DNA of 64,000 bases from Planctomicrobium piriforme (lineage in GTDB: Bacteria; Planctomycetota; Planctomycetia; Planctomycetales; Planctomycetaceae). Positions 1 to 64,000 of the stretch are shown here, one piece after another (position 1 is the first letter of the stretch; each line of letters opens with the position of its first letter). The position numbers were made by a program, and so were the translations under genes. The notes beneath the pieces were generated by a model. The model did no database searches, was not told the origin of the DNA, and was given only the letters and a program-made list of their open reading frames with translations. The stretch spans positions 1-64,000 of the forward strand of contig CAMATH010000010.1 of assembly GCA_945860955.1 (NCBI GenBank), given 5' to 3'.

Positions 1-303
1 CTCCGCCGCGACTCGCGCGGCAATCGCATTCTGCGGGAACAACTCGCCCCGCTGGTCGCCGAACGGAGCCGGCACTTTCAGAAAACGGTCGAACGGCCGC
101 TCGATGACCGGGTGATGGAGACGCTGCGGGAGTGGTCGGAATCGGACGATCGGGTTCGCCGCCAGTGGGCGCTGGTGATGCAATACCGCTACCTCGACGG
201 CATGCCCTACGCGGAAATCGCCCACATGCTCGGCATTTCGGAAGGAACGGTGCAACAACGCCGCTCGGCGGCGATTGAGTGGTTGCGGGAGAATTTGAAG
301 TAG
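1..303 (+). CDS. RNA polymerase sigma factor, sigma-70/ECF family, C-terminal part
   Basis: The frame is open from the first base of the window to a TAG stop, so the gene begins upstream and only about 100 C-terminal residues are visible. The last 40 residues form a sigma region 4 helix-turn-helix: RYLDGMPYAEIAHMLGISEG is followed by TVQQRRSAAIEWLREN, the usual DNA-recognition helix pattern for the -35 element. Region 2, which would distinguish ECF from other small sigma-70 factors, is outside the window. Planctomycete genomes carry many such factors, often near Ser/Thr kinases, and a kinase gene follows here, but the 640-bp spacer argues against one operon. Confidence 0.8.
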   Translation, partial: LRRDSRGNRILREQLAPLVAERSRHFQKTVERPLDDRVMETLREWSESDDRVRRQWALVMQYRYLDGMPYAEIAHMLGISEGTVQQRRSAAIEWLRENLK

Positions 304-351
304 CACACGTTGTCGCGTCCCCCGACGTGTGGTGGCAAGGAAACGCTCGAT

Positions 352-427
352 GGGAGGGCGAAGCTCCTGTTGAGCCGCCAGTGTGCGATCGCATTCCGAA
401 AACCGTCCTCCGGGGCGCAATCGACCC
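352..427 (+). repeat. Dispersed repeat family A, copy 1
   Basis: The core GGGAGGGCGAAGCTCCTGTT continues into GAGCCGCCAGTGTGC and then a looser tail ending near TCGACCC. Four further copies lie at 518, 631, 4036 and 4211. It is intergenic. Spurious ORFs through it produce EGEAPAEP-like or GSAGASPS-like peptides, which are not real proteins. Confidence 0.8.
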
Positions 428-517
428 GAACTCGGCGGGCTGTACCACAAATCCGTTGCGGCGAACCCAATGTGTCTGCCCCGATAAAACGCGAGGACGG
501 GAAGCAATCCGGGTCAC

Positions 518-591
518 GGGAGGGCGAACGTCCTCGTGAGCCGCCAGTGTGCCAGCGCATGCCAGAAACCCTCCTCCGGGCAGCGCTCGAC
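518..591 (+). repeat. Dispersed repeat family A, copy 2
   Basis: Same core as the copy at 352, with AACGTCCTCGTGAGCC in the middle and a tail containing CCTCCGGGCAGCGCTCGA. It faces the inverted copy at 631-702, so the pair could fold as a large stem-loop. Confidence 0.8.
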
Positions 592-630
592 AACCAACCG
601 AACCGTCTCGCCAGCCTTCAATCAACGTCG

Positions 631-702
631 TCGGCGGCCCAGATACGCGTTCGGGCCGCCGCAAGTCCAGCGGCGGTTCACGAGGACGTTTGCCCTCCCG
701 TG
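631..702 (-). repeat. Dispersed repeat family A, copy 3 (inverted)
   Basis: On the minus strand the core reads CACGGGAGGGCAAACGTCCT and continues CGTGAACCGCCG. Its distal part, CGGCCCGAACGCGTATCTGG on the minus strand, differs from copies 1 and 2 but matches the block at 4126-4166, so two sub-modules are being combined. Confidence 0.7.
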
Positions 703-946
703 AATTCGACGGCCTTCCAGACACGCGTTCTGGCGGGTGGTTGCACAATGGATGTCGTCGTGTGTCCCATGCGCCCCGCCACACGGCCGCGCGGGAACGA
801 TCACGCCGGAGCGTTTGACCGCGTGTCGCGTGGATTCAAATCCACGCCACGCTCCAATTTCCCGCCCGTCCCCGATTTTGTTTAGAATTCCCCCCGCCGA
901 GGTTCGTTCGTTTCGCGTCCATCGAATTTCGTCCCGCGAGCTTCCC

Positions 947-3904
947 ATGATTATTCCCCCCTCCAGTTCCGAACCTCCCAATCTGCATGCCGGCCTCGGT
1001 GCCGACGACGCCGGGCGGCGTTTGTTGTGGCCGGGGACGATCGCGGAACTTGAAAATCGTGGGTATCGACTCCAAGGCGAAATCTCCCACGGGGCCACCG
1101 CCGTCGTCCATCTGGCGAAAGAGGAATCGACCGGCCGAAAGGTCGCCGCCAAAGTCTGCTTCGACCCCGGCGATGGCCTGGCGCTCGATCTGTTCGAACG
1201 CGAACGGCAGATTCTCGCGTCAGACAACGTGCCGCACGATGTTCTGCCGCACTATTACACCGGCGTCGAACGGCCCGGCCCACCCCGCCCGGGTGCCGAC
1301 CCGTGTCAGTCGTTTTTGGTGATGGAATTCATCGACGGCCGCAAACTCCCCGACTACATCGCCGAGTCGCGCGATTTTCCGCTCGTCGACAAAGTTCGGC
1401 TGCTGGCGCGATTCGCGCGGTGCGTGCAACGGCTGCACGATTCCAACCTCATTCACGGCGATTTGTCCCCCAACAACATTCTGGTCCAAAAGGGAGATCG
1501 CATTCGCCTGATCGACATGGGTCAGGGAGGTGAACTGGCCGAGGGGTACCAGTCGCTGCGCTCGGTCTCGGGACGGGCGGGGACGGACGGCTTTTCGCCA
1601 TCCGGGCTGCTCGCGCGCAAACAAAAACCCGGCCGGCCAAGCGACATTCGGCAACTGGTCGCCGTCGCGTACCACACGTTCACCGGCCACTCGCCGGGTT
1701 CGGATACCGAAGATTCGGGAAAAGCCCGGCGGACCGCCGAACTTGACCAGGCGGGGTTGCCGCCGGCACTCGTCCGGTACATTTTGAAAGGGCTGCGCGA
1801 TCGCAATTCGCGACTCGATGACAACGCCCCCGACCCCCGGCTCTATGCGACCGCCGGGAAGTTCGCCGACGATCTCGAAGGCTGGTGCGCGGCTCGCGAA
1901 AACCGCCAGAAGCGGTGGCGGGTCACCGTGCTGGTGGCGGTGATGGTCGCACCGGCGCTGGGGCTGGCGGGTTATTTCTGGAACCAGTCGGAAGTCGCCC
2001 GTCAGGCGTATGAAAGCCGGCAGGTCGAGGAACTGGTCGACCAGTCCGACCGGCTCGCCAACGCGTCGCACCCGGCGGTGAAGTCGCTGCTCGACACCAG
2101 TCTCGAAGAGAAGCGAGCCGAGGAACACGCCCGGCGGACCGGAAACCCAACCGAGGCCAAACGGCACCTGGTGGCGCGTCGTGAACTGTTGCGGCGGGCG
2201 ATTCGGACCAGTGAAGAGCTGCTGCGGTGTCAGCCGTTGCGGGAGCATCTGACGACCGTCTTGACCAAATCCCCCTGGACGATGTCGGCTCCCAAGATCG
2301 CGCGTTCGGTCGAGTCGCTACGAACGATGAGCGAAGAGATCCGGCTGCTGTTGGAACAGGGACAGACCGACGAGGCGCTGGAAAAGCTCGCCCGGTTTCA
2401 TCGCCAGCTCGCCGAGACTGCGGATGAAAACACGGCCGCTCGAGTCGCCGCCGACTCGCGGGACGGGTACGAGCGGTTGAAGAAACAGATTCCCGAGCGA
2501 CTGCAATCGCATGCCGGACTCGCCTCGATCACCACCGACTTCGCACGGGCGGAACAGACCTGGACGGCGGGAGAATGGGACGCGGCGACGTTGTCGTTTG
2601 GGCAGTTGCAGCAAACGCTCGATGGGTGGCTGAAAGAGAACGCGAACGCGGAGGAACTTGCGGCGTTGCAACAGGCGTCGGTGGAGTCGATTGAGCGGTT
2701 GGAGCGCGAGAAGGGGGAATTTCGAGCGGAGATTGCCCAGCAGAAAACGCGGATTGGCGCGTTGCAAACGCAAATCACCGAATTTACCGCCGACGCGCTC
2801 AAGAAACAGCAGCAACTTGAAGCGAAGCAGACGGAACTTGAGAACAAACTGACTGCGGAAACGAAGCAGCGGACGACGGCGGAGGGGGAACGGGATCTGG
2901 CGCACACGGAGAATGGAAAACTCATGCAGCAGTTGACGTCTACGTCAACGGAACGGGACGAGGCCAAGGCGGAACTGAAAACCCAGAAGCAACTCGTTGC
3001 GGCGGCTGACGATGACGTCGAGAAATGGAAGAAACACGCCGAAGCGAGTGCGAAGCTGCTCAAGGAGCTGCAGGCGCCGAAGATTCCGACACCCCCAAGG
3101 CCGCGGCCGCGTGTTGATACCGGAACGGCGAGTATGCAAATCACGGAAGGGAAGCAGGCGGAGGAACGGTTGGTGTTGACCCTGAATGACGTGGAATTCG
3201 CGTTTCGGTGGTGTCCACCCGGTCGATTCAAAATGGGAAGTCCGAAGAGCGAAACCGGGCGTTACAACGACGAAGATCAGGTCGATGTCACGTTGAGTCA
3301 CGGCTTCTGGATGCTGGAGACCGAGGTCACCCAGAAAATGTGGATCGCGGTCATGGGAACCGCCAAGGCCGCTAAGTGGACGGAGGAATATGGGAAAGGA
3401 GACAACTACCCTGCCTACTACATCGATTGGACGGAAGCCAAGAAATTCTGCGAGACGCTGACCGAGCAGATGCGGAAGGCGGGCGTGGTCCCCAGCGGGT
3501 GGAAGCTCGATTTGCCGAATGAAGCGCAATGGGAGTATGCCTGCCGGGCGGGAGGAACAGGGCGATTCTGTTTCGTCGACGACGAGAAGCTGCTGGGCGA
3601 GTACGCGTGGTACAGCGCGAATGCTGGAAACACGAATCATCCGGTCGGGACGAAACAAGCCAACGCCTGGGGTTTGTTCGATCTCCACGGGTCAGTCTAC
3701 GAATGGACCGATTCGTGGTACGACAAAACGCTGAAGGCTGGCACGGACCCGCGTGGCCCTGCAGCCGGCTCGCTCAGCGTGAACCGCGGGGGCGGTGCCT
3801 GGAGCGACGCGTCGTACTGCCGTTCGTCCCACCGCGGCGGAAACGTCCCGTCCTGGTCCAACGGCTTCTTGGGCTTCCGCCTGCTTGCAGTTCCGGTCCG
3901 CTGA
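947..3904 (+). CDS. Ser/Thr protein kinase with coiled coil and C-terminal FGE/sulfatase-modifying-factor-like domain
   Basis: 985 residues from the ATG at 947. An in-frame ATG at 737 would add 70 residues encoded by repeat-rich spacer, so I reject it. Residues 40-310 are a protein kinase domain: Gly-rich loop ISHGATAVVH, Lys69 in VAAKV, catalytic loop HGDLSPNN (His170-Gly-Asp172 instead of HRD) and DMG at 190-192 instead of DFG. A membrane helix follows at about 324-345, then a long helical or coiled-coil region to about 700. From about 745 to the end is a formylglycine-generating-enzyme-like domain (CPPGRFKMGSP, LPNEAQWEYACRAGG, NRGGGAW, GFLGFRL). The kinase is probably cytosolic and the C-terminal domain external. 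Such FGE-like domains often act as non-catalytic ligand-binding C-type-lectin folds. Activity and substrates are unknown. Confidence 0.88.
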   Translation: MIIPPSSSEPPNLHAGLGADDAGRRLLWPGTIAELENRGYRLQGEISHGATAVVHLAKEESTGRKVAAKVCFDPGDGLALDLFERERQILASDNVPHDVLPHYYTGVERPGPPRPGADPCQSFLVMEFIDGRKLPDYIAESRDFPLVDKVRLLARFARCVQRLHDSNLIHGDLSPNNILVQKGDRIRLIDMGQGGELAEGYQSLRSVSGRAGTDGFSPSGLLARKQKPGRPSDIRQLVAVAYHTFTGHSPGSDTEDSGKARRTAELDQAGLPPALVRYILKGLRDRNSRLDDNAPDPRLYATAGKFADDLEGWCAARENRQKRWRVTVLVAVMVAPALGLAGYFWNQSEVARQAYESRQVEELVDQSDRLANASHPAVKSLLDTSLEEKRAEEHARRTGNPTEAKRHLVARRELLRRAIRTSEELLRCQPLREHLTTVLTKSPWTMSAPKIARSVESLRTMSEEIRLLLEQGQTDEALEKLARFHRQLAETADENTAARVAADSRDGYERLKKQIPERLQSHAGLASITTDFARAEQTWTAGEWDAATLSFGQLQQTLDGWLKENANAEELAALQQASVESIERLEREKGEFRAEIAQQKTRIGALQTQITEFTADALKKQQQLEAKQTELENKLTAETKQRTTAEGERDLAHTENGKLMQQLTSTSTERDEAKAELKTQKQLVAAADDDVEKWKKHAEASAKLLKELQAPKIPTPPRPRPRVDTGTASMQITEGKQAEERLVLTLNDVEFAFRWCPPGRFKMGSPKSETGRYNDEDQVDVTLSHGFWMLETEVTQKMWIAVMGTAKAAKWTEEYGKGDNYPAYYIDWTEAKKFCETLTEQMRKAGVVPSGWKLDLPNEAQWEYACRAGGTGRFCFVDDEKLLGEYAWYSANAGNTNHPVGTKQANAWGLFDLHGSVYEWTDSWYDKTLKAGTDPRGPAAGSLSVNRGGGAWSDASYCRSSHRGGNVPSWSNGFLGFRLLAVPVR

Positions 3905-3914
3905 GCCATGGACT

Positions 3915-3960
3915 GCGGGATCTCGATCCCGCCTTTCGTTCTTCCTCACAAGACCTCGCA
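3915..3960 (+). repeat. Repeat family B, copy 1: hairpin plus 37-bp direct repeat
   Basis: A 7-bp hairpin (GCGGGAT, loop CTCG, ATCCCGC, 3915-3932) lies 11 bases after the kinase stop. It overlaps a 37-bp block (3924-3960) that recurs at 4505-4541 with 33 of 37 matches. The hairpin with its pyrimidine-rich tail could also terminate the kinase transcript. Confidence 0.65.
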
Positions 3961-4035
3961 GCAAGCAGAGTCGGCTCCCTGCCGACGCGGTCTCGGTCGC
4001 AGGGCACGATAGGTTGTGTCGAGGAACAGCGTCAC

Positions 4036-4111
4036 GGGAGGGCGAAGCTCCTGCTGAGCCGCCGATGTGCTTTCGAGCGCCATACGACGTTCTCCGGGCA
4101 GCCATCGACCC
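4036..4111 (+). repeat. Dispersed repeat family A, copy 4
   Basis: Core GGGAGGGCGAAGCTCCTGCT, then GAGCCGCCGATGTGC and a tail with TCTCCGGGCAGCCATCGACC. It faces an inverted copy at 4211-4285, the same arrangement as at 518/631. Confidence 0.8.
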
Positions 4112-4125
4112 ACGTTCTCTCGAAA

Positions 4126-4166
4126 GCCGCCGCTGGATTTGCGGTGGTCCGAACGCGTGCTTGGAG
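4126..4166 (+). repeat. Repeat family A sub-module
   Basis: CCGCTGGATTTGCGGTGGTC continues CGAACGCGTGCTTGG. The same block occurs in inverted orientation at 631-676 as the distal half of copy 3. Confidence 0.6.
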
Positions 4167-4210
4167 TGTTCATGACATCGGATTCACTTCGGCAACACGG
4201 TTTGGTCGGG

Positions 4211-4285
4211 TGCCGAGCGCTGCCCAGATGGCGGTGCTTGGCGGTTGATCGCACACTGGCGGCTCACGAGGACGTTCGCCCTCCC
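4211..4285 (-). repeat. Dispersed repeat family A, copy 5 (inverted)
   Basis: The reverse complement of 4251-4285 matches the 35-base core of copy 2 exactly. The extension to 4211 shares GGGCAGCGCTCG with copy 2. Confidence 0.8.
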
Positions 4286-4475
4286 GTCGCGTCGGATTTT
4301 GTCCCGTCACGTGGTTTGGTTGGCGGTGACGCATGGGTTCCCGCGACCCGCGAATATCCAAGTTCCTTAAGAGGCGGTCGTTCCAACGCGGCTCAACGGC
4401 ACATCGAGCGGCGATCGAAAACTTCGGCCGAAAGTCGTCTCTGCCTGTCGGCTGTCGATGTCGGATGAAGGAAAG

Positions 4476-4541
4476 GCGGGGACAAGGCCCCGCACTCCAA
4501 GGCGCGATCCGGCTTTTCGTTCTACCTCACAAAACCTCGCA
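4476..4541 (+). repeat. Repeat family B, copy 2: hairpin plus 37-bp direct repeat
   Basis: A hairpin GCGGGG/CCCCGC (4476-4493) precedes the second copy (4505-4541) of the 37-bp block found after the kinase gene. The msrA-like coding sequence begins exactly at its end, so this is the junction where the gene was cut. Confidence 0.65.
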
Positions 4542-4952
4542 TCGGTGTGCGGTGGGGACACCCAGCACGCCGGGGTGATTCGGACCATCTACGACCCGGC
4601 GGTGATTTCGTTCGACACGCTGCTCGACCTGATTTTCGACGCTCACGACCCGACGCAACTCAATCGCCAGGGAAACGACATGGGAACCCAATACCGATCG
4701 GCGGTGTTCTACGCGGATAATGCTCAAAAAGCGGTCGTCGAAGCCAAGATCGCGGCCTTGAACGCGTCGGGAAAGTACCGGAAACCGATCGTCACCACGC
4801 TCGAACCGTTGACCGTGGTCTACGCTGCCGATGCGTACCACCAAGACGACGCCCGCCACAACCCGACACAGCCCTACATTCAGGGACACGCGATTCCCAA
4901 CTCTTGCCAGTTCCGAGTGCGACACCCGGAGTTTTTTTCGCCGCAGGGGTGA
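4542..4952 (+). pseudogene. msrA: Peptide methionine sulfoxide reductase A, 5'-truncated relic
   Basis: The frame encodes the C-terminal two thirds of MsrA: VCGGDTQHAGVIRTIYDP, then HDPTQLNRQGNDMGTQYRS, AVFY, and the YHQDDARHNPTQPYI end. MsrA reduces methionine-S-sulfoxide using a Cys in a GCFWG motif near the N-terminus. That motif and about 50 preceding residues are absent. Upstream sequence in all frames is repeat DNA, with family B copy 2 abutting the first recognisable MsrA residue. The extra tail after PYIQ (GHAIPNSCQ onward) is not typical and suggests a changed 3' end too. An open frame extends back to 4458, but the product could not be an active reductase. Most likely a gene remnant left by recombination between repeats. 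Confidence 0.85.
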
Positions 4953-5038
4953 ATGGACGGTCGTGGTCCGTGAATTTCGCCGGTACGCCGTCCCCCTCAA
5001 CCGTCGCAAAAATCGTGGTGTTCCTTACCAAACCGAAA

Positions 5039-5073
5039 GCCCCGCCGACAAAAATTGTCGGCGGGGCCTTTTT
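5039..5073. terminator. Intrinsic terminator, 12-bp stem
   Basis: Perfect stem GCCCCGCCGACA / TGTCGGCGGGGC with a 5-base loop. The plus strand continues CCTTTTT. It sits between the msrA relic and the 3' end of the minus-strand PEP-CTERM gene, so it most likely ends that gene's transcript; on that strand the tail is CTTTCGG, which is weaker. Confidence 0.8.
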
Positions 5074-5141
5074 CATTCAGCAGAGCGCGGGAAGCTCAAG
5101 CAGCGTCACCCGCGACATGACGGACCTCAGAGTCGTAACGA

Positions 5142-6797
5142 TCAGGACTTCCGGTTGCGACGTGCGGCGATCACCAAGCCGATGGCACCCAGACCGAGCA
5201 GGGCGATCGAACTCGGTTCGGGAACCGCTTGCGGAACGTACATGGCGAACAACTGCCCGCCCTGAACGAGTTCGCCGGTGATGGAATAGTGGGCTTGAGC
5301 TGACGCCAGGAACCAACCTTTACCCAGGAAGTCGGCCGGGATGATTCCCGAAGCCTCTTCGTCGCGGTTGAACGGCGCCGTGGCCAGAATTCCGGTTCCC
5401 AGATTCGCAGAGACAGGGTTGCCGTCGCCGAATCGAGCGACGTCGAACTTCGCCAGTTCCAGAAAGTCGTCTCCGGCAACGTCGTAGATCCAGGTCTTGC
5501 CTGACCGAGCCGTATTCCCGAGGTCTTCCTGCAACAGCAGGCGGGTCATGCCATTTCCGACGTCGACGGCCGTCATGTTGTCAAACATTTCGTAGCCTTC
5601 GGTGCCATCGGTCAACGCCGAAATCGTCCCGCCCAGGGTCGGGTCGGTGATGTCGTTGTAGGTCAATTGCCAAATCTGGCTGCGACCACCTGCCGGCGTC
5701 AGCCTGTCTGTTGTGACGAAGTAGAACACATTGGCGTTGTTCGGATCCCAAACGCCATCTTCGACGCGGCGAAATTCGGTGATCTGGTTGGCAATCGACG
5801 CGTTTTCAAGCGCCACCCCGTTGACATCTTCGGAAACGTCGATGGCGCTGTTCATATTGAACAGAGAAAACGCGTCGCCGTTCACGATCTGGTCTTCGTT
5901 GATTCGGTCCGCGACCTTGATTCCGTACAGCGTTCCGTTCGTCAGACCGGCCCGCTGGACGGCGTCACCCGTGTTGGTCTTCGTACCCACATACGTATAG
6001 AGCTGGCTGGGGCCTTCGTTGTTGCCGACGAATCCACCAGAAATCTCTGAATTGAACTGCCTGGACGCGTCGTCGAGACCCATCACGACGGTTTTGTCTT
6101 GTGCGAAAGGGCTCGCAACGATGTTTTCGAAGGCGATATCACCGAGTTCGGCGAGTTCCGTCGCGCGACCCGCGTTCGAGCCGTCAACCTCAACGGCAAA
6201 CCCTCGTCCGTACCGGGAACCGAAAGCGGTGCTTGCTTCTTCGCCGGTCGTGTAGAGGCGAATCTGAGTTCCCATTCCGGTGCTGGCGTTGTAATACGCC
6301 GACTGTTCCGCAAGGTCGGACGAGCAGAATCGATCGAATGCGGAGGTCTGGTCGACGAACGAATCGGTCGCGGTATTCCACAACCGGACGTTCTGAATCA
6401 GGTCGGCACCCCCGACCACGGACAGATCGGACTTGTTGATCACCCATTTGGAAACGAACGAACCGATGCTGCCGTGATCTCGGGTAATGCCGGCGGTCGC
6501 CCCCGCCTCATGACTCGCAAGCAAAGTGAACGTTCCATCCCCATTGTCGAACGCCCCCAGACCGTCGGGCAGGCCGACCAGGCGGTACGAGCCACCGCCG
6601 ATCTTATCGTAGACTTCGTTAGGAGTCGTCGTGCCGTTCCCGTTGCTGATGATCGACTTGGTGATCACCCCCGGTGCGACAGGTACGACGTAGGGTGTCT
6701 GCGACGTACTCGGTCCCTGAACCTGGGCTGACGCGACGTTCGCGAGCGCGAACATGACGGCGGAGGCCGCCAAAACACGAAAATGGGTCTTGACCAT
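5142..6797 (-). CDS. Secreted PEP-CTERM protein, PhoX/phytase-like propeller (tentative)
   Basis: 551 residues from the ATG at 6797, which starts a clear signal peptide (MVKTHFRVLAASAVMFALAN, cleavage near ASAQ). The frame stays open to 7502, but the extra 235 residues are low-quality and would bury the signal, so I reject them. The C-terminus is a PEP-CTERM sorting signal: VPEPSS, a hydrophobic helix, and a basic RRNRKS end, about residues 525-551. That signal is recognised by an exosortase, which is not in this window. The body has SHEAGATAGITRDHGSIG, GTQIRLYTTGEEA and similar elements that remind me of PhoX/DUF839 or phytase-like beta-propellers. This is a weak family call. It is probably an extracellular or envelope protein. 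Confidence 0.85.
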   Translation of the reverse strand: MVKTHFRVLAASAVMFALANVASAQVQGPSTSQTPYVVPVAPGVITKSIISNGNGTTTPNEVYDKIGGGSYRLVGLPDGLGAFDNGDGTFTLLASHEAGATAGITRDHGSIGSFVSKWVINKSDLSVVGGADLIQNVRLWNTATDSFVDQTSAFDRFCSSDLAEQSAYYNASTGMGTQIRLYTTGEEASTAFGSRYGRGFAVEVDGSNAGRATELAELGDIAFENIVASPFAQDKTVVMGLDDASRQFNSEISGGFVGNNEGPSQLYTYVGTKTNTGDAVQRAGLTNGTLYGIKVADRINEDQIVNGDAFSLFNMNSAIDVSEDVNGVALENASIANQITEFRRVEDGVWDPNNANVFYFVTTDRLTPAGGRSQIWQLTYNDITDPTLGGTISALTDGTEGYEMFDNMTAVDVGNGMTRLLLQEDLGNTARSGKTWIYDVAGDDFLELAKFDVARFGDGNPVSANLGTGILATAPFNRDEEASGIIPADFLGKGWFLASAQAHYSITGELVQGGQLFAMYVPQAVPEPSSIALLGLGAIGLVIAARRNRKS

Positions 6798-7343
6798 GAC
6801 GCTTCCAACACTCCTGGCACGTGAAACAAAAGGGGGTGCGGACCGCCGGCTCCATGCCGCAGTCTCGCGAGCGGGATAGACCCCCCGCGAGAAGGGGTGT
6901 TGTTCAATTCGCGAAGATTCCGCGAACTGCCTCTGGCAAGGAGGCTCCCGTCCGTCGTTACCCCGAAAGTCCCCGGCAGTGAATCTTGTAATTTTTTTGG
7001 GCGCATCCTGAACAGCGAAGATCCCCACCCTTCGCCCGAAGGTACCCCGGCAGGGGGGGAAACCGGGGCAGCAATCCGGGGAGGGCCACCCATCATCCAT
7101 CCGCATTGGGGAGTCGTTGTCGAAAGCCGGGGCGAATCGATGCGGGGTCAGTGAATGACACGGCGCGATTTCGCTCCGGAGTCGCAGGCGTCGCTGACGG
7201 GCACCGCCTTCACGAAAACCGTCCATCCGATCGAACGGGCCGGGTCGATGTCGTCTCCGCCGCTGGCAGCGCTTCCGGAGATGGGATAGCATTGGGGGTA
7301 GCGAGAGTCGAATCCTGCAACGAGTCCACCAACGTCGAAGAGA
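6798..7343. other. Gene-free divergent region
   Basis: This separates the PEP-CTERM gene from the DUF1501 gene. Short ORFs on both strands overlap each other and resemble nothing I know. The G-run stretch around 7045-7090 is unremarkable. I found no sigma-54 site, riboswitch or terminator; both genes must have their promoters here. Confidence 0.5.
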
Positions 7344-8756
7344 ATGATGTACCGTCGTGATGCGATGCTTCGGTTGGGGACAGCCGCCTGTGGCGCGCTG
7401 TCGTTGCCCCAATTGCTGGACACGGAACGGACGGCGGTCGCGAATTCGCCGGCGAAACCAAAGGCGCGGTCGTGCATCTTTCTGTTCATGTGGGGGGGCC
7501 AACCACAGCAGGACATGTGGGATCTAAAGCCCAACGCCCCGGTCGGAATTCGCAGCCGATTCGAACCGATTCAAACATCCAATCCCGGTGTTCTGTTCAG
7601 CGATCAGATGCCGGGGATCGCCACCCAGGCGGACAAACTCGCGATCATCCGGTCGTTGAATCACACCACCACCGACCATGGAGTATCGGTTTATCACGCG
7701 CTGACCGGTCGGGCGATGTCTCCGCCACGCACATTCCCGGCGAATGGGAGGCGTCGGACCGATTTTCCTTCAGTCGGGTCGATGTTCTCCTATTTAGGGG
7801 AAAAGTCCGCGATCCCCGCGAGCTTCACTATTCCCCGCCCTGTCGCACACGACGGCCTACGCTACGCGGGGACACACGCCGGCTTTCTGGGATCGCTGCA
7901 TGATTCGGTCGAGCTGGGTCAGGTTTACAACCATGTGGAGGTGGGACCGCGCCCCGAGTCGGCGCAATCGACATTTCGACTCTCTCTGCCCGACGACATG
8001 TCGACCACCCGGCTCCTGGCGCGACGGGGACTCTTGAATCTGCTCGAAACGCAAGACCGCGCGCTGCAGCGGAACCCGGGAACGACCACCTTCGACAGCG
8101 TTCACGAAGACGCGTGGCGGCTGTTGAATTCCCCCGCCGTGAAAAACGCCCTCGACCTTGAGCAGGAATCGCCGGCCGTCCGCGATCGCTACGGGCGGAG
8201 TGAATATGGAGAGAGTTTTCTGACGGCGCGACGGCTGGTTGAAGCGGGAGTGCGGCTGGTGAACGTCAACTGGATGTTCATCACGCCGGCGGCCAAGGTG
8301 TACAACGTCTGGGACGTGCATGGGGGACTGGGGGATCTGGAACATGGTGCCACGGGCTATGGCATGCTGACCGCACATTATTGTCTGCCCGCGTTTGATC
8401 AGGCGTTTTCGGCTCTGCTGGAAGACCTGGGCGGACGCGGGATGTTGGACGAAACGCTGGTCGCGTGTGCCGGTGAATTTGGTCGCACGCCGCAGATCAA
8501 TGGCAACAACGGTCGCGACCATTGGCCGTACTGCTACTCAGCGGTCCTGGCGGGAGCGGGTGTACGGGGAGGCGCGGTCTACGGAGCCAGCGACAAGCAC
8601 GCGGCGTACGTCAAAGAAAACCCGGCGACCCCGGGGGACTATCTGGCGACAGTCTGCCAAGCATGCGGACTCGACCCGGACCGAGAGATTTATGACCTGG
8701 AGGGGCGGCCCTACAAGATCTGTGACGGGACGCCGATCGAAGCGGTGTTGACTTAA
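7344..8756 (+). CDS. DUF1501 domain protein
   Basis: 470 residues. The N-terminus (MYRRDAMLRLGTAACGALSL) resembles a twin-arginine-type export signal. The body is a DUF1501 protein of the alkaline-phosphatase/sulfatase-like superfamily: CIFLFMWGGQPQQDMWDLKP near the start, SLNHTTTDHGVSVYHALTGR, and late CAGEFGRTPQINGNNGRDHW. The C-terminus YDLEGRPYKICDGTPIEAVL is typical of the family. These proteins are abundant in planctomycetes, usually beside DUF1549/DUF1553 genes, and their reaction is unknown. Here the gene stands alone. Two other members occur in the window. Confidence 0.9.
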   Translation: MMYRRDAMLRLGTAACGALSLPQLLDTERTAVANSPAKPKARSCIFLFMWGGQPQQDMWDLKPNAPVGIRSRFEPIQTSNPGVLFSDQMPGIATQADKLAIIRSLNHTTTDHGVSVYHALTGRAMSPPRTFPANGRRRTDFPSVGSMFSYLGEKSAIPASFTIPRPVAHDGLRYAGTHAGFLGSLHDSVELGQVYNHVEVGPRPESAQSTFRLSLPDDMSTTRLLARRGLLNLLETQDRALQRNPGTTTFDSVHEDAWRLLNSPAVKNALDLEQESPAVRDRYGRSEYGESFLTARRLVEAGVRLVNVNWMFITPAAKVYNVWDVHGGLGDLEHGATGYGMLTAHYCLPAFDQAFSALLEDLGGRGMLDETLVACAGEFGRTPQINGNNGRDHWPYCYSAVLAGAGVRGGAVYGASDKHAAYVKENPATPGDYLATVCQACGLDPDREIYDLEGRPYKICDGTPIEAVLT

Positions 8757-8850
8757 TGGCTGACAAAGTTGCCGTGCACTAACAGGATTGTGGTTCGCAA
8801 CAGCGCGTGCCGCTTCGACGTCATCAAACGTACCGGCAAGTGCTGGCGAA

Positions 8851-10248
8851 CTACTTTCGTTCCTTTGGTTTCGTTTTGCTGGCACCCGTTGTGGATTTCG
8901 CCTCGTCAGACAGTTGTTTAAGAAGCGTCTGAGCCTGCTTGCGATAGGCGAACCGCCCGAGCGGGGCTTCCAGGGCTTGATTCAGCAACCGGAGTGCTTC
9001 GTTCGTCTCGCCCAGTTTGGCGTGCCGTCGCGCGATGTAGTACGCGGTGTCGGGTGTTGCCGCGCCTTGAGAGAGCGCCCCCTGCAACGCCTTAGACGCT
9101 TCATCCAGCCTTCCCTGCCGCAATTGAATCCACCCCAGCGTGGCCCGGGCTTCGTTCGATTTTGGAAACCGTTGTGTGTTCATCTGAGCCAGTTGCAGCG
9201 CCCGCCGATGGTCCGCTTCCCGGGGCTGTTCGATCAACACGAGCGCCAGAAGATTGATCACCTGGAAATCGGTGGGATTTTCGTCGAACAACCGCTGAAG
9301 GTGTTTCTCGGCCGTGGTGTAGTCGGCGAGTTGTCGGCAGACAATCGCCGCGAGGAGTTGCGTCTGTCGCCCATTCGCGTCCAGTTTCAGCGCGTTCTCA
9401 ATGGCGGGGAGGGCCTCTTCGGGACGCTCCTGTTGCGAGTGAAACAGGGCGACCGCGGCGTGCGCGCGGGCGTCGTCGGGTGATTTGCGCGTGCCCTCTT
9501 GCAGCCAGCGGAGCGCCACCTCGGGTTCCTTGGCGTCCGCATAGAGTCGTCCAAGCTGGGTTTCCACCGGCTCAAGTCGCCCGTCGTCGCGGACCGCCTG
9601 TTCAAGTTCCGAAGTCGCCTTGTCAACCTCTCCCGAGTTAAACAGCGCACGCGCCAGTCGCTGCCTGGCGGAACCGTTCGCGGGGTCGCGTTCCAGACAG
9701 TGGCGCAACGCGTCGGTCGCGGTTGTCCAGTCGCGACGCGCCTCGGCGACCGAAGCCAACCCGGACCAACCTCGCATCTCTAAGCGTTTTCGATCCGGTT
9801 GGTCTTTCGATTCCTCGGCCAGTCGCAGCACCTTTTCGTACTGAGCCTGCGCATCCGAGATCCGACCCTCCGCCATTGCCAGGTTCCCGAACAGCGCATA
9901 GGTCCCGAGGTATTCGGGTAGTTGTGACGCCACCTCTTCCAGCAGTTTTCGGGCGGCGTCGACCTCGCGATCGAACAGCAGCATGCGGGCGAGCATGACT
10001 CTTGGTGGAGGCAACTCGGGGTCCGACTTCGCGGCCGCCTCAAGTGACTTTAACGCGGATTCCCGTTCGCCACGTCGAAACTGACTGATCGCAGCGAGGA
10101 TCTCGGGAGACTGCCCGGACAGCTCAAGATCGCCGGGCTGCATGATCGTCGTGGAGTCGACGGGACCTCCAACCGCTGGCACCGCACACAACACGGATCC
10201 CAGAATCAGCATCCCGAGCAGAACGAAGCCTCGACGTGGCGAGAACAT
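8851..10248 (-). CDS. Secreted tetratricopeptide-repeat protein
   Basis: 465 residues with an N-terminal signal peptide (GFVLLGMLILGSVLCAVPAV) and tandem TPR helices from about residue 45 to 440, roughly ten repeats. Examples are GTYALFGNLAMAEGRISDAQ, ARQRLARALFNSGEVDKATS and EARATLGWIQLRQGRLDEAS. The tail is Lys/Ser/Thr-rich. TPR arrays mediate protein-protein contacts; no catalytic domain is visible. It faces the EF-hand gene across a 262-bp divergent region. The partner is unknown. Confidence 0.88.
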   Translation of the reverse strand: MFSPRRGFVLLGMLILGSVLCAVPAVGGPVDSTTIMQPGDLELSGQSPEILAAISQFRRGERESALKSLEAAAKSDPELPPPRVMLARMLLFDREVDAARKLLEEVASQLPEYLGTYALFGNLAMAEGRISDAQAQYEKVLRLAEESKDQPDRKRLEMRGWSGLASVAEARRDWTTATDALRHCLERDPANGSARQRLARALFNSGEVDKATSELEQAVRDDGRLEPVETQLGRLYADAKEPEVALRWLQEGTRKSPDDARAHAAVALFHSQQERPEEALPAIENALKLDANGRQTQLLAAIVCRQLADYTTAEKHLQRLFDENPTDFQVINLLALVLIEQPREADHRRALQLAQMNTQRFPKSNEARATLGWIQLRQGRLDEASKALQGALSQGAATPDTAYYIARRHAKLGETNEALRLLNQALEAPLGRFAYRKQAQTLLKQLSDEAKSTTGASKTKPKERK

Positions 10249-10510
10249 GTGTTAGAAGAAACTCGGTAAGGAGGGATTCGAATCCATGGCTCGAATTGGA
10301 AACTTGATCATGCTGCCGCGACGATAGCCACCGATTGAGTAGGTTCGTTGTCTGAACCGAGAAGATTCGACGAATCGCCGGCCGCACCGCTTGAGGCGGA
10401 GCGCGGCAATGCCGGCGGTTCCCGCGGAACTTTTTTATGAACAGAGGGTTCAATCCCTGTACGCCGCGTGTCGCGGATCTCAATCACACACCGACCTCGG
10501 AAGCTCGAAA
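10249..10510. other. Divergent promoter region, no gene
   Basis: Spacer between the minus-strand TPR gene and the plus-strand EF-hand gene. Besides the hairpin at 10418 there are two tRNA T-arm look-alikes (near 10276 and 10448), but no cloverleaf fits around either. Confidence 0.5.
10418..10436 (+). terminator. Small terminator-like hairpin upstream of the EF-hand gene
   Basis: GTTCC-CGC-GGAAC followed by six T residues, about 75 bases before the EF-hand start codon. The only plus-strand transcript that could reach it would start inside the 262-bp divergent region, so it would be a leader attenuator or the end of a short RNA. The stem is only 5 bp, so it may be chance. Confidence 0.35.
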
Positions 10511-11458
10511 ATGTCCCGATTGTTAACAACTTGTGGAATGGCGCTGCTCGCCTTCACGATGACAACTCCGTTGCTGGCGCAGGGGCCGGATCGGCCCGAG
10601 GGGGGACCGGGCGATCGACCTGAAGGTCCGGGTCGCCCCGGGATGCGGATGCCGTTGATGCGCGTGCTGGATGCTGACGGCGACGGAGTGATCTCGGCGG
10701 AGGAACTGGCGAATTCGGCCGCCGCGCTCAAGGCGCTCGACAAAAACGGTGACGGCAAGTTGACGGAAGAGGAAATTCGTCCGGAACGGCGGCCAGAAGG
10801 GGGGCCTGAGGAGCGCGATGGTGAAGGGCGCGGACGGGGCCGGCCGGAAGGTGGCCCGGAAGGACGGGGGCCGGGTCGTCCGGAGGGGGGGCCGGACGGT
10901 CGCGGTCCGGGTCGTCCGGAGGGTGGACCAGAAGGGCGCGGTCCGCGACGTCCCGAAGGTGGCCCCGAAGGGCGCCGTCCGGGGCGACGTGAGAGAGGGC
11001 CGGAGGGACGAGAAGGCGCACGCCCCGGGCGCGGTCCACGAGACGGGGAAGGCCCTCTTGGTCGAGGCCCGGAAGGACGCGGCCCCGATGGAGATCGTGG
11101 TCCGGGTGGAGATCGTGGTCCGGGTGGGGAACGTGGACCGGGTGGGGAACGTGGCCCGGGATTTGCCGGTCCCCCCTCCGTTGAAATGATGCTCGAACAC
11201 TGGATGGAATTCGACGCGGACAAAGATGGAAAACTCTCCCGGGACGAATTGACCAAACTGGCGGCTGATATGCGGGAACGCCGGATGAATGGTCCGGAGG
11301 GCCAGGGCGGTCCCGGCGGGGGGCGTGGTCCTGGTCCCGGCGGACCGGAAGGGGGACGGCGCGGAGGTGAACGGAATGGTCCCGGTGGTGCTGGTCCGGG
11401 GGGCGATGGGGAACCTCGCGGCGAAGCCCGTCCCGAGCGGCCCCGCCGCCCGGAATAA
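10511..11458 (+). CDS. Secreted EF-hand protein with Arg-Pro-Glu-Gly repeat region
   Basis: 315 residues from the ATG at 10511. That start gives a signal peptide (MSRLLTTCGMALLAFTMTTP, cleavage near LLAQ) and has GGAAG about 10 bases upstream; an in-frame ATG at 10391 lacks these. Two EF-hand loops lie at about residues 55-90 (DADGDGVISAEE and DKNGDGKLTEEE) and a third at about 235 (DADKDGKLSRDE). All have the Asp/Asn ligand spacing for calcium. Between them is about 130 residues of tandem RPEGGPEGRGPG-type repeats that turn into GPGGDRGPGGE. The C-terminus is again Gly/Pro/Arg-rich. It is probably extracellular and calcium-binding. A strong terminator follows, so it is likely monocistronic. 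Confidence 0.88.
   Translation: MSRLLTTCGMALLAFTMTTPLLAQGPDRPEGGPGDRPEGPGRPGMRMPLMRVLDADGDGVISAEELANSAAALKALDKNGDGKLTEEEIRPERRPEGGPEERDGEGRGRGRPEGGPEGRGPGRPEGGPDGRGPGRPEGGPEGRGPRRPEGGPEGRRPGRRERGPEGREGARPGRGPRDGEGPLGRGPEGRGPDGDRGPGGDRGPGGERGPGGERGPGFAGPPSVEMMLEHWMEFDADKDGKLSRDELTKLAADMRERRMNGPEGQGGPGGGRGPGPGGPEGGRRGGERNGPGGAGPGGDGEPRGEARPERPRRPE
10830..11165 (+). repeat. Tandem coding repeats (about 12 residues per unit)
   Basis: Within the EF-hand gene, units built on GRPEGGPEGRGP recur with small changes, then a shorter GGDRGPGGE unit takes over near 11095. At DNA level the units are GGTCGTCCGGAGGG-like and could change copy number by slippage. Confidence 0.75.
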
Positions 11459-11484
11459 CGATTCGAGAGATTGCGAACCCGATG

Positions 11485-11516
11485 GCGTGTCGGTTCCAAT
11501 GATGGAACCGACACGC
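11485..11516 (+). terminator. Intrinsic terminator after the EF-hand gene
   Basis: Perfect 13-bp stem GCGTGTCGGTTCC / GGAACCGACACGC with loop AATGAT, 26 bases after the stop. It is followed by TGCGTTTGTTT. It separates the EF-hand gene from the PQQ-type propeller gene. Confidence 0.85.
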
Positions 11517-11585
11517 TGCGTTTGTTTCCGTCTTGCAGTTCTCGCCATTCGCCTTTGGCCGTACCTTCCCCCCCCGGTGATTCAC

Positions 11586-12929
11586 ATGCTTGTTCGTTCC
11601 ACTCGCGCCTGGCTGGCTGTTGCAGTTTTCACGCTGTCGGTGAATTCGTTGCCCGCAGCAGATTGGGCTCGTTTTCGCGGACCGAATGGGACCGGCGTCT
11701 CGCCCGACACCGCGCACACGCCGGTGAAATTTAGTCCGACAGAGAACCTCAAGTGGAAAACCGCGCTTCCCGGGCCAGGTTCTTCCTGTCCGATCGTGGT
11801 GGGGGACAAGGTGTTCGTCACTTGCTGGTCGGGCTATGGAGTCGATCGCGGTGAACCCGGGTCGCAATCGAAACTCAAGCGGCACATGGTCTGTGTCGAT
11901 CGAAGTTCGGGGAAGATTCTGTGGAATACCGCAGTCGACGCGGCGCTTCCCGAAGACCAGTATCGCGGTATGTTCGCCGAAAATGGCTACGCGTCACACA
12001 CCCCAGTCAGTGACGGTAAAAATGTCTACGCATTCTTTGGAAAGTCGGGCGCGGTCGCGTTCGACATGACCGGCAAACAGCTCTGGCAGACAAAAGTCGG
12101 TTCCGAATCGGACCGCAGGGGTTGGGGATCTTCCTCCAGCCCTGTTTTGTACGAGAATCTGGTCATTGTCACCGCGTCGGCGGAGAGTCAGGCGCTGGTC
12201 GGGCTCGACAAAGAGACCGGCAAAGAAGTCTGGCGGAAAGAGGCACAAGGATTCGGCGGTACCTGGGGCACACCCGTGCTGGTGAAAGTCGATGATACCC
12301 GAACCGATTTGGTGTTGGCTGTCCCGTATGAAATCTGGGGTTTCGACCCGGCGACCGGAAAGCTGCGCTGGTTCTGCGAGGCGATGAACACCGATTCGTT
12401 CTGTTCGAGCGTCACTGCGGAAGGCAACGTCGTCTACGCCGTGGAGGGAATGGGTGGCGGATCGATCGCGGTCCGGGTTGGCGGAATGGGAGATGTCACC
12501 AAGACCAACGTCGTCTGGAGCGGTCGGCACAACAGCCGGATCAGTACCCCCCTGTTCTCCGACGGTCGGATTTACTTCATCAACTCGGGGGTCGCGAACT
12601 GCCTCGACGCGGCGTCGGGAGAAAAAGTCTACAAAGAGCGGTTGAGTGGTGGAGGTTCGGCGGCTCCCCCCGCAGGTGGCAGTGAACGGCGTGGTGGTGG
12701 CCGGCGCGGCGGACAGAATTACTCTTCTCCCGTGGCCGCCGACGGCAAACTGTATTACGTCTCGCGCGGCGGCGACGTTTCGGTCGTGAAGCTGGGAGCC
12801 GAGTTTGAACTGTTGGCGACCAATCGCGTCACAGAAGACACGGAAGATTTCAGTGCCAGCCCCGCGATCAGCAACGGCGAAATCTTCTTGCGATCGAGTA
12901 AGAACTTGTACTGCGTGGGAGAGAAGTAG
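11586..12929 (+). CDS. Secreted PQQ-type beta-propeller protein 1
   Basis: 447 residues from the ATG at 11586, which opens a signal peptide (LAVAVFTLSVNSLPAADW). The open frame starts earlier, at 11289, but inside the EF-hand coding region, so the later ATG is chosen. The body has repeated propeller blades with the PQQ-like signature: WARFRGPNGTG at the start, then ASGEKVY, DKETGKEVWRKE and DRSSGKILWNT. The N-terminal W-x-x-x-R-G-P motif is typical of planctomycete outer-membrane/periplasmic PQQ-like proteins. No dehydrogenase active site is evident, so an enzyme function is not claimed. A Gly/Arg-rich insert (SERRGGGRRGGQN) interrupts blade six or so. It is related in style to the protein at 23012. 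Confidence 0.88.
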   Translation: MLVRSTRAWLAVAVFTLSVNSLPAADWARFRGPNGTGVSPDTAHTPVKFSPTENLKWKTALPGPGSSCPIVVGDKVFVTCWSGYGVDRGEPGSQSKLKRHMVCVDRSSGKILWNTAVDAALPEDQYRGMFAENGYASHTPVSDGKNVYAFFGKSGAVAFDMTGKQLWQTKVGSESDRRGWGSSSSPVLYENLVIVTASAESQALVGLDKETGKEVWRKEAQGFGGTWGTPVLVKVDDTRTDLVLAVPYEIWGFDPATGKLRWFCEAMNTDSFCSSVTAEGNVVYAVEGMGGGSIAVRVGGMGDVTKTNVVWSGRHNSRISTPLFSDGRIYFINSGVANCLDAASGEKVYKERLSGGGSAAPPAGGSERRGGGRRGGQNYSSPVAADGKLYYVSRGGDVSVVKLGAEFELLATNRVTEDTEDFSASPAISNGEIFLRSSKNLYCVGEK

Positions 12930-13063
12930 TCGTCTCGGCAAGTGTCGAGGTGCGAAGTGGATGCCGGTGGCAGGTCAAGATCGGTTTTCAAGGGATCGCC
13001 AAAGCGTTCCATGAATTCCGAGACTTCTCCGTTATTCGACCGTTGGAGCTGGAACGAGACGAC

Positions 13064-13096
13064 AAAAAACGTAGTGTGGAGCGGAGTCCACACTAC
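13064..13096 (-). terminator. Intrinsic terminator for the Gly/Tyr-rich protein gene
   Basis: Perfect 10-bp stem GTAGTGTGGA / TCCACACTAC with a 6-base loop. On the minus strand it is followed by G and six T residues. Its orientation fits the minus-strand gene that ends at 13256. Confidence 0.8.
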
Positions 13097-13133
13097 ATTG
13101 ATTCACGAGACGGCTGCATTCGAAGTGTTTTCG

Positions 13134-13193
13134 CCGAGCCGCGCCCGTCAGGAAGCGGAAATCGTTGGCAGCTTCCTGACGGGCGCGGCTCGG
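13134..13193. repeat. Long perfect inverted repeat
   Basis: Arms of 23 bp (13134-13156 and 13171-13193, starting CCGAGCCGCGCCCGTCAGGA) flank a 14-base loop. It has no T-tract, so it looks more like a REP-type palindrome than a terminator. Confidence 0.75.
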
Positions 13194-13255
13194 GCAAAGT
13201 GTCACACTTGCTGCCGCGCTGAGTTCCGCGAACTCAGTTCGGCACTCGCATCACA

Positions 13256-14029
13256 TCAATCCGCGAACGGATTGCGGGGGTTGTCTCCGGTCAGTTTTGA
13301 GACGGCCCGGGTGGGGCTGGATGTCGCTCTCGACCGTTCCGGCTGCGTGTTGGATTCGCCGTAGACGGGGTATCCATACGCCGGTGCGCCGTATCCCTGA
13401 CCATAGTAGCCAGGCTGGCCCCCATAGCTTCCCGGGTTACCGTAGTAGCCACCGACCGCCGGGGTTCCCATGATCGGCTGACTGATCGCCGGTGGAATCA
13501 CAGGGCCAGAGTAGTAGCCACCGGCACCGACCGGCGGACAATTCCCGTAGGCTCCGACTGGGGCATAGGGAGTCCCATAGCCCCCGACAGGTGAGCAGGC
13601 TCCTCCGTAACCCGCGACGGGGGCGCACGAACCGCCGTAGCCGCCATAGCCAACGGGGGAACAGGCACCGCCGTAACCACCGTAGGCCGGACTGCACCCG
13701 TAGGAGGGGGGGCAACCGTAGGCCGGGGGGCATCCGTAATTGACGGGCGAGTAGACGGGGGCACAAACCGGTCGGCAGACCGGCCGGCAGGGGGCGCATC
13801 CGAAGCCCCAGCCGAAGAACGCGGTCTTTTCACCGGAAGCAGCGGAGGGGAGTGAGTCGTGTGTTCGAACGGCGTCACGTGGAACAGCCGCTTCGATCTT
13901 GCGAGTGGCTTGAGTCCGTTGCGACCGTTGAACCGGGGGGAGGAAACCGTCGTCCGCGACGGCCCAGGCACCGGTGAGGCAGACGAAACCAACCGTCAGA
14001 AACTTAGTCCAGAGAGAATGGGTAGCCAT
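13256..14029 (-). CDS. Secreted Gly/Tyr/Pro/Cys-rich low-complexity protein
   Basis: 257 residues. Residues 1-25 are a signal peptide (LTVGFVCLTGAWAVADD). A short basic segment is followed by Cys-rich repeats (CAPCRPVCRPVCAPV, then YGCPPAYGCPPSYGCSPAYG) and a long Gly/Tyr repeat zone (GGYGGACSPVGYGGYGG, PGYYGQGYGAPAYGYPVYG). The end is charged (DNPRNPFAD). No known enzyme domain. Composition suggests an extracellular structural or adhesive protein; eight or more Cys could cross-link. A sigma-54-type promoter lies about 90 bases upstream and a terminator follows, so it is a single-gene unit. Confidence 0.8.
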   Translation of the reverse strand: MATHSLWTKFLTVGFVCLTGAWAVADDGFLPPVQRSQRTQATRKIEAAVPRDAVRTHDSLPSAASGEKTAFFGWGFGCAPCRPVCRPVCAPVYSPVNYGCPPAYGCPPSYGCSPAYGGYGGACSPVGYGGYGGSCAPVAGYGGACSPVGGYGTPYAPVGAYGNCPPVGAGGYYSGPVIPPAISQPIMGTPAVGGYYGNPGSYGGQPGYYGQGYGAPAYGYPVYGESNTQPERSRATSSPTRAVSKLTGDNPRNPFAD

Positions 14030-14120
14030 GACGCAACTCCTATCAGAAACTCGACTTGTGTTTCGCGGCGCCGAGGCGTCTCGAACTGTCGCGACGTGCG
14101 GCAGACGGTTTCAGGAAAGT

Positions 14121-14135
14121 GCATCATTCGTGCCA
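14121..14135 (-). promoter_or_regulatory. Sigma-54-type promoter for the Gly/Tyr-rich protein gene
   Basis: On the minus strand the sequence is TGGCACG-AATG-ATGC, one base off the consensus TGGCACG-N4-TTGC, with the correct GG to GC distance. Transcription would start near 14110, leaving about an 80-base leader. Confidence 0.65.
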
Positions 14136-14448
14136 ATCGAATGGTCCAATAGATTCATTTTCGCAACACACGATCCCGCAACGGGTTACAAACACTGCTC
14201 CGAACGGGCCATTTCCGACCGTGTTCTGCTTTGAAGAAAGTCTACAATCCGTACGTGGCGAGTTGAAAAGAATACATTCAGAATTGGATAGTGTAGTCAT
14301 TATTGCATTACCTGTCGATGGAATCATCGGCACCGTGGCGCAGGGAGATGGGCTGCGTCCATCGAGTAGGCTCTCACGGCCGGCTCGACAGTTTCAATAC
14401 TATAAAACATGGATATACTGCGCGCTTCTCGGATCCATTTTTGACAAT

Positions 14449-14463
14449 TGGCACGACACCTGC
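14449..14463 (+). promoter_or_regulatory. Sigma-54-type promoter for csrA
   Basis: TGGCACG-ACAC-CTGC matches the -24/-12 consensus at all but one base, with exact spacing. The predicted start is near 14475, about 100 bases before the csrA start codon. Confidence 0.7.
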
Positions 14464-14534
14464 ATTGTTCGCGAGCAGTCGAAACCAGCGTGATGCGTCA
14501 TCAAAATGACACGGTTTCCGACGTTCAATTCCCC

Positions 14535-14564
14535 GGGGATCTTCGGATCCCCAACATACAGGAG
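14535..14564 (+). promoter_or_regulatory. csrA leader: UUCG tetraloop hairpin and ribosome binding site
   Basis: Stem GGGGATC / GATCCCC closes a TTCG tetraloop (14535-14552), a very stable RNA hairpin. Nine bases later GGAG (14561-14564) sits eight bases before the ATG. GGA triplets in the hairpin and in the ribosome binding site are the kind of sites CsrA binds, so autoregulation is possible but not shown. Confidence 0.6.
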
Positions 14565-14571
14565 AGCGATC

Positions 14572-14838
14572 ATGTTGGTTCTGGCACGAAAACTCACAGA
14601 AGTGATTCACATTGGAGATGACATTGTCATCAAGGTGCTTCAGATTCACAACGGCGTGGTCCGGATTGGGATCGACGCCCCCGATTCGATTCGAGTTCTC
14701 CGGGGAGAACTGAAGTCGACCCAGCCCGTTCTGACCCCGGCCCCCGCACCACTCGCGGATGCGGTTCGAACGCATCGGACCAGGATTCCCGATGGCGACT
14801 CCGTTGTCCTGCGACGAGTCGACACCAGCCGCAATTAA
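14572..14838 (+). CDS. csrA: Carbon storage regulator CsrA/RsmA
   Basis: 88 residues from the ATG at 14572, chosen because it has GGAG eight bases upstream and starts with the universal MLVLARKLTEVIHIGDDIVI. An upstream ATG at 14506 would read through the leader hairpin. CsrA is a small homodimeric RNA-binding protein that binds GGA motifs in mRNA leaders and blocks or alters translation. The core (residues 1-50: IKVLQIHNGVVRIGIDAPDS, then IRVLRGEL) is intact. A tail of about 30 residues, Pro/Ala-rich then basic, is longer than in gamma-proteobacteria. Expression appears to depend on sigma-54, which would tie it to an enhancer-binding activator. Confidence 0.95.
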   Translation: MLVLARKLTEVIHIGDDIVIKVLQIHNGVVRIGIDAPDSIRVLRGELKSTQPVLTPAPAPLADAVRTHRTRIPDGDSVVLRRVDTSRN

Positions 14839-14941
14839 GCCCGCTCCCCATTGAAACCGCCAACACGTCTTCCGAATTCCAAGCCGCACCTCTCATCTGC
14901 CCGTCGGAATTTGTGACCCCTGGCAGACAAGGATTTCCGCC

Positions 14942-16924
14942 ATGTCCCCGCTCATCAATCCCACTTCTCCCTGCGGACGGTTGTCTCTGTGGATGAAACT
15001 GTCCCTGGCTGTGGTCATCGTCGCTGTTGCCTGCTGCCAGGAATCATTCGCGGGACCAGGTTACCGACCGACTCGCGAATACGATTCTCGAAGCGATGCC
15101 GAGTCCACGAGACAACGGTTCGATGCCTACAACTCCTACGAAACTGGCCGGCGGGAGCCAGCCGTCCGACGGCCCCACCGGGACAGTTTCCAGGCGCTTC
15201 CCGTCGTGCGGGAGAATGCCTGGGCCCCGGAGGAAGGTGAGGGTGAAGTCCCGCTGCGAGCGACCCGGTCAGGAACTCCTTCGCGGCGATTCCATACCGT
15301 CGACAGCTTTGGATTGAGTGCCGACGACGACGTGGTCGACACTCCGCGAAGCCGATCTCGATACGACCAGGACACAGTCGAGGAACCGGTCCCCGCCCCT
15401 CGGCGACGACGGTCCTATTCTCCAGCGGATGCGACCAGTGCGCCCCGGGGATCCGACAGCCAGAGCCCCGCCTGGAAGGGACATCTCGCCCCCGCGCAGG
15501 ATCTGATCTCCCGACGGTACCAGGATCCTCGGATCGTCGCGTTTCTCGCTGGCGTCAATCCCGATCAGAGCCTGTCGCTGTACGCCGAAACGCTGCAACT
15601 CGTCGCGGAACGGCACCTCTCTCCCCCGGCCCCGGCGAAAATCGTGAAGCGGGGGCTGTACAATCTGGTCGAAGCGTTGCGGAATCCCGACTTTCAGCAG
15701 GTCAATCGACTCAATGTGTCGGCTGGTCAATTCCAGCAATTCGAACAGACACTGGTCGGCCAGTTTCAGCAATCACAAGTCAACTCGAATGAAGACGCGG
15801 TCGCGGCCTTGCGGTCGACAATGCGATTGGCACAACAGGCTTTGGGTTTGAATCCCGCAGTGGTCGGTCTGGAGTTCGAGTACGGTGCCATCGAATCACT
15901 CGACCAGTTCTCGGCGTTCGTTCCTCCCGAAAACTCCCGGCTCAACAGCGCATCGCTGCAACAGGAGGTGGTGGGAATCGGCGTCCAAATCGAGCTAGTT
16001 CCCCAGGGGTTGCGGGTGTTGCGAGTGTTACCGAACGGCCCTGCTGCGAAAGCCGGCCTCCAGCGGGACGATCTCGTCGTCGCGATCGATGGTCAATCGC
16101 TCGCCGGCCGGGATCTTCACAGTGCGACGGCACTCATCACCGGCCCCGAAGGGAGTCCTGTCACGATCACCGTCGCGAAGGCGGGAGGAGCGACTGCCGC
16201 CGTGGTGGTGGCGCGGCAGCGGGTCGACGTGCAGTCGGTGGTCGATGTGCAGATGCTCGATGCGCAGACCGGTTATCTGAAGCTCGATTCGTTCGCGACA
16301 AATAGTGCGAACGAAATGGAACACGCCCTGGAATCGCTGGCCCAACAGGGAATGCGAAGTGTGGTTGTCGATCTGCGAGGGAACGGTGGCGGCCTGTTGA
16401 CGACCGCGATCGACATCGCCCGGCTGTTTGTGAAACAAGGGACGATTGTCTCGACGCGAGGACGGACCCCCGAAGACAACACCGTGGAAACGGGAAACTC
16501 CGGCGCGGCCTGGAATGTCCCCCTGGCTCTGCTGGTGGACGGAGAGAGTGCCAGTGCCAGTGAGATTCTCGCCGCCGCGATTCAGGAAAACGGCCGGGGT
16601 GTCGTCGTGGGACACACCACCTACGGCAAGGGGACGGTACAAACGCTGTTTCCCCTGAAAGCACTTGGCGCGAGTGTCCGGTTGACGACGGCGAAGTTCT
16701 ATTCCCCCGCGGGTCGGGAAATGGCGGGAGTCGGAGTCCAACCGGACATTCCTGTGGACGCGGGACGGGCGATGAACGGACTCAATGTTGTTGACCCGGT
16801 CGTTGATCGAGCCGTTCTCGCGGTCCATAGTGGATCGCCGAATCAACCGATGGGATCCTTCGGCGGAAACGTCACCGGTCGGGCGAATCCGGGACTCCAC
16901 GCCCGAGTCCATTCGGCTCGATAG
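14942..16924 (+). CDS. S41 family C-terminal processing peptidase with PDZ domain
   Basis: 660 residues. A signal peptide or anchor lies at 17-37 (LWMKLSLAVVIVAVACCQES). An Arg/Ser/Pro-rich segment and a helical region follow. The PDZ domain is at about 338-425 (VGIGVQIELVPQGLRVLRVL, NGPAAKAGLQRDDLVVAIDG). The peptidase core is at about 430-620: LRGNGGGLLTTAIDIARLF, then SASASEILAAAIQ and YGKGTVQ. By comparison with E. coli Prc, Ser538 and Lys563 (25 residues apart) form the catalytic dyad. It would act in the periplasm on C-termini of envelope proteins. It follows csrA by 103 bp without an obvious terminator, so co-transcription is possible. The extra N-terminal 300 residues exceed the usual family size and are unassigned. 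Confidence 0.92.
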   Translation: MSPLINPTSPCGRLSLWMKLSLAVVIVAVACCQESFAGPGYRPTREYDSRSDAESTRQRFDAYNSYETGRREPAVRRPHRDSFQALPVVRENAWAPEEGEGEVPLRATRSGTPSRRFHTVDSFGLSADDDVVDTPRSRSRYDQDTVEEPVPAPRRRRSYSPADATSAPRGSDSQSPAWKGHLAPAQDLISRRYQDPRIVAFLAGVNPDQSLSLYAETLQLVAERHLSPPAPAKIVKRGLYNLVEALRNPDFQQVNRLNVSAGQFQQFEQTLVGQFQQSQVNSNEDAVAALRSTMRLAQQALGLNPAVVGLEFEYGAIESLDQFSAFVPPENSRLNSASLQQEVVGIGVQIELVPQGLRVLRVLPNGPAAKAGLQRDDLVVAIDGQSLAGRDLHSATALITGPEGSPVTITVAKAGGATAAVVVARQRVDVQSVVDVQMLDAQTGYLKLDSFATNSANEMEHALESLAQQGMRSVVVDLRGNGGGLLTTAIDIARLFVKQGTIVSTRGRTPEDNTVETGNSGAAWNVPLALLVDGESASASEILAAAIQENGRGVVVGHTTYGKGTVQTLFPLKALGASVRLTTAKFYSPAGREMAGVGVQPDIPVDAGRAMNGLNVVDPVVDRAVLAVHSGSPNQPMGSFGGNVTGRANPGLHARVHSAR

Positions 16925-16931
16925 GCCACAA

Positions 16932-16984
16932 CTCCAGCCTGGTTGGAGGTCGCGAGCAATCACAGGTGATCTCCAACGGCTGGA
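16932..16984 (+). terminator. Imperfect hairpin after the S41 peptidase gene
   Basis: TCCAGCC-TG-GTTGGAG pairs with CTCCAAC-GGCTGGA across about 20 bases, with a 2-base bulge. It starts eight bases after the stop. There is no T-tract, so termination is uncertain. Confidence 0.45.
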
Positions 16985-17096
16985 AGCCCTCGCGTCGCGG
17001 GACCGACGGGATGCGTCAATGCGGACGTGGCGGTGACTGTGGTATCCTGCCACCCACGTAAGTTGTCCCTTTTCCCTGCCGCTGGAAGTGTGATCC

Positions 17097-17492
17097 ATGG
17101 CCTCCAACAGTCCGGTCGATTTTGTTGTGATTCTTCGGCTTTTTCAGTTGGGCATCGTCATTGCGGTCGCCGCCGTGGCGTTGTTGTTTTGCCTGTCGAA
17201 ACGCCATGTGTCCCCCTGGATGTACTGGGTCGCGTTCGGACTGGCGGGCACCATCGCAAGCAGCATCCCGCTCCTGTTACTCCAGTTGCTTGAGATCTCC
17301 GGTTCGTTGAACGAGGGATATTTTCGTTTCACCTGGATATTGACGCTTATGGGAATCGGCGACACGATCGCGGATCTCGCGCTGTATGGCGGTCTCATCG
17401 GACTGATGATTGACATTTCGCGTCAATTGGAAATGTGGAAGGAGATCAGCCGGGACGGTAGGACGAAGTCGAGTTCCGGCCGGGATGAATGA
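17097..17492 (+). CDS. Small membrane protein of unknown function
   Basis: 131 residues with three predicted membrane helices: about 10-33 (VILRLFQLGIVIAVAAVALL), 40-63 (WMYWVAFGLAGTIASSIPLL) and 78-102 (ILTLMGIGDTIADLALYGGL). The C-terminus is charged and cytoplasmic (QLEMWKEISRDGRTKSSSG). I recognise no family. GGAAG lies eight bases before the ATG at 17097. A short palindrome (TGGAAAT-GT-ATTTCCA, 17524-17539) follows the stop. Confidence 0.7.
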   Translation: MASNSPVDFVVILRLFQLGIVIAVAAVALLFCLSKRHVSPWMYWVAFGLAGTIASSIPLLLLQLLEISGSLNEGYFRFTWILTLMGIGDTIADLALYGGLIGLMIDISRQLEMWKEISRDGRTKSSSGRDE

Positions 17493-17664
17493 TTGATTTC
17501 GAGGGCATTGCTGACGACGTCTTTGGAAATGTATTTCCAGTGCGTCGGGGTGAGGGGGGGAGCGGCGGCTGCGCCGCGGTTTGTTTCCGACACGGCGTTT
17601 CAATCTGTCTCCACTTGTCCTTGCCGAAGATGTCCAGACCGCGGCGTTGTAGGAACGCTGTCCG

Positions 17665-17874
17665 CTACTTGAGCTCCGGCGGGACCGTACCCAGCACCTG
17701 GGTTCCCGACTCGAGCATTTGCACCCGGGCCTCCAAAGACTCGATCCTCTGCTCCAAGGTCGCGTCGACTTCGTGAACCTCTTTCGAGCCGAAGGACAGG
17801 GCGATGCAGCCGGAACTGCCGCAGAGCGCGATCAAACCGACGGCCAACGCGCCGCGGGAGCGGAGTGGATTCAT
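17665..17874 (-). CDS. Small lipoprotein with coiled coil
   Basis: 69 residues from the ATG at 17874. The start gives a lipoprotein signal: MNPLRSRGALAVGLIALCGS then SGC, with the lipobox Cys at about residue 22. After the lipidated Cys a heptad-like helix follows (ATLEQRIESLEARVQMLESG), suggesting an oligomeric, Lpp-like or YbgF-like coiled coil. The open frame extends to 18180 through the 3' end of the yhaN-like gene and is not credible that far. The gene lies 124 bp after the ATPase gene and could be read with it. Function unknown. Confidence 0.65.
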   Translation of the reverse strand: MNPLRSRGALAVGLIALCGSSGCIALSFGSKEVHEVDATLEQRIESLEARVQMLESGTQVLGTVPPELK

Positions 17875-17998
17875 GGCAGGGCGGGGGAGTGGGGAGGAAG
17901 GGGGCGTGACGCAGATTGGTCGGACAAGAAACCGACCCGGGGGGGGAACTATGTTGTGCCCCGTTTTTCGAGTTTGGTCAATCCCAACTTCGGGACAC

Positions 17999-20900
17999 CT
18001 AACCCCGCGCAAGCCGATGAACCGCCAGTTCCTCCGCGGGAACCACACTCTCCGCGAGTTCCACCAGGCGCTCATGATGCGTGAAAAACAGCACTTGTGT
18101 CTGTCGCGCGAGATCGGCGAGAACCCCCAGCGTCGCTTTCGAACGGGCGTCGTCGAAGTTGATGAGAATGTCATCGACAACCAGCGGGAGCCGGGCCTGC
18201 GTTTCCATCTGCCGTTCCAGATTCGCCAGTCGGAACGCCAAGAAGAGCTGGTCTCGCGTGCCGTCGCTCATTCCCTCCACCTCCACGACGGCCCCGGACG
18301 GCCGAACCCCCAATAAAATCGGTTCGTCCTTGTCGTTGAAATCGGACTTGATGCCGCCAAACGAATGGATCGACAACCGCGCGAACAGTTCGCTCGCCCG
18401 CTTCAAAACCGGATCCTGCGTTTCCTGGCGATAGCGCTCCAGATACCGGCGGAGAATTCCCCCGGCGATTTTGAGCCGAACGTATTCCTCGGCCTGTTCG
18501 CGGATCGTCGCCAGCGTTTCCTGCGCCTCCTGGGCGGCCACCACCGCCTCTGCCCCTCCGTTGCGTCGATCCAGCTCGCTTTGCAGTCGCCCCACTCCCT
18601 CCTGACACTCCGAGCGACGCCGGTCGAGATCGTTGAGTGCCTGAGAGATCTCTTCAATCTGCACCGGCACCCGGTCGGCGTCGACCAGCGAGACCTCGGT
18701 CAAAAATGCGTTTAAATCCGCACCCGCCGCGAATCCGCTGAGGACTTCGTCCACTTCCTTCAGCCTCTCACGCAGCTCTCTCGCCAGCACGGATTTTCGT
18801 TCCAGCTCCACCAGAGTGGCAAGATCAGGACAGTCGGCCCGGCGGAGCAGCGCATCCAATTCCCCTTCGGTCAACGCGATCCGTTGCAGCGCCTTGTCGC
18901 GGGCCTGGCGTTCATCGGCAAGCTGAGACTCGATTGTCTTTCGCTGACCATCCACCCGCTGGGCCGCCGCCAACCGCCGCTGAAGTTCCGCCGCCGCCTC
19001 ATCGGGACGCGTCCCTGCGATCTCAGGTGCAATTACCGCTGCCAAGCCAGCGACCGCAGCGCGAAACTCGTCGATATGCGCTTGCATTTCTTGAATGCGG
19101 GCGTCCTTGTCGGCGATACTCACCAACCCCTCGCACACTTCGTCAATTGTCGCCAACATCGACTGCACCTCTTCCGGGCGCGCATCCGGTTCCGCCGCCG
19201 CCGGCCGAGTGATCTCACTCCAGGCTGACCGCCATTTCTCCAGGTCACTCCGCAGCTTCTCGCGGTCCTGCCGGAGTCCCTCCAATTCCGCCGCTTGCCG
19301 GTCGGCTTCCGATTCAGCGGCGGCCCGGGCTTGCCGCTGTTTCGCCAGCCGCGCAACCTCGTCCTCCGCGAACTGCGTCAACAGCGGATGCGATAGTTCG
19401 CCCGGTTCGACGATCCCCAGTTTCGCGAACTCGGCACGAATCGTCTCCGACTGCTGCCTCAACCGGGCCTCTAAGACCTGAGCCGTCCTCTGGCGTTTCT
19501 GCAAGTCCACTGTCAAGGTGACCAACTGACTGTGACGTGTGAGCCAGCCTCGCATTTTGACCGGGGTCTCCGGTTCGATTCCCACCGGCTCCCACGTCGA
19601 ACGCCAACGGCTGTTCCAATCATCGAGTTCACTGGCAAGATCCCGTTCGTCCTCCTGCAGACGCGCCAGTCGTCGTTGGGAACGTTCCTGTTCCAGATTC
19701 AGTTTGGCGAGTTGCGCCACGCGGTCAGCCTCGGTCCGCAACCGGTCGGCGATCTCGTCGGCGGTCGCGATGTCCCGGGTGAACGCCCCTTCCAACCCCA
19801 AATCACCCGCATACGCCTGTTCCCGCACTGTGTCATAAGGAACGCCCTTCGAGGAGAGTCGAGCTTGAATCAGTCGCCATCCCTCGTCCCGTTTTTGCCG
19901 GGCGGTGGCGAGCGCCGCTTCGCTGGGAACCGAATCGCCTCCAACCAACTGTCGAATGGCTGCGTCGGCCTGTTCGCTCTGCTCTTGCCACTCGCTCAGT
20001 TTCTGTTTCAACTGCGATTTGCGCGACTCCAACTGAGTCCACTCCGTCTGAAACGCCTCCACCACTTCCGCGGTGGGAACGGCCAACGGTTCGAGTTCCT
20101 CCATCGTCCCACGCCAGGGGGCGAGCTTCACCAGCTCGACGCTGATCTTACGGGTCAACTCCGTGATCGCCCGCAGTTCGATCTCAATCTGATCGAGCGA
20201 GAGTCCCTCACGCCTGAGAACCGACAGAACCCGCTGCAGGTCGGCGGGGTCGGCCGGCGGGGGATTCGCCGCGAGCTGCTCACGCTGCCCGCGTGTCGAC
20301 CGTTCGAGCGAATCAATCCGTTCCTGATTGCCACTCAATTTCGTTTCGAGTTTCGCGAATTCCCCGACCAGCCGCTGGATTTTTGTCCGTTCCGGCGCGG
20401 TGAGCCGCAGGCCGCGGGCTTGGTCGAGCGAAAGATCGGGCCGTACGTCACTGAGTTTCGCGCGGGCCTCGGCCTCGAGCTGAATCCGTTCCTTTTCCCG
20501 TTTCGGCAGATCGCTCATCGCTTTGCGAAAACTGTCGACCCGCTGCACCACTTCTTGAATCTCCGTGGCGTGATTCAAGACTTCGAGCGGTGCCGCCAGG
20601 CCGGCGATTTGGGTCTCCCAGTCCGCGATCTGTTTGTGCGCCAACTCGCTGCGCTCCCGATCCGCCGCCAGTCGGCGGGTCGCCGCCTCACGTGTGGCGA
20701 TGTCAGCCTCGGCAATGCTCGGCACTTTCCCCAGTTCCTTCAGGCTCCTCTGCAGTTCCGCACGTTTGGTCGCCTGCTGTTGCGCCTGCCGAATTCGTTT
20801 GAGTCGCTCCCGTTCCGCCGACTTGTCACTGTAACTCGTTTGATATTCTTTCAACCGCTGCTTGCTCTCGTCGAGTTCCGCCGCGAGCTTCTTCCACTCC

Positions 20901-21511
20901 GCGACGTTCAGCGACGCGTCGCGAATCGTCTTCTTTTTGTCCTGGAATTGCTGCAATGCCTTGTTCAACGGGGGATTGGATGCCCGCGACTTGAAAATCC
21001 GGTCAGCTTCGGTGTCGAGGTCCGCCATGACCTGCCGGACTCCCAGAATGCCCGCCCCCGCCTGAAACAGTGTGGTCGCCAGCTCCCCCTTACCGTCCAG
21101 CAGCGCGTGTCCCCCGTCCACCAGGGAGTCGTGATCGATCCGGAACAGCGTTTCAAACAGATCGCGGGGCAATCCCCGCAACAGTCGCGCCAGGTTCGCG
21201 TCGGGGACCACCTTCCCCTTCGTGTCGCTCAGAGTGTCGCGGGTTCCTTTGCGACGGACGAATTCATGCTCCCGATCGTCCTCGTCCAGCAGCCGGGCGG
21301 CGACGCGCAGTTCGGGATTCTTATGCAGGAAGTTGTCAGTGGAGCGGGTCGGGATTCCATAAAGAAAATCGGTCAGTCCGCGCAAGGCGGTGCTTTTTCC
21401 CGCTTCGTTGGGGCCATAGATGACATGCAGCGCGTGACCGTGCTTCGAGAGATCGAGCCGGTGGTTGGTAAAACAGCCGTACGCGAGGAAATTCAGTTCC
21501 AAAAATCGCAT
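17999..21511 (-). CDS. SMC/Rad50-like ATPase, YhaN family
   Basis: 1170 residues from the ATG at 21511. N-terminal MRFLELNFLAYGCFTNHRLD leads to Walker A GPNEAGKST (33-41). YhaN-type features follow (FLYGIPTRSTDNF, LFRIDHDSLVDGG). The middle 800 residues are long heptad-rich coiled-coil arms. The C-terminal lobe has the signature MSDGTRDQLFLAFRLANLE, Walker B LPLVVDDILINFDD and the H-loop FFTHHERL. The family pairs with Mre11/SbcD-like nucleases to process DNA ends. The upstream nuclease gene (21513) is separated by a single base, so they form an operon and probably a complex. No CXXC zinc hook is apparent in the central part of the arms. Confidence 0.9.
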   Translation of the reverse strand: MRFLELNFLAYGCFTNHRLDLSKHGHALHVIYGPNEAGKSTALRGLTDFLYGIPTRSTDNFLHKNPELRVAARLLDEDDREHEFVRRKGTRDTLSDTKGKVVPDANLARLLRGLPRDLFETLFRIDHDSLVDGGHALLDGKGELATTLFQAGAGILGVRQVMADLDTEADRIFKSRASNPPLNKALQQFQDKKKTIRDASLNVAEWKKLAAELDESKQRLKEYQTSYSDKSAERERLKRIRQAQQQATKRAELQRSLKELGKVPSIAEADIATREAATRRLAADRERSELAHKQIADWETQIAGLAAPLEVLNHATEIQEVVQRVDSFRKAMSDLPKREKERIQLEAEARAKLSDVRPDLSLDQARGLRLTAPERTKIQRLVGEFAKLETKLSGNQERIDSLERSTRGQREQLAANPPPADPADLQRVLSVLRREGLSLDQIEIELRAITELTRKISVELVKLAPWRGTMEELEPLAVPTAEVVEAFQTEWTQLESRKSQLKQKLSEWQEQSEQADAAIRQLVGGDSVPSEAALATARQKRDEGWRLIQARLSSKGVPYDTVREQAYAGDLGLEGAFTRDIATADEIADRLRTEADRVAQLAKLNLEQERSQRRLARLQEDERDLASELDDWNSRWRSTWEPVGIEPETPVKMRGWLTRHSQLVTLTVDLQKRQRTAQVLEARLRQQSETIRAEFAKLGIVEPGELSHPLLTQFAEDEVARLAKQRQARAAAESEADRQAAELEGLRQDREKLRSDLEKWRSAWSEITRPAAAEPDARPEEVQSMLATIDEVCEGLVSIADKDARIQEMQAHIDEFRAAVAGLAAVIAPEIAGTRPDEAAAELQRRLAAAQRVDGQRKTIESQLADERQARDKALQRIALTEGELDALLRRADCPDLATLVELERKSVLARELRERLKEVDEVLSGFAAGADLNAFLTEVSLVDADRVPVQIEEISQALNDLDRRRSECQEGVGRLQSELDRRNGGAEAVVAAQEAQETLATIREQAEEYVRLKIAGGILRRYLERYRQETQDPVLKRASELFARLSIHSFGGIKSDFNDKDEPILLGVRPSGAVVEVEGMSDGTRDQLFLAFRLANLERQMETQARLPLVVDDILINFDDARSKATLGVLADLARQTQVLFFTHHERLVELAESVVPAEELAVHRLARG

Positions 21512-21512
21512 T

Positions 21513-22772
21513 CTATTTCCCCTTCTGGGCGCGCAGCCGAGGCTGCAATGTCTGGGCGGCCCCTGGCACAAACCTCGCGAGCATCACGAGATCGTCGAGA
21601 TCGAACGGATCGGGATCAGACTTGAGTTCCGGCGGGAGCTTGTTCACCAGGTCGGTGATGTCCTGTTTCAACTCTTGCAGGAACTCGGGGCTGTGCGCCC
21701 CCTCGTGGATGAATTTCAACAACTCGCCGATCGCGTCGGTCCGTCCGTCGAGATCCGCGGCCTCTTCAACCGGAGTGGTCTCCAGTCGGATCTTCTCGAT
21801 CCAGACCTGCCCCGCCCCCACATCGGTCGCCAGCGCCCGGCAATCGTTGGTGAATTGCTCTCGACTCGCCACGAGCGCGGAATGGGACGGGGATTCACCA
21901 ATGAGCCGCAGGCGAACTGCCAGCAACCGATCCCCCGCGTCCGATTGAGCCCGTTCCAGCGCGGTCCGGACGGCGTCGAGTGCCCCGCCCGGGTCGGTGG
22001 CACCCTTCAGATCGACGACACATTCCGTCCACCGCAGGACGTCGAGTTCACAATGGTCGACCGCAGTCACCCGACCGTTTTCGACACTCACCAGACTGCA
22101 CCCTTTGCTGCCGACCTCGCGAATATGGCGTCCCTGGATATTGCCGGGAAACACGATCCACGGATCACGCTTCAAAATTTCCCGCTGATGCACATGCCCC
22201 AGCGCCCAATAGTCGTACCCTTTGTCGCTCAATCCTTCGGGTGTGCAGGGGGCGTAGTTTTCGTGTCCGGGTCGACCACCGGCGCTGGTGTGCAGCAACC
22301 CGATGTTCAGATATCCCGATTTGGCCGGCGGATAATGGGCCGACAGGTCTTCAGTCACCGATTGGGAGGCGAACCCCTGTCCATGGATCGCGACTCCATG
22401 CTCGTCGAGAGTGACGGTTTTGGGACGGTCGTGAGGGAACTCGAAGACGTTCGCGGGGAGACGCAGTTGTTTGGAAATCTGACTGGCTGCGTCATGGTTC
22501 CCCCGGATGAGGTAGACGGGGATCGAGGCGGCATTCAGTCGGGCCATCTGCTGCGAGAAGAAGAGCCCGGTGTTGTAGTCCTTCCAGTCGCCGTCGTAGA
22601 TGTCGCCGGCGATCAGCACGAACGCGACCTGTTCCGCTATCGCGAGTTCCACCAGATTCTTCAGTGCTTCGCGGGTCGCTCCGCGCAGTTCCTCCACGGG
22701 CGCTCCGTCATACCGTTCCAATCCGCGCAAGGGGCTGTCGAGATGCACGTCCGCCGCGTGCAGGAATTTCAT
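21513..22772 (-). CDS. Mre11/SbcD-like DNA repair exonuclease (YhaM/SbcD family metallophosphoesterase)
   Basis: 419 residues. All metallophosphatase motifs are present: DVH at residues 8-10 (FLHAADVHLDSPLRGLE), GDIYDGDW, GNHD, LLHT and GHVH. These bind two Mn-type metal ions. The C-terminal 150 residues are a capping region with LPPELKSDPDPFDLDDLVML. The gene is immediately followed by its YhaN-like ATPase partner, and the two resemble the SbcCD/Mre11-Rad50 arrangement. The likely role is nucleolytic processing of DNA ends or hairpins in the cytoplasm. Confidence 0.9.
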   Translation of the reverse strand: MKFLHAADVHLDSPLRGLERYDGAPVEELRGATREALKNLVELAIAEQVAFVLIAGDIYDGDWKDYNTGLFFSQQMARLNAASIPVYLIRGNHDAASQISKQLRLPANVFEFPHDRPKTVTLDEHGVAIHGQGFASQSVTEDLSAHYPPAKSGYLNIGLLHTSAGGRPGHENYAPCTPEGLSDKGYDYWALGHVHQREILKRDPWIVFPGNIQGRHIREVGSKGCSLVSVENGRVTAVDHCELDVLRWTECVVDLKGATDPGGALDAVRTALERAQSDAGDRLLAVRLRLIGESPSHSALVASREQFTNDCRALATDVGAGQVWIEKIRLETTPVEEAADLDGRTDAIGELLKFIHEGAHSPEFLQELKQDITDLVNKLPPELKSDPDPFDLDDLVMLARFVPGAAQTLQPRLRAQKGK

Positions 22773-23011
22773 GTTTCGCTCCCTTCAAAGTGACAGTCGC
22801 CCCCCCCACGTCTCAGGTTGCCGCCGACTCGCCGCGGAGTGCGAATGGGGCTTTCGCGCGGCCGATCTTAACCTACGCGCCGGAGAAAATGAAACGTGAC
22901 AATCGCCGGAGCCGTCTGGGGAACGATTGCGAAGCGGGCGCATTGCCCGGTAATCTACGGATCCATGTCTTTGGATTCATGCAAACGGACTTGCTTTTGG
23001 GAGCTGTGACG

Positions 23012-24295
23012 ATGCGCGTGTTGAATTGGTCGCGAGGGGTGCTGTTCGCCATTCTGGGGATCGGCCTGGTGGTGAGCGTCGGCGGGGCGAAGAACGAAGA
23101 TGTTTCGTGGCCGCAGTGGCGCGGGCCGAAACGGGACGCGGTCTCGACCGAGAAGGGACTGCTGAAGGAATGGCCCGAAAACGGACCCCCGCTCGCGTGG
23201 AAAGCGGATGGCATGGGACGCGGGTATGCCAGTCTCGCGATCACCGCTGGCAAGATCTTCACTGCGGGAAAATTCGACGATGGGGAGTACCTGCTCGCTC
23301 TCAAGCTCGAGGATGGGAGCCAGCTTTGGAAAGTCCGCATCGGCGACGCCACGGGAGACGGTCCCAGCAGCACCCCCACCACCGACGGCGATCGGGTCTT
23401 CGCGGTCGGCGCGAATGGCGATCTGCTGTGCGCTGCGACGGACAGCGGCAAGGAACTGTGGCGGAAGAGTTACACCAAGGACTTCGGCGGGAATGTCCCC
23501 ACGTGGCATTACTGTGACTCGGTCCTTGTGGATGGCGAAAAGGTGATCTGCACCCCGGGGAGTGAGAAGTCGACCGTGGTCGCCCTCAACCGCGCCACCG
23601 GTGACGTCATCTGGCAGACGTCCATTCCTGGCGGCGGCGGCAGCGGGTTTGGTTATTCGTCGCCCGTCGTTTCGCAAGGTGCGAAAGTCCGCCAATACGT
23701 GCAGCTCCTGGGAGCCGGGACCGGTGTGGTGGGCGTTCGCGCCTCCGACGGAAAACTGCTCTGGCAGTACAAAAAAGTGAGCAACGGCACTGCCAGCATT
23801 CCCACTCCGATTGTCGAGGGGAATCTGGTCTTCTGTTCTTCAGGCTACGGAACCGGCTCGGCGCTGCTCGAACTGAGCAAAGATGGCGACGGAGTGAAAG
23901 CCGACGAAAAGTACTTCCTGAACGCCAACTCCCTGCAGAATCACCACGGCGGCATGGTGCGGATTGGCGATTATGTCTACTGCGGACACCGCCACAACGA
24001 AGGCTTTCCGATCTGCGTTGAGCTGAAAAGCGGCAAGACGGTGTGGGGGGGAGACAAGCGGGGGCCCGGTTCGGGTTCCGCCGCCGTCGTTTACGCCGAC
24101 GGGAAACTCTACTTCCGTTACCAGGACGGGTTGATCGCGCTAATCGACGCCACGCCGGACGGCTACACCATCAAGGGGACGTTCAAGCTGCCGGAAGTGG
24201 GTGGCCCCAGTTGGTCGCATCCGGTCGTTTTGGGAGGGAAGTTGTACCTCCGAGAACAGGGAACGCTGTACGTTTACAACGTCGCCGCTAAGTAG
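23012..24295 (+). CDS. Secreted PQQ-type beta-propeller protein 2
   Basis: 427 residues from the ATG at 23012, chosen because GGGAG lies about eight bases upstream and a signal peptide follows (GVLFAILGIGLVVSVGGAKN). Upstream in-frame ATGs give no signal. WPQWRGPKRDAV marks the first blade. Later blades include DGSQLWKVRIGDATGDGPS, DSGKELWRKSY, ATGDVIWQTSIPGG and LREQGTLYVYNVAAK. It resembles the protein at 11586 in plan. No catalytic residues are identified. The 3' end overlaps the convergent fabZ-like gene by 8 bp. Confidence 0.88.
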   Translation: MRVLNWSRGVLFAILGIGLVVSVGGAKNEDVSWPQWRGPKRDAVSTEKGLLKEWPENGPPLAWKADGMGRGYASLAITAGKIFTAGKFDDGEYLLALKLEDGSQLWKVRIGDATGDGPSSTPTTDGDRVFAVGANGDLLCAATDSGKELWRKSYTKDFGGNVPTWHYCDSVLVDGEKVICTPGSEKSTVVALNRATGDVIWQTSIPGGGGSGFGYSSPVVSQGAKVRQYVQLLGAGTGVVGVRASDGKLLWQYKKVSNGTASIPTPIVEGNLVFCSSGYGTGSALLELSKDGDGVKADEKYFLNANSLQNHHGGMVRIGDYVYCGHRHNEGFPICVELKSGKTVWGGDKRGPGSGSAAVVYADGKLYFRYQDGLIALIDATPDGYTIKGTFKLPEVGGPSWSHPVVLGGKLYLREQGTLYVYNVAAK

Positions 24296-24731
24296 GGTCG
24301 GCGATCGCGCAGGCGAATTCCACCTGCGCGACTGTTTTGCCGTCGACCTGCAGTTTGCCGGCCAGGAAGAACGCCTGGCCGGCCCGATCGGTCAGTTCGA
24401 CCAAGGCGACGACCGTCGCCCCCGGTCGAACGATCTGGCGGAATTTCACGTTATTCAAGCGCGTGGCGACAGGGACTTTTCCCGCCGGCACGGAGCCATC
24501 GCCACGGCGGGCAATCAGTGTCGCTCCCGCCTGCATCGCGATTTCGCAGAGCAATACGCCAGGGAAGACCGGCTGGCCTGGGTAATGGCCCTGAAAGACG
24601 GGCAGTTCGGGCGACAGCCATTTCCGCGCGACAATCCGGCTCTCTTCGATTTCATCGACTGCGTCGATCCAGAGAAAGGGATCCCGGTGGGGAATCAGGG
24701 CTTCAATCTGGTCGCGGGTCAGAGCGGGCAC
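24288..24731 (-). CDS. FabZ-like (3R)-hydroxyacyl-ACP dehydratase
   Basis: 147 residues from a GTG at 24731 (V/MPALTRDQIEALIPHRDPFL), a normal FabZ length. The alternative ATG at 24848 has a fair ribosome binding site but would translate a hairpin (24805-24832) into a 39-residue non-homologous extension. Hot-dog fold signatures are present: IPHRDPFLWIDAVDEI, then GHYPGQPVFPGVLLCEIAMQ, with the His and Glu that in FabZ catalyse dehydration, and RLNNVKFRQIVRPGA. It would act in fatty acid elongation or a related acyl-thioester pathway. No other fatty acid gene is nearby, so the substrate is open. Confidence 0.8.
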   Translation of the reverse strand: MPALTRDQIEALIPHRDPFLWIDAVDEIEESRIVARKWLSPELPVFQGHYPGQPVFPGVLLCEIAMQAGATLIARRGDGSVPAGKVPVATRLNNVKFRQIVRPGATVVALVELTDRAGQAFFLAGKLQVDGKTVAQVEFACAIADPT

Positions 24732-24804
24732 GGCGGACTCGGAAAAATGGCGGTCTGTGAGCGAAATCGTAGGATAGCGAACAAGTCCGTCACAAAGAAT
24801 GCCG

Positions 24805-24832
24805 CGAGGCGGCTGGAACACCAGCCGCCTCG
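24805..24832. terminator. Perfect 12-bp hairpin downstream of glnA
   Basis: CGAGGCGGCTGG / CCAGCCGCCTCG with loop AACA, 84 bases after the glnA stop. On the minus strand no T-run follows directly, so it may be a Rho-independent-like stem or a REP palindrome. It argues against the long fabZ start. Confidence 0.5.
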
Positions 24833-24915
24833 GACACTGTTTGTTCATTCAGCACCTGCCGGCGCGATTGGCTCGCGAACCGGCATTTGTCTGAACACTC
24901 GTCGTCGCGACAATC

Positions 24916-26355
24916 TCAGTTGTCGTAGTACAGAGCGAACTCGTACGGGTGGGGCCGCAGGCGCATCGGGTCGATTTCCTTCTCACGCTTCCAGGAAATC
25001 CACGCTTCGATGAGATCCTGCGTGAACACGTCTCCCTTAGTGAGGAATTCGTGGTCGCCTTCGAGAGCTTCGAGCGCTTCTTCGAGCGATCCGGGGGTCT
25101 TGCGCGTCTGCGCCAGTTCCTCGGGGCTCATTTCGTAGATATCGCGTTCGAGCGGTTCGCCCGGGTCGATCTTGTTGGTGATCCCGTCGAGGGCCGCCAT
25201 CAACACCGCCGAGAAGGTCAGGTACGGGTTGCTGCTGGGGTCCGGACAGCGGAATTCGAACCGCTTCGCCTTGGGATTGGCCGAGTACATCGGAATGCGG
25301 ACCGACGCCGAGCGATTCCGCTGCGACATCGCCAGATTCACGGGGGCTTCGTACCCGGGGACGAGTCGCTTGTAGGAGTTCGTCGTCGGGGCGGCGAAAG
25401 CCAGAATCGCGCGGGCGTGCTTCAGCACCCCGCCGATCGCGTACAACGCCATTTCCGACATCCCAGCGTAGCCATTCCCGGCGAACAGGGGCTGACCCTT
25501 GTTCCACAGCGAGAAGTGGGTGTGCATCCCGGAGCCGTTGTCCTGGAAGATCGGCTTGGGCATGAAGGTCGCCGACTTGCCGTGCTTGCGAGCGACGTTG
25601 CGGATGATGTACTTGAACCACATCATCTGATCGCCCATGGAGAGCAGGTCCATGAACTTCATGTCGATTTCGCACTGGCCGGCGGTCGCTACTTCGTGGT
25701 GATGGGCTTCGACCACGATGCCGATCTTGCGCATTTCCGCGACCATCTCGGCGCGGATGTCACCCAGCGTGTCGAGCGGCGAAACGGGGAAGTATCCCCC
25801 CTTCATCGGAATCTTCGAGCCGGTGTTCGCGACCTTCTGGCCCAGCAGGCCCCCCTCGGACTTAGCGGAGTTCCACGCACCTTCGCTCGAGTCGACTTCG
25901 TAGAACTGGCCGTTCGGGGCCGACTTGTAACGAACGTCGTCGAAAATGAAGAATTCGGGTTCGGGGCCGATGAAAACGGTGTCGGCGATGCCCGTCTGCT
26001 TGAGGTACGCCACACCCTTGCGGGCGACGTAACGCGGGTCACGGGTGTATTCCTGACGGGTGATCGGGTCGACCACGTTGGCGATCACGCTCAGGGTCGG
26101 CTTTTCCCAGAACGGGTCGACACGCACCGTCGACGCGTCGGGAATCGCCAGCATGTCCGACGCATTGATCGCCTGCCAGCCACGAATCGACGAACCGTCA
26201 AATCCCATCCCTTCGGTGAAGGTCTTTTCGTCCCACGTGTCGATGGGGTAGCTGCAGTGCTGCCAAGTTCCCAGCATGTCGACGAACTTCAGGTCGACCA
26301 ACTCGGCGCCAACCTTCGTGGCGAGTTCAAAGAAGTCCTTCGGGGTACCAGCCAT
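24916..26355 (-). CDS. glnA: Type I glutamine synthetase
   Basis: 479 residues from the ATG at 26355, which has AGGAGA ten bases upstream; a TTG one codon earlier is less likely. It makes glutamine from glutamate, ammonia and ATP as a dodecamer in the cytosol. Signatures: [11 protein letters not shown], the metal-binding [29 protein letters not shown], and [11 protein letters not shown]. Tyr407 in DIYEMSPEE is at the place of the adenylylated Tyr of E. coli GlnA, so covalent regulation is plausible. A perfect sigma-54 promoter sequence lies about 200 bases upstream, consistent with nitrogen control. No glnB or ntrBC gene is adjacent. Confidence 0.97.
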
Positions 26356-26858
26356 CAACGATGTCTCCTGTCTCTCGGAAGTAGTCGGCCAGGTGGAAAA
26401 AATCGAGCGCGTGTCAACAAAGTCAAGCTCAACAAGGCTCCGGCTGCCTATTTATTCAGCAGTCGTTGCCGCAGAAGTGCGCGAGCGCCGCGCGGAGTGG
26501 GCAGATTCTGGCCTGATCTCCATTCATCTGGGCATGTGCGGAGATGTTCCGCAAACAGCGTGCCACGCTCGCGCGGTCAGAATAGCCGGAGGGGGTAATG
26601 CGGTCAACTTACTACCTGCTGGAGGCGACCGGTGTGACGCGGAGAGTCGACAATCCACATCAACGCGAAGAGGTGAACGGGCAGGCATGAAGGGCTGCGC
26701 AGATTTGTACGGACCACGGACTGCAAAGCAGGATAAAAATCGCAAGCCAAACCGAGCTGAAACCCAACAGGCGTACAGGCAACCCAACGTCCGGCGATTG
26801 ATCGTGGTCAAATGCCACAAACTCAAACTCCCTACATCGCCGACTCTGCTACCGAAAA
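26356..26858. other. Upstream region of glnA, no gene
   Basis: Apart from the sigma-54 promoter I see no gene. Several short ORFs on both strands lack ribosome binding sites and any family resemblance. The stretch from 26570 to 26858 would hold activator sites; I could not identify an NtrC-type GCAC-N7-GTGC pair. Confidence 0.55.
26551..26565 (-). promoter_or_regulatory. Sigma-54 promoter for glnA
   Basis: The minus strand reads TGGCACG-CTGT-TTGC, identical to the consensus TGGCACG-N4-TTGC. The start would be near 26540, giving a leader of about 185 bases. Sigma-54 control of glnA is classical in other bacteria. Confidence 0.8.
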
Positions 26859-27815
26859 TCACTCGACAGACGAAATCTCCAGTCGCTGTTTCGCCAGGAA
26901 TTCTTCCAGCTCCAACCGGTTGAACACACCGGTTGTCGCTCCGGGAAAGCGGACGCAACTCGCGCCAAGGGCGCTGCCGATTTCGAGACAGCGCGGCGGT
27001 GACGCCCCTTCCAACAGGCCGACAATATAGCCGGCGGCGAACGCGTCGCCGCTTCCGGTGCCGTCGACATAATCCACAGGAAAGATGCCACTCTTCCAGA
27101 TGTTGTCCCCCGCATGCAGGATCGCGCCGCTTCCTCCACAGGTGATGACCACCGTCTCAGCGCCGGCATCCCGAAACTTGCGGGCCTGCGCGATCGGGTC
27201 GTGCAGGTTGGTGAGCAGGACGGCCTCGTCGAAATTCGGCAGGAAGACGTCGGTCTGGGGCAACACCGTTTCGAGGGCCGGCCAGGTGTTGGTCGGATCG
27301 GGGATGACTACATCGAGCACCGTCTTCAAACCGGCGGCCCGCGCCGCGCGAAAGAGCCGCGCGACCCGTTCCCCAGTGAGCGCCGGCATCAGGAAGAATC
27401 CCCCGAGATAGAGAATGCGGGATTGCGCGATGAGGTCGGGGGGAATTTCGTCCCCGGTAAAAGCGGCGTTCGCTCCAAACGTGTGAATGAACCGCCGGTC
27501 TTCACCTTTCACGTTGATCACCAGCGTGCTGCTGGTTTGCAGTCGCGGCGTCTGACTGAGCAGAGACGTGTCGACCCCCGCTCTTGTCAGACTGTCGCGA
27601 ACAAACGCTCCTGCCGGGTCGTCACCAATCCGACCAGCGACCGCCGAGCGGATCCCCAGCCGGGCGAGGTCGGCCGCCACATTCGACGCGCAGCCACCAA
27701 TCGCCCAGGAGATTCCGGGGGTCATCACCAGCGCCCCCGAGGCGGGGAGTTTCTCGACCGGCTCACAGATGAAGTCGGCGACCACAATCCCTGCGCACAA
27801 CACGTCGGCTGTCAT
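26859..27815 (-). CDS. PfkB/ribokinase family sugar or nucleoside kinase
   Basis: 318 residues from the ATG at 27815, which overlaps the TGA of the upstream nucleoside hydrolase gene (ATGA), so translation is coupled. Family marks are the N-terminal GIVVADFICEPVEKLPASGA, IGGCASNVAADLARLG and the C-terminal DYVDGTGSGDAFAAGYIVG, which holds the anion hole and catalytic Asp. PfkB enzymes phosphorylate sugars or nucleosides with ATP. Coupling to a nucleoside-hydrolase-like gene suggests ribose or a nucleoside, but no residue here fixes the substrate. Confidence 0.9.
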   Translation of the reverse strand: MTADVLCAGIVVADFICEPVEKLPASGALVMTPGISWAIGGCASNVAADLARLGIRSAVAGRIGDDPAGAFVRDSLTRAGVDTSLLSQTPRLQTSSTLVINVKGEDRRFIHTFGANAAFTGDEIPPDLIAQSRILYLGGFFLMPALTGERVARLFRAARAAGLKTVLDVVIPDPTNTWPALETVLPQTDVFLPNFDEAVLLTNLHDPIAQARKFRDAGAETVVITCGGSGAILHAGDNIWKSGIFPVDYVDGTGSGDAFAAGYIVGLLEGASPPRCLEIGSALGASCVRFPGATTGVFNRLELEEFLAKQRLEISSVE

Positions 27816-28762
27816 CAATTCGTTCGCAAAATTTCGACGAGGTAATCAATCACCCCCTGGGGGTCGATTTCGGTGACCACTTCGGTGCTCGCGCCCCCCG
27901 CGAACTGCGGTCGGCGGTCGGCGACAGTCGCCCCCCGGGTCAGTTCCCCTTCCGTCTCAACCGACACTGGCATCGGCTGCGAGCGGACCAGTTGCGGTCG
28001 GGCGACCACCGCCAGCGCCACCACCTCGGCGATTCGAATGCTCTCGATTCCCAGCAATTGGCGATGCGTCCGAAACGAAACCGGAAGCAGTTTGCTCAGA
28101 AACTGTGACGCGGGACTGTCGGTCGCCGTGATTTTTGGAAACTGTTCCAGCGTGAGTACGGCCTTGTTTGTGACATCGAGCGGGACCAGCGTCTTGGCGT
28201 GCTTGCCCGCGACGACGTACCGCGCCGCCTCAGGATTGAGGAACATGTTCGTTTCGGCGGCGGCCGTCACGTCTCCCCCTACTGAGATCGCCCCGCCGCA
28301 AACGACCAGCCCACCAAGGGACTCGAGAAAATCGGGAGCCCGCTCGGCGGCCGCGATGACATTCCCGAGCGGTCCAAGGGTCAGCAGGGTGACCTCATGG
28401 GGATGAGCCCGCACGAGATCGACCAGCACCTTGACGGAATCATGTGGGTTGTGAAGTTGGGCGGCGGGGAACTCAATGTCACCGAGACCGGTTGGACCGT
28501 GCAACTCGCCCAGTAACGGTTCGAAGACGTTGGGGGAGGCATCGATAAGCTGGGCGGGGCCGCGGGCGGAACCGAGCCGGGGCCACTTGGGGGGATCGAG
28601 ATGCGCGACGATTGCCTGGACATTGCGCGTGGCGACCGACCCGGTGACGCAACCCGCGCAGGGCGTCAGAGCCAGCAGGTCCAGGCGGGGATCGAGCAGT
28701 GCCAGCACGGCGGCGAGGGCGTCGCCAATGCCGGGATCAAGATCGATGATCAACTTTCGCAC
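27815..28762 (-). CDS. Nucleoside hydrolase family (IUNH) protein with altered metal site
   Basis: 315 residues with the IUNH fold: N-terminal MRKLIIDLDPGIGDALAAVL, middle LLTLGPLGNVIAAAERAPDF and ETNMFLNPEAARYV. In characterised enzymes, Asp residues in DTDPGIDDA and an HD near the C-terminal third bind calcium and the ribose. Here the DD pair is Gly13-Asp14, and the usual HD-A-LAVA segment reads AEVVALAVVARP. Two ligands therefore look replaced. The protein may have a different substrate, a weaker metal site, or no hydrolase activity. It is first in a two-gene operon with a PfkB kinase, which fits salvage of nucleosides if it is active. Confidence 0.85.
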   Translation of the reverse strand: MRKLIIDLDPGIGDALAAVLALLDPRLDLLALTPCAGCVTGSVATRNVQAIVAHLDPPKWPRLGSARGPAQLIDASPNVFEPLLGELHGPTGLGDIEFPAAQLHNPHDSVKVLVDLVRAHPHEVTLLTLGPLGNVIAAAERAPDFLESLGGLVVCGGAISVGGDVTAAAETNMFLNPEAARYVVAGKHAKTLVPLDVTNKAVLTLEQFPKITATDSPASQFLSKLLPVSFRTHRQLLGIESIRIAEVVALAVVARPQLVRSQPMPVSVETEGELTRGATVADRRPQFAGGASTEVVTEIDPQGVIDYLVEILRTN

Positions 28763-28857
28763 GGTGTCGCCAAGCCTGGGAGAAACGGATGGGCTCGTGT
28801 CGGAACGGCATTTTACCCAGAAGATCGAAACGGGGGAATGACTGCGAGGAGTCGCTT

Positions 28858-29110
28858 AGAACCTGTCCAAAATCAAATTCGTATTCTGGTGATTGTTTTG
28901 CGCCTGGACCGCCCAAAACGACTGCCGGTAGATCCAAAACGAGGCTTCGATCGCATTCAGCACTCTCGAAGTCGCTTTGAATTTACCCCTTCGGGGTAGA
29001 CGCGCATCACTGAATTCGATGTCACCTGACCGCCAATTTTGCTTTACCGCTGGTGGTTTGGTTTGTTCGAAAGATCTCACAAACCACGAATTTGATCTTG
29101 GACAGGTTCT
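28858..29110. mobile_element. MITE-like element with 25-bp terminal inverted repeats
   Basis: The ends AGAACCTGTCCAAAATCAAA and its inverted partner (28858-28882 and 29086-29110) match at 24 of 25 positions. The 253-bp interior has no transposase. A 74-codon minus-strand frame ends inside the left terminal repeat (NTNLILDRF) and could be a transposase scrap. The flanks CTTAG and CTTTAG are similar but not a clear target duplication. An internal TACCCC/GGGGTA hairpin lies at 28984-28998. Confidence 0.7.
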
Positions 29111-29137
29111 TTAGACCGACCCGCACGTTCTGAACCG

Positions 29138-29292
29138 CTATAATTCGCGTTTCCACTCTTCGAGCGTCTGATTCAGCAGAGGCAGAATCCCCAGTTCAGC
29201 GGCCCAATCACGCATGTAGGCTTCGTCGAGCTGGCCCTGAGCGAGGAGTACCTTGTGAAGTCAAGAAACGGCTGAATCAGGTACTCTTCCAT
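29138..29292 (-). pseudogene. Nucleotidyltransferase-like gene, collapsed remnant
   Basis: Starts at an ATG (29292) with MEEYLIQPFLDFT, overlapping the end of the small-protein gene. After about 13 residues the frame is lost; in another frame LAQGQLDEAYMRDWAAELGI continues to LPLLNQTLEEWKREL and a stop at 29138. The last part resembles the C-terminus of small nucleotidyltransferases, but the whole catalytic middle is missing. I interpret it as an internal deletion. The family call is an inference from end sequences only. Confidence 0.5.
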
Positions 29293-29503
29293 GGGTGTCT
29301 CGCGTAGGGCCAATCGCTACTCGCATTCGCTCGTTTCGATCGTCATTTTGACGACGCAAAATCTCGAATCGCCGGTCAACCATCGCCTCCGATCCCGCGA
29401 ACATTCGACGCGAGTTTTCGCGCACCATCTCCAGCGCCATTTGCAGCCGCTCCGCCGGAGTCATTCGGCGATACGCTTCGAGAGTTTCGGGATGCAGCAT
29501 CAT
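29261..29503 (-). CDS. Small conserved-looking protein, partner of the collapsed nucleotidyltransferase
   Basis: 80 residues from MMLHPETLEAYRRMTPAERL. It is helical and charged (MALEMVRENSRRMFAGSEAM, then VDRRFEILRRQNDDRNERMR). I believe similar small proteins precede nucleotidyltransferase genes in planctomycetes, possibly as toxin-antitoxin-like pairs, but this is from memory. The reading frame to 29590 is open, yet the later ATG fits better. The final residues (GPTRDTHGRVPDSAVS) overlap the partner's start and may be degraded. Confidence 0.5.
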   Translation of the reverse strand: MMLHPETLEAYRRMTPAERLQMALEMVRENSRRMFAGSEAMVDRRFEILRRQNDDRNERMRVAIGPTRDTHGRVPDSAVS

Positions 29504-29630
29504 TCCACTCAGGGGAATCCAGAGCAATGGGACGGAAACCCCGATCTCGGAGGAAGACCAGATCGGGTGTCGACTACCCGATTTTCGCACGCCGCCCGTC
29601 GAAACGGAAGTGGAATCTCAAGTGTCGGTC

Positions 29631-31637
29631 CTACTTCATCCGTTGTCGCCACGCGTCGAGCGGTGCCAGTTCCTGTTTCATCCGGGGACGCGATTCGCCG
29701 AATTCGATTTCACGCGGCGCGACCAGTGCCGCCAGTTGCAGGATGTCGAACTGTTCCAACAGGCCGAAGCAGAACAACTCGGGAGCGTCGTCGACCTTGC
29801 GGTTTTGTTCGATGACCTCTTTCAGACTCGCCAGCGACTGATGCAGTTCCAGTCGGAGAATCGAATCGGGATGCAATCCCGCGGTCGCGAGTGCCGCCAG
29901 TGATTCGCGCGGGCCGTACGCGCACAGTCGGACCGGTCCAATCTGCCGTTCCTTCACCAGCCAGTCGGCGACCCCACCCAGTTGCGTCACCTGTACCCCC
30001 AGCGGACGTTGGCCCACAGTCGACACCAGCAGGGCGAACAGATAGTCGCGCTTGCCGAGGCTCGATTCGCCGATAAAGAATGGATCAACCGCGATCACCC
30101 GTTCTCCCTGCCGGAGCAGCGCGTCGATCTGCTCCACCAAGTCTTTGCGTCCCTTGTCCCCGACAATCAGGGTCGTTCCTTTGGCTGGCCCCCGAGTGAG
30201 TTCCACAACGGGTGTCGTCCACTCGTTGTTCATCCGCAGCTTCCACAACATCGCATGGGTCGTGCCGGCATCGGCCTCACCGGCGACCTCGATCGAAATT
30301 TTGGCGTCTGTCGCCTGAATCAACTTTGCGAGCTGTGATCGCCGGGTCCGCTGCCATTCCCGGGCCGCGTCGCGCCCTTGGGGAAGTTCACCCCCGCGCG
30401 GCAGATCCTTCGCGAGCGCGAGCGCCAGCGTATGAAAGTCGGCGTTGTCGGCGGGAACCGGAATCGCGAACTGGTCGGGCGTTCGCAACTCTCCTTCCGA
30501 CGGAATCTCCCGCGGGTTGTAATCGCGGTCGTCGGGAAAGAAGTGGACGCCAATCATTTGATACAGCGCTTCCCGGTTTTCCTTCTGGAAGTTGTGATCC
30601 CCCGGCTCGGCATTGATGTGATACCGCAGATTGTCGTCACGACCGTAGAGCCGAAAGAACGGGCGGCCCGCGTCCAACAACGGCGGCAAGGCGTGATCCG
30701 CCTTGAAGCAGCAGTTGTCGTTGAGGTTGTACGTGAGCAGGGTGGCGCGGGGGGCCATCAGCGCTGTCAGGTGCGAATAGTCGGCGACCGTCGCCAGATC
30801 GACCGGCGTCTGCTCCGAATCCCCCAGATCCGAGAAGTTCTTCCCCCGCGTGATGAAACTGGAATAGCCGGCGACCGGGTTCGACAACGTCACCCGCGAG
30901 TCGAGCGAACTGATGATAATCGTCTGCCAGCCTCCACCCGACAGCCCCGCGACACCCACCCGGGTCGGGTCGGCCTGTTCCAGCGACAACAGCACATCGA
31001 GACCTCGCTTCATCGCGAGATAGAACGGGGCCAGTCCGCTGGTGCCGCACAAATCGAGCTGATTCATCCGGCCATGCGCGAATCCCTCGGTGCGAAACTG
31101 CCCCATTCCGAACCATTCGGGATTGAGCGCGATGATCCCCCGTTTCGCCTGGTTGATGCACCGCATCTGTTTGTAGTCGACCGCTTTGCCGATCGGGTCA
31201 TGCCCGTTGACGTTGAGAAAGACCGGGGCTTTGCCAACGATTTTCTCGGGAACGTACAGCAGCGCGGGAATCCAAAGGCCGGGGAGTGCCTCGTAGCGGA
31301 GTTTGCGGATCGTGTAACCCGGCCCACCCGGAACGTGATCGAGCCATTCGACTTTCAACGGCGAGTCACGCCACTTCGCCGCCTCTCCCCGATAGACCGC
31401 TCGGGCCAGCACTTCTTCGCGAAGGGCTTCCGCCTGTTTTGTCCATGCCTCCGCTGACGTCGCCTGTGGGACGGGTGGAATGCGCGAAGCACAAAACTTC
31501 TGGACTTCATCCAGCGTCTGTTGCGGGGCCAGAATCGTACGTTCGACGAGGCTGCGAACCTCGCCCGGTCCGTCACCGCGGACTTGGCCTGCGACCGCAA
31601 TCATTGAAAGGCAGACTACGAAATCGCGCAGTTTCAC
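29631..31637 (-). CDS. Secreted alpha/beta-hydrolase (acetylxylan-esterase-like), probably two-domain
   Basis: 668 residues from a GTG at 31637 with GGGAG eight bases upstream, giving a signal peptide (LRDFVVCLSMIAVAGQVRGD). An ATG at 31703 would add 22 residues before it. Residues about 100-390 are an alpha/beta-hydrolase: LLYVPEKIVGKAPVFLNVNG, nucleophile elbow GVAGLSGGGWQT, and a late His region (INAEPGDHNFQKENREALYQ). Residues about 430-668 look like a second, degenerate hydrolase domain: TLIVGDKGRKDL, VIAVDPFFIG, AYGPRESLAALATAG in place of GxSxG, and AALVAPREIEF. Such esterases act on acetylated polysaccharides. Substrate unproven. Confidence 0.8.
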   Translation of the reverse strand: MKLRDFVVCLSMIAVAGQVRGDGPGEVRSLVERTILAPQQTLDEVQKFCASRIPPVPQATSAEAWTKQAEALREEVLARAVYRGEAAKWRDSPLKVEWLDHVPGGPGYTIRKLRYEALPGLWIPALLYVPEKIVGKAPVFLNVNGHDPIGKAVDYKQMRCINQAKRGIIALNPEWFGMGQFRTEGFAHGRMNQLDLCGTSGLAPFYLAMKRGLDVLLSLEQADPTRVGVAGLSGGGWQTIIISSLDSRVTLSNPVAGYSSFITRGKNFSDLGDSEQTPVDLATVADYSHLTALMAPRATLLTYNLNDNCCFKADHALPPLLDAGRPFFRLYGRDDNLRYHINAEPGDHNFQKENREALYQMIGVHFFPDDRDYNPREIPSEGELRTPDQFAIPVPADNADFHTLALALAKDLPRGGELPQGRDAAREWQRTRRSQLAKLIQATDAKISIEVAGEADAGTTHAMLWKLRMNNEWTTPVVELTRGPAKGTTLIVGDKGRKDLVEQIDALLRQGERVIAVDPFFIGESSLGKRDYLFALLVSTVGQRPLGVQVTQLGGVADWLVKERQIGPVRLCAYGPRESLAALATAGLHPDSILRLELHQSLASLKEVIEQNRKVDDAPELFCFGLLEQFDILQLAALVAPREIEFGESRPRMKQELAPLDAWRQRMK

Positions 31638-31742
31638 TGTCGACACTCCCGACTCGGCGAAAACGAATGCCGGCGGGCTACCACCGGCGTCACCAAACCA
31701 CACATCAACGGATTCGTGGCGCCTGGAACGATCGCGGTGAAT

Positions 31743-33296
31743 CTACAGCGTCGGGCCAATCGCCCAGGGCGCGAATTCGTCGTCGCCAACCCCCTGTGCT
31801 TCGCTCTTGGTGTGTTCCCCGCTCGCGACCGCGATGATCCGCTCGAAAATCTCGCGGCCCACGTCCTCAATCGTCGCGCCGTCCAGAATCACCCCCGCGT
31901 TGATATCCATGTCTTCGATCATCCGCTCGTACATCGGAGTGTTCGTCGCCACTTTGATCGAGGGGACCGGCTTGCAGCCGAAACAACTTCCCCGGCCGGT
32001 CGTGAAGACCACCATGTTGCAACCACCGGCGACCAGTCCGGTCACCGAAGTCGGGTCGTAACCCGGGGTGTCCATAATCAGGAACCCCTTCGACTTGATC
32101 GGCTCGGCGTAATGGTACACCCCGCGCAGCGCCGTCGTTCCCCCCTTGGCGATCGCACCCAGCGACTTTTCGTAAATTGTCGTGAGGCCCCCCTTCTTGT
32201 TGCCGACGGAGGGGTTGTTATTGATCTCGGCACCGAACATGGCGGTGTACTTTTCCCACCAGTGGATCCGCTCGACCAGTTTTTCGCCCACTTCGCGCGA
32301 GATCGCCCGGCGGGTCAGGGTATGTTCACCGCCGTAGATCTCGGGGGTCTCGGCGAGAACACTGGCGGCTCCGTGCGCGACGAGCAGGTCGCTGGCATAG
32401 CCGAGCGCGGGATTCGCGGTCACGCCGCTGTTACCGTCGCTCCCGCCGCAGTTGGTTCCGAGGATGATTTCCGAAACCGGAATCGGTTCGCGATGGACTT
32501 TGTTCGCCTCGGGGAGCATATCGCGCAAAATCGAGACGCCGTGGGCGACCGTTTTGCGAATCCCCCCTTCTTCCTGCATGTTGAGAATGAGCGGGAGTTT
32601 CGGCTTGGCCACCCCCGGAATTTCGATCTGGTGCAGTCCCTCGCTCTCGGCGAGAAATGACGCCTGCCCGGTCTCGCATCCCAACCCGACCAGCAGATAC
32701 GCGCCGATATTGGCGTGTTTGGCGAAGCCGGCGAGCGTGCGGGTCAACTGGAGGTGATCTTCGCCTCCGTATTGCATCGCACAGCCGTGCTTGTGAACGA
32801 TCGGTACCACGCCATCGACATTGGGAAACTGCGCCAGAATATCAGGTGTCAGCGCCTGGCAGATCAGTCGCGAGGTGAACGCTGAGCAGTTGACTGTGGA
32901 GATGACGGCGATGTAGTTCCGCGTCCCCGCGCGACCATCATGGCGACGGTATCCCTGGAATGTTCGGCCATGGATGGGGGTTGGATCTACCGGGGTTTCG
33001 GTGGCGTGAGCGTAGTCGAGGCTGAGCGGGCCGGCTTCGCAATTCTGGGTGTGGACCCAGGCACCGACCGGAATGTCGGTCGAGGCGAAGCCAATGGTCT
33101 GGCCGAACTTGCGGACCGGGGATCCCCGTTTGATCGCCCGGGTCGCGACTTTGTGCCCCAAGTCGATCGGTTCCCGTGAGGCGATCGTCGTTCCGCCGAC
33201 TTCCACTGTCGTGCCGGTTGGCGCGTTCCGAGCCGCGACGGCGATGTTGTCTTCCGAATGCAGAACAATGAAAGCGGGGGCGCTGCGGGGGGGCAT
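31743..33296 (-). CDS. Altronate/galactarate dehydratase family protein (UxaA-like)
   Basis: 517 residues. N-terminal SAF domain at about 1-95 (VLHSEDNIAVAARNAPTGTT, GHKVATRAIKRGSPVRKFGQ). The larger UxaA domain has RAGTRNYIAVISTVNCSA, HKHGCAMQYGGEDH, EIILGTNCGGSDGNSGVTAN and TTGRGSCFGCKPVPSIKVAT. These enzymes dehydrate altronate or galactarate to a 2-keto-3-deoxy sugar acid, with iron. Hexuronate catabolism would fit a polysaccharide-degrading lifestyle, but no other uxa/uxu or gar gene lies beside it. Which substrate it takes cannot be told from sequence. Confidence 0.85.
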   Translation of the reverse strand: MPPRSAPAFIVLHSEDNIAVAARNAPTGTTVEVGGTTIASREPIDLGHKVATRAIKRGSPVRKFGQTIGFASTDIPVGAWVHTQNCEAGPLSLDYAHATETPVDPTPIHGRTFQGYRRHDGRAGTRNYIAVISTVNCSAFTSRLICQALTPDILAQFPNVDGVVPIVHKHGCAMQYGGEDHLQLTRTLAGFAKHANIGAYLLVGLGCETGQASFLAESEGLHQIEIPGVAKPKLPLILNMQEEGGIRKTVAHGVSILRDMLPEANKVHREPIPVSEIILGTNCGGSDGNSGVTANPALGYASDLLVAHGAASVLAETPEIYGGEHTLTRRAISREVGEKLVERIHWWEKYTAMFGAEINNNPSVGNKKGGLTTIYEKSLGAIAKGGTTALRGVYHYAEPIKSKGFLIMDTPGYDPTSVTGLVAGGCNMVVFTTGRGSCFGCKPVPSIKVATNTPMYERMIEDMDINAGVILDGATIEDVGREIFERIIAVASGEHTKSEAQGVGDDEFAPWAIGPTL

Positions 33297-33898
33297 TTCG
33301 AAGGCGGAGTGGAGGGAGGTGCGGCGGACCCGTTCGCAGGGTTCCTGTGGTCTGGTGCGAGCGTATCGGGTTGGGGGCGGGGCTGCAATACGTGGAGATC
33401 GGTCGATGTGGCCCGAACTCCAACAGGAATGTCCGTTGATACGCGCGCTGTTGACTCACTGCGCTCGCGGGCCGTTGAGCTTTTAGACAGGATGAAAAGG
33501 ATGGACAGGATTGCTGAGGCGACAGTCGTTCGTGTGGATTGGGAGTTTTTCGATTTCAGCAACTTCTCCAGAGAGCAGGAATGGCGGGCAACTCCATCCT
33601 GTTCATCCCTTTCATCCTCTTCATCCTGTCAAATTCTATCCGTCCGTCAGCCTCCAAGCGGGCCGTTGAGAAAAACGCCCCCCATCCTCGAACGAGACCC
33701 CAACCCCCCCGCTTCAGATTCCATCCCCCTCGGGTTCAATGTCGCGTTATCGGCCGGGTGGAGTATCGCCTCCGATCTCTTCAACTTTCCCTTCAATAGG
33801 GGCAGAGCGCTCAAGCTGAAAAGTCCCAACTGGTGTGGCGTTTTGAATAACCGCCCGACTCTGTTTGCGACCTCGCCGGTTCGCTACGATTTCCCATC
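33297..33898. other. Intergenic region with a CATCC-rich palindromic repeat
   Basis: No gene is supported between the dehydratase and the glycosyltransferase, although open frames exist. It contains the inverted pair at 33486-33511 and 33596-33634. Confidence 0.6.
33486..33634. repeat. Repeat family C, locus 1 (CATCCT palindromic element)
   Basis: Left arm GACAGGATGAAAAGGATGGA at 33486-33511; right arm ATCCTGTTCATCCCTTTCAT continuing CCTCTTCATCCTGTCAAAT at 33596-33634. The arms are inverted relative to each other. The right arm is identical over 39 bases to 55210-55248. Confidence 0.8.
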
Positions 33899-35011
33899 AT
33901 GCGAGTTCTCCTCCTCATTCCCACGCTCGACCAGTCGGGTGCCGAGAAGCAACTGGTGCTGCTGGCACGGGGCCTGCCACGGCCCGAGTTCGACGTTCAG
34001 GTCTGCTGTTTGACACGGGGGGGACCGTACGAATCGCTGCTGGAAAAGGCGGGAATTCCCTGCACCGTCTTGGGAAAGCGATTCAAGATCGATCCGCTGG
34101 CGCTGTCGCGGTTGAGGGGACTGATCCGCCGGGTGAAGCCGGACTTGCTGCATACCTGGCTATTTGCGGCGAATTCCTACGGGCGTCTCGCCGTCGGCTC
34201 GCGGCCAGCGTTTCCGGTCGTCGTGTCGGAGCGGTGCGTTGATTCCTGGAAAGCGGGGTGGCAGTTCTGGGTCGATTCGCGGCTGGCAGGCCGCACGCAG
34301 GCGCTGGTCGCGAATTCGAACAGCGTCGCCAACTTCTATCGGGAACGGGGGTTTCCCGCAGAGCGGATTCAGGTGATCCCCAACGGGATTCTCCCCCCCT
34401 CAGAACTCCCCAATCGCGAGCGGATTCGCGAAGAACTGAACGTGCCCGCCCAGGTACCGGTCGTCTGTTACGCCGGCCGACTCGCCCGCCAGAAGCGGGT
34501 GGAGGATCTGATCTGGGGTTTCGAGTTGATCCGCGCGATTCGGGCCAACGTCCTTTTTCTGATTGCCGGGGATGGCCCGGAACGACAACGGCTCGAAGAA
34601 TTCTCCCGCGGTCTGGGATTGGAAAACCACGTCCGGTTTCTGGGGCATCGCACCGATGTCCCGGCGTTGCTGGCGGCCAGCGATCTGTTCTGGCTCGGGA
34701 GTGATTTCGAAGGCATGTCGAACAGCGTGATGGAAGCGATGGCGTGCGGCTTGCCGGTCCTGGCCAGCGATATCCCTCCCAATCGTGAACTGGTCGTTCC
34801 CGGAAAAACCGGTTTTCTGGTTCCCGTCGGCGATCGGGCCGGGTACGCGCAATTTGGCGAGAGACTGCTGTTCGACCGCCAATTGGCGACGACACTGGGG
34901 GCTGCGGGAAAGGCCCGCATTTTGGAGGAATTCAGCGTCGAGCGAATGGTCGACGCCCATGTCGCGCTCTATCGACAACTCGTCACGTCGAGGCAGCCAT
35001 GTGCGGCATAG
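33899..35011 (+). CDS. GT4 family glycosyltransferase
   Basis: 370 residues with a GT-B fold. N-terminal MRVLLLIPTLDQSGAEKQLV, the middle VIPNGILPP, and the sugar-nucleotide site with EX7E (DFEGMSNSVMEAMACGLPVL). GT4 enzymes transfer sugars with retention from nucleotide-sugars to lipid- or polysaccharide-linked acceptors. It overlaps the following asnB-type gene by 13 bp, so the two are co-translated. Together they suggest surface polysaccharide synthesis. Cytoplasmic face of the inner membrane. Confidence 0.92.
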   Translation: MRVLLLIPTLDQSGAEKQLVLLARGLPRPEFDVQVCCLTRGGPYESLLEKAGIPCTVLGKRFKIDPLALSRLRGLIRRVKPDLLHTWLFAANSYGRLAVGSRPAFPVVVSERCVDSWKAGWQFWVDSRLAGRTQALVANSNSVANFYRERGFPAERIQVIPNGILPPSELPNRERIREELNVPAQVPVVCYAGRLARQKRVEDLIWGFELIRAIRANVLFLIAGDGPERQRLEEFSRGLGLENHVRFLGHRTDVPALLAASDLFWLGSDFEGMSNSVMEAMACGLPVLASDIPPNRELVVPGKTGFLVPVGDRAGYAQFGERLLFDRQLATTLGAAGKARILEEFSVERMVDAHVALYRQLVTSRQPCAA

Positions 35012-37062
35012 TCGGTGCCGCCTGGGGGGCCGACGATCGGCCGCTCGAACTGCGCGTGCTGAAGCGCATGACCGACGCGCTGACTCATCGCGGTCCCGAC
35101 GACGCGGGGTATTTTCATTCGTGGCTGCCCGCGAAGAGCTGGAACGGCGACGAGTTGGTTTCCGGTGATCTCGTTCCCCGGGGTCCGGGATCCGCGCTGG
35201 CGTTTCGCAGGCTGTCGATCATCGACCTTTCAACGGGACACCAGCCGCTGGCGAATGAAGACGAGACGCTGTGGATCGCCTTCAACGGCGAAATCTACAA
35301 CTATCGCGAACTGCATGCCGGTCTCGTCGCCCGGGGCCACACGTTTCGCACGCAGAGCGATACCGAGACGATCGTGCATTTGTACGAGGAACTCGGACCG
35401 GCCTGCGTGCATCACTTGCGTGGCATGTTCGCCTTCGCCATCTGGAACGAACGGGATCGCAGTCTGTTTTTCGCTCGCGACCGTCTGGGAAAGAAGCCGC
35501 TGGTCTATCGATACGAGGGAACGCGACTGCTGTTCGCGAGTGAACTGAAAGCGCTGCTGGAAGTTCCCGGGATCGCGCGCGAGATCGACCCGCGTGCCGT
35601 CTTGGATTACCTCACGTATCAGTACGTCCCACACCCGGGATCGATTCTTCGCGGGTTTCAAAAACTCCCGCCGGCCCATTGGGGCTTCTACCGCGACGGT
35701 AAATTGCGGGTCGAACGATACTGGCGACCGGGTTATGAGTCCCCCTGGTACGCTGGCTCGCCGCCGGGCGGGTTCGGTGCCGCCTCAAACGGCGGGACGC
35801 TGCCGGCAGATCCATTCGAAGCGGAAGAGCCTGCGGATCTCGCGACACCGCCGCGCGATCTTCCCGCCGCCCGCAAGCTGTTGCGGTCCACGTTGACCGA
35901 GGCGGTGCGATTGCGGTTGCGAAGCGATGTTCCTCTGGGGGCGTTCCTTTCGGGCGGTGTCGATTCGACGATCATTGCCGGCCTGATGCAGCAACTGTCG
36001 TCGCGCCCCGTGCAGACCTTTTCGATTGGCTTTCCCGTCAAGGCGTTCGATGAACGGGAACACGCCCGGGCGGCGGCGAAACATCTGGGGACCGACCATC
36101 ACGAACTGGTGGTCGAGCCGCACGCGCTGGAAATACTCCCCAAGCTGATCTGGCACTACGACGAGCCGTTTTCCGACAGCTCGGCGATTCCCAGCATGTA
36201 CCTCAGTGAGATGACCCGCCGGCATGTGACGGTCGCGCTCTCGGGGGACGGGGGAGACGAGCTGTTCGCGGGCTACGACCGCTATCAGGCGGTTCTGCTC
36301 GGCGGCCGATTTGATCGACTTCCGGGATTCGTCCGTAGCCTACTTTCGAGCCGGCTCTGGCAATGGCTCCCCGCCTCGACGCGGCAGAAATCGCGGCGGC
36401 GACGGTTCAAGCGGTTGCTTTCTGCGCTGCGGTACTCGCCCGAGCGGCGGTACCTAAAGTGGGTCAGCATTTTTGACGACGAACGTCTGCCCGGGTTGCT
36501 CTCGCCGGCGCTGCGCGAGACGCTGAGTTCGCACGACCCGGCGGAATTCCTGCTGAAAGCGTATGGTGAGTGCCCTCACCGGGATTTTGTCACCCGCACC
36601 ACCTGCGCCGATCTTCTGACGTATCTTCCGTGCGACATTCTCACGAAAGTCGACATCGCGAGCATGGCGAACTCGCTGGAGGTTCGCGCTCCGTTCTTGG
36701 ATCAGCAGGTGGCGCGGCTGGCGGCGCGGATGCCGATTGAATGGAAACTCCGCGAGGGTCGCGGGAAACGGATTCTGCTGGAGACTTTTGGCGACCTGGT
36801 TCCCCCGGCGATCCAGACTCGGCGTAAAATGGGGTTTGGAGTTCCGCTGGACGTGTGGTTCCGTTCGGAATTGCGTCCCCTGTTGGAAGGGACGCTGCTC
36901 GACGCGCGGAGCCTGTCACGCGGATGGTTCGAACCGGCGGCAGTGCGCCAATTGGTGCGCGAACATGTCGAGAACCGCTGGGACCATTCCTACCGCCTCT
37001 GGTCACTGCTGGTTCTGGAGTTGTGGCAGCGCCGTTTTGTTGATGCCGCTCCTCTTCCCTAG
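34999..37062 (+). CDS. asnB: Asparagine synthase (glutamine-hydrolysing) type amidotransferase
   Basis: 687 residues. Cys2 (MCGIVGAAWG) is the glutaminase nucleophile; RLSIIDLSTGHQPLANEDET and FNGEIYNYREL complete that domain. The synthetase half has the ATP-pyrophosphatase loop SGGVDSTIIAGLM and SGDGGDELFAGYDRY. A Pro/Gly/Ala-rich insert of about 40 residues (SPPGGFGAASNGGTLP) lies between the domains. Proteins of this type in polysaccharide loci may amidate sugar acids rather than aspartate. The overlap with the GT4 gene supports that, but free asparagine synthesis is not excluded. Confidence 0.9.
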   Translation: MCGIVGAAWGADDRPLELRVLKRMTDALTHRGPDDAGYFHSWLPAKSWNGDELVSGDLVPRGPGSALAFRRLSIIDLSTGHQPLANEDETLWIAFNGEIYNYRELHAGLVARGHTFRTQSDTETIVHLYEELGPACVHHLRGMFAFAIWNERDRSLFFARDRLGKKPLVYRYEGTRLLFASELKALLEVPGIAREIDPRAVLDYLTYQYVPHPGSILRGFQKLPPAHWGFYRDGKLRVERYWRPGYESPWYAGSPPGGFGAASNGGTLPADPFEAEEPADLATPPRDLPAARKLLRSTLTEAVRLRLRSDVPLGAFLSGGVDSTIIAGLMQQLSSRPVQTFSIGFPVKAFDEREHARAAAKHLGTDHHELVVEPHALEILPKLIWHYDEPFSDSSAIPSMYLSEMTRRHVTVALSGDGGDELFAGYDRYQAVLLGGRFDRLPGFVRSLLSSRLWQWLPASTRQKSRRRRFKRLLSALRYSPERRYLKWVSIFDDERLPGLLSPALRETLSSHDPAEFLLKAYGECPHRDFVTRTTCADLLTYLPCDILTKVDIASMANSLEVRAPFLDQQVARLAARMPIEWKLREGRGKRILLETFGDLVPPAIQTRRKMGFGVPLDVWFRSELRPLLEGTLLDARSLSRGWFEPAAVRQLVREHVENRWDHSYRLWSLLVLELWQRRFVDAAPLP

Positions 37063-37094
37063 ATGCGTGTCCCCTTCCGTACACGAGTCGCAAC

Positions 37095-38405
37095 ATGTCT
37101 TCGATGATCGCGATCGAATTGCTGCTGATTTTGTTGTTGTTCGCCGCGAATGGCTTCTTCGCCGGCGCCGAGATCGCCATCATCTCGGCGAACCGTTCAC
37201 GGCTCAAAGAGCGGGCCGACGAAGGGGATCGCCGCTCGCGGGTGGCGCTGGACCTGGCCGAAAACCCCAATCGGCTGCTGCCGACGATTCAACTGGGAAT
37301 CACCCTGGTGGGGACACTGGCCGCGGCATTCGGCGGCGCGGCATTGAAGGGGCAGCTCGAGCTGCTGCTTGAATCACTCCGCTGGGATTGGCTCACCTAT
37401 TGGAGCGCCGAGATCGCGCTGGCGCTGGTCGTGGTCGGGTTGACGATTGGTTCGGTACTGCTGGGTGAATTGATTCCCAAACGGATCGCGCTGCACGACG
37501 CGGCGGCCGTCGCGCGGATCGTCGCGCCCCCCGTGGCGCTTTTGGGGCGGATCGCCCGGCCGATCGTCTGGATGCTGGGGACGGCAACCGACCTTGTCGC
37601 AGGGCTGCTGGGTGTGCGCGGAAAGCAGATCCACGGGACGTCCATGCAGGACATCCGCCATCTGATTGAAATGGGAACCGCGGAAGGGGTGGTCGATCCG
37701 GTGGAACAACGGCTGGCACTCGAAGCGTTGCAACTGGGGGACCAGACGGTCAAACAGATCATGAAGCCTCGGGTGGATATTGACGCGGTGGATGTCGAGA
37801 CGCCGGCGGAAGAACTGCTCGGGACAATCTCCATGGCTGGTTTCACACGCCTGCCGGTCTATGAAGGGGATCTCGATCACATCATCGGATTCGTTCATCT
37901 CAAAGATGTGTTGAGACAGCATTACCTGGGATGGACACTCGATCTGCGTAAGCTGGTTCGCAAAGCGATGCTGGTTCCCGACACAATGCGGCTCGATCAG
38001 TTGCTGGTGAAATTTCAGGAGGAACACAATCAGTTGGCCGTCGTGGTCGACGAGTACGGAGCGACCCGCGGAATGGTGACCGTCGACGACGTGCTGGAAG
38101 AGCTGGTGGGTGAACTGCTGACCGATCAGCACAAACGCACCGAGCAGATGATTGTGCCGCGCGACGACGGTGGCTGGCTGATTGATGGATCTGTCAGCAT
38201 TTCCGACATGCTGGAACGGCTCGGGCGGTCGCGACTGGTGGCGCATGCCCCCAAACAGGTGAGTTCGGTTGCGGGCCTGGTTCTGCACGTGATGGGTCGA
38301 CTCCCCGCGGTGGGCGACCAGGCCGAATGGCAGGGATTGAAACTGGAGGTGGTTGATCTCGATGGACGACGGATTGACCGTGTGCTGGTAACGACTGTGC
38401 CGTAA
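37095..38405 (+). CDS. CNNM/HlyC-CorC family transporter with CBS pair
   Basis: 436 residues. Residues 1-200 form a CNNM membrane domain with three to four helices (IELLLILLLFAANGFFAGAE, ALALVVVGLTIGSVLLGELI). CBS domains span about 210-335 (IMKPRVDIDAVDVETPAEEL, HNQLAVVVDEYGATRGMVTV). The CorC_HlyC domain is at about 350-436. Relatives take part in Mg2+ or Na+ exchange; the old name hemolysin is misleading. It begins 32 bp after asnB on the same strand. Confidence 0.9.
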   Translation: MSSMIAIELLLILLLFAANGFFAGAEIAIISANRSRLKERADEGDRRSRVALDLAENPNRLLPTIQLGITLVGTLAAAFGGAALKGQLELLLESLRWDWLTYWSAEIALALVVVGLTIGSVLLGELIPKRIALHDAAAVARIVAPPVALLGRIARPIVWMLGTATDLVAGLLGVRGKQIHGTSMQDIRHLIEMGTAEGVVDPVEQRLALEALQLGDQTVKQIMKPRVDIDAVDVETPAEELLGTISMAGFTRLPVYEGDLDHIIGFVHLKDVLRQHYLGWTLDLRKLVRKAMLVPDTMRLDQLLVKFQEEHNQLAVVVDEYGATRGMVTVDDVLEELVGELLTDQHKRTEQMIVPRDDGGWLIDGSVSISDMLERLGRSRLVAHAPKQVSSVAGLVLHVMGRLPAVGDQAEWQGLKLEVVDLDGRRIDRVLVTTVP

Positions 38406-38534
38406 TTGCCGATTCTTTGGACAGATTTCTCGGTGAATCGCCACCGGCGTCGCTATGCGACTTTCATCGGCGTGGCTAGGATCAGAGAGAGTTGATGCCT
38501 GAAGCTTGTTCCGCGTGACTGGGAGCGTTCGTGA

Positions 38535-39839
38535 ATGCGGGGATACCTGGCAACATTCGTCGTGCTGGCTGGCCTGGGAGGGGTGGGCTACTGGTACCTG
38601 AAGTCACCACGCGGTCCACGTGTGACCTACCGCACCAGCGAAATCACGCGCGGAGATGTTCAATCGGTGGTGAGCGCCACGGGGACCATTGAGCCGGAGG
38701 ATTTAGTCGACGTGGGGGTGCAGGTGGCGGGGCGCGTTCACGAATTGGGGCGCGATCCAGGCGACCCGATGAAGTCGGTCGATTATGGCACCCGCGTTGC
38801 CGAGGGAACGGTCCTGGCAAAGATCGACGACGCGATGTACGAGTCGCAGGTTCAGCAGGCACGCGCCGCGGTGCAACGGGCAAGAGCCGACGCCGAGCAA
38901 CAGCGGATCAAGCTGGAGCAGATGGAACGTGAGTGGAATCGGGCACAAAACTTCCGCAAGACACTGTCCATCTCTGAAGCGGACGCCGACCTTGCGAAAG
39001 CGAACTGGCAGATGGCGCAAGCGACGGTCGGGGTCGCCGAGGCGGGGCTGGAACAGGCGAAAGCCTCTCTGCACCAGGCCGAGATCAATCTGGGATATAC
39101 CACGATTCGATCGCCTGTGAACGGTGTGATCATCGATCGCCGGGTGAATGTGGGGCAAACTGTAGTGGCGAGTTTTAACGCGCCGAGTCTGTTTCTCATC
39201 GCGAAGGATCTCAGGCGGCTGCAGGTTTGGGCCTCAGTGAATGAAGCCGACATCGGGCAGATTCACCCGGGACAACCGGTGAAGTTCACTGTCGACGCGC
39301 AGGCGGGCGAAGTGTTTCGCGGGGTCGTCGCGCAGATCCGCCTCAATGCCACCATGACGCAGAATGTGGTCACCTACACGGTGGTGGTATCGACCGATAA
39401 TCTGGACGGAAAACTGCTACCGTACCTGACCGCGAATCTGCAGTTCGAACGTGCCACCCAATCAGACGTGCTGCTGGCCCCCAACATCGCGCTGCGCTGG
39501 CAGCCGAGGCGCACCGAGGGCGGCAAGGGGGCAGGAGGAACGAAGTTCGACAGTGGCGGGGGAAAGAAGCCGAAGGGACCGGGTGACCCCACGTTGGGCA
39601 AGGTCTGGGTGCGCGATGGGGATGGCGTGCGTCCGATCGACGTCACTGTCGGGTTGACCGACGGCGTCGTGTCGGAAGTTTCAGGAGAGGGGATTGTCGA
39701 GGGCCTGGAGCTGATCGTGGGTGATGTCGTCAACGAAACCGGCGGACAGACGAGTCCGTTCGCCCCGAAAATGACTCCGGGGGGAACCCCGACGGGGGGC
39801 AGCGGCGGTGGTCGCGGCGGCGGTGGGAAAACGCCATGA
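38535..39839 (+). CDS. MacA/HlyD-type periplasmic adaptor
   Basis: 434 residues, GGGAG nine bases before the ATG. N-terminal anchor (YLATFVVLAGLGGVGYWYLK). Lipoyl, coiled-coil hairpin and beta-barrel domains follow: VVSATGTIEPEDLVDVGVQV, a heptad-rich stretch at about 95-190 (RAAVQRARADAEQQRIKLEQ), and GYTTIRSPVNGVIIDRRVNV. A Gly/Lys-rich insert (GGKGAGGTKFDSGGGKKPKG) and a Gly-rich tail are unusual. It links a MacB-type pump to an outer-membrane channel. The stop overlaps the macB-like start (ATGA). Confidence 0.92.
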   Translation: MRGYLATFVVLAGLGGVGYWYLKSPRGPRVTYRTSEITRGDVQSVVSATGTIEPEDLVDVGVQVAGRVHELGRDPGDPMKSVDYGTRVAEGTVLAKIDDAMYESQVQQARAAVQRARADAEQQRIKLEQMEREWNRAQNFRKTLSISEADADLAKANWQMAQATVGVAEAGLEQAKASLHQAEINLGYTTIRSPVNGVIIDRRVNVGQTVVASFNAPSLFLIAKDLRRLQVWASVNEADIGQIHPGQPVKFTVDAQAGEVFRGVVAQIRLNATMTQNVVTYTVVVSTDNLDGKLLPYLTANLQFERATQSDVLLAPNIALRWQPRRTEGGKGAGGTKFDSGGGKKPKGPGDPTLGKVWVRDGDGVRPIDVTVGLTDGVVSEVSGEGIVEGLELIVGDVVNETGGQTSPFAPKMTPGGTPTGGSGGGRGGGGKTP

Positions 39840-42103
39840 GTTCGCCCGTAGAGACTGTTGCGCCGGCGGGTGCCCCCGCGCTGGGTACCGAACTCGTCCG
39901 TCTGCGAGACGTCACCAAGACGTACCACCTAGGTGAACTCGATGTGCCGGTACTGAAAGGGGTGTCCCTCACGATTCGGCATGGCGAGTACGTCGCCCTG
40001 ATGGGGGCGTCGGGTTCGGGCAAGACGACGTTGATGAACCTGCTGGGTTGCCTCGACCGGCCAACGTCGGGGAGTTACCAGCTTGAGGGGGTCGAGATCG
40101 CCAATGCCTCGGCGGACGATCGAGCGCGGTTGCGCAATTCCCGGCTCGGTTTCGTGTTCCAGAGTTTCAATCTACTGGCACGCACGTCGGCTCTCAACAA
40201 TGTGATTCTGCCGTTGGAGTATGCTCCCGAACGGGTCACCGACACCGACCAGCATGCGCGAGCGATTGAACTGCTGAATCGTGTCGGGCTCGCCGCGCGG
40301 ATGGATCACGAACCGGCGCAGATGTCAGGGGGACAGCAGCAGCGGGTCGCGATCGCCCGCGCGCTCGTCAATCATCCCCCGCTGTTGCTGGCGGATGAAC
40401 CGACGGGGAATCTCGATTCCCGCACGAGTGTCGAGATTCTGGAGATGTTCGATCGCCTGCACGCCGAGGGAATCACGATCATCATCGTCACGCACGATGC
40501 GGGGGTCGGGGCGCGGGCCAAACGGGTGATCCGATTGCGGGACGGGCTGATTGAAGCGGATGGCCCTTCGTCGGCTGTTGTCGTACCGGCGGCTGGCAAT
40601 GAGAGTTCAACGGCACCCAACACGAATGCGGCTCCCGCGGTCGATACTCCGTCGCCGGCAGCCCCTGTCACGTCAACTCTTGCTCCCCATGTCGCGTCCT
40701 CTCATCCCGCGTTTCGGAAGGTCGGGCGACCGCTCATTCCCCGCACGTTTCGTACGGCGTTCAAGGCGATTCTGCGCAACAAGCTGCGCTCAGGACTCAC
40801 GATGCTCGGCATCGTGATCGGCGTCGCCGCCGTCATCGCCATGATGGAGATTGGACAGGGGTCGAACGCCGCCATCCAGCGGACGATCGCCAGCATGGGA
40901 GCCAATAATCTGCTGGTGCAGCCCGGAGCCGCTTCGAGTGGCGGGGTGACATTTGGCGGCGGAAGCGGTTTGACCTTGACGCCGCGCGACGCGCAGGAGA
41001 TTCAACGGCAGGTTCCCTCGGCGGAGTTCGTCGCCCCCATCGTTCGCGCGCGAACGCAGGTGATCTACCGCAGCCGCAACTGGGTGCCGGTCTATATCTA
41101 CGGCACCACGCCGTCGTTCCTCGACGTGCGCGACTGGCGTGATCTGGAATTCGGGGAGATGTTTGGTGACCGAGAAGTGCGGAACGGCAGCCAGGTTTGT
41201 GTTGTCGGGCAGACCATTGTTCGCGAACTGTTCCGAGGAGAATCGCCCATTGGGGAGGAGATCCGTCTGCAAAACGTCTCTTTCCGGGTGATTGGTGTGT
41301 TGCGACGGAAAGGGGCGAACATGATGGGGGTCGATCAGGACGATATCGTTCTCGCCCCGTGGACGACGGTCAAATCGCGGGTCGCCGGCAACTCGATGGC
41401 CAACGTCAATCAGTCGACGGCGGCGACGACCGATCCGTCACAAAAGGTCAACACTCTCAGCCAGTTGTATCCGGGCGCGCAGCCGCTGTATCCGGTCTCG
41501 TCGATTCTGCAACAGACCGACACCCCCCAGCCGGTGCGGTTCACCAACGTCGATCAGATACTGGTGAAGGTCGCGACGGCGGGTGAGGTTCCCGACGCGA
41601 TCGCGCAGATCAAGGCGACATTGCGGGAACAGCATCGATTGCGGAAAGGCCAGCCCGAGGATTTCAACATCCGCGACATGACCGAAGCGAACAAGGCGTT
41701 GTCGTCGACGTCCGAGATGATGAGTTCGCTGCTGTTGAGCGTGGCGCTGATCTCGCTGCTTGTTGGATGGGTCGGGATCATGAATATCATGCTGGTCTCC
41801 GTGACAGAGCGCACCCGAGAGATCGGCCTGCGGATGGCGATTGGTGCCCGGGGTCGCAATATTCTGATGCAGTTTCTCGTCGAAGCGGTCGTGCTGTGCA
41901 TGGCGGGAGGGGCGCTGGGAATCGCGCTGGGACGCGGCGGTTCCGTCCTGGTCCGCGAGCTGCTCGGCTGGCCAACGGAGATCGCACCGGGAGCGATTGT
42001 CGCTTCGGTGGTCGTGGCGGTGACCGTGGGAGTTGTGTTCGGCTTTTACCCCGCCTGGAAGGCGTCACGCCTCGACCCGATCACGGCGTTGCGTTACGAG
42101 TGA
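39836..42103 (+). CDS. MacB-type ABC transporter, ATPase and permease fused
   Basis: 755 residues. The ATPase domain at 20-245 has Walker A GASGSGKTT (57-65), signature MSGGQQQRVAIARAL and Walker B LLLADEPTGNLDS. An Ala/Pro/Thr/Ser-rich linker leads to the first helix (MLGIVIGVAAVIAMMEIGQG), a MacB periplasmic core domain, and three C-terminal FtsX helices (TRAREIGLRMAIG-like TERTREIGLRMAIGARGRNI). It probably exports a lipoprotein, peptide or small molecule with the adaptor encoded just before. No TolC gene is nearby. Confidence 0.93.
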   Translation: MSSPVETVAPAGAPALGTELVRLRDVTKTYHLGELDVPVLKGVSLTIRHGEYVALMGASGSGKTTLMNLLGCLDRPTSGSYQLEGVEIANASADDRARLRNSRLGFVFQSFNLLARTSALNNVILPLEYAPERVTDTDQHARAIELLNRVGLAARMDHEPAQMSGGQQQRVAIARALVNHPPLLLADEPTGNLDSRTSVEILEMFDRLHAEGITIIIVTHDAGVGARAKRVIRLRDGLIEADGPSSAVVVPAAGNESSTAPNTNAAPAVDTPSPAAPVTSTLAPHVASSHPAFRKVGRPLIPRTFRTAFKAILRNKLRSGLTMLGIVIGVAAVIAMMEIGQGSNAAIQRTIASMGANNLLVQPGAASSGGVTFGGGSGLTLTPRDAQEIQRQVPSAEFVAPIVRARTQVIYRSRNWVPVYIYGTTPSFLDVRDWRDLEFGEMFGDREVRNGSQVCVVGQTIVRELFRGESPIGEEIRLQNVSFRVIGVLRRKGANMMGVDQDDIVLAPWTTVKSRVAGNSMANVNQSTAATTDPSQKVNTLSQLYPGAQPLYPVSSILQQTDTPQPVRFTNVDQILVKVATAGEVPDAIAQIKATLREQHRLRKGQPEDFNIRDMTEANKALSSTSEMMSSLLLSVALISLLVGWVGIMNIMLVSVTERTREIGLRMAIGARGRNILMQFLVEAVVLCMAGGALGIALGRGGSVLVRELLGWPTEIAPGAIVASVVVAVTVGVVFGFYPAWKASRLDPITALRYE

Positions 42104-42132
42104 CGGGAATGCCCCCTTGGGCCGCCGTCGCT

Positions 42133-43548
42133 TCAGCCCGTCAGTTCCTTGATTGGCGCGCCCGTGGTAATTGCTACGGGGCGTCCACCGCCGTCGGGGA
42201 AATGGGTCGTCAGGTCGATTCCCAGATGGCGGTACAGTGTCGCCAGCAGGTCTTGCGGATCAAGCGGCCGTTCGACCGGATAGCCCGCCTGGGAATCGGT
42301 CGCGCCGATCACCTGGCCCATTCGCAGGCCACCGCCGGAGATCAAAATCGACTGCGCGCCCGGCCAGTGGTCGCGACCCCATTGCAGTTGCTTCGTCGCC
42401 GTTCCCGGCAGCAAAGTTCCTTTGGGGGTTCGTCCGAATTCGCCGGCGGCGATCACCAGCACGTCCTGATCCAGTCCCCGACTGTAAATGTCGTTGATCA
42501 ACGTGGTGACGATCTGATCGTAAACCGGAAGACGATGCCGCATGATCGTGGGGAGGTCAATGTTCACCGCGTGATCGTCCCAGCCGGGCGCGTCCATCGC
42601 CTTCACGCCCCCCGGGACACTGATGGTGACAAAACTCACTCCCGCCTCCACCAGCCGCCTGGCGACCAGCGCGTTCTGGCCCCATTCGTCGCCGTATTGG
42701 GCGACGAGTTTCGGATCTTCTTCGGACAGGTCGAATGCCCGCCGAGCCTTGTCGGCAGTGAGAATATCAAGCGCCGTCCGATGGAATTCGTCAAGTGAAT
42801 CCATCACCCCGCGCTGATCGACCTCACGCCGCAACAGGTCGAATTGCCGCATCAGTCCGACCCGGTCACTCAGTCGCGCCCCGTCGACCGTCAACGTGGA
42901 ATTCGGCAGTCCGTTCTTGGTGACAATCGGAGGTCGCCAGGCGCTGCTCCAATAGCCTTCACCAATCCCTGGAATGTACTCACCGAATGCGCTGTTGTAG
43001 ATCACCAGCCCCATACCAACGGCGGCCGGCAAGCCACGGACGCGCGACTTGAGCGCGCGACCGACAACCGCCCCCATTTGCGGATGTGTCGATTCAAAAG
43101 TCCCCGTCTTCAAGCCGGGGTTCCCCGACATGAACCGACCATGTGCTTCGAAATGCCCCCCCTCGCCGTGCGTACACGACCGAATGATCGAAAAGCGATG
43201 GGCGAGCTGCGCATGAAGTGGCAGCAGCTCGCAAAGATCCAATCCCGAAACATTCGTCCGGATGGGAAGGCACGGGCCGCGCACATCGGTGCTGGCCAGT
43301 GGCTTGAGGTCGTACGTCTCAAGCTGGCTGGGTCCACCATGGAGAAACAGAAAGATCACCGAAGTCTTCCGTGGCTCATCCGGTGCCGCTTTCGCCCGGG
43401 CCTCAAGCAACTGCGCCAGGCCAAGCCCCCCCAGTCCCAGGACACCCGCCCGCAGCACGCCTCGTCGGTTGATGCGCGTCGCCGTCTTCGACTGTGGAGA
43501 ACTGGCGGCCGACTTCGCAGGCGCGGAGGAGTGATGGTGAGCGGGCAT
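42133..43548 (-). CDS. DUF1501 domain protein
   Basis: 471 residues from the ATG at 43548; the frame is open to 43791 but runs into the preceding permease gene. Twin-arginine-like signal (INRRGVLRAGVLGLGGLGLA). DUF1501 marks: SVIFLFLHGGPSQLETYDLK, CTHGEGGHFEAHGRFMSGNP, IAAGEFGRTPKGTLLPG, ATLYRHLGIDLTTHFPDGGG. It is the last gene of a tight operon, 17 bp after an ABC permease gene and two genes after a secretin-N-domain protein. That pairing is not the usual DUF1549/1553 neighbourhood. Confidence 0.9.
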   Translation of the reverse strand: MPAHHHSSAPAKSAASSPQSKTATRINRRGVLRAGVLGLGGLGLAQLLEARAKAAPDEPRKTSVIFLFLHGGPSQLETYDLKPLASTDVRGPCLPIRTNVSGLDLCELLPLHAQLAHRFSIIRSCTHGEGGHFEAHGRFMSGNPGLKTGTFESTHPQMGAVVGRALKSRVRGLPAAVGMGLVIYNSAFGEYIPGIGEGYWSSAWRPPIVTKNGLPNSTLTVDGARLSDRVGLMRQFDLLRREVDQRGVMDSLDEFHRTALDILTADKARRAFDLSEEDPKLVAQYGDEWGQNALVARRLVEAGVSFVTISVPGGVKAMDAPGWDDHAVNIDLPTIMRHRLPVYDQIVTTLINDIYSRGLDQDVLVIAAGEFGRTPKGTLLPGTATKQLQWGRDHWPGAQSILISGGGLRMGQVIGATDSQAGYPVERPLDPQDLLATLYRHLGIDLTTHFPDGGGRPVAITTGAPIKELTG

Positions 43549-43565
43549 TCGGGATCCGTGCGGAG

Positions 43566-44807
43566 CTACTCGTATCGCAAAGCTTCGATGGGATCCAGCA
43601 TACTCGCTCGGCGTGCCGGGTAGAAGCCGAAAAACACCCCGACAATCGCCGCGAATCCAAACGCCATAATCGCCGCCGGGATCGAAATCACCGTCGGCCA
43701 TTTCGTGCCTGTCGTGAACGAATTGATGAGCGCGGTGATTCCCAGCGACGCCCCGACTCCCAGCAGGAAACCGATGATTCCGCCAATGCACGAGAGCAGC
43801 ACCGCTTCGACGAGGAACTGGCGCAGAATATCGCCGGACCGCGCCCCGACCGCCATGCGGATGCCAATCTCGCGAGTCCGTTCGGTGACCGACACCAGCA
43901 TGATGTTCATGATTCCAACTCCGCCCACCAGCAGCGAAATGGCGGCGATCGCCGACAGCATCATGGTCAACGTCCCCGTGATCGTCCCCAGCACTTTGGC
44001 GATTTCCGCGGTGTCTTGAACGGTGAAATCGGGCGGCTCTCCCTGGTGGATCCGGTGTCTTTCTGAAAGCAACTGGGTGATTTCCGACTGGGCGTCTTGC
44101 GCGACCATAATCGACCTCGCCGAGACCAGAATCACGTTGACGTTGTCAAACTCCGACCCGTAGAGCCGTTTGCGGACCGTGGTGTAGGGAACCAGCACGA
44201 CATTGTCCTGATCCTCCCCGACCATGTTCGCCCCCTTTTTCTCCAACACGCCGATCACGCGGAAGGGGATGTTCTTGATGCGAATGTTCTCGCCCACCGG
44301 ATTGGCGGTTTGAAACAGCTTGGCGACCAGTGTGTGTCCGATGACACAGACTTTGGCGGCCCCCGCGATGTCGCGATCGGTGAAGAATCCCCCGGTTCGG
44401 ACCGTCCAGTTGCGCACCGTCAGATGGTCGGCACCGACTCCGCTGATTTCGCGGGGGCTGGCGTTGGCGTTGCCGTAGATCACCTGGCCTTGAAATCCGA
44501 CAATCGGACTGGCGGCGAGAACCGACGGGCATTCTTTGGCGATGGCGTCGGCGTCTTTGGCGGTGAGCGTGGGGACAGTTCCCTCGCGAACCCCCTCGCG
44601 GCGACGTGAACCCGGGAAGACCACGATCACGTTGGTCCCGAGTTGTTCAAACTGCCCCTGGACCAGACCGCTGGCGCTCTGGCCCAGCGAGACCATCGTG
44701 GTGACGGCGGCGATTCCGATCACCACCCCCAGCACGGTCAATCCCGCCCGCATCTTGTTCTTGCCCAACGCCCGCAGGGCGATTCTCATCGTGATCAGGA
44801 AATCCAT
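43566..44807 (-). CDS. MacB/FtsX-type ABC permease without its own ATPase domain
   Basis: 413 residues. The first helix (GLTVLGVVIGIAAVTTMVSL) is followed by a MacB core domain (LAASPIVGFQGQVIYGNANA). Three further helices lie at about 285-405 (ISLLVGGVGIMNIMLVSVTE, FAAIVGVFFGFYPARRASML). It lacks an ATP-binding domain and none is encoded in this operon. The fused MacB at 39836 is convergent with it, so it might pair with an ATPase elsewhere. It starts 7 bp after the upstream gene's stop. Confidence 0.9.
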   Translation of the reverse strand: MDFLITMRIALRALGKNKMRAGLTVLGVVIGIAAVTTMVSLGQSASGLVQGQFEQLGTNVIVVFPGSRRREGVREGTVPTLTAKDADAIAKECPSVLAASPIVGFQGQVIYGNANASPREISGVGADHLTVRNWTVRTGGFFTDRDIAGAAKVCVIGHTLVAKLFQTANPVGENIRIKNIPFRVIGVLEKKGANMVGEDQDNVVLVPYTTVRKRLYGSEFDNVNVILVSARSIMVAQDAQSEITQLLSERHRIHQGEPPDFTVQDTAEIAKVLGTITGTLTMMLSAIAAISLLVGGVGIMNIMLVSVTERTREIGIRMAVGARSGDILRQFLVEAVLLSCIGGIIGFLLGVGASLGITALINSFTTGTKWPTVISIPAAIMAFGFAAIVGVFFGFYPARRASMLDPIEALRYE

Positions 44808-44814
44808 GAACGGC

Positions 44815-47800
44815 TCAATCGAGAATCGTGGCGGGAGTCGGTGACTCGACTGGCTGCGGTTGTGCTTGAGGCTGTTGGGGTTGCGGTGGCTGCTGCGGCT
44901 GTTGCGGTTGCTGCTGCCGTTTCAGCACCTTCGACAACCGTTCCTGCAAGACCGTGGCGTCAATCTGGCGGCCGACTTTCATCACCTGCACGCGACTGAC
45001 ATTGGGACGCGCCGCCACGTCGAGCGCCTCAATCATCTCAGTCAGGTCGGACATCATCCCCTCGGCGGCGGAGACAACCAGGGTGTTCGACACATCGTCG
45101 ATGCCAATCGAGAGCATTCCCTTGAGCTTGATGGGCGACTTCTTTTTGTCCCCGGAGTCGTCATCGTCATCGCCCCCTCCCAGGACGTAGGTGTACATGG
45201 AGGGGGTCGGCTTTTTGTTCTTGTCTCCCTCCCCCCCTTTCCCCGCGAGCGCGGGGTCGTTTTCACTCAGGAGGTCGCGGTAGACTTCTTTGATCGCCTC
45301 GGCGATGACCCGCGCTTTGGAGAATTTGATCGTAAACATCCGGGTGATTCGCATCGACTTCTTGTCTTTGGAATCGGGGACGTCGTAAATCGCGATCAGC
45401 TCTTCAATGATCGTCATTTGCTGCGAGTCGGCCCCGGTGACGATGATCGAATTCGAATCGGTGTCGGCGATGAATTTCAGCGGCCGGCGTTTTGATAACC
45501 GTTTCCGTTCCTCCTTTTTCGAATTCATTCCGTTCGCCCAAAAGGGACCGTAAAAATCGTTCTGGGAGTTCTTCTTCTCTTTCTCTTTCTCCGTGAAGAA
45601 ATCCTTGAGGTTCTGCGCGACTCCCCAGGCCCAGGTGGAGTTGTGCTTCATCTTGAAAATCTTGTAGTCACGACGGATCGGGGCCAGCTTCGAAACCATG
45701 TCTTCCAACTGGTCGAGCGCTGCCGTGTCGTCTGACTGAATCACCAGCCGACCGTCCGGGCCCTGGAACACCCGCACGGGAGAGGGATCATCCGTCGGTC
45801 GAGGTGTGGAAGAACGGCGACGGGTGGTCGGTGGCGGGGGGCTGTCGTCGAACTCGTCGACTTCGGTTTCTTCCGGCGGCAGTTCCACGCGTTTTTTCGG
45901 TTTATCGCGTGCTGGCGGCGGGACTTCTTCGGGTTGGTCGGCAAATTCGGGTTGAAGTTCGTCACGTTGAGAAACCGCGATGAACTTCGCGTTCTCGTCG
46001 CGGAGATCGACCAGTCGGTGTTGGGCACCAAGCGGCACAGAGCCAGCCTGGGGAACATCACGGTTGCTACCGACCCGCTCCACCGACCCGGAACGCCGTC
46101 CCGCCGCCGGCGTCGTGCCCCGCGCGGGCTGTCGGCGGCGGGGAGATTCCGCTGGTGGCTCTGGCGGGTCAGCGGCCTCATCGTCGGCTTCGTCTTGGAC
46201 ATCGACCTCCAGCGGATTGGGAGAGACGCCGGGCCAGGCACGTTTCAGCCGTTTGAGGAATTCGGCCGCCTCGTCGGGCGAAATGCTCTCAATGACACGT
46301 CGGCGGGAGGCGCTCGCCCCTTCCGCGGGGATTTCTCCCAGCTTCACGAGCAGCTTTTCGACTTCCTGCAATTCGATTTCATTGGCCCACAGAAGCAGCC
46401 GGTTGTTTTCGGTGTCGGCGTCGACGCGGAATTTTTTTTGCTTCGCACCGGACTGCCCGCCCCCTTGACCGTAATAGAACACGAATGGGTTGTAATTCTG
46501 CTGGTCGTCCCCTTTGTCATCTCCCGCCATCATGAATTCGATCGTCCCCGCGACATAGTCGGCCTCGAGCCGACGCAATCGAACCACTTCGAATTTGCGG
46601 TCGCTCCCGTCGAGTTTTTCGATGAGCTGCTTCACGATCACGTGATCGGCCAGCGCCCCATGCACGATCAATGACCGGTTTTTCTTGTCCACCTGGAGCC
46701 GCGTCGTCGGTTCCAGTCCTCCCAACTCTCGCAGCATTTTGACGATCGGTTCGGGATCGATGCTCGTCAGCCGATAAACTCGCATCCGTGACATGGTCTG
46801 CAGTAGCGACGGATTCTCACTCGGCTGGTCGATGACTTCGATCGCCTCGGAAATTGTCGCCAAGTGATCGGCCGACGCGTTGACCAGCAGGGTGTTTTCG
46901 CGGGCGTTCACCACCATGTGGACCTTGGGTGGCCCCTTCGCTCCGGGCTGAGCGGCGGCGGCCTGCGAGGCGGCAAGGGCCTGCGCCTGCACCTGTTGGA
47001 GCATCTGAATTTGCCCCATCATTTCGGGACCGGTCGATTCGCTCATCGCGTGGGCGGCCGCCGAGATGGGGTCTTCGGTCAAGCCCAGCAAGCCTTCAAT
47101 CTGTCGTTTGACCTCGTCGGCCCGCACATGCTTCAGGCGGAACGGTTTCACGAGTCGCTTTCGGCCGTTATTCGATTGCTCCTCCCGCAGCAGCGTCTGC
47201 ATGTCACGCAGATTCACGACCGCGTCAATCGCCTCCAGCCGGTTGGTTGCTTTCAGTGAGGTCAACTTGCCATTCGGACTCATCAGTGGCTTGAGTTCCT
47301 CGATCGTGGTCTCGGCCATCAACCAGTCGAGCGGAAACGAAATCTTGACGAACTCATGCGGATCGCGTTCGGAAAGTTCTTCCGGACGAACCCGCGGCAC
47401 CAAACTGGGATCGAGCTTTTTCGTGTTGACCAACGTCAACACTTCGCCATCCCGCAGCAGAGTGAATCCCCGGTCGAGAAGATGTCGGTTGATCACGTCG
47501 CGGGCTTCTCGAATCGTGTAGCTGCGCTGCGTCTTCAGATTCAAAAAGTCGCCGGGGAGTTCCTGCCAGTCGAGACTCATCTCCGAAATCTCGGCGAGCC
47601 AGTCCAACACCCCCAGCCAGGGCTGACCATGAAAATTGAATTTGACGCGTCCCTCTTTATCGGGACGTATCTGGAGTTCTTTGGGATCGGCAGGGGTCGA
47701 GGGTTTGTCGGGACGGGTGATTGGTTTTGCCGTCTCGCCGGCTGGTTTCGCTTCTGCCTTCTTTTTCTCCTCCTCTGCCTTCCTCTTTTCTTCTTCTGAT

Positions 47801-48051
47801 TTCGCCGCGTCCGGTTTCGCCTCTTCCGTTGCTGCTTCCGGCTTTGGTTCCTCCGCCACGGGGCCCGCCGGCTTTAACAGTTCGTGAGCCCGTCGCACGG
47901 CGTCCTGCGGGCCAGGTTGAATCTGCCCGAACGCAGTTCGCTCAATGGGAACACCGACCACCAGGAGAATCCCAGCAGCCAACCAGCAAGCTGCCCAGGG
48001 AATTCTCCCCGCAGCTCGAAAGCGTTTCGGAATTGGCATCAACGGATTCAT
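44815..48051 (-). CDS. Large protein with repeated secretin N-type (NolW-like) domains, no barrel
   Basis: 1078 residues from the ATG at 48051 (signal or anchor AACWLAAGILLVVGVPIERT). Residues about 60-130 are Glu/Lys/Ala-rich. At least four NolW/N3-like modules follow, each an alpha-beta unit ending in a pattern such as DKKNRSLIVHGALADHVIVK, ADTENNRLLLWANEIELQEV, ADTDSNSIIVTGADSQQMTI or GIDDVSNTLVVSAAEGMMSD. A Pro/Glu/Arg-rich linker splits them at about 690-790. The C-terminus is a Gln/Pro run. True secretins have these modules before a conserved C-terminal barrel; that barrel is absent. A periplasmic ring-like or scaffold role is inferred. First gene of the operon with an ABC permease and a DUF1501 protein. 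Confidence 0.8.
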   Translation of the reverse strand: MNPLMPIPKRFRAAGRIPWAACWLAAGILLVVGVPIERTAFGQIQPGPQDAVRRAHELLKPAGPVAEEPKPEAATEEAKPDAAKSEEEKRKAEEEKKKAEAKPAGETAKPITRPDKPSTPADPKELQIRPDKEGRVKFNFHGQPWLGVLDWLAEISEMSLDWQELPGDFLNLKTQRSYTIREARDVINRHLLDRGFTLLRDGEVLTLVNTKKLDPSLVPRVRPEELSERDPHEFVKISFPLDWLMAETTIEELKPLMSPNGKLTSLKATNRLEAIDAVVNLRDMQTLLREEQSNNGRKRLVKPFRLKHVRADEVKRQIEGLLGLTEDPISAAAHAMSESTGPEMMGQIQMLQQVQAQALAASQAAAAQPGAKGPPKVHMVVNARENTLLVNASADHLATISEAIEVIDQPSENPSLLQTMSRMRVYRLTSIDPEPIVKMLRELGGLEPTTRLQVDKKNRSLIVHGALADHVIVKQLIEKLDGSDRKFEVVRLRRLEADYVAGTIEFMMAGDDKGDDQQNYNPFVFYYGQGGGQSGAKQKKFRVDADTENNRLLLWANEIELQEVEKLLVKLGEIPAEGASASRRRVIESISPDEAAEFLKRLKRAWPGVSPNPLEVDVQDEADDEAADPPEPPAESPRRRQPARGTTPAAGRRSGSVERVGSNRDVPQAGSVPLGAQHRLVDLRDENAKFIAVSQRDELQPEFADQPEEVPPPARDKPKKRVELPPEETEVDEFDDSPPPPTTRRRSSTPRPTDDPSPVRVFQGPDGRLVIQSDDTAALDQLEDMVSKLAPIRRDYKIFKMKHNSTWAWGVAQNLKDFFTEKEKEKKNSQNDFYGPFWANGMNSKKEERKRLSKRRPLKFIADTDSNSIIVTGADSQQMTIIEELIAIYDVPDSKDKKSMRITRMFTIKFSKARVIAEAIKEVYRDLLSENDPALAGKGGEGDKNKKPTPSMYTYVLGGGDDDDDSGDKKKSPIKLKGMLSIGIDDVSNTLVVSAAEGMMSDLTEMIEALDVAARPNVSRVQVMKVGRQIDATVLQERLSKVLKRQQQPQQPQQPPQPQQPQAQPQPVESPTPATILD

Positions 48052-48400
48052 CAGCGTCTGACCGGGCAGGACGACAACAATTCGATTGGCGACGACCAAT
48101 CTCCAGTGACCGTGGACGGACGACACGCGGCGTGGTACGCCAGCGACTCGCACCGAGCGCTGTCGCGGCGCACGGGGAGCGTTGTGGAGAACCGGGTCCG
48201 TCCATCGTACCAGATTCGCCACGCCAGACATTTTGTTTGAGGGGAACTGCTGACGACAAGGGCAGTTTTTGTTTCTTGTGGTAATTTCTGCCGACTTTGT
48301 CGACCAATTCGGTCGTCCCGGATCGGATTGCGAAGCCCCGTGTCAGCCGATAGACTCGCGAACGTTGATCCGTCCATCGCGCAACGATCGGAGTTTTTCC
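48052..48400. other. Divergent region between the secretin-N gene and the oxidoreductase gene
   Basis: No gene supported. A hairpin AACTGC/GCAGTT (48245-48267) followed by TTTGTTT lies about 130 bases before the oxidoreductase start. It resembles a weak plus-strand terminator or attenuator. Confidence 0.45.
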
Positions 48401-49738
48401 ATGTCGACCCGCTCATCCCGTCGTCGTTTCCTGAAGCAGGCCGCCTTCGCCGGGGCGGCGGTTTCGTTCCCCGCCGTAAGTTGGTCGCGCGTTCTCGGAG
48501 CCAACGAACGACTGCGAATTGTCTCGGTCGGGACCGGAGGGAAAGGCTGGTCCGATCTGCAGGCGACCGCTGCCTGCCCCAAGACACAGGTCGTGGCTCT
48601 GTGCGATATCGACGAATCCAAAGATCATCTGGGACGGGCCGCGGAGACCTATCCGCTGGCGAAAAAATTCACGGACTGGCGGAAACTGTACGACGAACAC
48701 AAGTCGTTCGACGCTGTGATTGTGTCCACCCCCGACCACATGCACGCCCCCATATCGCTCCCGGCGATGCAGCTTGGCAAGCATGTGCAATGCCAGAAAC
48801 CGTTGACGCACACCGTCCATGAAGCCCGGCAGATGAAACTCGCCGCGAAGAAGTACAACGTGGTCACGCAGATGGGGAACCAGATTCAGTCGCACCAGGC
48901 GTACCGGACGGCAGTCAAGCTGGTTCACGACGGCGTAATCGGAAAGGTGCGCGAGGTGCATTCGTGGCAAAGCGGCGCGATGGGTTGGATTCTGGTCGAC
49001 GATCGTCCCGCCGGCAGCGATCCGGTCCCCAGCACTGTGCATTGGGATGAATGGCTCGGCGTCGCGCCGGTCCGTCCGTATGTCTCCAAAGTCTATCACT
49101 CGTTCAACTGGCGTGCCTGGCAGGCCTTTTCGAACGGTCAATTGGGAGATTTTGGCTGCCACATTCTCGACCCGGTCTTCATGGCGCTGAAACTCACCGC
49201 GCCGCTGTCGATTCACGCCGACGCTCCGGCGATCAATTCGGAAATCTGGAACAAATCGTCGACAGTCTCGTATGAGTTCCCCGGAACCGAACTGACCGCC
49301 GGCAAAACCGTGAAAGTGACCTGGTACGACGGAGCCGGGCACATGCCAACGCCCGCTGCGCTGGGACTGGCGGCGGATGTGAAGTTGCCGGGGTCGGGTT
49401 CGGTACTGATCGGCGAAAAGGGAACACTGGTCATCCCGCACGTCGACATGCCGAAACTGCTGGGGGAAAAAGTCGCCGACCACAAGATTCAGGAAGTCCC
49501 GGCCCGCGACCACTATGTTTCCTGGGCGCTCGCCTGCCTGGGCGAAGACCAGACGACATCGCACTTCGACTACTCCGCCCCGCTGACCGAGACGGTGCTG
49601 CTGGGGACGATCGCCGTCCGAAATCCGGGGGCCAAACTGAGCTGGAACGCGGAGAAGATGGAATTGACCGGTTCCCCCAAGGCGCAGGCACTTCTGACGA
49701 AGCCCTACCGCAGCGGCTGGGAACCGAAGTGGGTGTGA
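48401..49738 (+). CDS. Gfo/Idh/MocA family oxidoreductase, Tat-exported
   Basis: 445 residues from the ATG at 48401, which opens a twin-arginine signal (SSRRRFLKQAAFAGAAVSFP). Rossmann domain at about 35-160: LRIVSVGTGGKGWSDLQATA, DIDESKDHL, STPDHMHAPISLPAMQLGKH, and the family EKP motif as CQKPLTHTVHEA, where Gln replaces the usual Glu. The C-terminal domain has WHDEWLG-like VHWDEWLGVAPVRPY. Exported NAD(P)-dependent sugar oxidoreductases of this type abound in planctomycetes. The substrate is unknown. A 10-bp stem hairpin follows the stop. Confidence 0.9.
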   Translation: MSTRSSRRRFLKQAAFAGAAVSFPAVSWSRVLGANERLRIVSVGTGGKGWSDLQATAACPKTQVVALCDIDESKDHLGRAAETYPLAKKFTDWRKLYDEHKSFDAVIVSTPDHMHAPISLPAMQLGKHVQCQKPLTHTVHEARQMKLAAKKYNVVTQMGNQIQSHQAYRTAVKLVHDGVIGKVREVHSWQSGAMGWILVDDRPAGSDPVPSTVHWDEWLGVAPVRPYVSKVYHSFNWRAWQAFSNGQLGDFGCHILDPVFMALKLTAPLSIHADAPAINSEIWNKSSTVSYEFPGTELTAGKTVKVTWYDGAGHMPTPAALGLAADVKLPGSGSVLIGEKGTLVIPHVDMPKLLGEKVADHKIQEVPARDHYVSWALACLGEDQTTSHFDYSAPLTETVLLGTIAVRNPGAKLSWNAEKMELTGSPKAQALLTKPYRSGWEPKWV

Positions 49739-49798
49739 CTGAGGCTGGGCGGCGAGTGTGCGGCAATGAATACCCGCCGAACGGTTGTGGACAAACAT

Positions 49799-49834
49799 GA
49801 ACTCCTGGTGTGGGATTGAACCTGCCAGGAGTTC
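49799..49834 (+). terminator. Hairpin after the oxidoreductase gene
   Basis: Stem GAACTCCTGG / CCAGGAGTTC with a 16-base loop, 60 bases after the stop. No clear T-run follows. Confidence 0.5.
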
Positions 49835-49979
49835 TGAGCGTCATGTCCCTTAGTGGTCGGCCCATTTTGCCCAATCCCCCAAATGCGTGAATTCTTTCAA
49901 CCCCTCGCCCCACTTTTGCCGAAAGGATGGAATGTAGCGTCTGTAGCGATTGTGCGCCTGCATCTTTCGGAGAACCGAC

Positions 49980-51473
49980 ATGTCTCAGCCGACGAATCCT
50001 TCGGCTTCCCGCTGGACTCCCCCCCGTGAACAGCACGACTGGGGAGCCGCCCTGCTGACCTCCCCTTGGCTCTGGGGAGCGGCGATGACGGTTGGGTTCT
50101 ACCAGGCGATTCCCCTGTTCCCGTCGTGGAACACGTTCTTCGACCGGTACTTCTGCCAGCACTGGATTCTCTACACCGAAACCGCCGGTGCCTTTTTCGG
50201 GCTGGCGATCCTGATGAAAAAACTCATCGGGCTGTTCGCCGAGCGCAGGGCGTTTGAATCTTTCTCGCTTGACCAGGTTCACTTTGAACCGCATGTCCCC
50301 TCGGAAACCCGGGCTCTCTCAGTTGCCCAGTCTGTGTCAGCCGCCCCCGCTTCAATGCTGCGAACGCAGTGGCTGAAGCGAATCATCCACGTTTGCGAAT
50401 ACGTGCTGAATCGCCGGTCGGCTCAGGGGCTGGAAGAACACTTGCGCTACCGGGCCGATCTGGCGCTCGAAAGCCTGACTGGCAGCTTCGCGTTCCTCCG
50501 TACGATCACCTGGGCCATTCCGATTTTGGGGTTCCTCGGAACGGTCATCGGGATCACGATGTCGCTGTCGAGTCTCAAATTCGATCCGAATCAACTGGCT
50601 GAGTCGTTCGAGCAGGCTCTGGTCGGGCTGGGTGTGGCGTTTGATACCACCGCCCTCGCTCTGAGCCTCTCGCTGGGGCTGGTGTTTGGAACGTACATGG
50701 TGGAACGTGCCGAAGGGGACGTCCTGGGTCGCGTGGAGGAATTGGGGGTCGCCCGCCTGGCGCCGCTGCTCCCCGCAACCGACGAGTCGGTCACCCCGCT
50801 GGCCGCAGCAGAGACTCAGGCCGCCAGCCACCTGCTCGAACGGACCGAGTCGCTGGTCAACTGGCAGACGGAAATGTGGCAGTCGGCCCTCGAAGGGATG
50901 CGCACCCGCTGGATTGAGTCGGCCGATTCTCAACAGGGTCGATTCAACGAGGCGCTGCAGCAGGGAATGCTGACCACCCTCACGGGACACGCCCAGGACT
51001 TGCAATCGGTCCGTGGGGAATTTCTCGAAGGTTTCCGCTCGGTTGCCCAGGAACTGTCTCGCGTCGTGGTCGCATTGCAGACGTCGACCGCACTGGCCCA
51101 ATCGCAGTTTGGCGAACAGGTGGCGTCGACCTGGAAACAGCTCGAAACGCACCTCAACGGTGTTCACGCTCAGCAGCAGACGTTTCTCGCCGACGCCTCC
51201 CGGCTGCTGGGAGAGTCGATGTCGGGCTGGCACGGCGATCTCGAACGATCGACTTCCGCCATGCAGGCGCAGCTCACCGAATTGCGGCAACAGTCGCAGC
51301 TCTTGCTCTCTCTGTCGGAGCAGACGGGAGAACTCGAACAATTGCAGTCGACTCTCACGAACAATCTGCAGACCGTGCGAACGCTCAACGCTTTCGAAGA
51401 AACGATTCAGAGCCTGAACGCGGCGATTCACCTGCTCTCGGCCCGTTCCAAGGGCTTTTCGGCCGCCGCCTGA
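49980..51473 (+). CDS. MotA/TolQ/ExbB-type proton channel with long coiled tail
   Basis: 497 residues from the ATG at 49980 with GGAGAA seven bases upstream; an ATG at 49950 is in frame but has no binding site. Four predicted helices: 23-45, 62-86, 173-198 and 213-239. The last two carry the family core, WAIPILGFLGTVIGITMSLS and VGLGVAFDTTALALSLSLGL, which line the ion path in TolQ/ExbB. Residues 250-490 are a long, Gln/Ser/Leu-rich predicted coiled tail, facing the cytoplasm by analogy with TolQ, and much longer than in TolQ. It is the first of three packed genes. The two next genes encode single-pass proteins resembling ExbD/TolR. Function unknown. Confidence 0.88.
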   Translation: MSQPTNPSASRWTPPREQHDWGAALLTSPWLWGAAMTVGFYQAIPLFPSWNTFFDRYFCQHWILYTETAGAFFGLAILMKKLIGLFAERRAFESFSLDQVHFEPHVPSETRALSVAQSVSAAPASMLRTQWLKRIIHVCEYVLNRRSAQGLEEHLRYRADLALESLTGSFAFLRTITWAIPILGFLGTVIGITMSLSSLKFDPNQLAESFEQALVGLGVAFDTTALALSLSLGLVFGTYMVERAEGDVLGRVEELGVARLAPLLPATDESVTPLAAAETQAASHLLERTESLVNWQTEMWQSALEGMRTRWIESADSQQGRFNEALQQGMLTTLTGHAQDLQSVRGEFLEGFRSVAQELSRVVVALQTSTALAQSQFGEQVASTWKQLETHLNGVHAQQQTFLADASRLLGESMSGWHGDLERSTSAMQAQLTELRQQSQLLLSLSEQTGELEQLQSTLTNNLQTVRTLNAFEETIQSLNAAIHLLSARSKGFSAAA

Positions 51474-51506
51474 TTCGGCCCCGTTCCTTCTTTGTGAGTC
51501 GCAGCC

Positions 51507-53888
51507 ATGAGGCGGTCGTCCTCGCCGCAGAATTCGGTCTCGCTCTTTCCGTTCCTCGCGGTGCTGATTTGCACCATGGGGGCGCTGGTGCTGTTGCTGT
51601 TGGGATTGACGCAGTCGATGCGAACCCAGGCGGCGGCGGCGGCAACCCAAGCTTCCACCTCCGATCAGCCCGCGTTGCCACTTGCGTCGATCCGTTCGAT
51701 CCGTCCGCCAGCACCACCGCTGCCGGGCGATTTCGATCACGAAGCGCTGTCCGCCGTCCGGGCGGATGCCGAGGCGAAACGCGAGTCGCATTGGCGCGCG
51801 ATTCTGGCCAAGGCGATCGCCGACCGGGACGCCGTTCAGGAAGAACTGAACCGCCGTCAGGCCCGGCGGGCGCAGCTTGAAGCCGACCTGAAGGAACTCG
51901 AGAATCGACTCGACGCCGAGGCCGGGCAGATCAACGCGGCCCGCGTCGCGGTCGAAGTCTCGGCAGAGCAGGAACAGGATCTCGCGCTGGAACACCGCCG
52001 ACTGAGCGAGCAGATCGCGCTGACCGAAAACAAGATCGATCAGACAAAGCTCCGGCAGTCAACCGCTCCGAATGAATACGCGATTCTCGCGTACGATGGA
52101 CGTTCGGGAACGCAACGCCGGCCGATCTACATCGAATGCACCGAGTCGGGGTATCGGTTCTATCCCGAGAATATTTTCGTTGGCGCGAACGAACTCAAGG
52201 GGGGATCGGTTAAGTACAACGCGCTCGTGACCGGAACCCGCGCACTGCTCCGGTATTGGACGCTGAAACACGCCCGCGATCCCAAGAGGTTCCATCGCCC
52301 CTACGTGTTACTGATCGTTCGCCCCGGGGGAGTCTACGCCTACGACATGGCTCGCCAGTTGCTTTCCCGACTGGAAACCAACTTCGGTTACGAGCTGGTT
52401 GAAGACGACATCGTTCTCCAGAAGCTGCCTCCCGATGCGCAGTCGGTCGCGGTCCTGAAGGAAGCCATCGCGCTGGCGGTCGAGATGGCCGAGAAGCCCC
52501 CCGAGGCTTCTTCCAATTCGGGTCGCGAGATTCAGACCTGGGATGAAGAACGCGGACAGCCTTCAGGATCGGCGGGCAACAAATCGACCGCCAAATCCGG
52601 CGAAGGCCGCGGACCGGGCGATGGTCGCGGGAAGGGAGTCGGCGGTGATGTGGGGGGCGCATCCGGTGCTGTGGCGGAATCCACAGGTCAACGCAGGGGT
52701 TCCAAGGCGGGCGGAATTCCCGATACCTTTCACGAACCAAACTCAATCACGCCCGGAACACGTCCCGAAGGGGGCATGGCCGCGCGAGCCGGCACGGGCA
52801 ACAGCAACGCCTACGGCAACGGCAACGGGAACAGCATCGGGAACGGGAACGCCAGTGCCTACGGCGGAGGGGGCGGCAACGGCATGAGCGGTCAGGGGGG
52901 CGCTGGCGGTCGCGCCCGCCCGGCGGATCTGCGTGGCGGACGCACTGTTGGCGACGATGCCGTCGATCAGCCCCTCGCGTCGGGCGACGTTGTCGCCGAT
53001 GGGGAGACCGGCGGATCGGCTCCCGGCCGGTTGAAGTCATTGGAAGTCGGTGGGACGCAATCGCCTTCCGACAATCAACGTGGGGCGACGCCGTTACGGG
53101 GTTTTCCTGGCACAACCGAAAGACCCGGTGGAAAGCCGGCCGTCGCAGACGACGGGGCAACCCCCGAGTCGGGTGCCAATGTCACCGGCGGCCCGACTGG
53201 ACCGCGACGGCGATCGTCCAAGTTGAAGGAACCTGTGGGGGCCCCTCCCGCCGATGCGGTCGGCTACGCCGAGATCAATCCCGGCGAAGGGGACATGAAC
53301 GAAGAGTCGGCCGGCGGGACGAAGTCGGCCACTGCGGACGAAAGGCCACCGCAACGACTTTTTCCGCAAGAGAAGCCACTCAGTGAAGAAGAAGGTCTGC
53401 CGACCCGCGGTTCGGGGGGCGCACGGGGACAGCCTTCCAATGAACGCCAACCGATACACAAGCACGAATTCGAAACCGAAGAATCGGTTGGTGGTACCGG
53501 CCAGTCGTTACCCGGCCCCCGTGGGCCGCGCGGTGGCGGGAACGGCGGAGACCGCAATCTGATCGGTTTGGAACGTAAGATCCCCATACGGGTGGAACGC
53601 TATCGGGTCGTCATCGGCGACGAAGATCTGATCGAAATCCCAGTCTTGAAGAAGACCAGGAACGACGCGCTGGTATCTCAAGTGACCGGCGCGATGCGAC
53701 AGGTGATTGACTCGTGGGGACCTGCCCCCCGGAAATTCTACTGGATACCGGCGGTCCGCTTCGAAGTGACAACCGCAGGCAACCCCGTCTATGAACGGCT
53801 GCGCGGGGCGTTTGAACGGCAGAAGGTCAAATCGACCGTCGACTACGTCGAGAATTCCGACAAGACTCCCCGACAGGAGGCCCGGTAA
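51507..53888 (+). CDS. Single-pass ExbD-like membrane protein with Ala in place of the proton-site Asp
   Basis: 793 residues. One membrane helix at about 12-35 (SLFPFLAVLICTMGALVLLL). Compared with the next gene product (SFLDVLSNIVGILIILIV), FL-x-VL and the following Gly-x-Leu align, and Ala18 falls where that protein has Asp19. Coiled coil at about 80-185. A globular domain at about 190-330 has RRPIYIECTESGYRFYPENI and RPYVLLIVRPGGVYAYDMAR. Residues about 350-680 are Gly/Ser/Asn/Pro-rich low complexity (GNGNGNSIGNGNASAYGGGG). A second globular piece ends the protein (LVSQVTGAMRQVIDSWGPAP). Probably periplasmic beyond the helix. It begins 33 bp after the channel gene and its stop shares an A with the next ATG (TAATG). 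Confidence 0.8.
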   Translation: MRRSSSPQNSVSLFPFLAVLICTMGALVLLLLGLTQSMRTQAAAAATQASTSDQPALPLASIRSIRPPAPPLPGDFDHEALSAVRADAEAKRESHWRAILAKAIADRDAVQEELNRRQARRAQLEADLKELENRLDAEAGQINAARVAVEVSAEQEQDLALEHRRLSEQIALTENKIDQTKLRQSTAPNEYAILAYDGRSGTQRRPIYIECTESGYRFYPENIFVGANELKGGSVKYNALVTGTRALLRYWTLKHARDPKRFHRPYVLLIVRPGGVYAYDMARQLLSRLETNFGYELVEDDIVLQKLPPDAQSVAVLKEAIALAVEMAEKPPEASSNSGREIQTWDEERGQPSGSAGNKSTAKSGEGRGPGDGRGKGVGGDVGGASGAVAESTGQRRGSKAGGIPDTFHEPNSITPGTRPEGGMAARAGTGNSNAYGNGNGNSIGNGNASAYGGGGGNGMSGQGGAGGRARPADLRGGRTVGDDAVDQPLASGDVVADGETGGSAPGRLKSLEVGGTQSPSDNQRGATPLRGFPGTTERPGGKPAVADDGATPESGANVTGGPTGPRRRSSKLKEPVGAPPADAVGYAEINPGEGDMNEESAGGTKSATADERPPQRLFPQEKPLSEEEGLPTRGSGGARGQPSNERQPIHKHEFETEESVGGTGQSLPGPRGPRGGGNGGDRNLIGLERKIPIRVERYRVVIGDEDLIEIPVLKKTRNDALVSQVTGAMRQVIDSWGPAPRKFYWIPAVRFEVTTAGNPVYERLRGAFERQKVKSTVDYVENSDKTPRQEAR

Positions 53889-55000
53889 TGCGTCGTCGAT
53901 CCGCAGTGAGTGACCCCGGGTTCGGGTCCGATTCGTTTCTCGACGTTCTTTCGAACATCGTCGGCATTCTGATCATCCTGATCGTGATGGCCGGGATGCA
54001 GCTCAGCCGCACACCGTTGCCGTCGAAAGGCGTTCCGTCCACCACACCGGACTCCATCGCTGTCGTCGACAGCGATGCCGAAGAGGAACCGTCCGCAGAC
54101 GACTCGCCCACTGTCGCGGTCGCGGAACCTCCTTCACTTCCCGATTTGGAACAGCCTCCCGCCGATCTCGCCCGCTCGATGGCGGAACTCGCACAAGAGC
54201 GCCGGCGGTTGGAAGAAGAAGATCGAAAAGCCCAGGCGGCGCTCGCCGAGCTGTTGGCCCGACACGATGACGCCCAGACGGAACTCGCGTCGGTCAACCA
54301 GGGGGCGGTGTCTCATCAGCAGGAATTGAAGGACAAGAAGCACAGACTCCAGGCCTTGAAGCGGGAGATTGGCGAAAAGCGGGAGAAACTCTCGGGACTG
54401 CTCGCCGACTTTGAGGAAGTCGAAACCTCTCAGCCCGCCGCCAAAACAATCAAGCACCGCCTGACTCCCGTCAGTCAGGAAGTGACGGGGGAGGAACTGC
54501 ACTTTCGGCTCAGCGGTGGCCGGGTGAGTTTTGTGCCATTGACTGAACTGCTGGAACGGGTCAAGCAGCAGGTGGAACGCCGGCGCGACCTCGCGGCGGC
54601 GCGCGGCGGCTACAAGGGGATCGTCGGTCCGATCGAAGGCTACTCGCTGGAGTTCGTCATTGAAACGCGACGGATGACACCGCATGAAGAACGTGCCAAT
54701 GGAATGCGCGAGGGATACAGCCTCGAGCTGTCCCGCTGCATGGTGATTTCCGACCCGAACTATCAGGGAGAAACCGTCGAGGAGGCGCTGAAACGGGGGT
54801 CACGGTTCGCGATGGCGTTGCGAACCGCATCGAGCGGCGCGGCACTGACGTTCTGGACCTATCCTGACAGTTTCGCACAGTACCGAAAACTGCAGGAAGC
54901 GGGACATGCCGAGGGATTCCTGGTCGCGGGCCGCCCACTCCCGTACGGCCAGAACATCATGGGTGACCGAAAACTCGGAACCAAGTCGGCAGGGCAGTAG
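53888..55000 (+). CDS. Single-pass ExbD/TolR-like membrane protein
   Basis: 370 residues. The membrane helix at about 17-38 begins SFLDVLSNIVGILIILIVMA. Asp19 sits where ExbD/TolR have their proton-carrying Asp (pattern P-L-I-D-V). An acidic Pro-rich linker, a coiled coil at about 95-185 (ARSMAELAQERRRLEEEDRK) and a globular domain at about 200-355 follow. That domain ends TFWTYPDSFAQYRKLQEAGH, AEGFLVAGRPLPYG. No OmpA-type peptidoglycan-binding domain is visible. Translation is coupled to the preceding gene by TAATG. Predicted partner of the channel protein at 49980. Confidence 0.82.
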   Translation: MRRRSAVSDPGFGSDSFLDVLSNIVGILIILIVMAGMQLSRTPLPSKGVPSTTPDSIAVVDSDAEEEPSADDSPTVAVAEPPSLPDLEQPPADLARSMAELAQERRRLEEEDRKAQAALAELLARHDDAQTELASVNQGAVSHQQELKDKKHRLQALKREIGEKREKLSGLLADFEEVETSQPAAKTIKHRLTPVSQEVTGEELHFRLSGGRVSFVPLTELLERVKQQVERRRDLAAARGGYKGIVGPIEGYSLEFVIETRRMTPHEERANGMREGYSLELSRCMVISDPNYQGETVEEALKRGSRFAMALRTASSGAALTFWTYPDSFAQYRKLQEAGHAEGFLVAGRPLPYGQNIMGDRKLGTKSAGQ

Positions 55001-55393
55001 GCAGATCTGGCGCAACGGCAATCGCCTGGCACGACGGCGAACAGCGCAACCGGTCTTGAATCGGATCCTTCTCCCCGCTTTCGGGGAGAAGGTGGTCGAC
55101 AGGCCGAATGAGGGGCGATTTGGGAGAATGGCAATCGGCACCATTCCCACTCCGCCGAGCGATCTCAGGAAGAACCTCAATCAACAGGGTGGAAATGGCG
55201 CGTACCCTTATCCTGTTCATCCCTTTCATCCTCTTCATCCTGTCAAATCTTCTCCGTCCGTCGTCTCCATCCTCCGAGCCGACTGACCGAATCTCGCGGT
55301 TTGACGGATTGTTTTTGGACAGGATGGAAGGAATGAAGAGGATGAACAGGATTGTCAAAAAGTGTCGATCCAGCCAGAGTGGGGATTAAACGA
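55001..55393. other. Intergenic region with family C repeat
   Basis: No gene between the membrane cluster and the convergent selO gene. An inverted repeat pair occupies 55210-55352. Confidence 0.6.
55210..55352. repeat. Repeat family C, locus 2 (CATCCT palindromic element)
   Basis: Left arm 55210-55244 and inverted right arm 55318-55352 match at about 29 of 35 positions. Bases 55210-55248 equal 33596-33634 exactly. The TCATCC motif recurs every eight or nine bases in each arm. Both loci also share TCCGTCCGTC just after the repeat. Confidence 0.82.
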
Positions 55394-56878
55394 TCACGTT
55401 CCGCAGAACGTCCGGTAATCGCCGTCGTCCGCGGGAGGGGCGAGATATCGCTCGATGTCCGGCGTCGCGTCAAACGGCGAAGCCAGTGCCGCCAGCAGGC
55501 GGTGGAGGACCGACAAATCGTCGCGCTCTTCCGCAGCGGCCAGCGCCTCCTCCACCCGATGATTCCGTGGAATGACGGCGGGGTTGACGGTTCGCATCAA
55601 TTCATGAATCCGAGTCAGTGGCTCCTGTTCACGACTCAGGCGAAGCTGCCATCGCGCATGCCACGCGCGGAACTCGGGTTCGTGGCAGCCGACTGTCGTT
55701 GGTGGTGACGGAGACGCGAGCGTTCGGAAGGTTGTCGTGAAATCGGCTTTGGCCGACTCCATCCAATCCAACAACGCCTGAATCAATTCGACATCGTCCG
55801 GCTCTTCCGTCTGCAAGCCCAGCTTTTTGCGCATCCCCGCGTGCCAGTACCGCTCAAACAGGGCTGGGTATTCGCCGAGCGCGTCGTTGGCGAGGGCGAT
55901 TGCCTGTTGCCGATCGGGATTGAGAATCGGCAGCAGGCTCTCGGCGAGTCGCGCGAGGTTCCATTGACCGATGGCTGGCTGATTTCCGTACGCATAGCGG
56001 CCATTGCGGTCGATGGAACTGAACACCGTCCCCAGGCGGTAACTGTTCATGAAGGCGCAGGGACCGTAATCGATTGTCTCGCCCGAGATTGCCACGTTGT
56101 CGGTGTTCATGACCCCGTGGACAAACCCGACCAGTTGCCACCGTGCGATGAGCGCGGCCTGACGGTCCATGACCGCGCGGAAGAACTCGAAAACCTTGTT
56201 GGGAACGTCGGCCAGTTCCGGATAATGTCGGTCGATGGCAAAATCGACCAGCAGTCGCAGCGTCACTTCATCCCGCCGCGCTCCCAGGTATTCGAACGTC
56301 CCGACGCGCAGATGACTGGCGGCGACCCGGGTCAATACCGCCCCCGGCAATGCCATCAATCGGTGGACCGTTTCGCCCGTCGTGGCGACCGCCAGACTAC
56401 GCGTGGTGGGAATGCCCAGAGCGGCCATCGCTTCGCTGATGATGTACTCACGCAGCATCGGCCCGAGCGCGGCACGACCGTCGCCATTCCGCGAGTAGCG
56501 CGTCGGTCCGGATCCCTTGAATTGAATATCCACGAGCCCGCCGGCCGGAGTGCGATGCTCACCCAGCAGGATGGCGCGGCCGTCACCGAGCATGGTGAAT
56601 CCGCCGTACTGGTGTCCACAGTAGGCTTGTGCGATGGGGAGGGAACCGGTTGGCAGATCCTGGCCCGTGAACAGATTGGCAGCGGCTTCCGACGACAGCG
56701 TGCGAAAATCGAGTCCAAGCTGGTCCGCCAGCGCGTGGTTCAGGATCGACACCTTGGGGGCTTTGACCACCGCTGGCCGGGCGGGTGCGAAGAGAACTTC
56801 GGGCAGCCGCGTGTAGGTGTTGTCGAACCGCCATCCTGCGACGCGGCTGTCGGTGGACTTTTCGGTTGAGCCTGTCAT
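55394..56878 (-). CDS. selO: Protein adenylyltransferase SelO (YdiU/UPF0061)
   Basis: 494 residues from the ATG at 56878 (MTGSTEKSTDSRVAGWRFDN); a TTG at 57040 would add 54 residues overlapping the neighbouring gene's end. SelO is a pseudokinase that transfers AMP to Ser/Thr/Tyr of proteins. Motifs: AYCGHQYGGFTMLGDGRAIL, QFKGSGPTRYSRNGDGRAAL, and FVHGVMNTDNVAISGETIDY with GPCAF. The C-terminus in many eukaryotic members carries a selenocysteine; here it ends YRTFCGT, with a Cys three from the end. Related to redox stress in other organisms. It lies alone on its strand segment. Confidence 0.95.
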   Translation of the reverse strand: MTGSTEKSTDSRVAGWRFDNTYTRLPEVLFAPARPAVVKAPKVSILNHALADQLGLDFRTLSSEAAANLFTGQDLPTGSLPIAQAYCGHQYGGFTMLGDGRAILLGEHRTPAGGLVDIQFKGSGPTRYSRNGDGRAALGPMLREYIISEAMAALGIPTTRSLAVATTGETVHRLMALPGAVLTRVAASHLRVGTFEYLGARRDEVTLRLLVDFAIDRHYPELADVPNKVFEFFRAVMDRQAALIARWQLVGFVHGVMNTDNVAISGETIDYGPCAFMNSYRLGTVFSSIDRNGRYAYGNQPAIGQWNLARLAESLLPILNPDRQQAIALANDALGEYPALFERYWHAGMRKKLGLQTEEPDDVELIQALLDWMESAKADFTTTFRTLASPSPPTTVGCHEPEFRAWHARWQLRLSREQEPLTRIHELMRTVNPAVIPRNHRVEEALAAAEERDDLSVLHRLLAALASPFDATPDIERYLAPPADDGDYRTFCGT

Positions 56879-57036
56879 GGTGTTCCTGGGGGAAGGCAAT
56901 TGTGCGAATAAAGTATAGTCGCCTTCAACCAGAACGGTGACATTGACGACGCACTGAATCTCCGATTGGTTTCTCAAAGTTGTCAGAAACCTGACGGTCG
57001 AACTGCCGCAACGGATCACGGGGAAGATGATTCGGG

Positions 57037-58752
57037 TCAAGGAGTAGCGACGGGGGGCTGCTTCGCCAGTTCGGAAAACTCTTCAAACGCGGTCGCCGGG
57101 TTGTACCCCGTGTCGTGAGCCACCGCTCCGACAACCAGGCGGAACTTTTCGCTTTTGCGAACTGTGACCGCGCTCTTGGCCCCCTGCTTCATCGCTTCGC
57201 GGCCGAAGGGGTTGGCGACGAAGACGCCGTAGTCCCGGTTGTGCCACCAGCTCTCGCGGAAATTCCCGGGGCCACCCATCAACGTGAGTCCCGCCCGACG
57301 TCCCTCGATCGTTCCGGAATAATCGCACCACGCCGCCGGCTGGCCCCACGTTTTCGCCGCTGTCGTTCGGCCCGTCGAACTGGTCAAAAGGCCCCCGTTC
57401 TTTTCGGTGAACGGCGTCGCCACCCGGGCTCCGAATCCCATTTCTTCCTGGTCGCCAAACACGAGATCCCCTGCGAAGGCTTCGAATTCCGCATCCCAGA
57501 CGATGATCCACGCCCCCAGACGGTCGGCGACGGTGATCCGGTTAATGAGCCGGCCCAGGGACTTTCCGTCGGGGGTCAACAATTCCGATTCCGTCGCGAA
57601 CGTCGCCCGACCAGGTCCCACAATCGGTTCTTCCATAAACCGGCAATGTTCAATTCGGCCCTTGTTTCTCCAAAAATCAACTCCATTGATGTCGCCAAAC
57701 GCCAGCCAGATCCCCGGGTGCATTGTGTCGTGATCGGTGGCGTCGCGCCCTTCGACGGGAGGATGGTTCCGAGTGACCCGTGCTCCCCCCGGCGCGTGGA
57801 CATTCGCGAAGTGCGGCCGCAGAATCTTCTCGTCGCGAAACACAAAGTCGGCGACCGGCTTGTTCCCGCTGGTGATCACCAGCCGGTCGTCGCGCGTTTC
57901 GATCGTGAACGGATCCCGTTTCGCCGCCTCCAAGACAAACTCCAAAGCCGACTGACTGTCGTCGTAAGTCGTGCTGTGTCCACCCTGTTCGTGGTAAATC
58001 AGCTTCGTCGCTGGATTCTGCCTTTCGAGCGATCGGGCGAGCCGCACCACGCTTTCGGCCGGTACCAGCTTGTCCTGGCCCCCCGCTGTGATCGCGACCG
58101 GCATCGACAGACGTTCCGGCCACAACTCCGCCGACCGCTTTTTGTATTCGTCAGGAATTTGTTCCTTCGTACCGCCAAACGATTCCCGGATCGCGTCTTG
58201 AAACTGGTCGTATTCGACATGGTTCGCGGTCCCGTTTTCCGAAACGACTCCATCCACCAGTCGGGGATGCAGGGCGGCGAATGTCAGGACCGAGGAACCT
58301 CCCATGGAAGCGCCCAGCAGAATCACCTTGCGGATCTTGTACCGGGCTTTAAGTTCTTCCAGAATCTGCAGCATGTCGGCTTCGGCCTTCGACCCCATCC
58401 ACGACGTGCGGGCGCGATAATCGGGCGAAACCAGCAGAATCCCCCGGGCGGCGGCGACGTCCCTGGCCGCCTGAAATTCCGCAGGCGCGTTTCTCACCGC
58501 CTGCCAACGATCGGAGCCATGGCCGTGCAAGACGAACAGCAGGTCGGTTTCCTGGTGGTCATGAAACTTGGGCGGGAAGACCAGGAGATAGCGCTGTAGT
58601 GTGCCGTCATTGCGCGCCGTCATCTTGACATCTTCGACGTGGAGCAACTGCTCGGTCTGCGCCTCCGCGCAGGAGGCGATCAGCCCGTGGGCAAACCCAC
58701 CCCAGAGAGCCAAGAGACACCATGAGGAGAACGGTCGAATTGCGATGCGCAT
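57037..58752 (-). CDS. Secreted esterase fused to DUF6807 (PmoA-like) domain
   Basis: 571 residues. Signal peptide (CLLALWGGFAHGLIASCAEA). Residues about 40-285 are an alpha/beta-hydrolase of the esterase D/depolymerase type: LFVLHGHGSDRWQAVRNAPA, nucleophile elbow LLGASMGGSSVLTFAALHP, and GGQDKLVPAESV plus QGGHSTTYDD for the Asp and His. From about 290 the sequence is DUF6807/PmoA-like: RDEKILRPHFANVHAPGGAR, VTRNHPPVEGRDATDHDTMH, PGIWLAFGDINGVDFWRNKG. These two modules usually occur as separate proteins in planctomycetes, as far as I know. A single secreted enzyme acting on esterified carbohydrate is plausible. Confidence 0.85.
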   Translation of the reverse strand: MRIAIRPFSSWCLLALWGGFAHGLIASCAEAQTEQLLHVEDVKMTARNDGTLQRYLLVFPPKFHDHQETDLLFVLHGHGSDRWQAVRNAPAEFQAARDVAAARGILLVSPDYRARTSWMGSKAEADMLQILEELKARYKIRKVILLGASMGGSSVLTFAALHPRLVDGVVSENGTANHVEYDQFQDAIRESFGGTKEQIPDEYKKRSAELWPERLSMPVAITAGGQDKLVPAESVVRLARSLERQNPATKLIYHEQGGHSTTYDDSQSALEFVLEAAKRDPFTIETRDDRLVITSGNKPVADFVFRDEKILRPHFANVHAPGGARVTRNHPPVEGRDATDHDTMHPGIWLAFGDINGVDFWRNKGRIEHCRFMEEPIVGPGRATFATESELLTPDGKSLGRLINRITVADRLGAWIIVWDAEFEAFAGDLVFGDQEEMGFGARVATPFTEKNGGLLTSSTGRTTAAKTWGQPAAWCDYSGTIEGRRAGLTLMGGPGNFRESWWHNRDYGVFVANPFGREAMKQGAKSAVTVRKSEKFRLVVGAVAHDTGYNPATAFEEFSELAKQPPVATP

Positions 58753-58842
58753 GGGACGTGGGCGTGCCAGGAGATGCGTGGGGTGACTGTCGCACCGCGA
58801 AGTTCTACTTCACGCGGCCGAAAACGAGACGTTTGCCTGGTA

Positions 58843-58863
58843 GGACGGGTCTCTGCCCCGTCC
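58843..58863 (-). terminator. Hairpin just after the DUF1549/1553 gene
   Basis: GGACGGG / CCCGTCC with a 7-base loop, eight bases beyond the stop of the gene at 58871. No T-run, so it may be a REP-like palindrome instead of a true terminator. Confidence 0.4.
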
Positions 58864-58870
58864 GATCCAA

Positions 58871-61459
58871 CTAATCGACGAGCAGAAATCCGCGGCTGTT
58901 CAGCAGCGACCACATGATGTCCTGCGTCGCTTCGAGTCGTTTATCGGGATTCGCTTTCAAGTACTCAATCACCACGGCCGCTTCATCCGGACGAGGGTGT
59001 CGGGCGATCGACCACAGGTGCAGTTCGGTGGCGAGTTGTTCGTCGTTTAGTTTCTGGTTGACGAGCACGGCTGGTCGGGCGTTGGGGTTTGTCACCCGGC
59101 TGCCAATGCTGCTGCCGCTCGTCCCCAGAAAATGCAGCGCCTGAAGCATGTTCGAATTCCGGTCGCGCTCGCACTCGCAGGCATCCATGCGCTGCGGTTT
59201 TCCGAAGAGACTCAGGAATTGATTGTCGACCGTTCCATCCGGAAGTTGCGCCGCGCGGAAACCGCCGGGGACGCCGCCGAAGTTCTCATTCACACCGGTC
59301 GCCTGAATCAGAGAATCGAGCAACGCTTCAGCGGGAACGCGGCGTGGAATGGCGCGGGAGAAATTCTGCTGATCGCGACGGTTCGACTCTGTCGCCACGC
59401 TGGTCCGCTGATAAGTGTCCGACAGGACAATCATCCGCATCAGATGACGGACGTCAAACTGATTATCGATGAAGTCCCGTGTCAGTGCGTCGAGCAGGGC
59501 CGGGTTGATCGGCGGGTTGGTACTCCGCACATCATCCACCGGCTCAATGATTCCTCGATGGAAGAAATAGCTCCAGATGCGATTGACCATGCCCCGCGCG
59601 AAAAACGGATTGTCCGCCGAGGTCAGCCAGTTCGCGTAGGCCTCGCGACGGTCGGCGCCGGCGGGAATTGTTGGTTCGTTTCCACCCAGAAAATGCGGCG
59701 GCTGGGGCTGCCCGGTCCGAGGATGAATCGCGAATCCAGCAGTCGGAGTTACTTGGACGATTTTCGTGTTGGGGGCCTGGGGATAACGCGTGTCGGGTCG
59801 GGTACTCACCTGGGTGAAGAAACTCGCGAGTCCGTAGTAATCGGCCTGTGTCCAGTTTTCGAGGGGATGGGTGTGGCAGCGAGCGCACAGCATCCTCACT
59901 CCGCAGAATACCTGGGTGGCCCGTTCCACCGTGTCGTTCGTGTCCTTGCTGAGCGCGAAATAGACGCTCGCCGGGTCGTCAACAATGCCTCCTCGGGATT
60001 TGAGAATCCTCCGCACGAACTCGTCGAGAGGCAGATTCTCGGCAACCGCCCCGCGCAGAAATTCGCGGAACATGTAGACCGACGGCTGACTGACCACGTT
60101 TCGGGAGTTTTGCAGGAGGTCGCCCCATTTCAACGACCAGTGGTCGACGAACTCGGGTCGGGCAAACAGAGAGTCCACGACCGCCGCCCGCTTCTGCGTT
60201 GCGGTCTCCGCGAGAAACGCCCGGATTTCCTCCGGTTTGGGCTGCAGGCCGATCAGGTCCAAATAGACCCGCCGCAAGAACTCTTCGTCTCCCGCAAGCG
60301 GCGAGGGAGTGATCTTCAGGCGGTTCAGTTTCTCGACGACGGGCCGGTCGATCAGATGATCCTGAGGAACCGGCGTCGAAACGAACGCCGAGTCGGGCTG
60401 CAATACAAGAATGCTGGCGGCAGTGAAGGTGCGCTCAAAACGGCCCACGATCGCGGTCTCGCCCGCGTCGCCGGCGGTCACCAATCCCTCCTCGGTCACG
60501 TCGGCGAATTGGGTGTTGTTGGCCGAGAAAATTCCCAGCCGGGTGACGTCACGTTGAGAACCGTCGGTGTAGGTCGCGATCATCTGCAATTGGTGCTTTT
60601 GACCGGGGAGCAGGACCAACCGGTCGGGGACCAATCGGACCGAGGCGACCGCCCGCGTGTCGGCGAGATCGCCCGGTGCCCCTTGTCGAATCCAGGCCAG
60701 CAGCAGTTCGTTCGACAAGCTGCCGGCTTTGAAACGGATTCCCCCTTCGTGGGGCGTGGTTCCATTCGGTTTGGCCAGAACAAGGCTTTCTTGCGGAAAT
60801 TGCAGGTTGAGCCTGCGTCCGAACTGTTCCTTGGTGATCGCGAGAAAGTCCTGTGCCGGGTCCGCTCCACGCAGACTCAGCTTGAACCCGTTTTTTCCCA
60901 GCGAATAACCGTGACATGCTCCCGAATTGCACGCCGCCTTGGAAACGACTGGCATCACTTCGTGTCGAAAGCTGAAGAGTGGGACCGCGTCGGAGAGCGT
61001 CACCGAGACCGGGACCGCGAGCGACTGTCCCGCGACCTCGATCGAAATCTGCGTCTGCCCCGTGGCGACGGGTTGGACCCAGCCCTGTCCGTCAACGGTC
61101 GCGACCTTCGGGTCGGCGGAACGAAACTGTGCCTGACTTCGCAAATCGAGCGAAAACCCGTCAGCGGTCTGGCCCAGAACCTGGAGCGACTGCGGCTGTC
61201 GGACGTGATTCAGCGACACGGTCGCCGGCGCAATGAGTATGGGACCGGCCGGCACAGCGGCGACGGGAGTCGCGGCCGGTGGATTCTCGGCAGCCTGGAT
61301 TGGCCCGGCGAACAGGGAACCCGTGAGGGTCACCAAGCCCGCAGCGACCAGCACAGCAATCGCGCCGCGCACGGTCTGGGGAATCGCGAAGCGGCGGACC
61401 AATGGCTGGCGGAATCGCGTCGAATCAAGCGGTATGGACGTCATGTTCTTGGACTTCAT
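58871..61459 (-). CDS. DUF1549/DUF1553 protein with Ig-like domains and cytochrome-like Cys motifs
   Basis: 862 residues, hydrophobic leader at about 30-55 (VRGAIAVLVAAGLVTLTGSL). A Big_2-type Ig domain at about 75-155 (ILIAPATVSLNHVRQPQSLQ) is followed by CNSGACHGYSLGKNGFKLSL, a CxxxCH site of the planctomycete cytochrome type. A second Ig-like domain lies at about 270-345. DUF1549 is at about 370-560 (FLRRVYLDLIGLQPKPEEIR) with CARCHTHPLENWTQADYYGL (CxxCH), and DUF1553 from about 600 to the end (RMVNRIWSYFFHRG-like GMVNRIWSYFFHRGIIEPVD). Heme binding is inferred. The start overlaps the previous gene's stop (ATGA). Usually found with DUF1501, as here. Confidence 0.9.
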   Translation of the reverse strand: MKSKNMTSIPLDSTRFRQPLVRRFAIPQTVRGAIAVLVAAGLVTLTGSLFAGPIQAAENPPAATPVAAVPAGPILIAPATVSLNHVRQPQSLQVLGQTADGFSLDLRSQAQFRSADPKVATVDGQGWVQPVATGQTQISIEVAGQSLAVPVSVTLSDAVPLFSFRHEVMPVVSKAACNSGACHGYSLGKNGFKLSLRGADPAQDFLAITKEQFGRRLNLQFPQESLVLAKPNGTTPHEGGIRFKAGSLSNELLLAWIRQGAPGDLADTRAVASVRLVPDRLVLLPGQKHQLQMIATYTDGSQRDVTRLGIFSANNTQFADVTEEGLVTAGDAGETAIVGRFERTFTAASILVLQPDSAFVSTPVPQDHLIDRPVVEKLNRLKITPSPLAGDEEFLRRVYLDLIGLQPKPEEIRAFLAETATQKRAAVVDSLFARPEFVDHWSLKWGDLLQNSRNVVSQPSVYMFREFLRGAVAENLPLDEFVRRILKSRGGIVDDPASVYFALSKDTNDTVERATQVFCGVRMLCARCHTHPLENWTQADYYGLASFFTQVSTRPDTRYPQAPNTKIVQVTPTAGFAIHPRTGQPQPPHFLGGNEPTIPAGADRREAYANWLTSADNPFFARGMVNRIWSYFFHRGIIEPVDDVRSTNPPINPALLDALTRDFIDNQFDVRHLMRMIVLSDTYQRTSVATESNRRDQQNFSRAIPRRVPAEALLDSLIQATGVNENFGGVPGGFRAAQLPDGTVDNQFLSLFGKPQRMDACECERDRNSNMLQALHFLGTSGSSIGSRVTNPNARPAVLVNQKLNDEQLATELHLWSIARHPRPDEAAVVIEYLKANPDKRLEATQDIMWSLLNSRGFLLVD

Positions 61460-63810
61460 GGAACGACAGCCGGGATCTTCACGACAACTTGCAACTCCAC
61501 GTCGCGGCTCTTGACCCGCACGTTCGGCTGCTTCGGATCGGGTGGAAGTGTTCCCGAAAGTTTCAGGCCGTGGATTTCGCCAACGGGTTGATTGGCTGGC
61601 AAAATCAGGTTGATTGTGAATTCGGTGGCGTCCGCTTTTACGTTGACGGCATCGGCTCGTGCGCCGGGAGGGAGACCCGTCAACTGAACGGGTACGTCTC
61701 CCACCGCGCCGTCGAGTCGTTCCACCGCTCCCTGGATCGCGACGGTCGCCCCTTGTTTAGAATCGAGTGCGATTTCGGTTCGTGGTTCTTTGAGGCGGAT
61801 CGCGACCGGGAGTTTCACCGGGATGCGTCGGACCGGCGTGAATGCCGTCGCCAGAACCAGTCGCCGGTCTGCAGAAAGGAGTTCCGCCTGAATCGACAGG
61901 TCGTATCCCGTCGCGAATAATTCTGCGGGAACCACGAGATTCACCGTCCCCTCCAGGACATTGGCCGCGAGTTCGACCGGCTGTTCCTGTCGCAGCATTC
62001 TCCCCAGATCGGGCTGGCCGTTCGTGAAGAGTGGCAACTGGCTGGTGAGCAATGTCAGTCGAACCAGCATGTCTCCCATCGGACGGGTGACTTTGACCGG
62101 CAACGGAAGTCGGATTGTCGGAGTGATCCCGACCGATTCCGGGATCCCGGGCCAATCGATCTGGAAGTCACTGGCGTTGTTCGTCGATGGGGCAACAGGA
62201 ATCTCGGTCGCCAACCAAGGCTGAAGACGAGCCATCGGATGCCCAGTGATCGCGACGGTGCGCTCGACGCCGCTGGTCGATGTTCCCCGCCACTGAGGAC
62301 TAACCGGACCCTCCACTGTCGCGGTCCGCTCAAGTGTCACCAGCGTTCCCTCGGCACCGGCGGGGACTTGTGTATTGAGCAGTCGGACTCCGGCGGGGAG
62401 TCCCGTGGCGGCGATTTCGATCGCGTCACTGTTGCCGCCCGAACGGTCGACCCACACGGGCATCACGCTTCTCCCACCGACCGGCAGGATCACTCGCTGG
62501 GTCGGTGTGGAAAGACGGAAATCGCCCGACTTCCCGGTAGGAAGTTGTGGTTCGACAACAAGCCGATAAATGCCCCGTACCCCCTCGCGTCCCTGGGAAT
62601 CGAGGATACCAACAGTCAGCATTGTCATCGAATCGGGGATCACGAATTCCAGGATCGGATCAGTCGTTCCCGGTGAGTCATCCGCGCGCGCCAGCAAATC
62701 GCCTTTGTCGTTTCGAATCACGAGTGCCGCGTCGAGCGGTGACCCGATCCGCTCGGCGAAGAGGTCGAATCTCAGTCTTGTGCGAGCCGTCACGGGAATG
62801 CGATAGCGATCTTCTTCGCCGGCGCTCAACAGACGACCGCAGACACCGACCCGACCCACGGCCAAGGTCTGGAGCGGAATTGGCTCTGCCTCAGTGGTTG
62901 GGGACGGCAGAGTTTGTTCGAGGAATTCCGGAAACGGGCTGATGGTGACAAACGGCCTCGGGCCACTCGCCAACGCCGGGGCCGGCCACGCGATGGGGAA
63001 CGGTCCGCTGGTTGCGGCCGCGACAACATCGATCGACGACGACGCATCCCCCAGAATCTCAAGTCGCTGAGCGAGATTCGATCCGATCACGGGAGGATAG
63101 ACCTGATCAACAAATGACCAATTCCCGACTTTCAGCCGACAGTACCCTGGACCCGGTGTGCTGTATTCGACATCGTGAACGGCAATGGTGTATTCGCCGT
63201 CAACGGGGAGCTTCGCGTCGATGCGGGCGTCGCCTGCCAGCGAAGGATTGGCCCACGCCCAGTGCAGTTGTTTGCGACGCGCATCGTACAGATGGATGAT
63301 CGGCCGGAGCTTGCTCCCCAGTCGCTGCGCCTCGACTTCGACAAGGACTCGCTCACCTGCTTTTCCCTGAAAGCGTGTTTCGACAACAGAGCTGCCATTA
63401 ACGGGAAAATGCAGGGCGGCAGGCAGCGCGTCAACTTTTGGCGTTAGCAACCGCTGGGGCAACGTGTCGACACCAATCACAATCGGTGTGGTGATTCCCC
63501 CGTCGGTCACGACTCGGAGGTTGTAATAGCCCGGGATGGCATCAACTGCCGGGGAGACGTCAAACGTGGCTCGTTGCGGCGTGGTCCCGGGTTTCAGGTC
63601 CACCTGTGCCGGAAATGGCAGGAGCAGTCGGGGAGCCGCTCCGAAATCATCGCCATCGACAACGAGCGTTGTCGTACCGCCGATCTGAAGCCCGCGCAGA
63701 TTGACATCGCGCAGTACTGGTTCGGCGGCGGACAGGCGATTCGGTGGAAGGGCAATGAACGCGAGCAGCGCCACGACGTATCGCAGCGATGAGTGGGGAA
63801 CGGTGTTCAC
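61456..63810 (-). CDS. Secreted pre-peptidase C-terminal (PPC) domain protein
   Basis: 784 residues with signal peptide (RYVVALLAFIALPPNRLSAA). Mostly beta-rich. PPC-type domains at about 140-240 (HFPVNGSSVVETRFQGKAGE) and about 300-420 (GRLLSAGEEDRYRIPVTART, RLRFDLFAERIGSPLDAALV). The C-terminal third has further beta-sandwich repeats. No protease motif. It sits between a DUF1501 gene (22 bp upstream) and the DUF1549/1553 gene (ATGA overlap), a common planctomycete trio. Probably an extracellular or periplasmic accessory of that trio. Confidence 0.85.
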   Translation of the reverse strand: MNTVPHSSLRYVVALLAFIALPPNRLSAAEPVLRDVNLRGLQIGGTTTLVVDGDDFGAAPRLLLPFPAQVDLKPGTTPQRATFDVSPAVDAIPGYYNLRVVTDGGITTPIVIGVDTLPQRLLTPKVDALPAALHFPVNGSSVVETRFQGKAGERVLVEVEAQRLGSKLRPIIHLYDARRKQLHWAWANPSLAGDARIDAKLPVDGEYTIAVHDVEYSTPGPGYCRLKVGNWSFVDQVYPPVIGSNLAQRLEILGDASSSIDVVAAATSGPFPIAWPAPALASGPRPFVTISPFPEFLEQTLPSPTTEAEPIPLQTLAVGRVGVCGRLLSAGEEDRYRIPVTARTRLRFDLFAERIGSPLDAALVIRNDKGDLLARADDSPGTTDPILEFVIPDSMTMLTVGILDSQGREGVRGIYRLVVEPQLPTGKSGDFRLSTPTQRVILPVGGRSVMPVWVDRSGGNSDAIEIAATGLPAGVRLLNTQVPAGAEGTLVTLERTATVEGPVSPQWRGTSTSGVERTVAITGHPMARLQPWLATEIPVAPSTNNASDFQIDWPGIPESVGITPTIRLPLPVKVTRPMGDMLVRLTLLTSQLPLFTNGQPDLGRMLRQEQPVELAANVLEGTVNLVVPAELFATGYDLSIQAELLSADRRLVLATAFTPVRRIPVKLPVAIRLKEPRTEIALDSKQGATVAIQGAVERLDGAVGDVPVQLTGLPPGARADAVNVKADATEFTINLILPANQPVGEIHGLKLSGTLPPDPKQPNVRVKSRDVELQVVVKIPAVVP

Positions 63811-63832
63811 GAAGCGGCCTTGGAAAAACGGT

Positions 63833-64000
63833 TCATGCGCCAGTGAACAATTGACGGATCGGCTCCGCTTCGATCAGCCGAATGGGGCGTTCGCCCGGAC
63901 CGGGAAGCATGGTGGTGTCGAGATTGATTCCCATGCCATGGTAAATCGACGCGAGAATCTGCGGTGGTTCTATGGGGTTGTTGACCGGGCGCGAGCCGGT
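63833..64000 (-). CDS. DUF1501 protein, C-terminal part
   Basis: The minus-strand frame is open from the window edge to a TGA at 63833, giving 55 residues: TGSRPVNNPIEPPQILASIY, HGMGINLDTTMLPGPGERPI, RLIEAEPIRQLF. This matches the usual end of DUF1501 proteins (LASIYHGMGI). It is the first visible gene of the three-gene operon; its start is outside the window. Confidence 0.8.
   Translation of the reverse strand, partial: TGSRPVNNPIEPPQILASIYHGMGINLDTTMLPGPGERPIRLIEAEPIRQLFTGA

Follow-up and report, generated by a model that had tools for sequence, protein, structure and literature searches.

The window, a stretch of 64,000 nucleotides from the planctomycete Planctomicrobium piriforme, encodes a channel protein (A) followed by two different single-pass proteins (B1 and B2), of which only B2 carries the proton-site aspartate in its membrane helix. 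This built-in pair with a single acid is a conserved property, beyond a single-genome quirk, and an aspartate in B1 goes, almost without exception, with a non-standard channel. Judging from the sequences, we lean towards the view that the three proteins assemble into a single proton motor of the 5:2 type, with a hetero-axle inside the A ring and the single acid supplied by B2.

A three-gene operon for a channel and two axle-type proteins

The three genes are co-directional, with a gap of 33 nt between A and B1 and a B2 start codon (ATG) that shares one base with the B1 stop codon. Their features are as follows, in positions of the window.

49980–51473, + strand: gene A, 497 aa, a MotA/TolQ/ExbB-family channel subunit with a helical C-terminal tail of ~255 aa (PF01618, E 3.7e-10)
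50550–50552, + strand: codon of A Gly191 in helix 3, a position where alternative channels have His (A alignment)
50643–50645, + strand: codon of A Asp222 in helix 4; the conserved Thr224 follows two residues on, and alternative channels have Asn here
50703–51470, + strand: C-terminal tail of A, presumed cytoplasmic coiled coil, with a conserved end of consensus FEETL-SL-AAVHLLTAR (A alignment)
51507–53888, + strand: gene B1, 793 aa, a single-pass axle-type protein whose helix has no acid
51558–51560, + strand: codon of B1 Ala18, the slot aligned with B2 Asp19
51738–52064, + strand: long helix of B1, residues 78–186, coiled coil (AlphaFold model, pLDDT about 87–94)
52116–52397, + strand: domain 1 of B1, residues 204–297, b-b-a-b-a-b (AlphaFold model), likely a duplicate of domain 2
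52527–53555, + strand: disordered Gly-rich tether of B1, residues 341–683, 24% Gly (from composition; model mostly at pLDDT under 50)
53562–53846, + strand: domain 2 of B1, residues 686–780, perhaps ExbD-like (fold comparison, tied with unrelated rows)
53888–55000, + strand: gene B2, 370 aa, an axle-type protein with one membrane pass, which carries the proton-site Asp
53942–53944, + strand: codon of B2 Asp19, the sole charge of the membrane helix
54161–54430, + strand: long helix of B2, residues 92–181, coiled coil (AlphaFold model, pLDDT about 90–97)
54494–54964, + strand: globular domain of B2, residues 203–359 (model and alignment), with invariant residues that include W323, P326, R349 and P350

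A sequence-only reading of this DNA had described three tightly packed genes for a TolQ/ExbB/MotA-type channel and its partners, and both parts of that description are borne out: the spacing is as given above, and A passes the curated cut-off of Pfam MotA_ExbB (40.1 vs 22.9 bits). The same reading gave A four helices. Hydropathy finds three strong ones (residues 69–87, 176–194 and 214–241), while the fourth (about 29–48) lies under the threshold used and is hence plausible rather than established. T188 and T224, one on each of the two pore-lining helices, are invariant across 22 aligned A proteins, and we take them to be the pore-role threonines corresponding to ExbB positions. The long tail is presumably cytoplasmic, a side that we infer from family topology. 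The alignment separates two channel types, a standard one with Gly191/Asp222, to which the window belongs, and an alternative one with His191/Asn222.

The five flanking genes scanned (44.8–61.5 kb) encode a Secretin_N protein, a Gfo/Idh oxidoreductase, SelO, an esterase/DUF6807 protein and a DUF1549/DUF1553 protein. None of them is a TonB/TolA, TolB, Pal, Zorya or flagellar gene, and over this range the earlier remark that no such gene lies nearby holds. A divergent gene for a protein of ~1,350 aa is a clear conserved neighbour outside the triad; it was considered as a part of the triad and rejected because it also occurs in family f3, where the triad was not found.

In the AlphaFold model of B2 (mean pLDDT 83.6) the membrane helix is followed by a helix of 90 residues and then by a globular domain; that of B1 (mean pLDDT 64.9) has a membrane helix, a 109-residue helix, a domain at residues 204–297, ~340 disordered Gly-rich residues and an end domain at residues 686–780. 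Neither protein has a Pfam domain over cut-off, and ExbD and OmpA are absent at E up to 1, in keeping with the earlier statement that neither has an OmpA-type domain. ExbD membership by profile (PF02472) failed for both proteins in Pfam and in profile comparison. Foldseek returned no match at E under 0.001 for the two models, PHROGs gave no useful match, and when the B1 and B2 alignments were searched against the sequences of solved structures, the matches listed covered coiled-coil stretches alone. The best rows of the VIA fold search scored within what is common for that tool, at Z 6.8 for B2 (a recombinase domain, RNase H-like) and Z 7.4 for B1 (YqgF); no ExbD row was listed there for the B2 domain, which found no convincing fold match. 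Domain 2 of B1 matched ExbD 8vgd_B at Z 6.5, with 69 of 72 residues aligned at an rmsd of 2.8, level with rows that are unrelated, and its profile comparison with planctomycete ExbD (sequences obtained from 27 of 30 loci) gave a probability of 4.5. Profile comparison also suggests that the two B1 domains are likely duplicates of each other (probability 82, E 1e-5). The claim that the globular parts share no known domain is accordingly upheld at the level of Pfam and needs qualifying for B1, with its perhaps ExbD-like end domain and probable internal duplication.

One acid in two aligned helices

Profile–profile comparison places the membrane helices of B1 and B2 in register (probability 97.1, E 6e-11, B1 columns 2–51 against B2 columns 3–52), and Ala18 of B1 thus occupies the position of Asp19 of B2. 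In the window the two helices read FLAVL...GAL, with Ala at slot 18, and FLDVL...GIL, with Asp at residue 19. We surveyed 102 distinct rows, the window included and paralogues excluded. The slot holds Ala or Thr in 69 of the 81 B1-type helices that could be read; 67 of these 69 are acid-free in the stretch examined, two have an acid at its last position (+18), and none contains a His. Every one of the 93 B2 helices read has exactly one charged residue, an Asp at the slot, and so displays the helix Asp by which ExbD and TolR are recognised, which is lacking in B1, both in the window and in most relatives. The nine remaining B2 helices comprise six from family f2, in which the motif is missing, and three that were cut off or not read. 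The proposal that the helices align and that the second alone has the Asp is supported by the profile comparison and by these 81 B1 and 93 B2 helices.

A paralogous triad, whose B1' is short (about 272 aa), shows the same inequality: every one of its 30 loci has Ser at the B1' slot, and all 18 B2' helices read have Asp. Both Asp222 and Asn222 occur in the paralogue channel together with B1' Ser, showing that residue 222 alone does not set the slot. Outside the class, eight weakly matching loci comprise four Ser/Asp pairs (L403, L404, L407, L411), two Asp/Asp pairs (L405, L408) and two that were unreadable. All 4 ordinary tandem ExbD pairs read, which lie in two genomes and come from 8 loci fetched, carry Asp in each member. 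As Ser/Asp pairs recur while tandem ExbD proteins stay Asp/Asp, the unequal pair is a trait of the wider family and not of tandem B genes as such. The suggestion of a built-in pair with one proton site is strengthened by this recurrence and by the conservation of the one-acid state across relatives.

Of the 59 relatives searched, 51 have B2; it was missed in six members of family f3 and in two assemblies from the window's own genus that are highly fragmented. A search of a collection spanning many species yielded at least 490 confirmed matches among 591 candidate stretches, and 78 of the best 80 are titled planctomycetes. Among 294 genomes sampled across the phylum, 20 from the window's family or class gave strong matches and 9 others weak ones; a member of the family (G071) and 245 further genomes are without a match. 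The triad is a widespread trait of the class Planctomycetia and no accessory island. A-B1-B2 is the dominant gene order, and wherever B1 and B2 were both found they are adjacent, mostly overlapping or nearly so. A lies apart from B1-B2 in several genomes, and the expectation that the genes are always linked does not hold.

The B1 slot, the channel type and channel exchange

A survey of the slot began from 120 loci, of which 17 were dropped as duplicates by B2; the 103 left and the window make 104 rows. The B1 helix was unreadable in 20 of these (contig ends, family f2, or a gene not on the contig). The other 84 have Ala (65), Asp (13), Thr (4) or Ser (2, both belonging to the paralogue). At the 63 loci with a standard channel (Gly191; Asp222, once Gly), B1 has Ala in 58, Thr in 4 and Asp in one (L105), whereas beside an Asn222/His191 channel B1 has Asp in 10 of 11 loci, the eleventh being unread. 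Channel type and slot are associated at a Fisher p of 2e-11, a value that ignores the kinship of the loci.

These counts give a divided answer to the earlier question whether the Asp/Ala difference is conserved in orthologues. It is conserved at standard-channel loci, 62 of 63 of which have Ala or Thr, and it fails for the 13 of 84 B1 helices with Asp. That B1 always lacks Asp at the slot is contradicted by these 13 and by 17 of the 54 family genomes read. The sample behind the latter figure consists of all 27 alternative-channel genomes and 29 hand-picked ones, of which 54 of 56 were read (G151 had no match and G078 was unread).

The alternative channel occurs in 27 of 170 family genomes, spread over 9 genera; in G155 it is a remnant with stop codons. 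B1 has Asp in 15 of these 27 genomes and Ala in 12, and four of the 12 keep a standard channel while eight do not. Where a standard channel accompanies the alternative type or its remnant (G174, G180, G182, G155), no B1 has Asp (0/4). Where the alternative type is the only intact channel, B1 nonetheless has Ala in 8 of 23 genomes (G072, G134, G179, G181, G183–186). Family genomes with a standard channel alone, hand-picked and read, have Ala in 23 of 23; one further genome, G115, resembles L105 and has Asp.

Four loci with an unlinked A bear on the strict rule that an Asn222/His191 channel entails Asp in B1. At L077 and L078 the alternative channel was predicted from the B1 Asp and then found elsewhere in the genome; at L108 and L131 a standard channel was predicted and the alternative type was found. 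With two loci right and two wrong, the strict rule was rejected. L105/G115 departs in the other direction, with Asp in B1 although its channel keeps Gly191 and Asp222; the surrounding residues of that channel depart from the consensus. An Asp in B1 thus goes with a non-standard channel, L105 being the sole exception, and a non-standard channel does not require the Asp. The exceptions to the earlier expectations, both B1 proteins with Asp and unlinked A genes, fall almost wholly at different, decayed or altered channels, which argues for a coupling of slot and channel rather than against it.

The His191/Asn222 type forms a single clade of 15 rows in a quick tree of A, with full SH-aLRT support and a long stem. 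In a quick tree of B2, the genes from alternative-channel loci are scattered among Ala-type relatives. The alternative channel gene is often solitary, with no adjoining B1 or B2. On a B1 tree of 95 rows, built with the helix omitted, the slot needs 8 changes. Well-supported branches supply 3 independent pairs, of which a mean of 2.7 go in the expected direction and none against, and all branches together supply 7; with just 3 supported pairs, a p of 0.05 is unreachable. The pair test omitted 5 of the 95 rows, which had no channel type, along with the odd (L105) and decayed (G113) channels, and L146 was omitted from alignments A2 and A3 for no principled reason.

Three odd lineages extend this picture. 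Genus g9 combines B1 Asp with an operon A from which the Thr/Asp residues of the two pore helices have been lost; the g9 genome G011 also holds an alternative channel, and in the g9 genome G113 one was looked for and not found. In genus g63 (L078/G123) B1 bears a B2-type helix, SDSFLDVLANMVG, which suggests that one kind of helix can stand in for the other. Family f2 yielded no A, either in three whole genomes, which have distant paralogues only, or at six fetched loci; both B helices are motif-less at 6/6 loci, and the B1 helices have a Glu near their start, also at 6/6. A possible path would lead from genomes with both channels to a new channel with Ala in B1 and then to a new channel with Asp, in an order that we infer.

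Models of the pair and known motors

In the hetero-axle motor that we favour, B2 would bring the proton-binding Asp and B1 a matching helix without acid, both within the A ring, in a putative 5:1:1 assembly. The 5:2 model, as set out in the passages of PMC9389320 drawn on here, has two equivalent axle chains and 36-degree steps, one per ion. With one acid, each proton would instead serve a 72-degree advance, and polarity would be fixed, the ring always working against the same axle partner. The Gly-rich tether and end domain of B1 would probably transmit force to the cell wall or outer membrane, or provide an anchor there, and the tail of A probably meets a cytoplasmic partner.

This motor draws its support from the in-register homology of the helices, the conserved one-acid state, its recurrence in the paralogue, the loss of the motif where A was not found and the appearance of B1 Asp where the channel has been exchanged or has decayed. 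Points against it are the 8 of 23 genomes with Ala and an alternative channel, L105/G115, the wrong predictions for L108 and L131, the small number (3) of supported pairs, the distant Asp/Asp pairs, the Ser of the paralogue beside either residue 222, the Glu of the f2 B1 helices and the unlinked A genes. The asymmetric motor of the sequence-only reading survives in that the inequality is conserved and goes with channel type, and is weakened in that B1 proteins with Asp and unlinked A genes exist. To a more specific version we give slightly less than an even chance: an obligate hetero-axle with one proton-dead helix, toggled repeatedly between a one-acid state (Asp222 ring) and a two-acid state (Asn222/His191 ring) through exchange of the channel gene.

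One alternative is that five A subunits and two of B2 make up an ordinary motor, with B1 as a side-bound accessory force transducer like TonB or TolA. B1 has the layout of such a protein, a helix followed by a ~340-residue Gly-rich tether and an end domain, and side binding of TolA/TonB is described in the parts of PMC12204202 cited here. The residue of the motor-binding motif of TonB/TolA is a His according to the same passages, however, and the Ala/Thr-type B1 helices examined have none. The B1 helix is moreover homologous to that of B2 in register, has Asp exactly at the proton position where lineages use a different channel, and is of B2 type in one genus, and we regard side binding as unlikely.

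The two B proteins could also form separate homodimeric motors with A, the B1 homodimer being a proton-dead regulatory or structural form. The models give both proteins long coiled-coil helices that may be able to dimerise, and for the Agl motor PMC9389320, in the passages used, leaves the hetero- or homodimer state of its two B proteins undecided. Against this, the B1 and B2 genes are adjacent and mostly overlap or nearly so, and the slot goes with channel type, a match that a dead complex would not need; we consider such homodimers improbable. That B1 merely lost its acid under relaxed constraint, leaving a decaying tandem ExbD pair, is very hard to credit: motif loss can occur, as family f2 shows, but four residues of the strongly conserved B1 helix (F16, L17, G25 and L27) are invariant in 57 sequences, its slot is non-randomly Ala or Thr, and ordinary tandem ExbD pairs are Asp/Asp (4/4).

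A comparison with known systems places the triad next to the 5:2 motors ExbB-ExbD and TolQ-TolR. It shares with them the Pfam family and conserved Thr positions of A, the helix Asp of B2 and perhaps a weak ExbD likeness of B1 domain 2, and it differs in having two different B proteins, one of them acid-free, no Pfam ExbD match, a long B1 tether and a long A tail. The Myxococcus AglR-AglQ/S system likewise has two distinct B proteins to a single channel protein, but both of these carry Asp in the account of PMC9389320 used here, whereas B1 of the triad has none. Heterologous pairs of tolR-like and TPH-vWA proteins, described in part of PMC12204202, also join two dissimilar B proteins to a TolQ-like channel and are reported from the PVC group as well. 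Both members of such vWA pairs carry Asp according to that part, and no vWA/TPR gene is among the five flanking genes scanned here; section 8 of PMC12204202 mentions no Asp-less B protein and gives no residues for the tolR-like pairs of the PVC group.

The score of A against ZorA of Zorya, across its helices and tail, is weak (E 8.3e-8, 29 bits). Membership in Zorya was rejected, given the weakness of this score and the lack of a ZorB match and of OmpA in B1 and B2. Two further differences from ZorA-ZorB are that none of the five flanking genes scanned belongs to Zorya and that the triad is present in 51/59 relatives, which is unlike a defence island.

We found no report of a conserved acid-free B subunit or of an A-B1-B2 triad in the open-licence literature, searched mostly at abstract level. 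The naming ExbD1/ExbD2 is common, and the single planctomycete passage found in an mBio 2025 stator survey (PMC12505986) concerns flagellar stators.

If the hetero-axle motor is correct, the planctomycete envelope would gain an uncharacterised energised machine, one present in 51 of 59 relatives. A natural one-site motor with two-site relatives and matching channel variants would make the role of the second site directly testable, and the lineages described here would supply ready-made one-site and two-site versions in which to compare 72- and 36-degree stepping.

Genes beside the triad

A gene for a conserved protein of about 1,350 amino acids is divergent to the triad and adjoins it in 30 of 103 loci; many loci of the set stop short of this gene. 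Three examples are (locus or genome and contig, with positions):

L138:163-4128, minus strand, ~1,350-aa protein gene
L033:11613-15530, ~1,350-aa protein gene
G000:C1:50564-54517 (locus L323, in the window's own genome), ~1,350-aa protein gene

Comparison with Pfam and NCBIfam gave no match for this protein, which is carried by 52 of 59 relatives. It is missing from all seven genomes of family f2 and present in six genomes of family f3, where the triad was not found.

A further gene in the window lies on the opposite strand and begins ~1.7 kb upstream of the triad; its product is not among the neighbour families common to triad loci.

Window 44815-48231, minus strand, protein of 1,138 aa in which Secretin_N matches four times

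Related and altered putative motors

In the paralogous triad, the channel has a zinc-ribbon-like N-terminal stretch (Zn_ribbon_3, E 9e-4, below the profile's cut-off) and B1 is short and of the Ser type.

L069:3221-6901, and loci L354-L383, paralogous triad

Two operon channel genes keep open reading frames despite replacement of the pore Thr and Asp, and their products are possibly structural subunits in a mixed ring.

G011:C68:336-1751, operon channel gene, pore Thr and Asp replaced
G113:C695:2286-3323, operon channel gene, pore Thr and Asp replaced

The ordinary ExbD family has ten matches on several contigs of the window's genome, several standing as tandem pairs. Many motors of the ordinary ExbD kind are held by planctomycetes.

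B proteins in family f2

At six f2 loci (L059, L061, L062, L064, L065 and L068), where the channel was not found, B1 and B2 are kept with other membrane helices, and a Glu near the start of the B1 helix is common to all six. This persistence thus suggests that the periplasmic domains of B1 and B2 may be useful without the motor.
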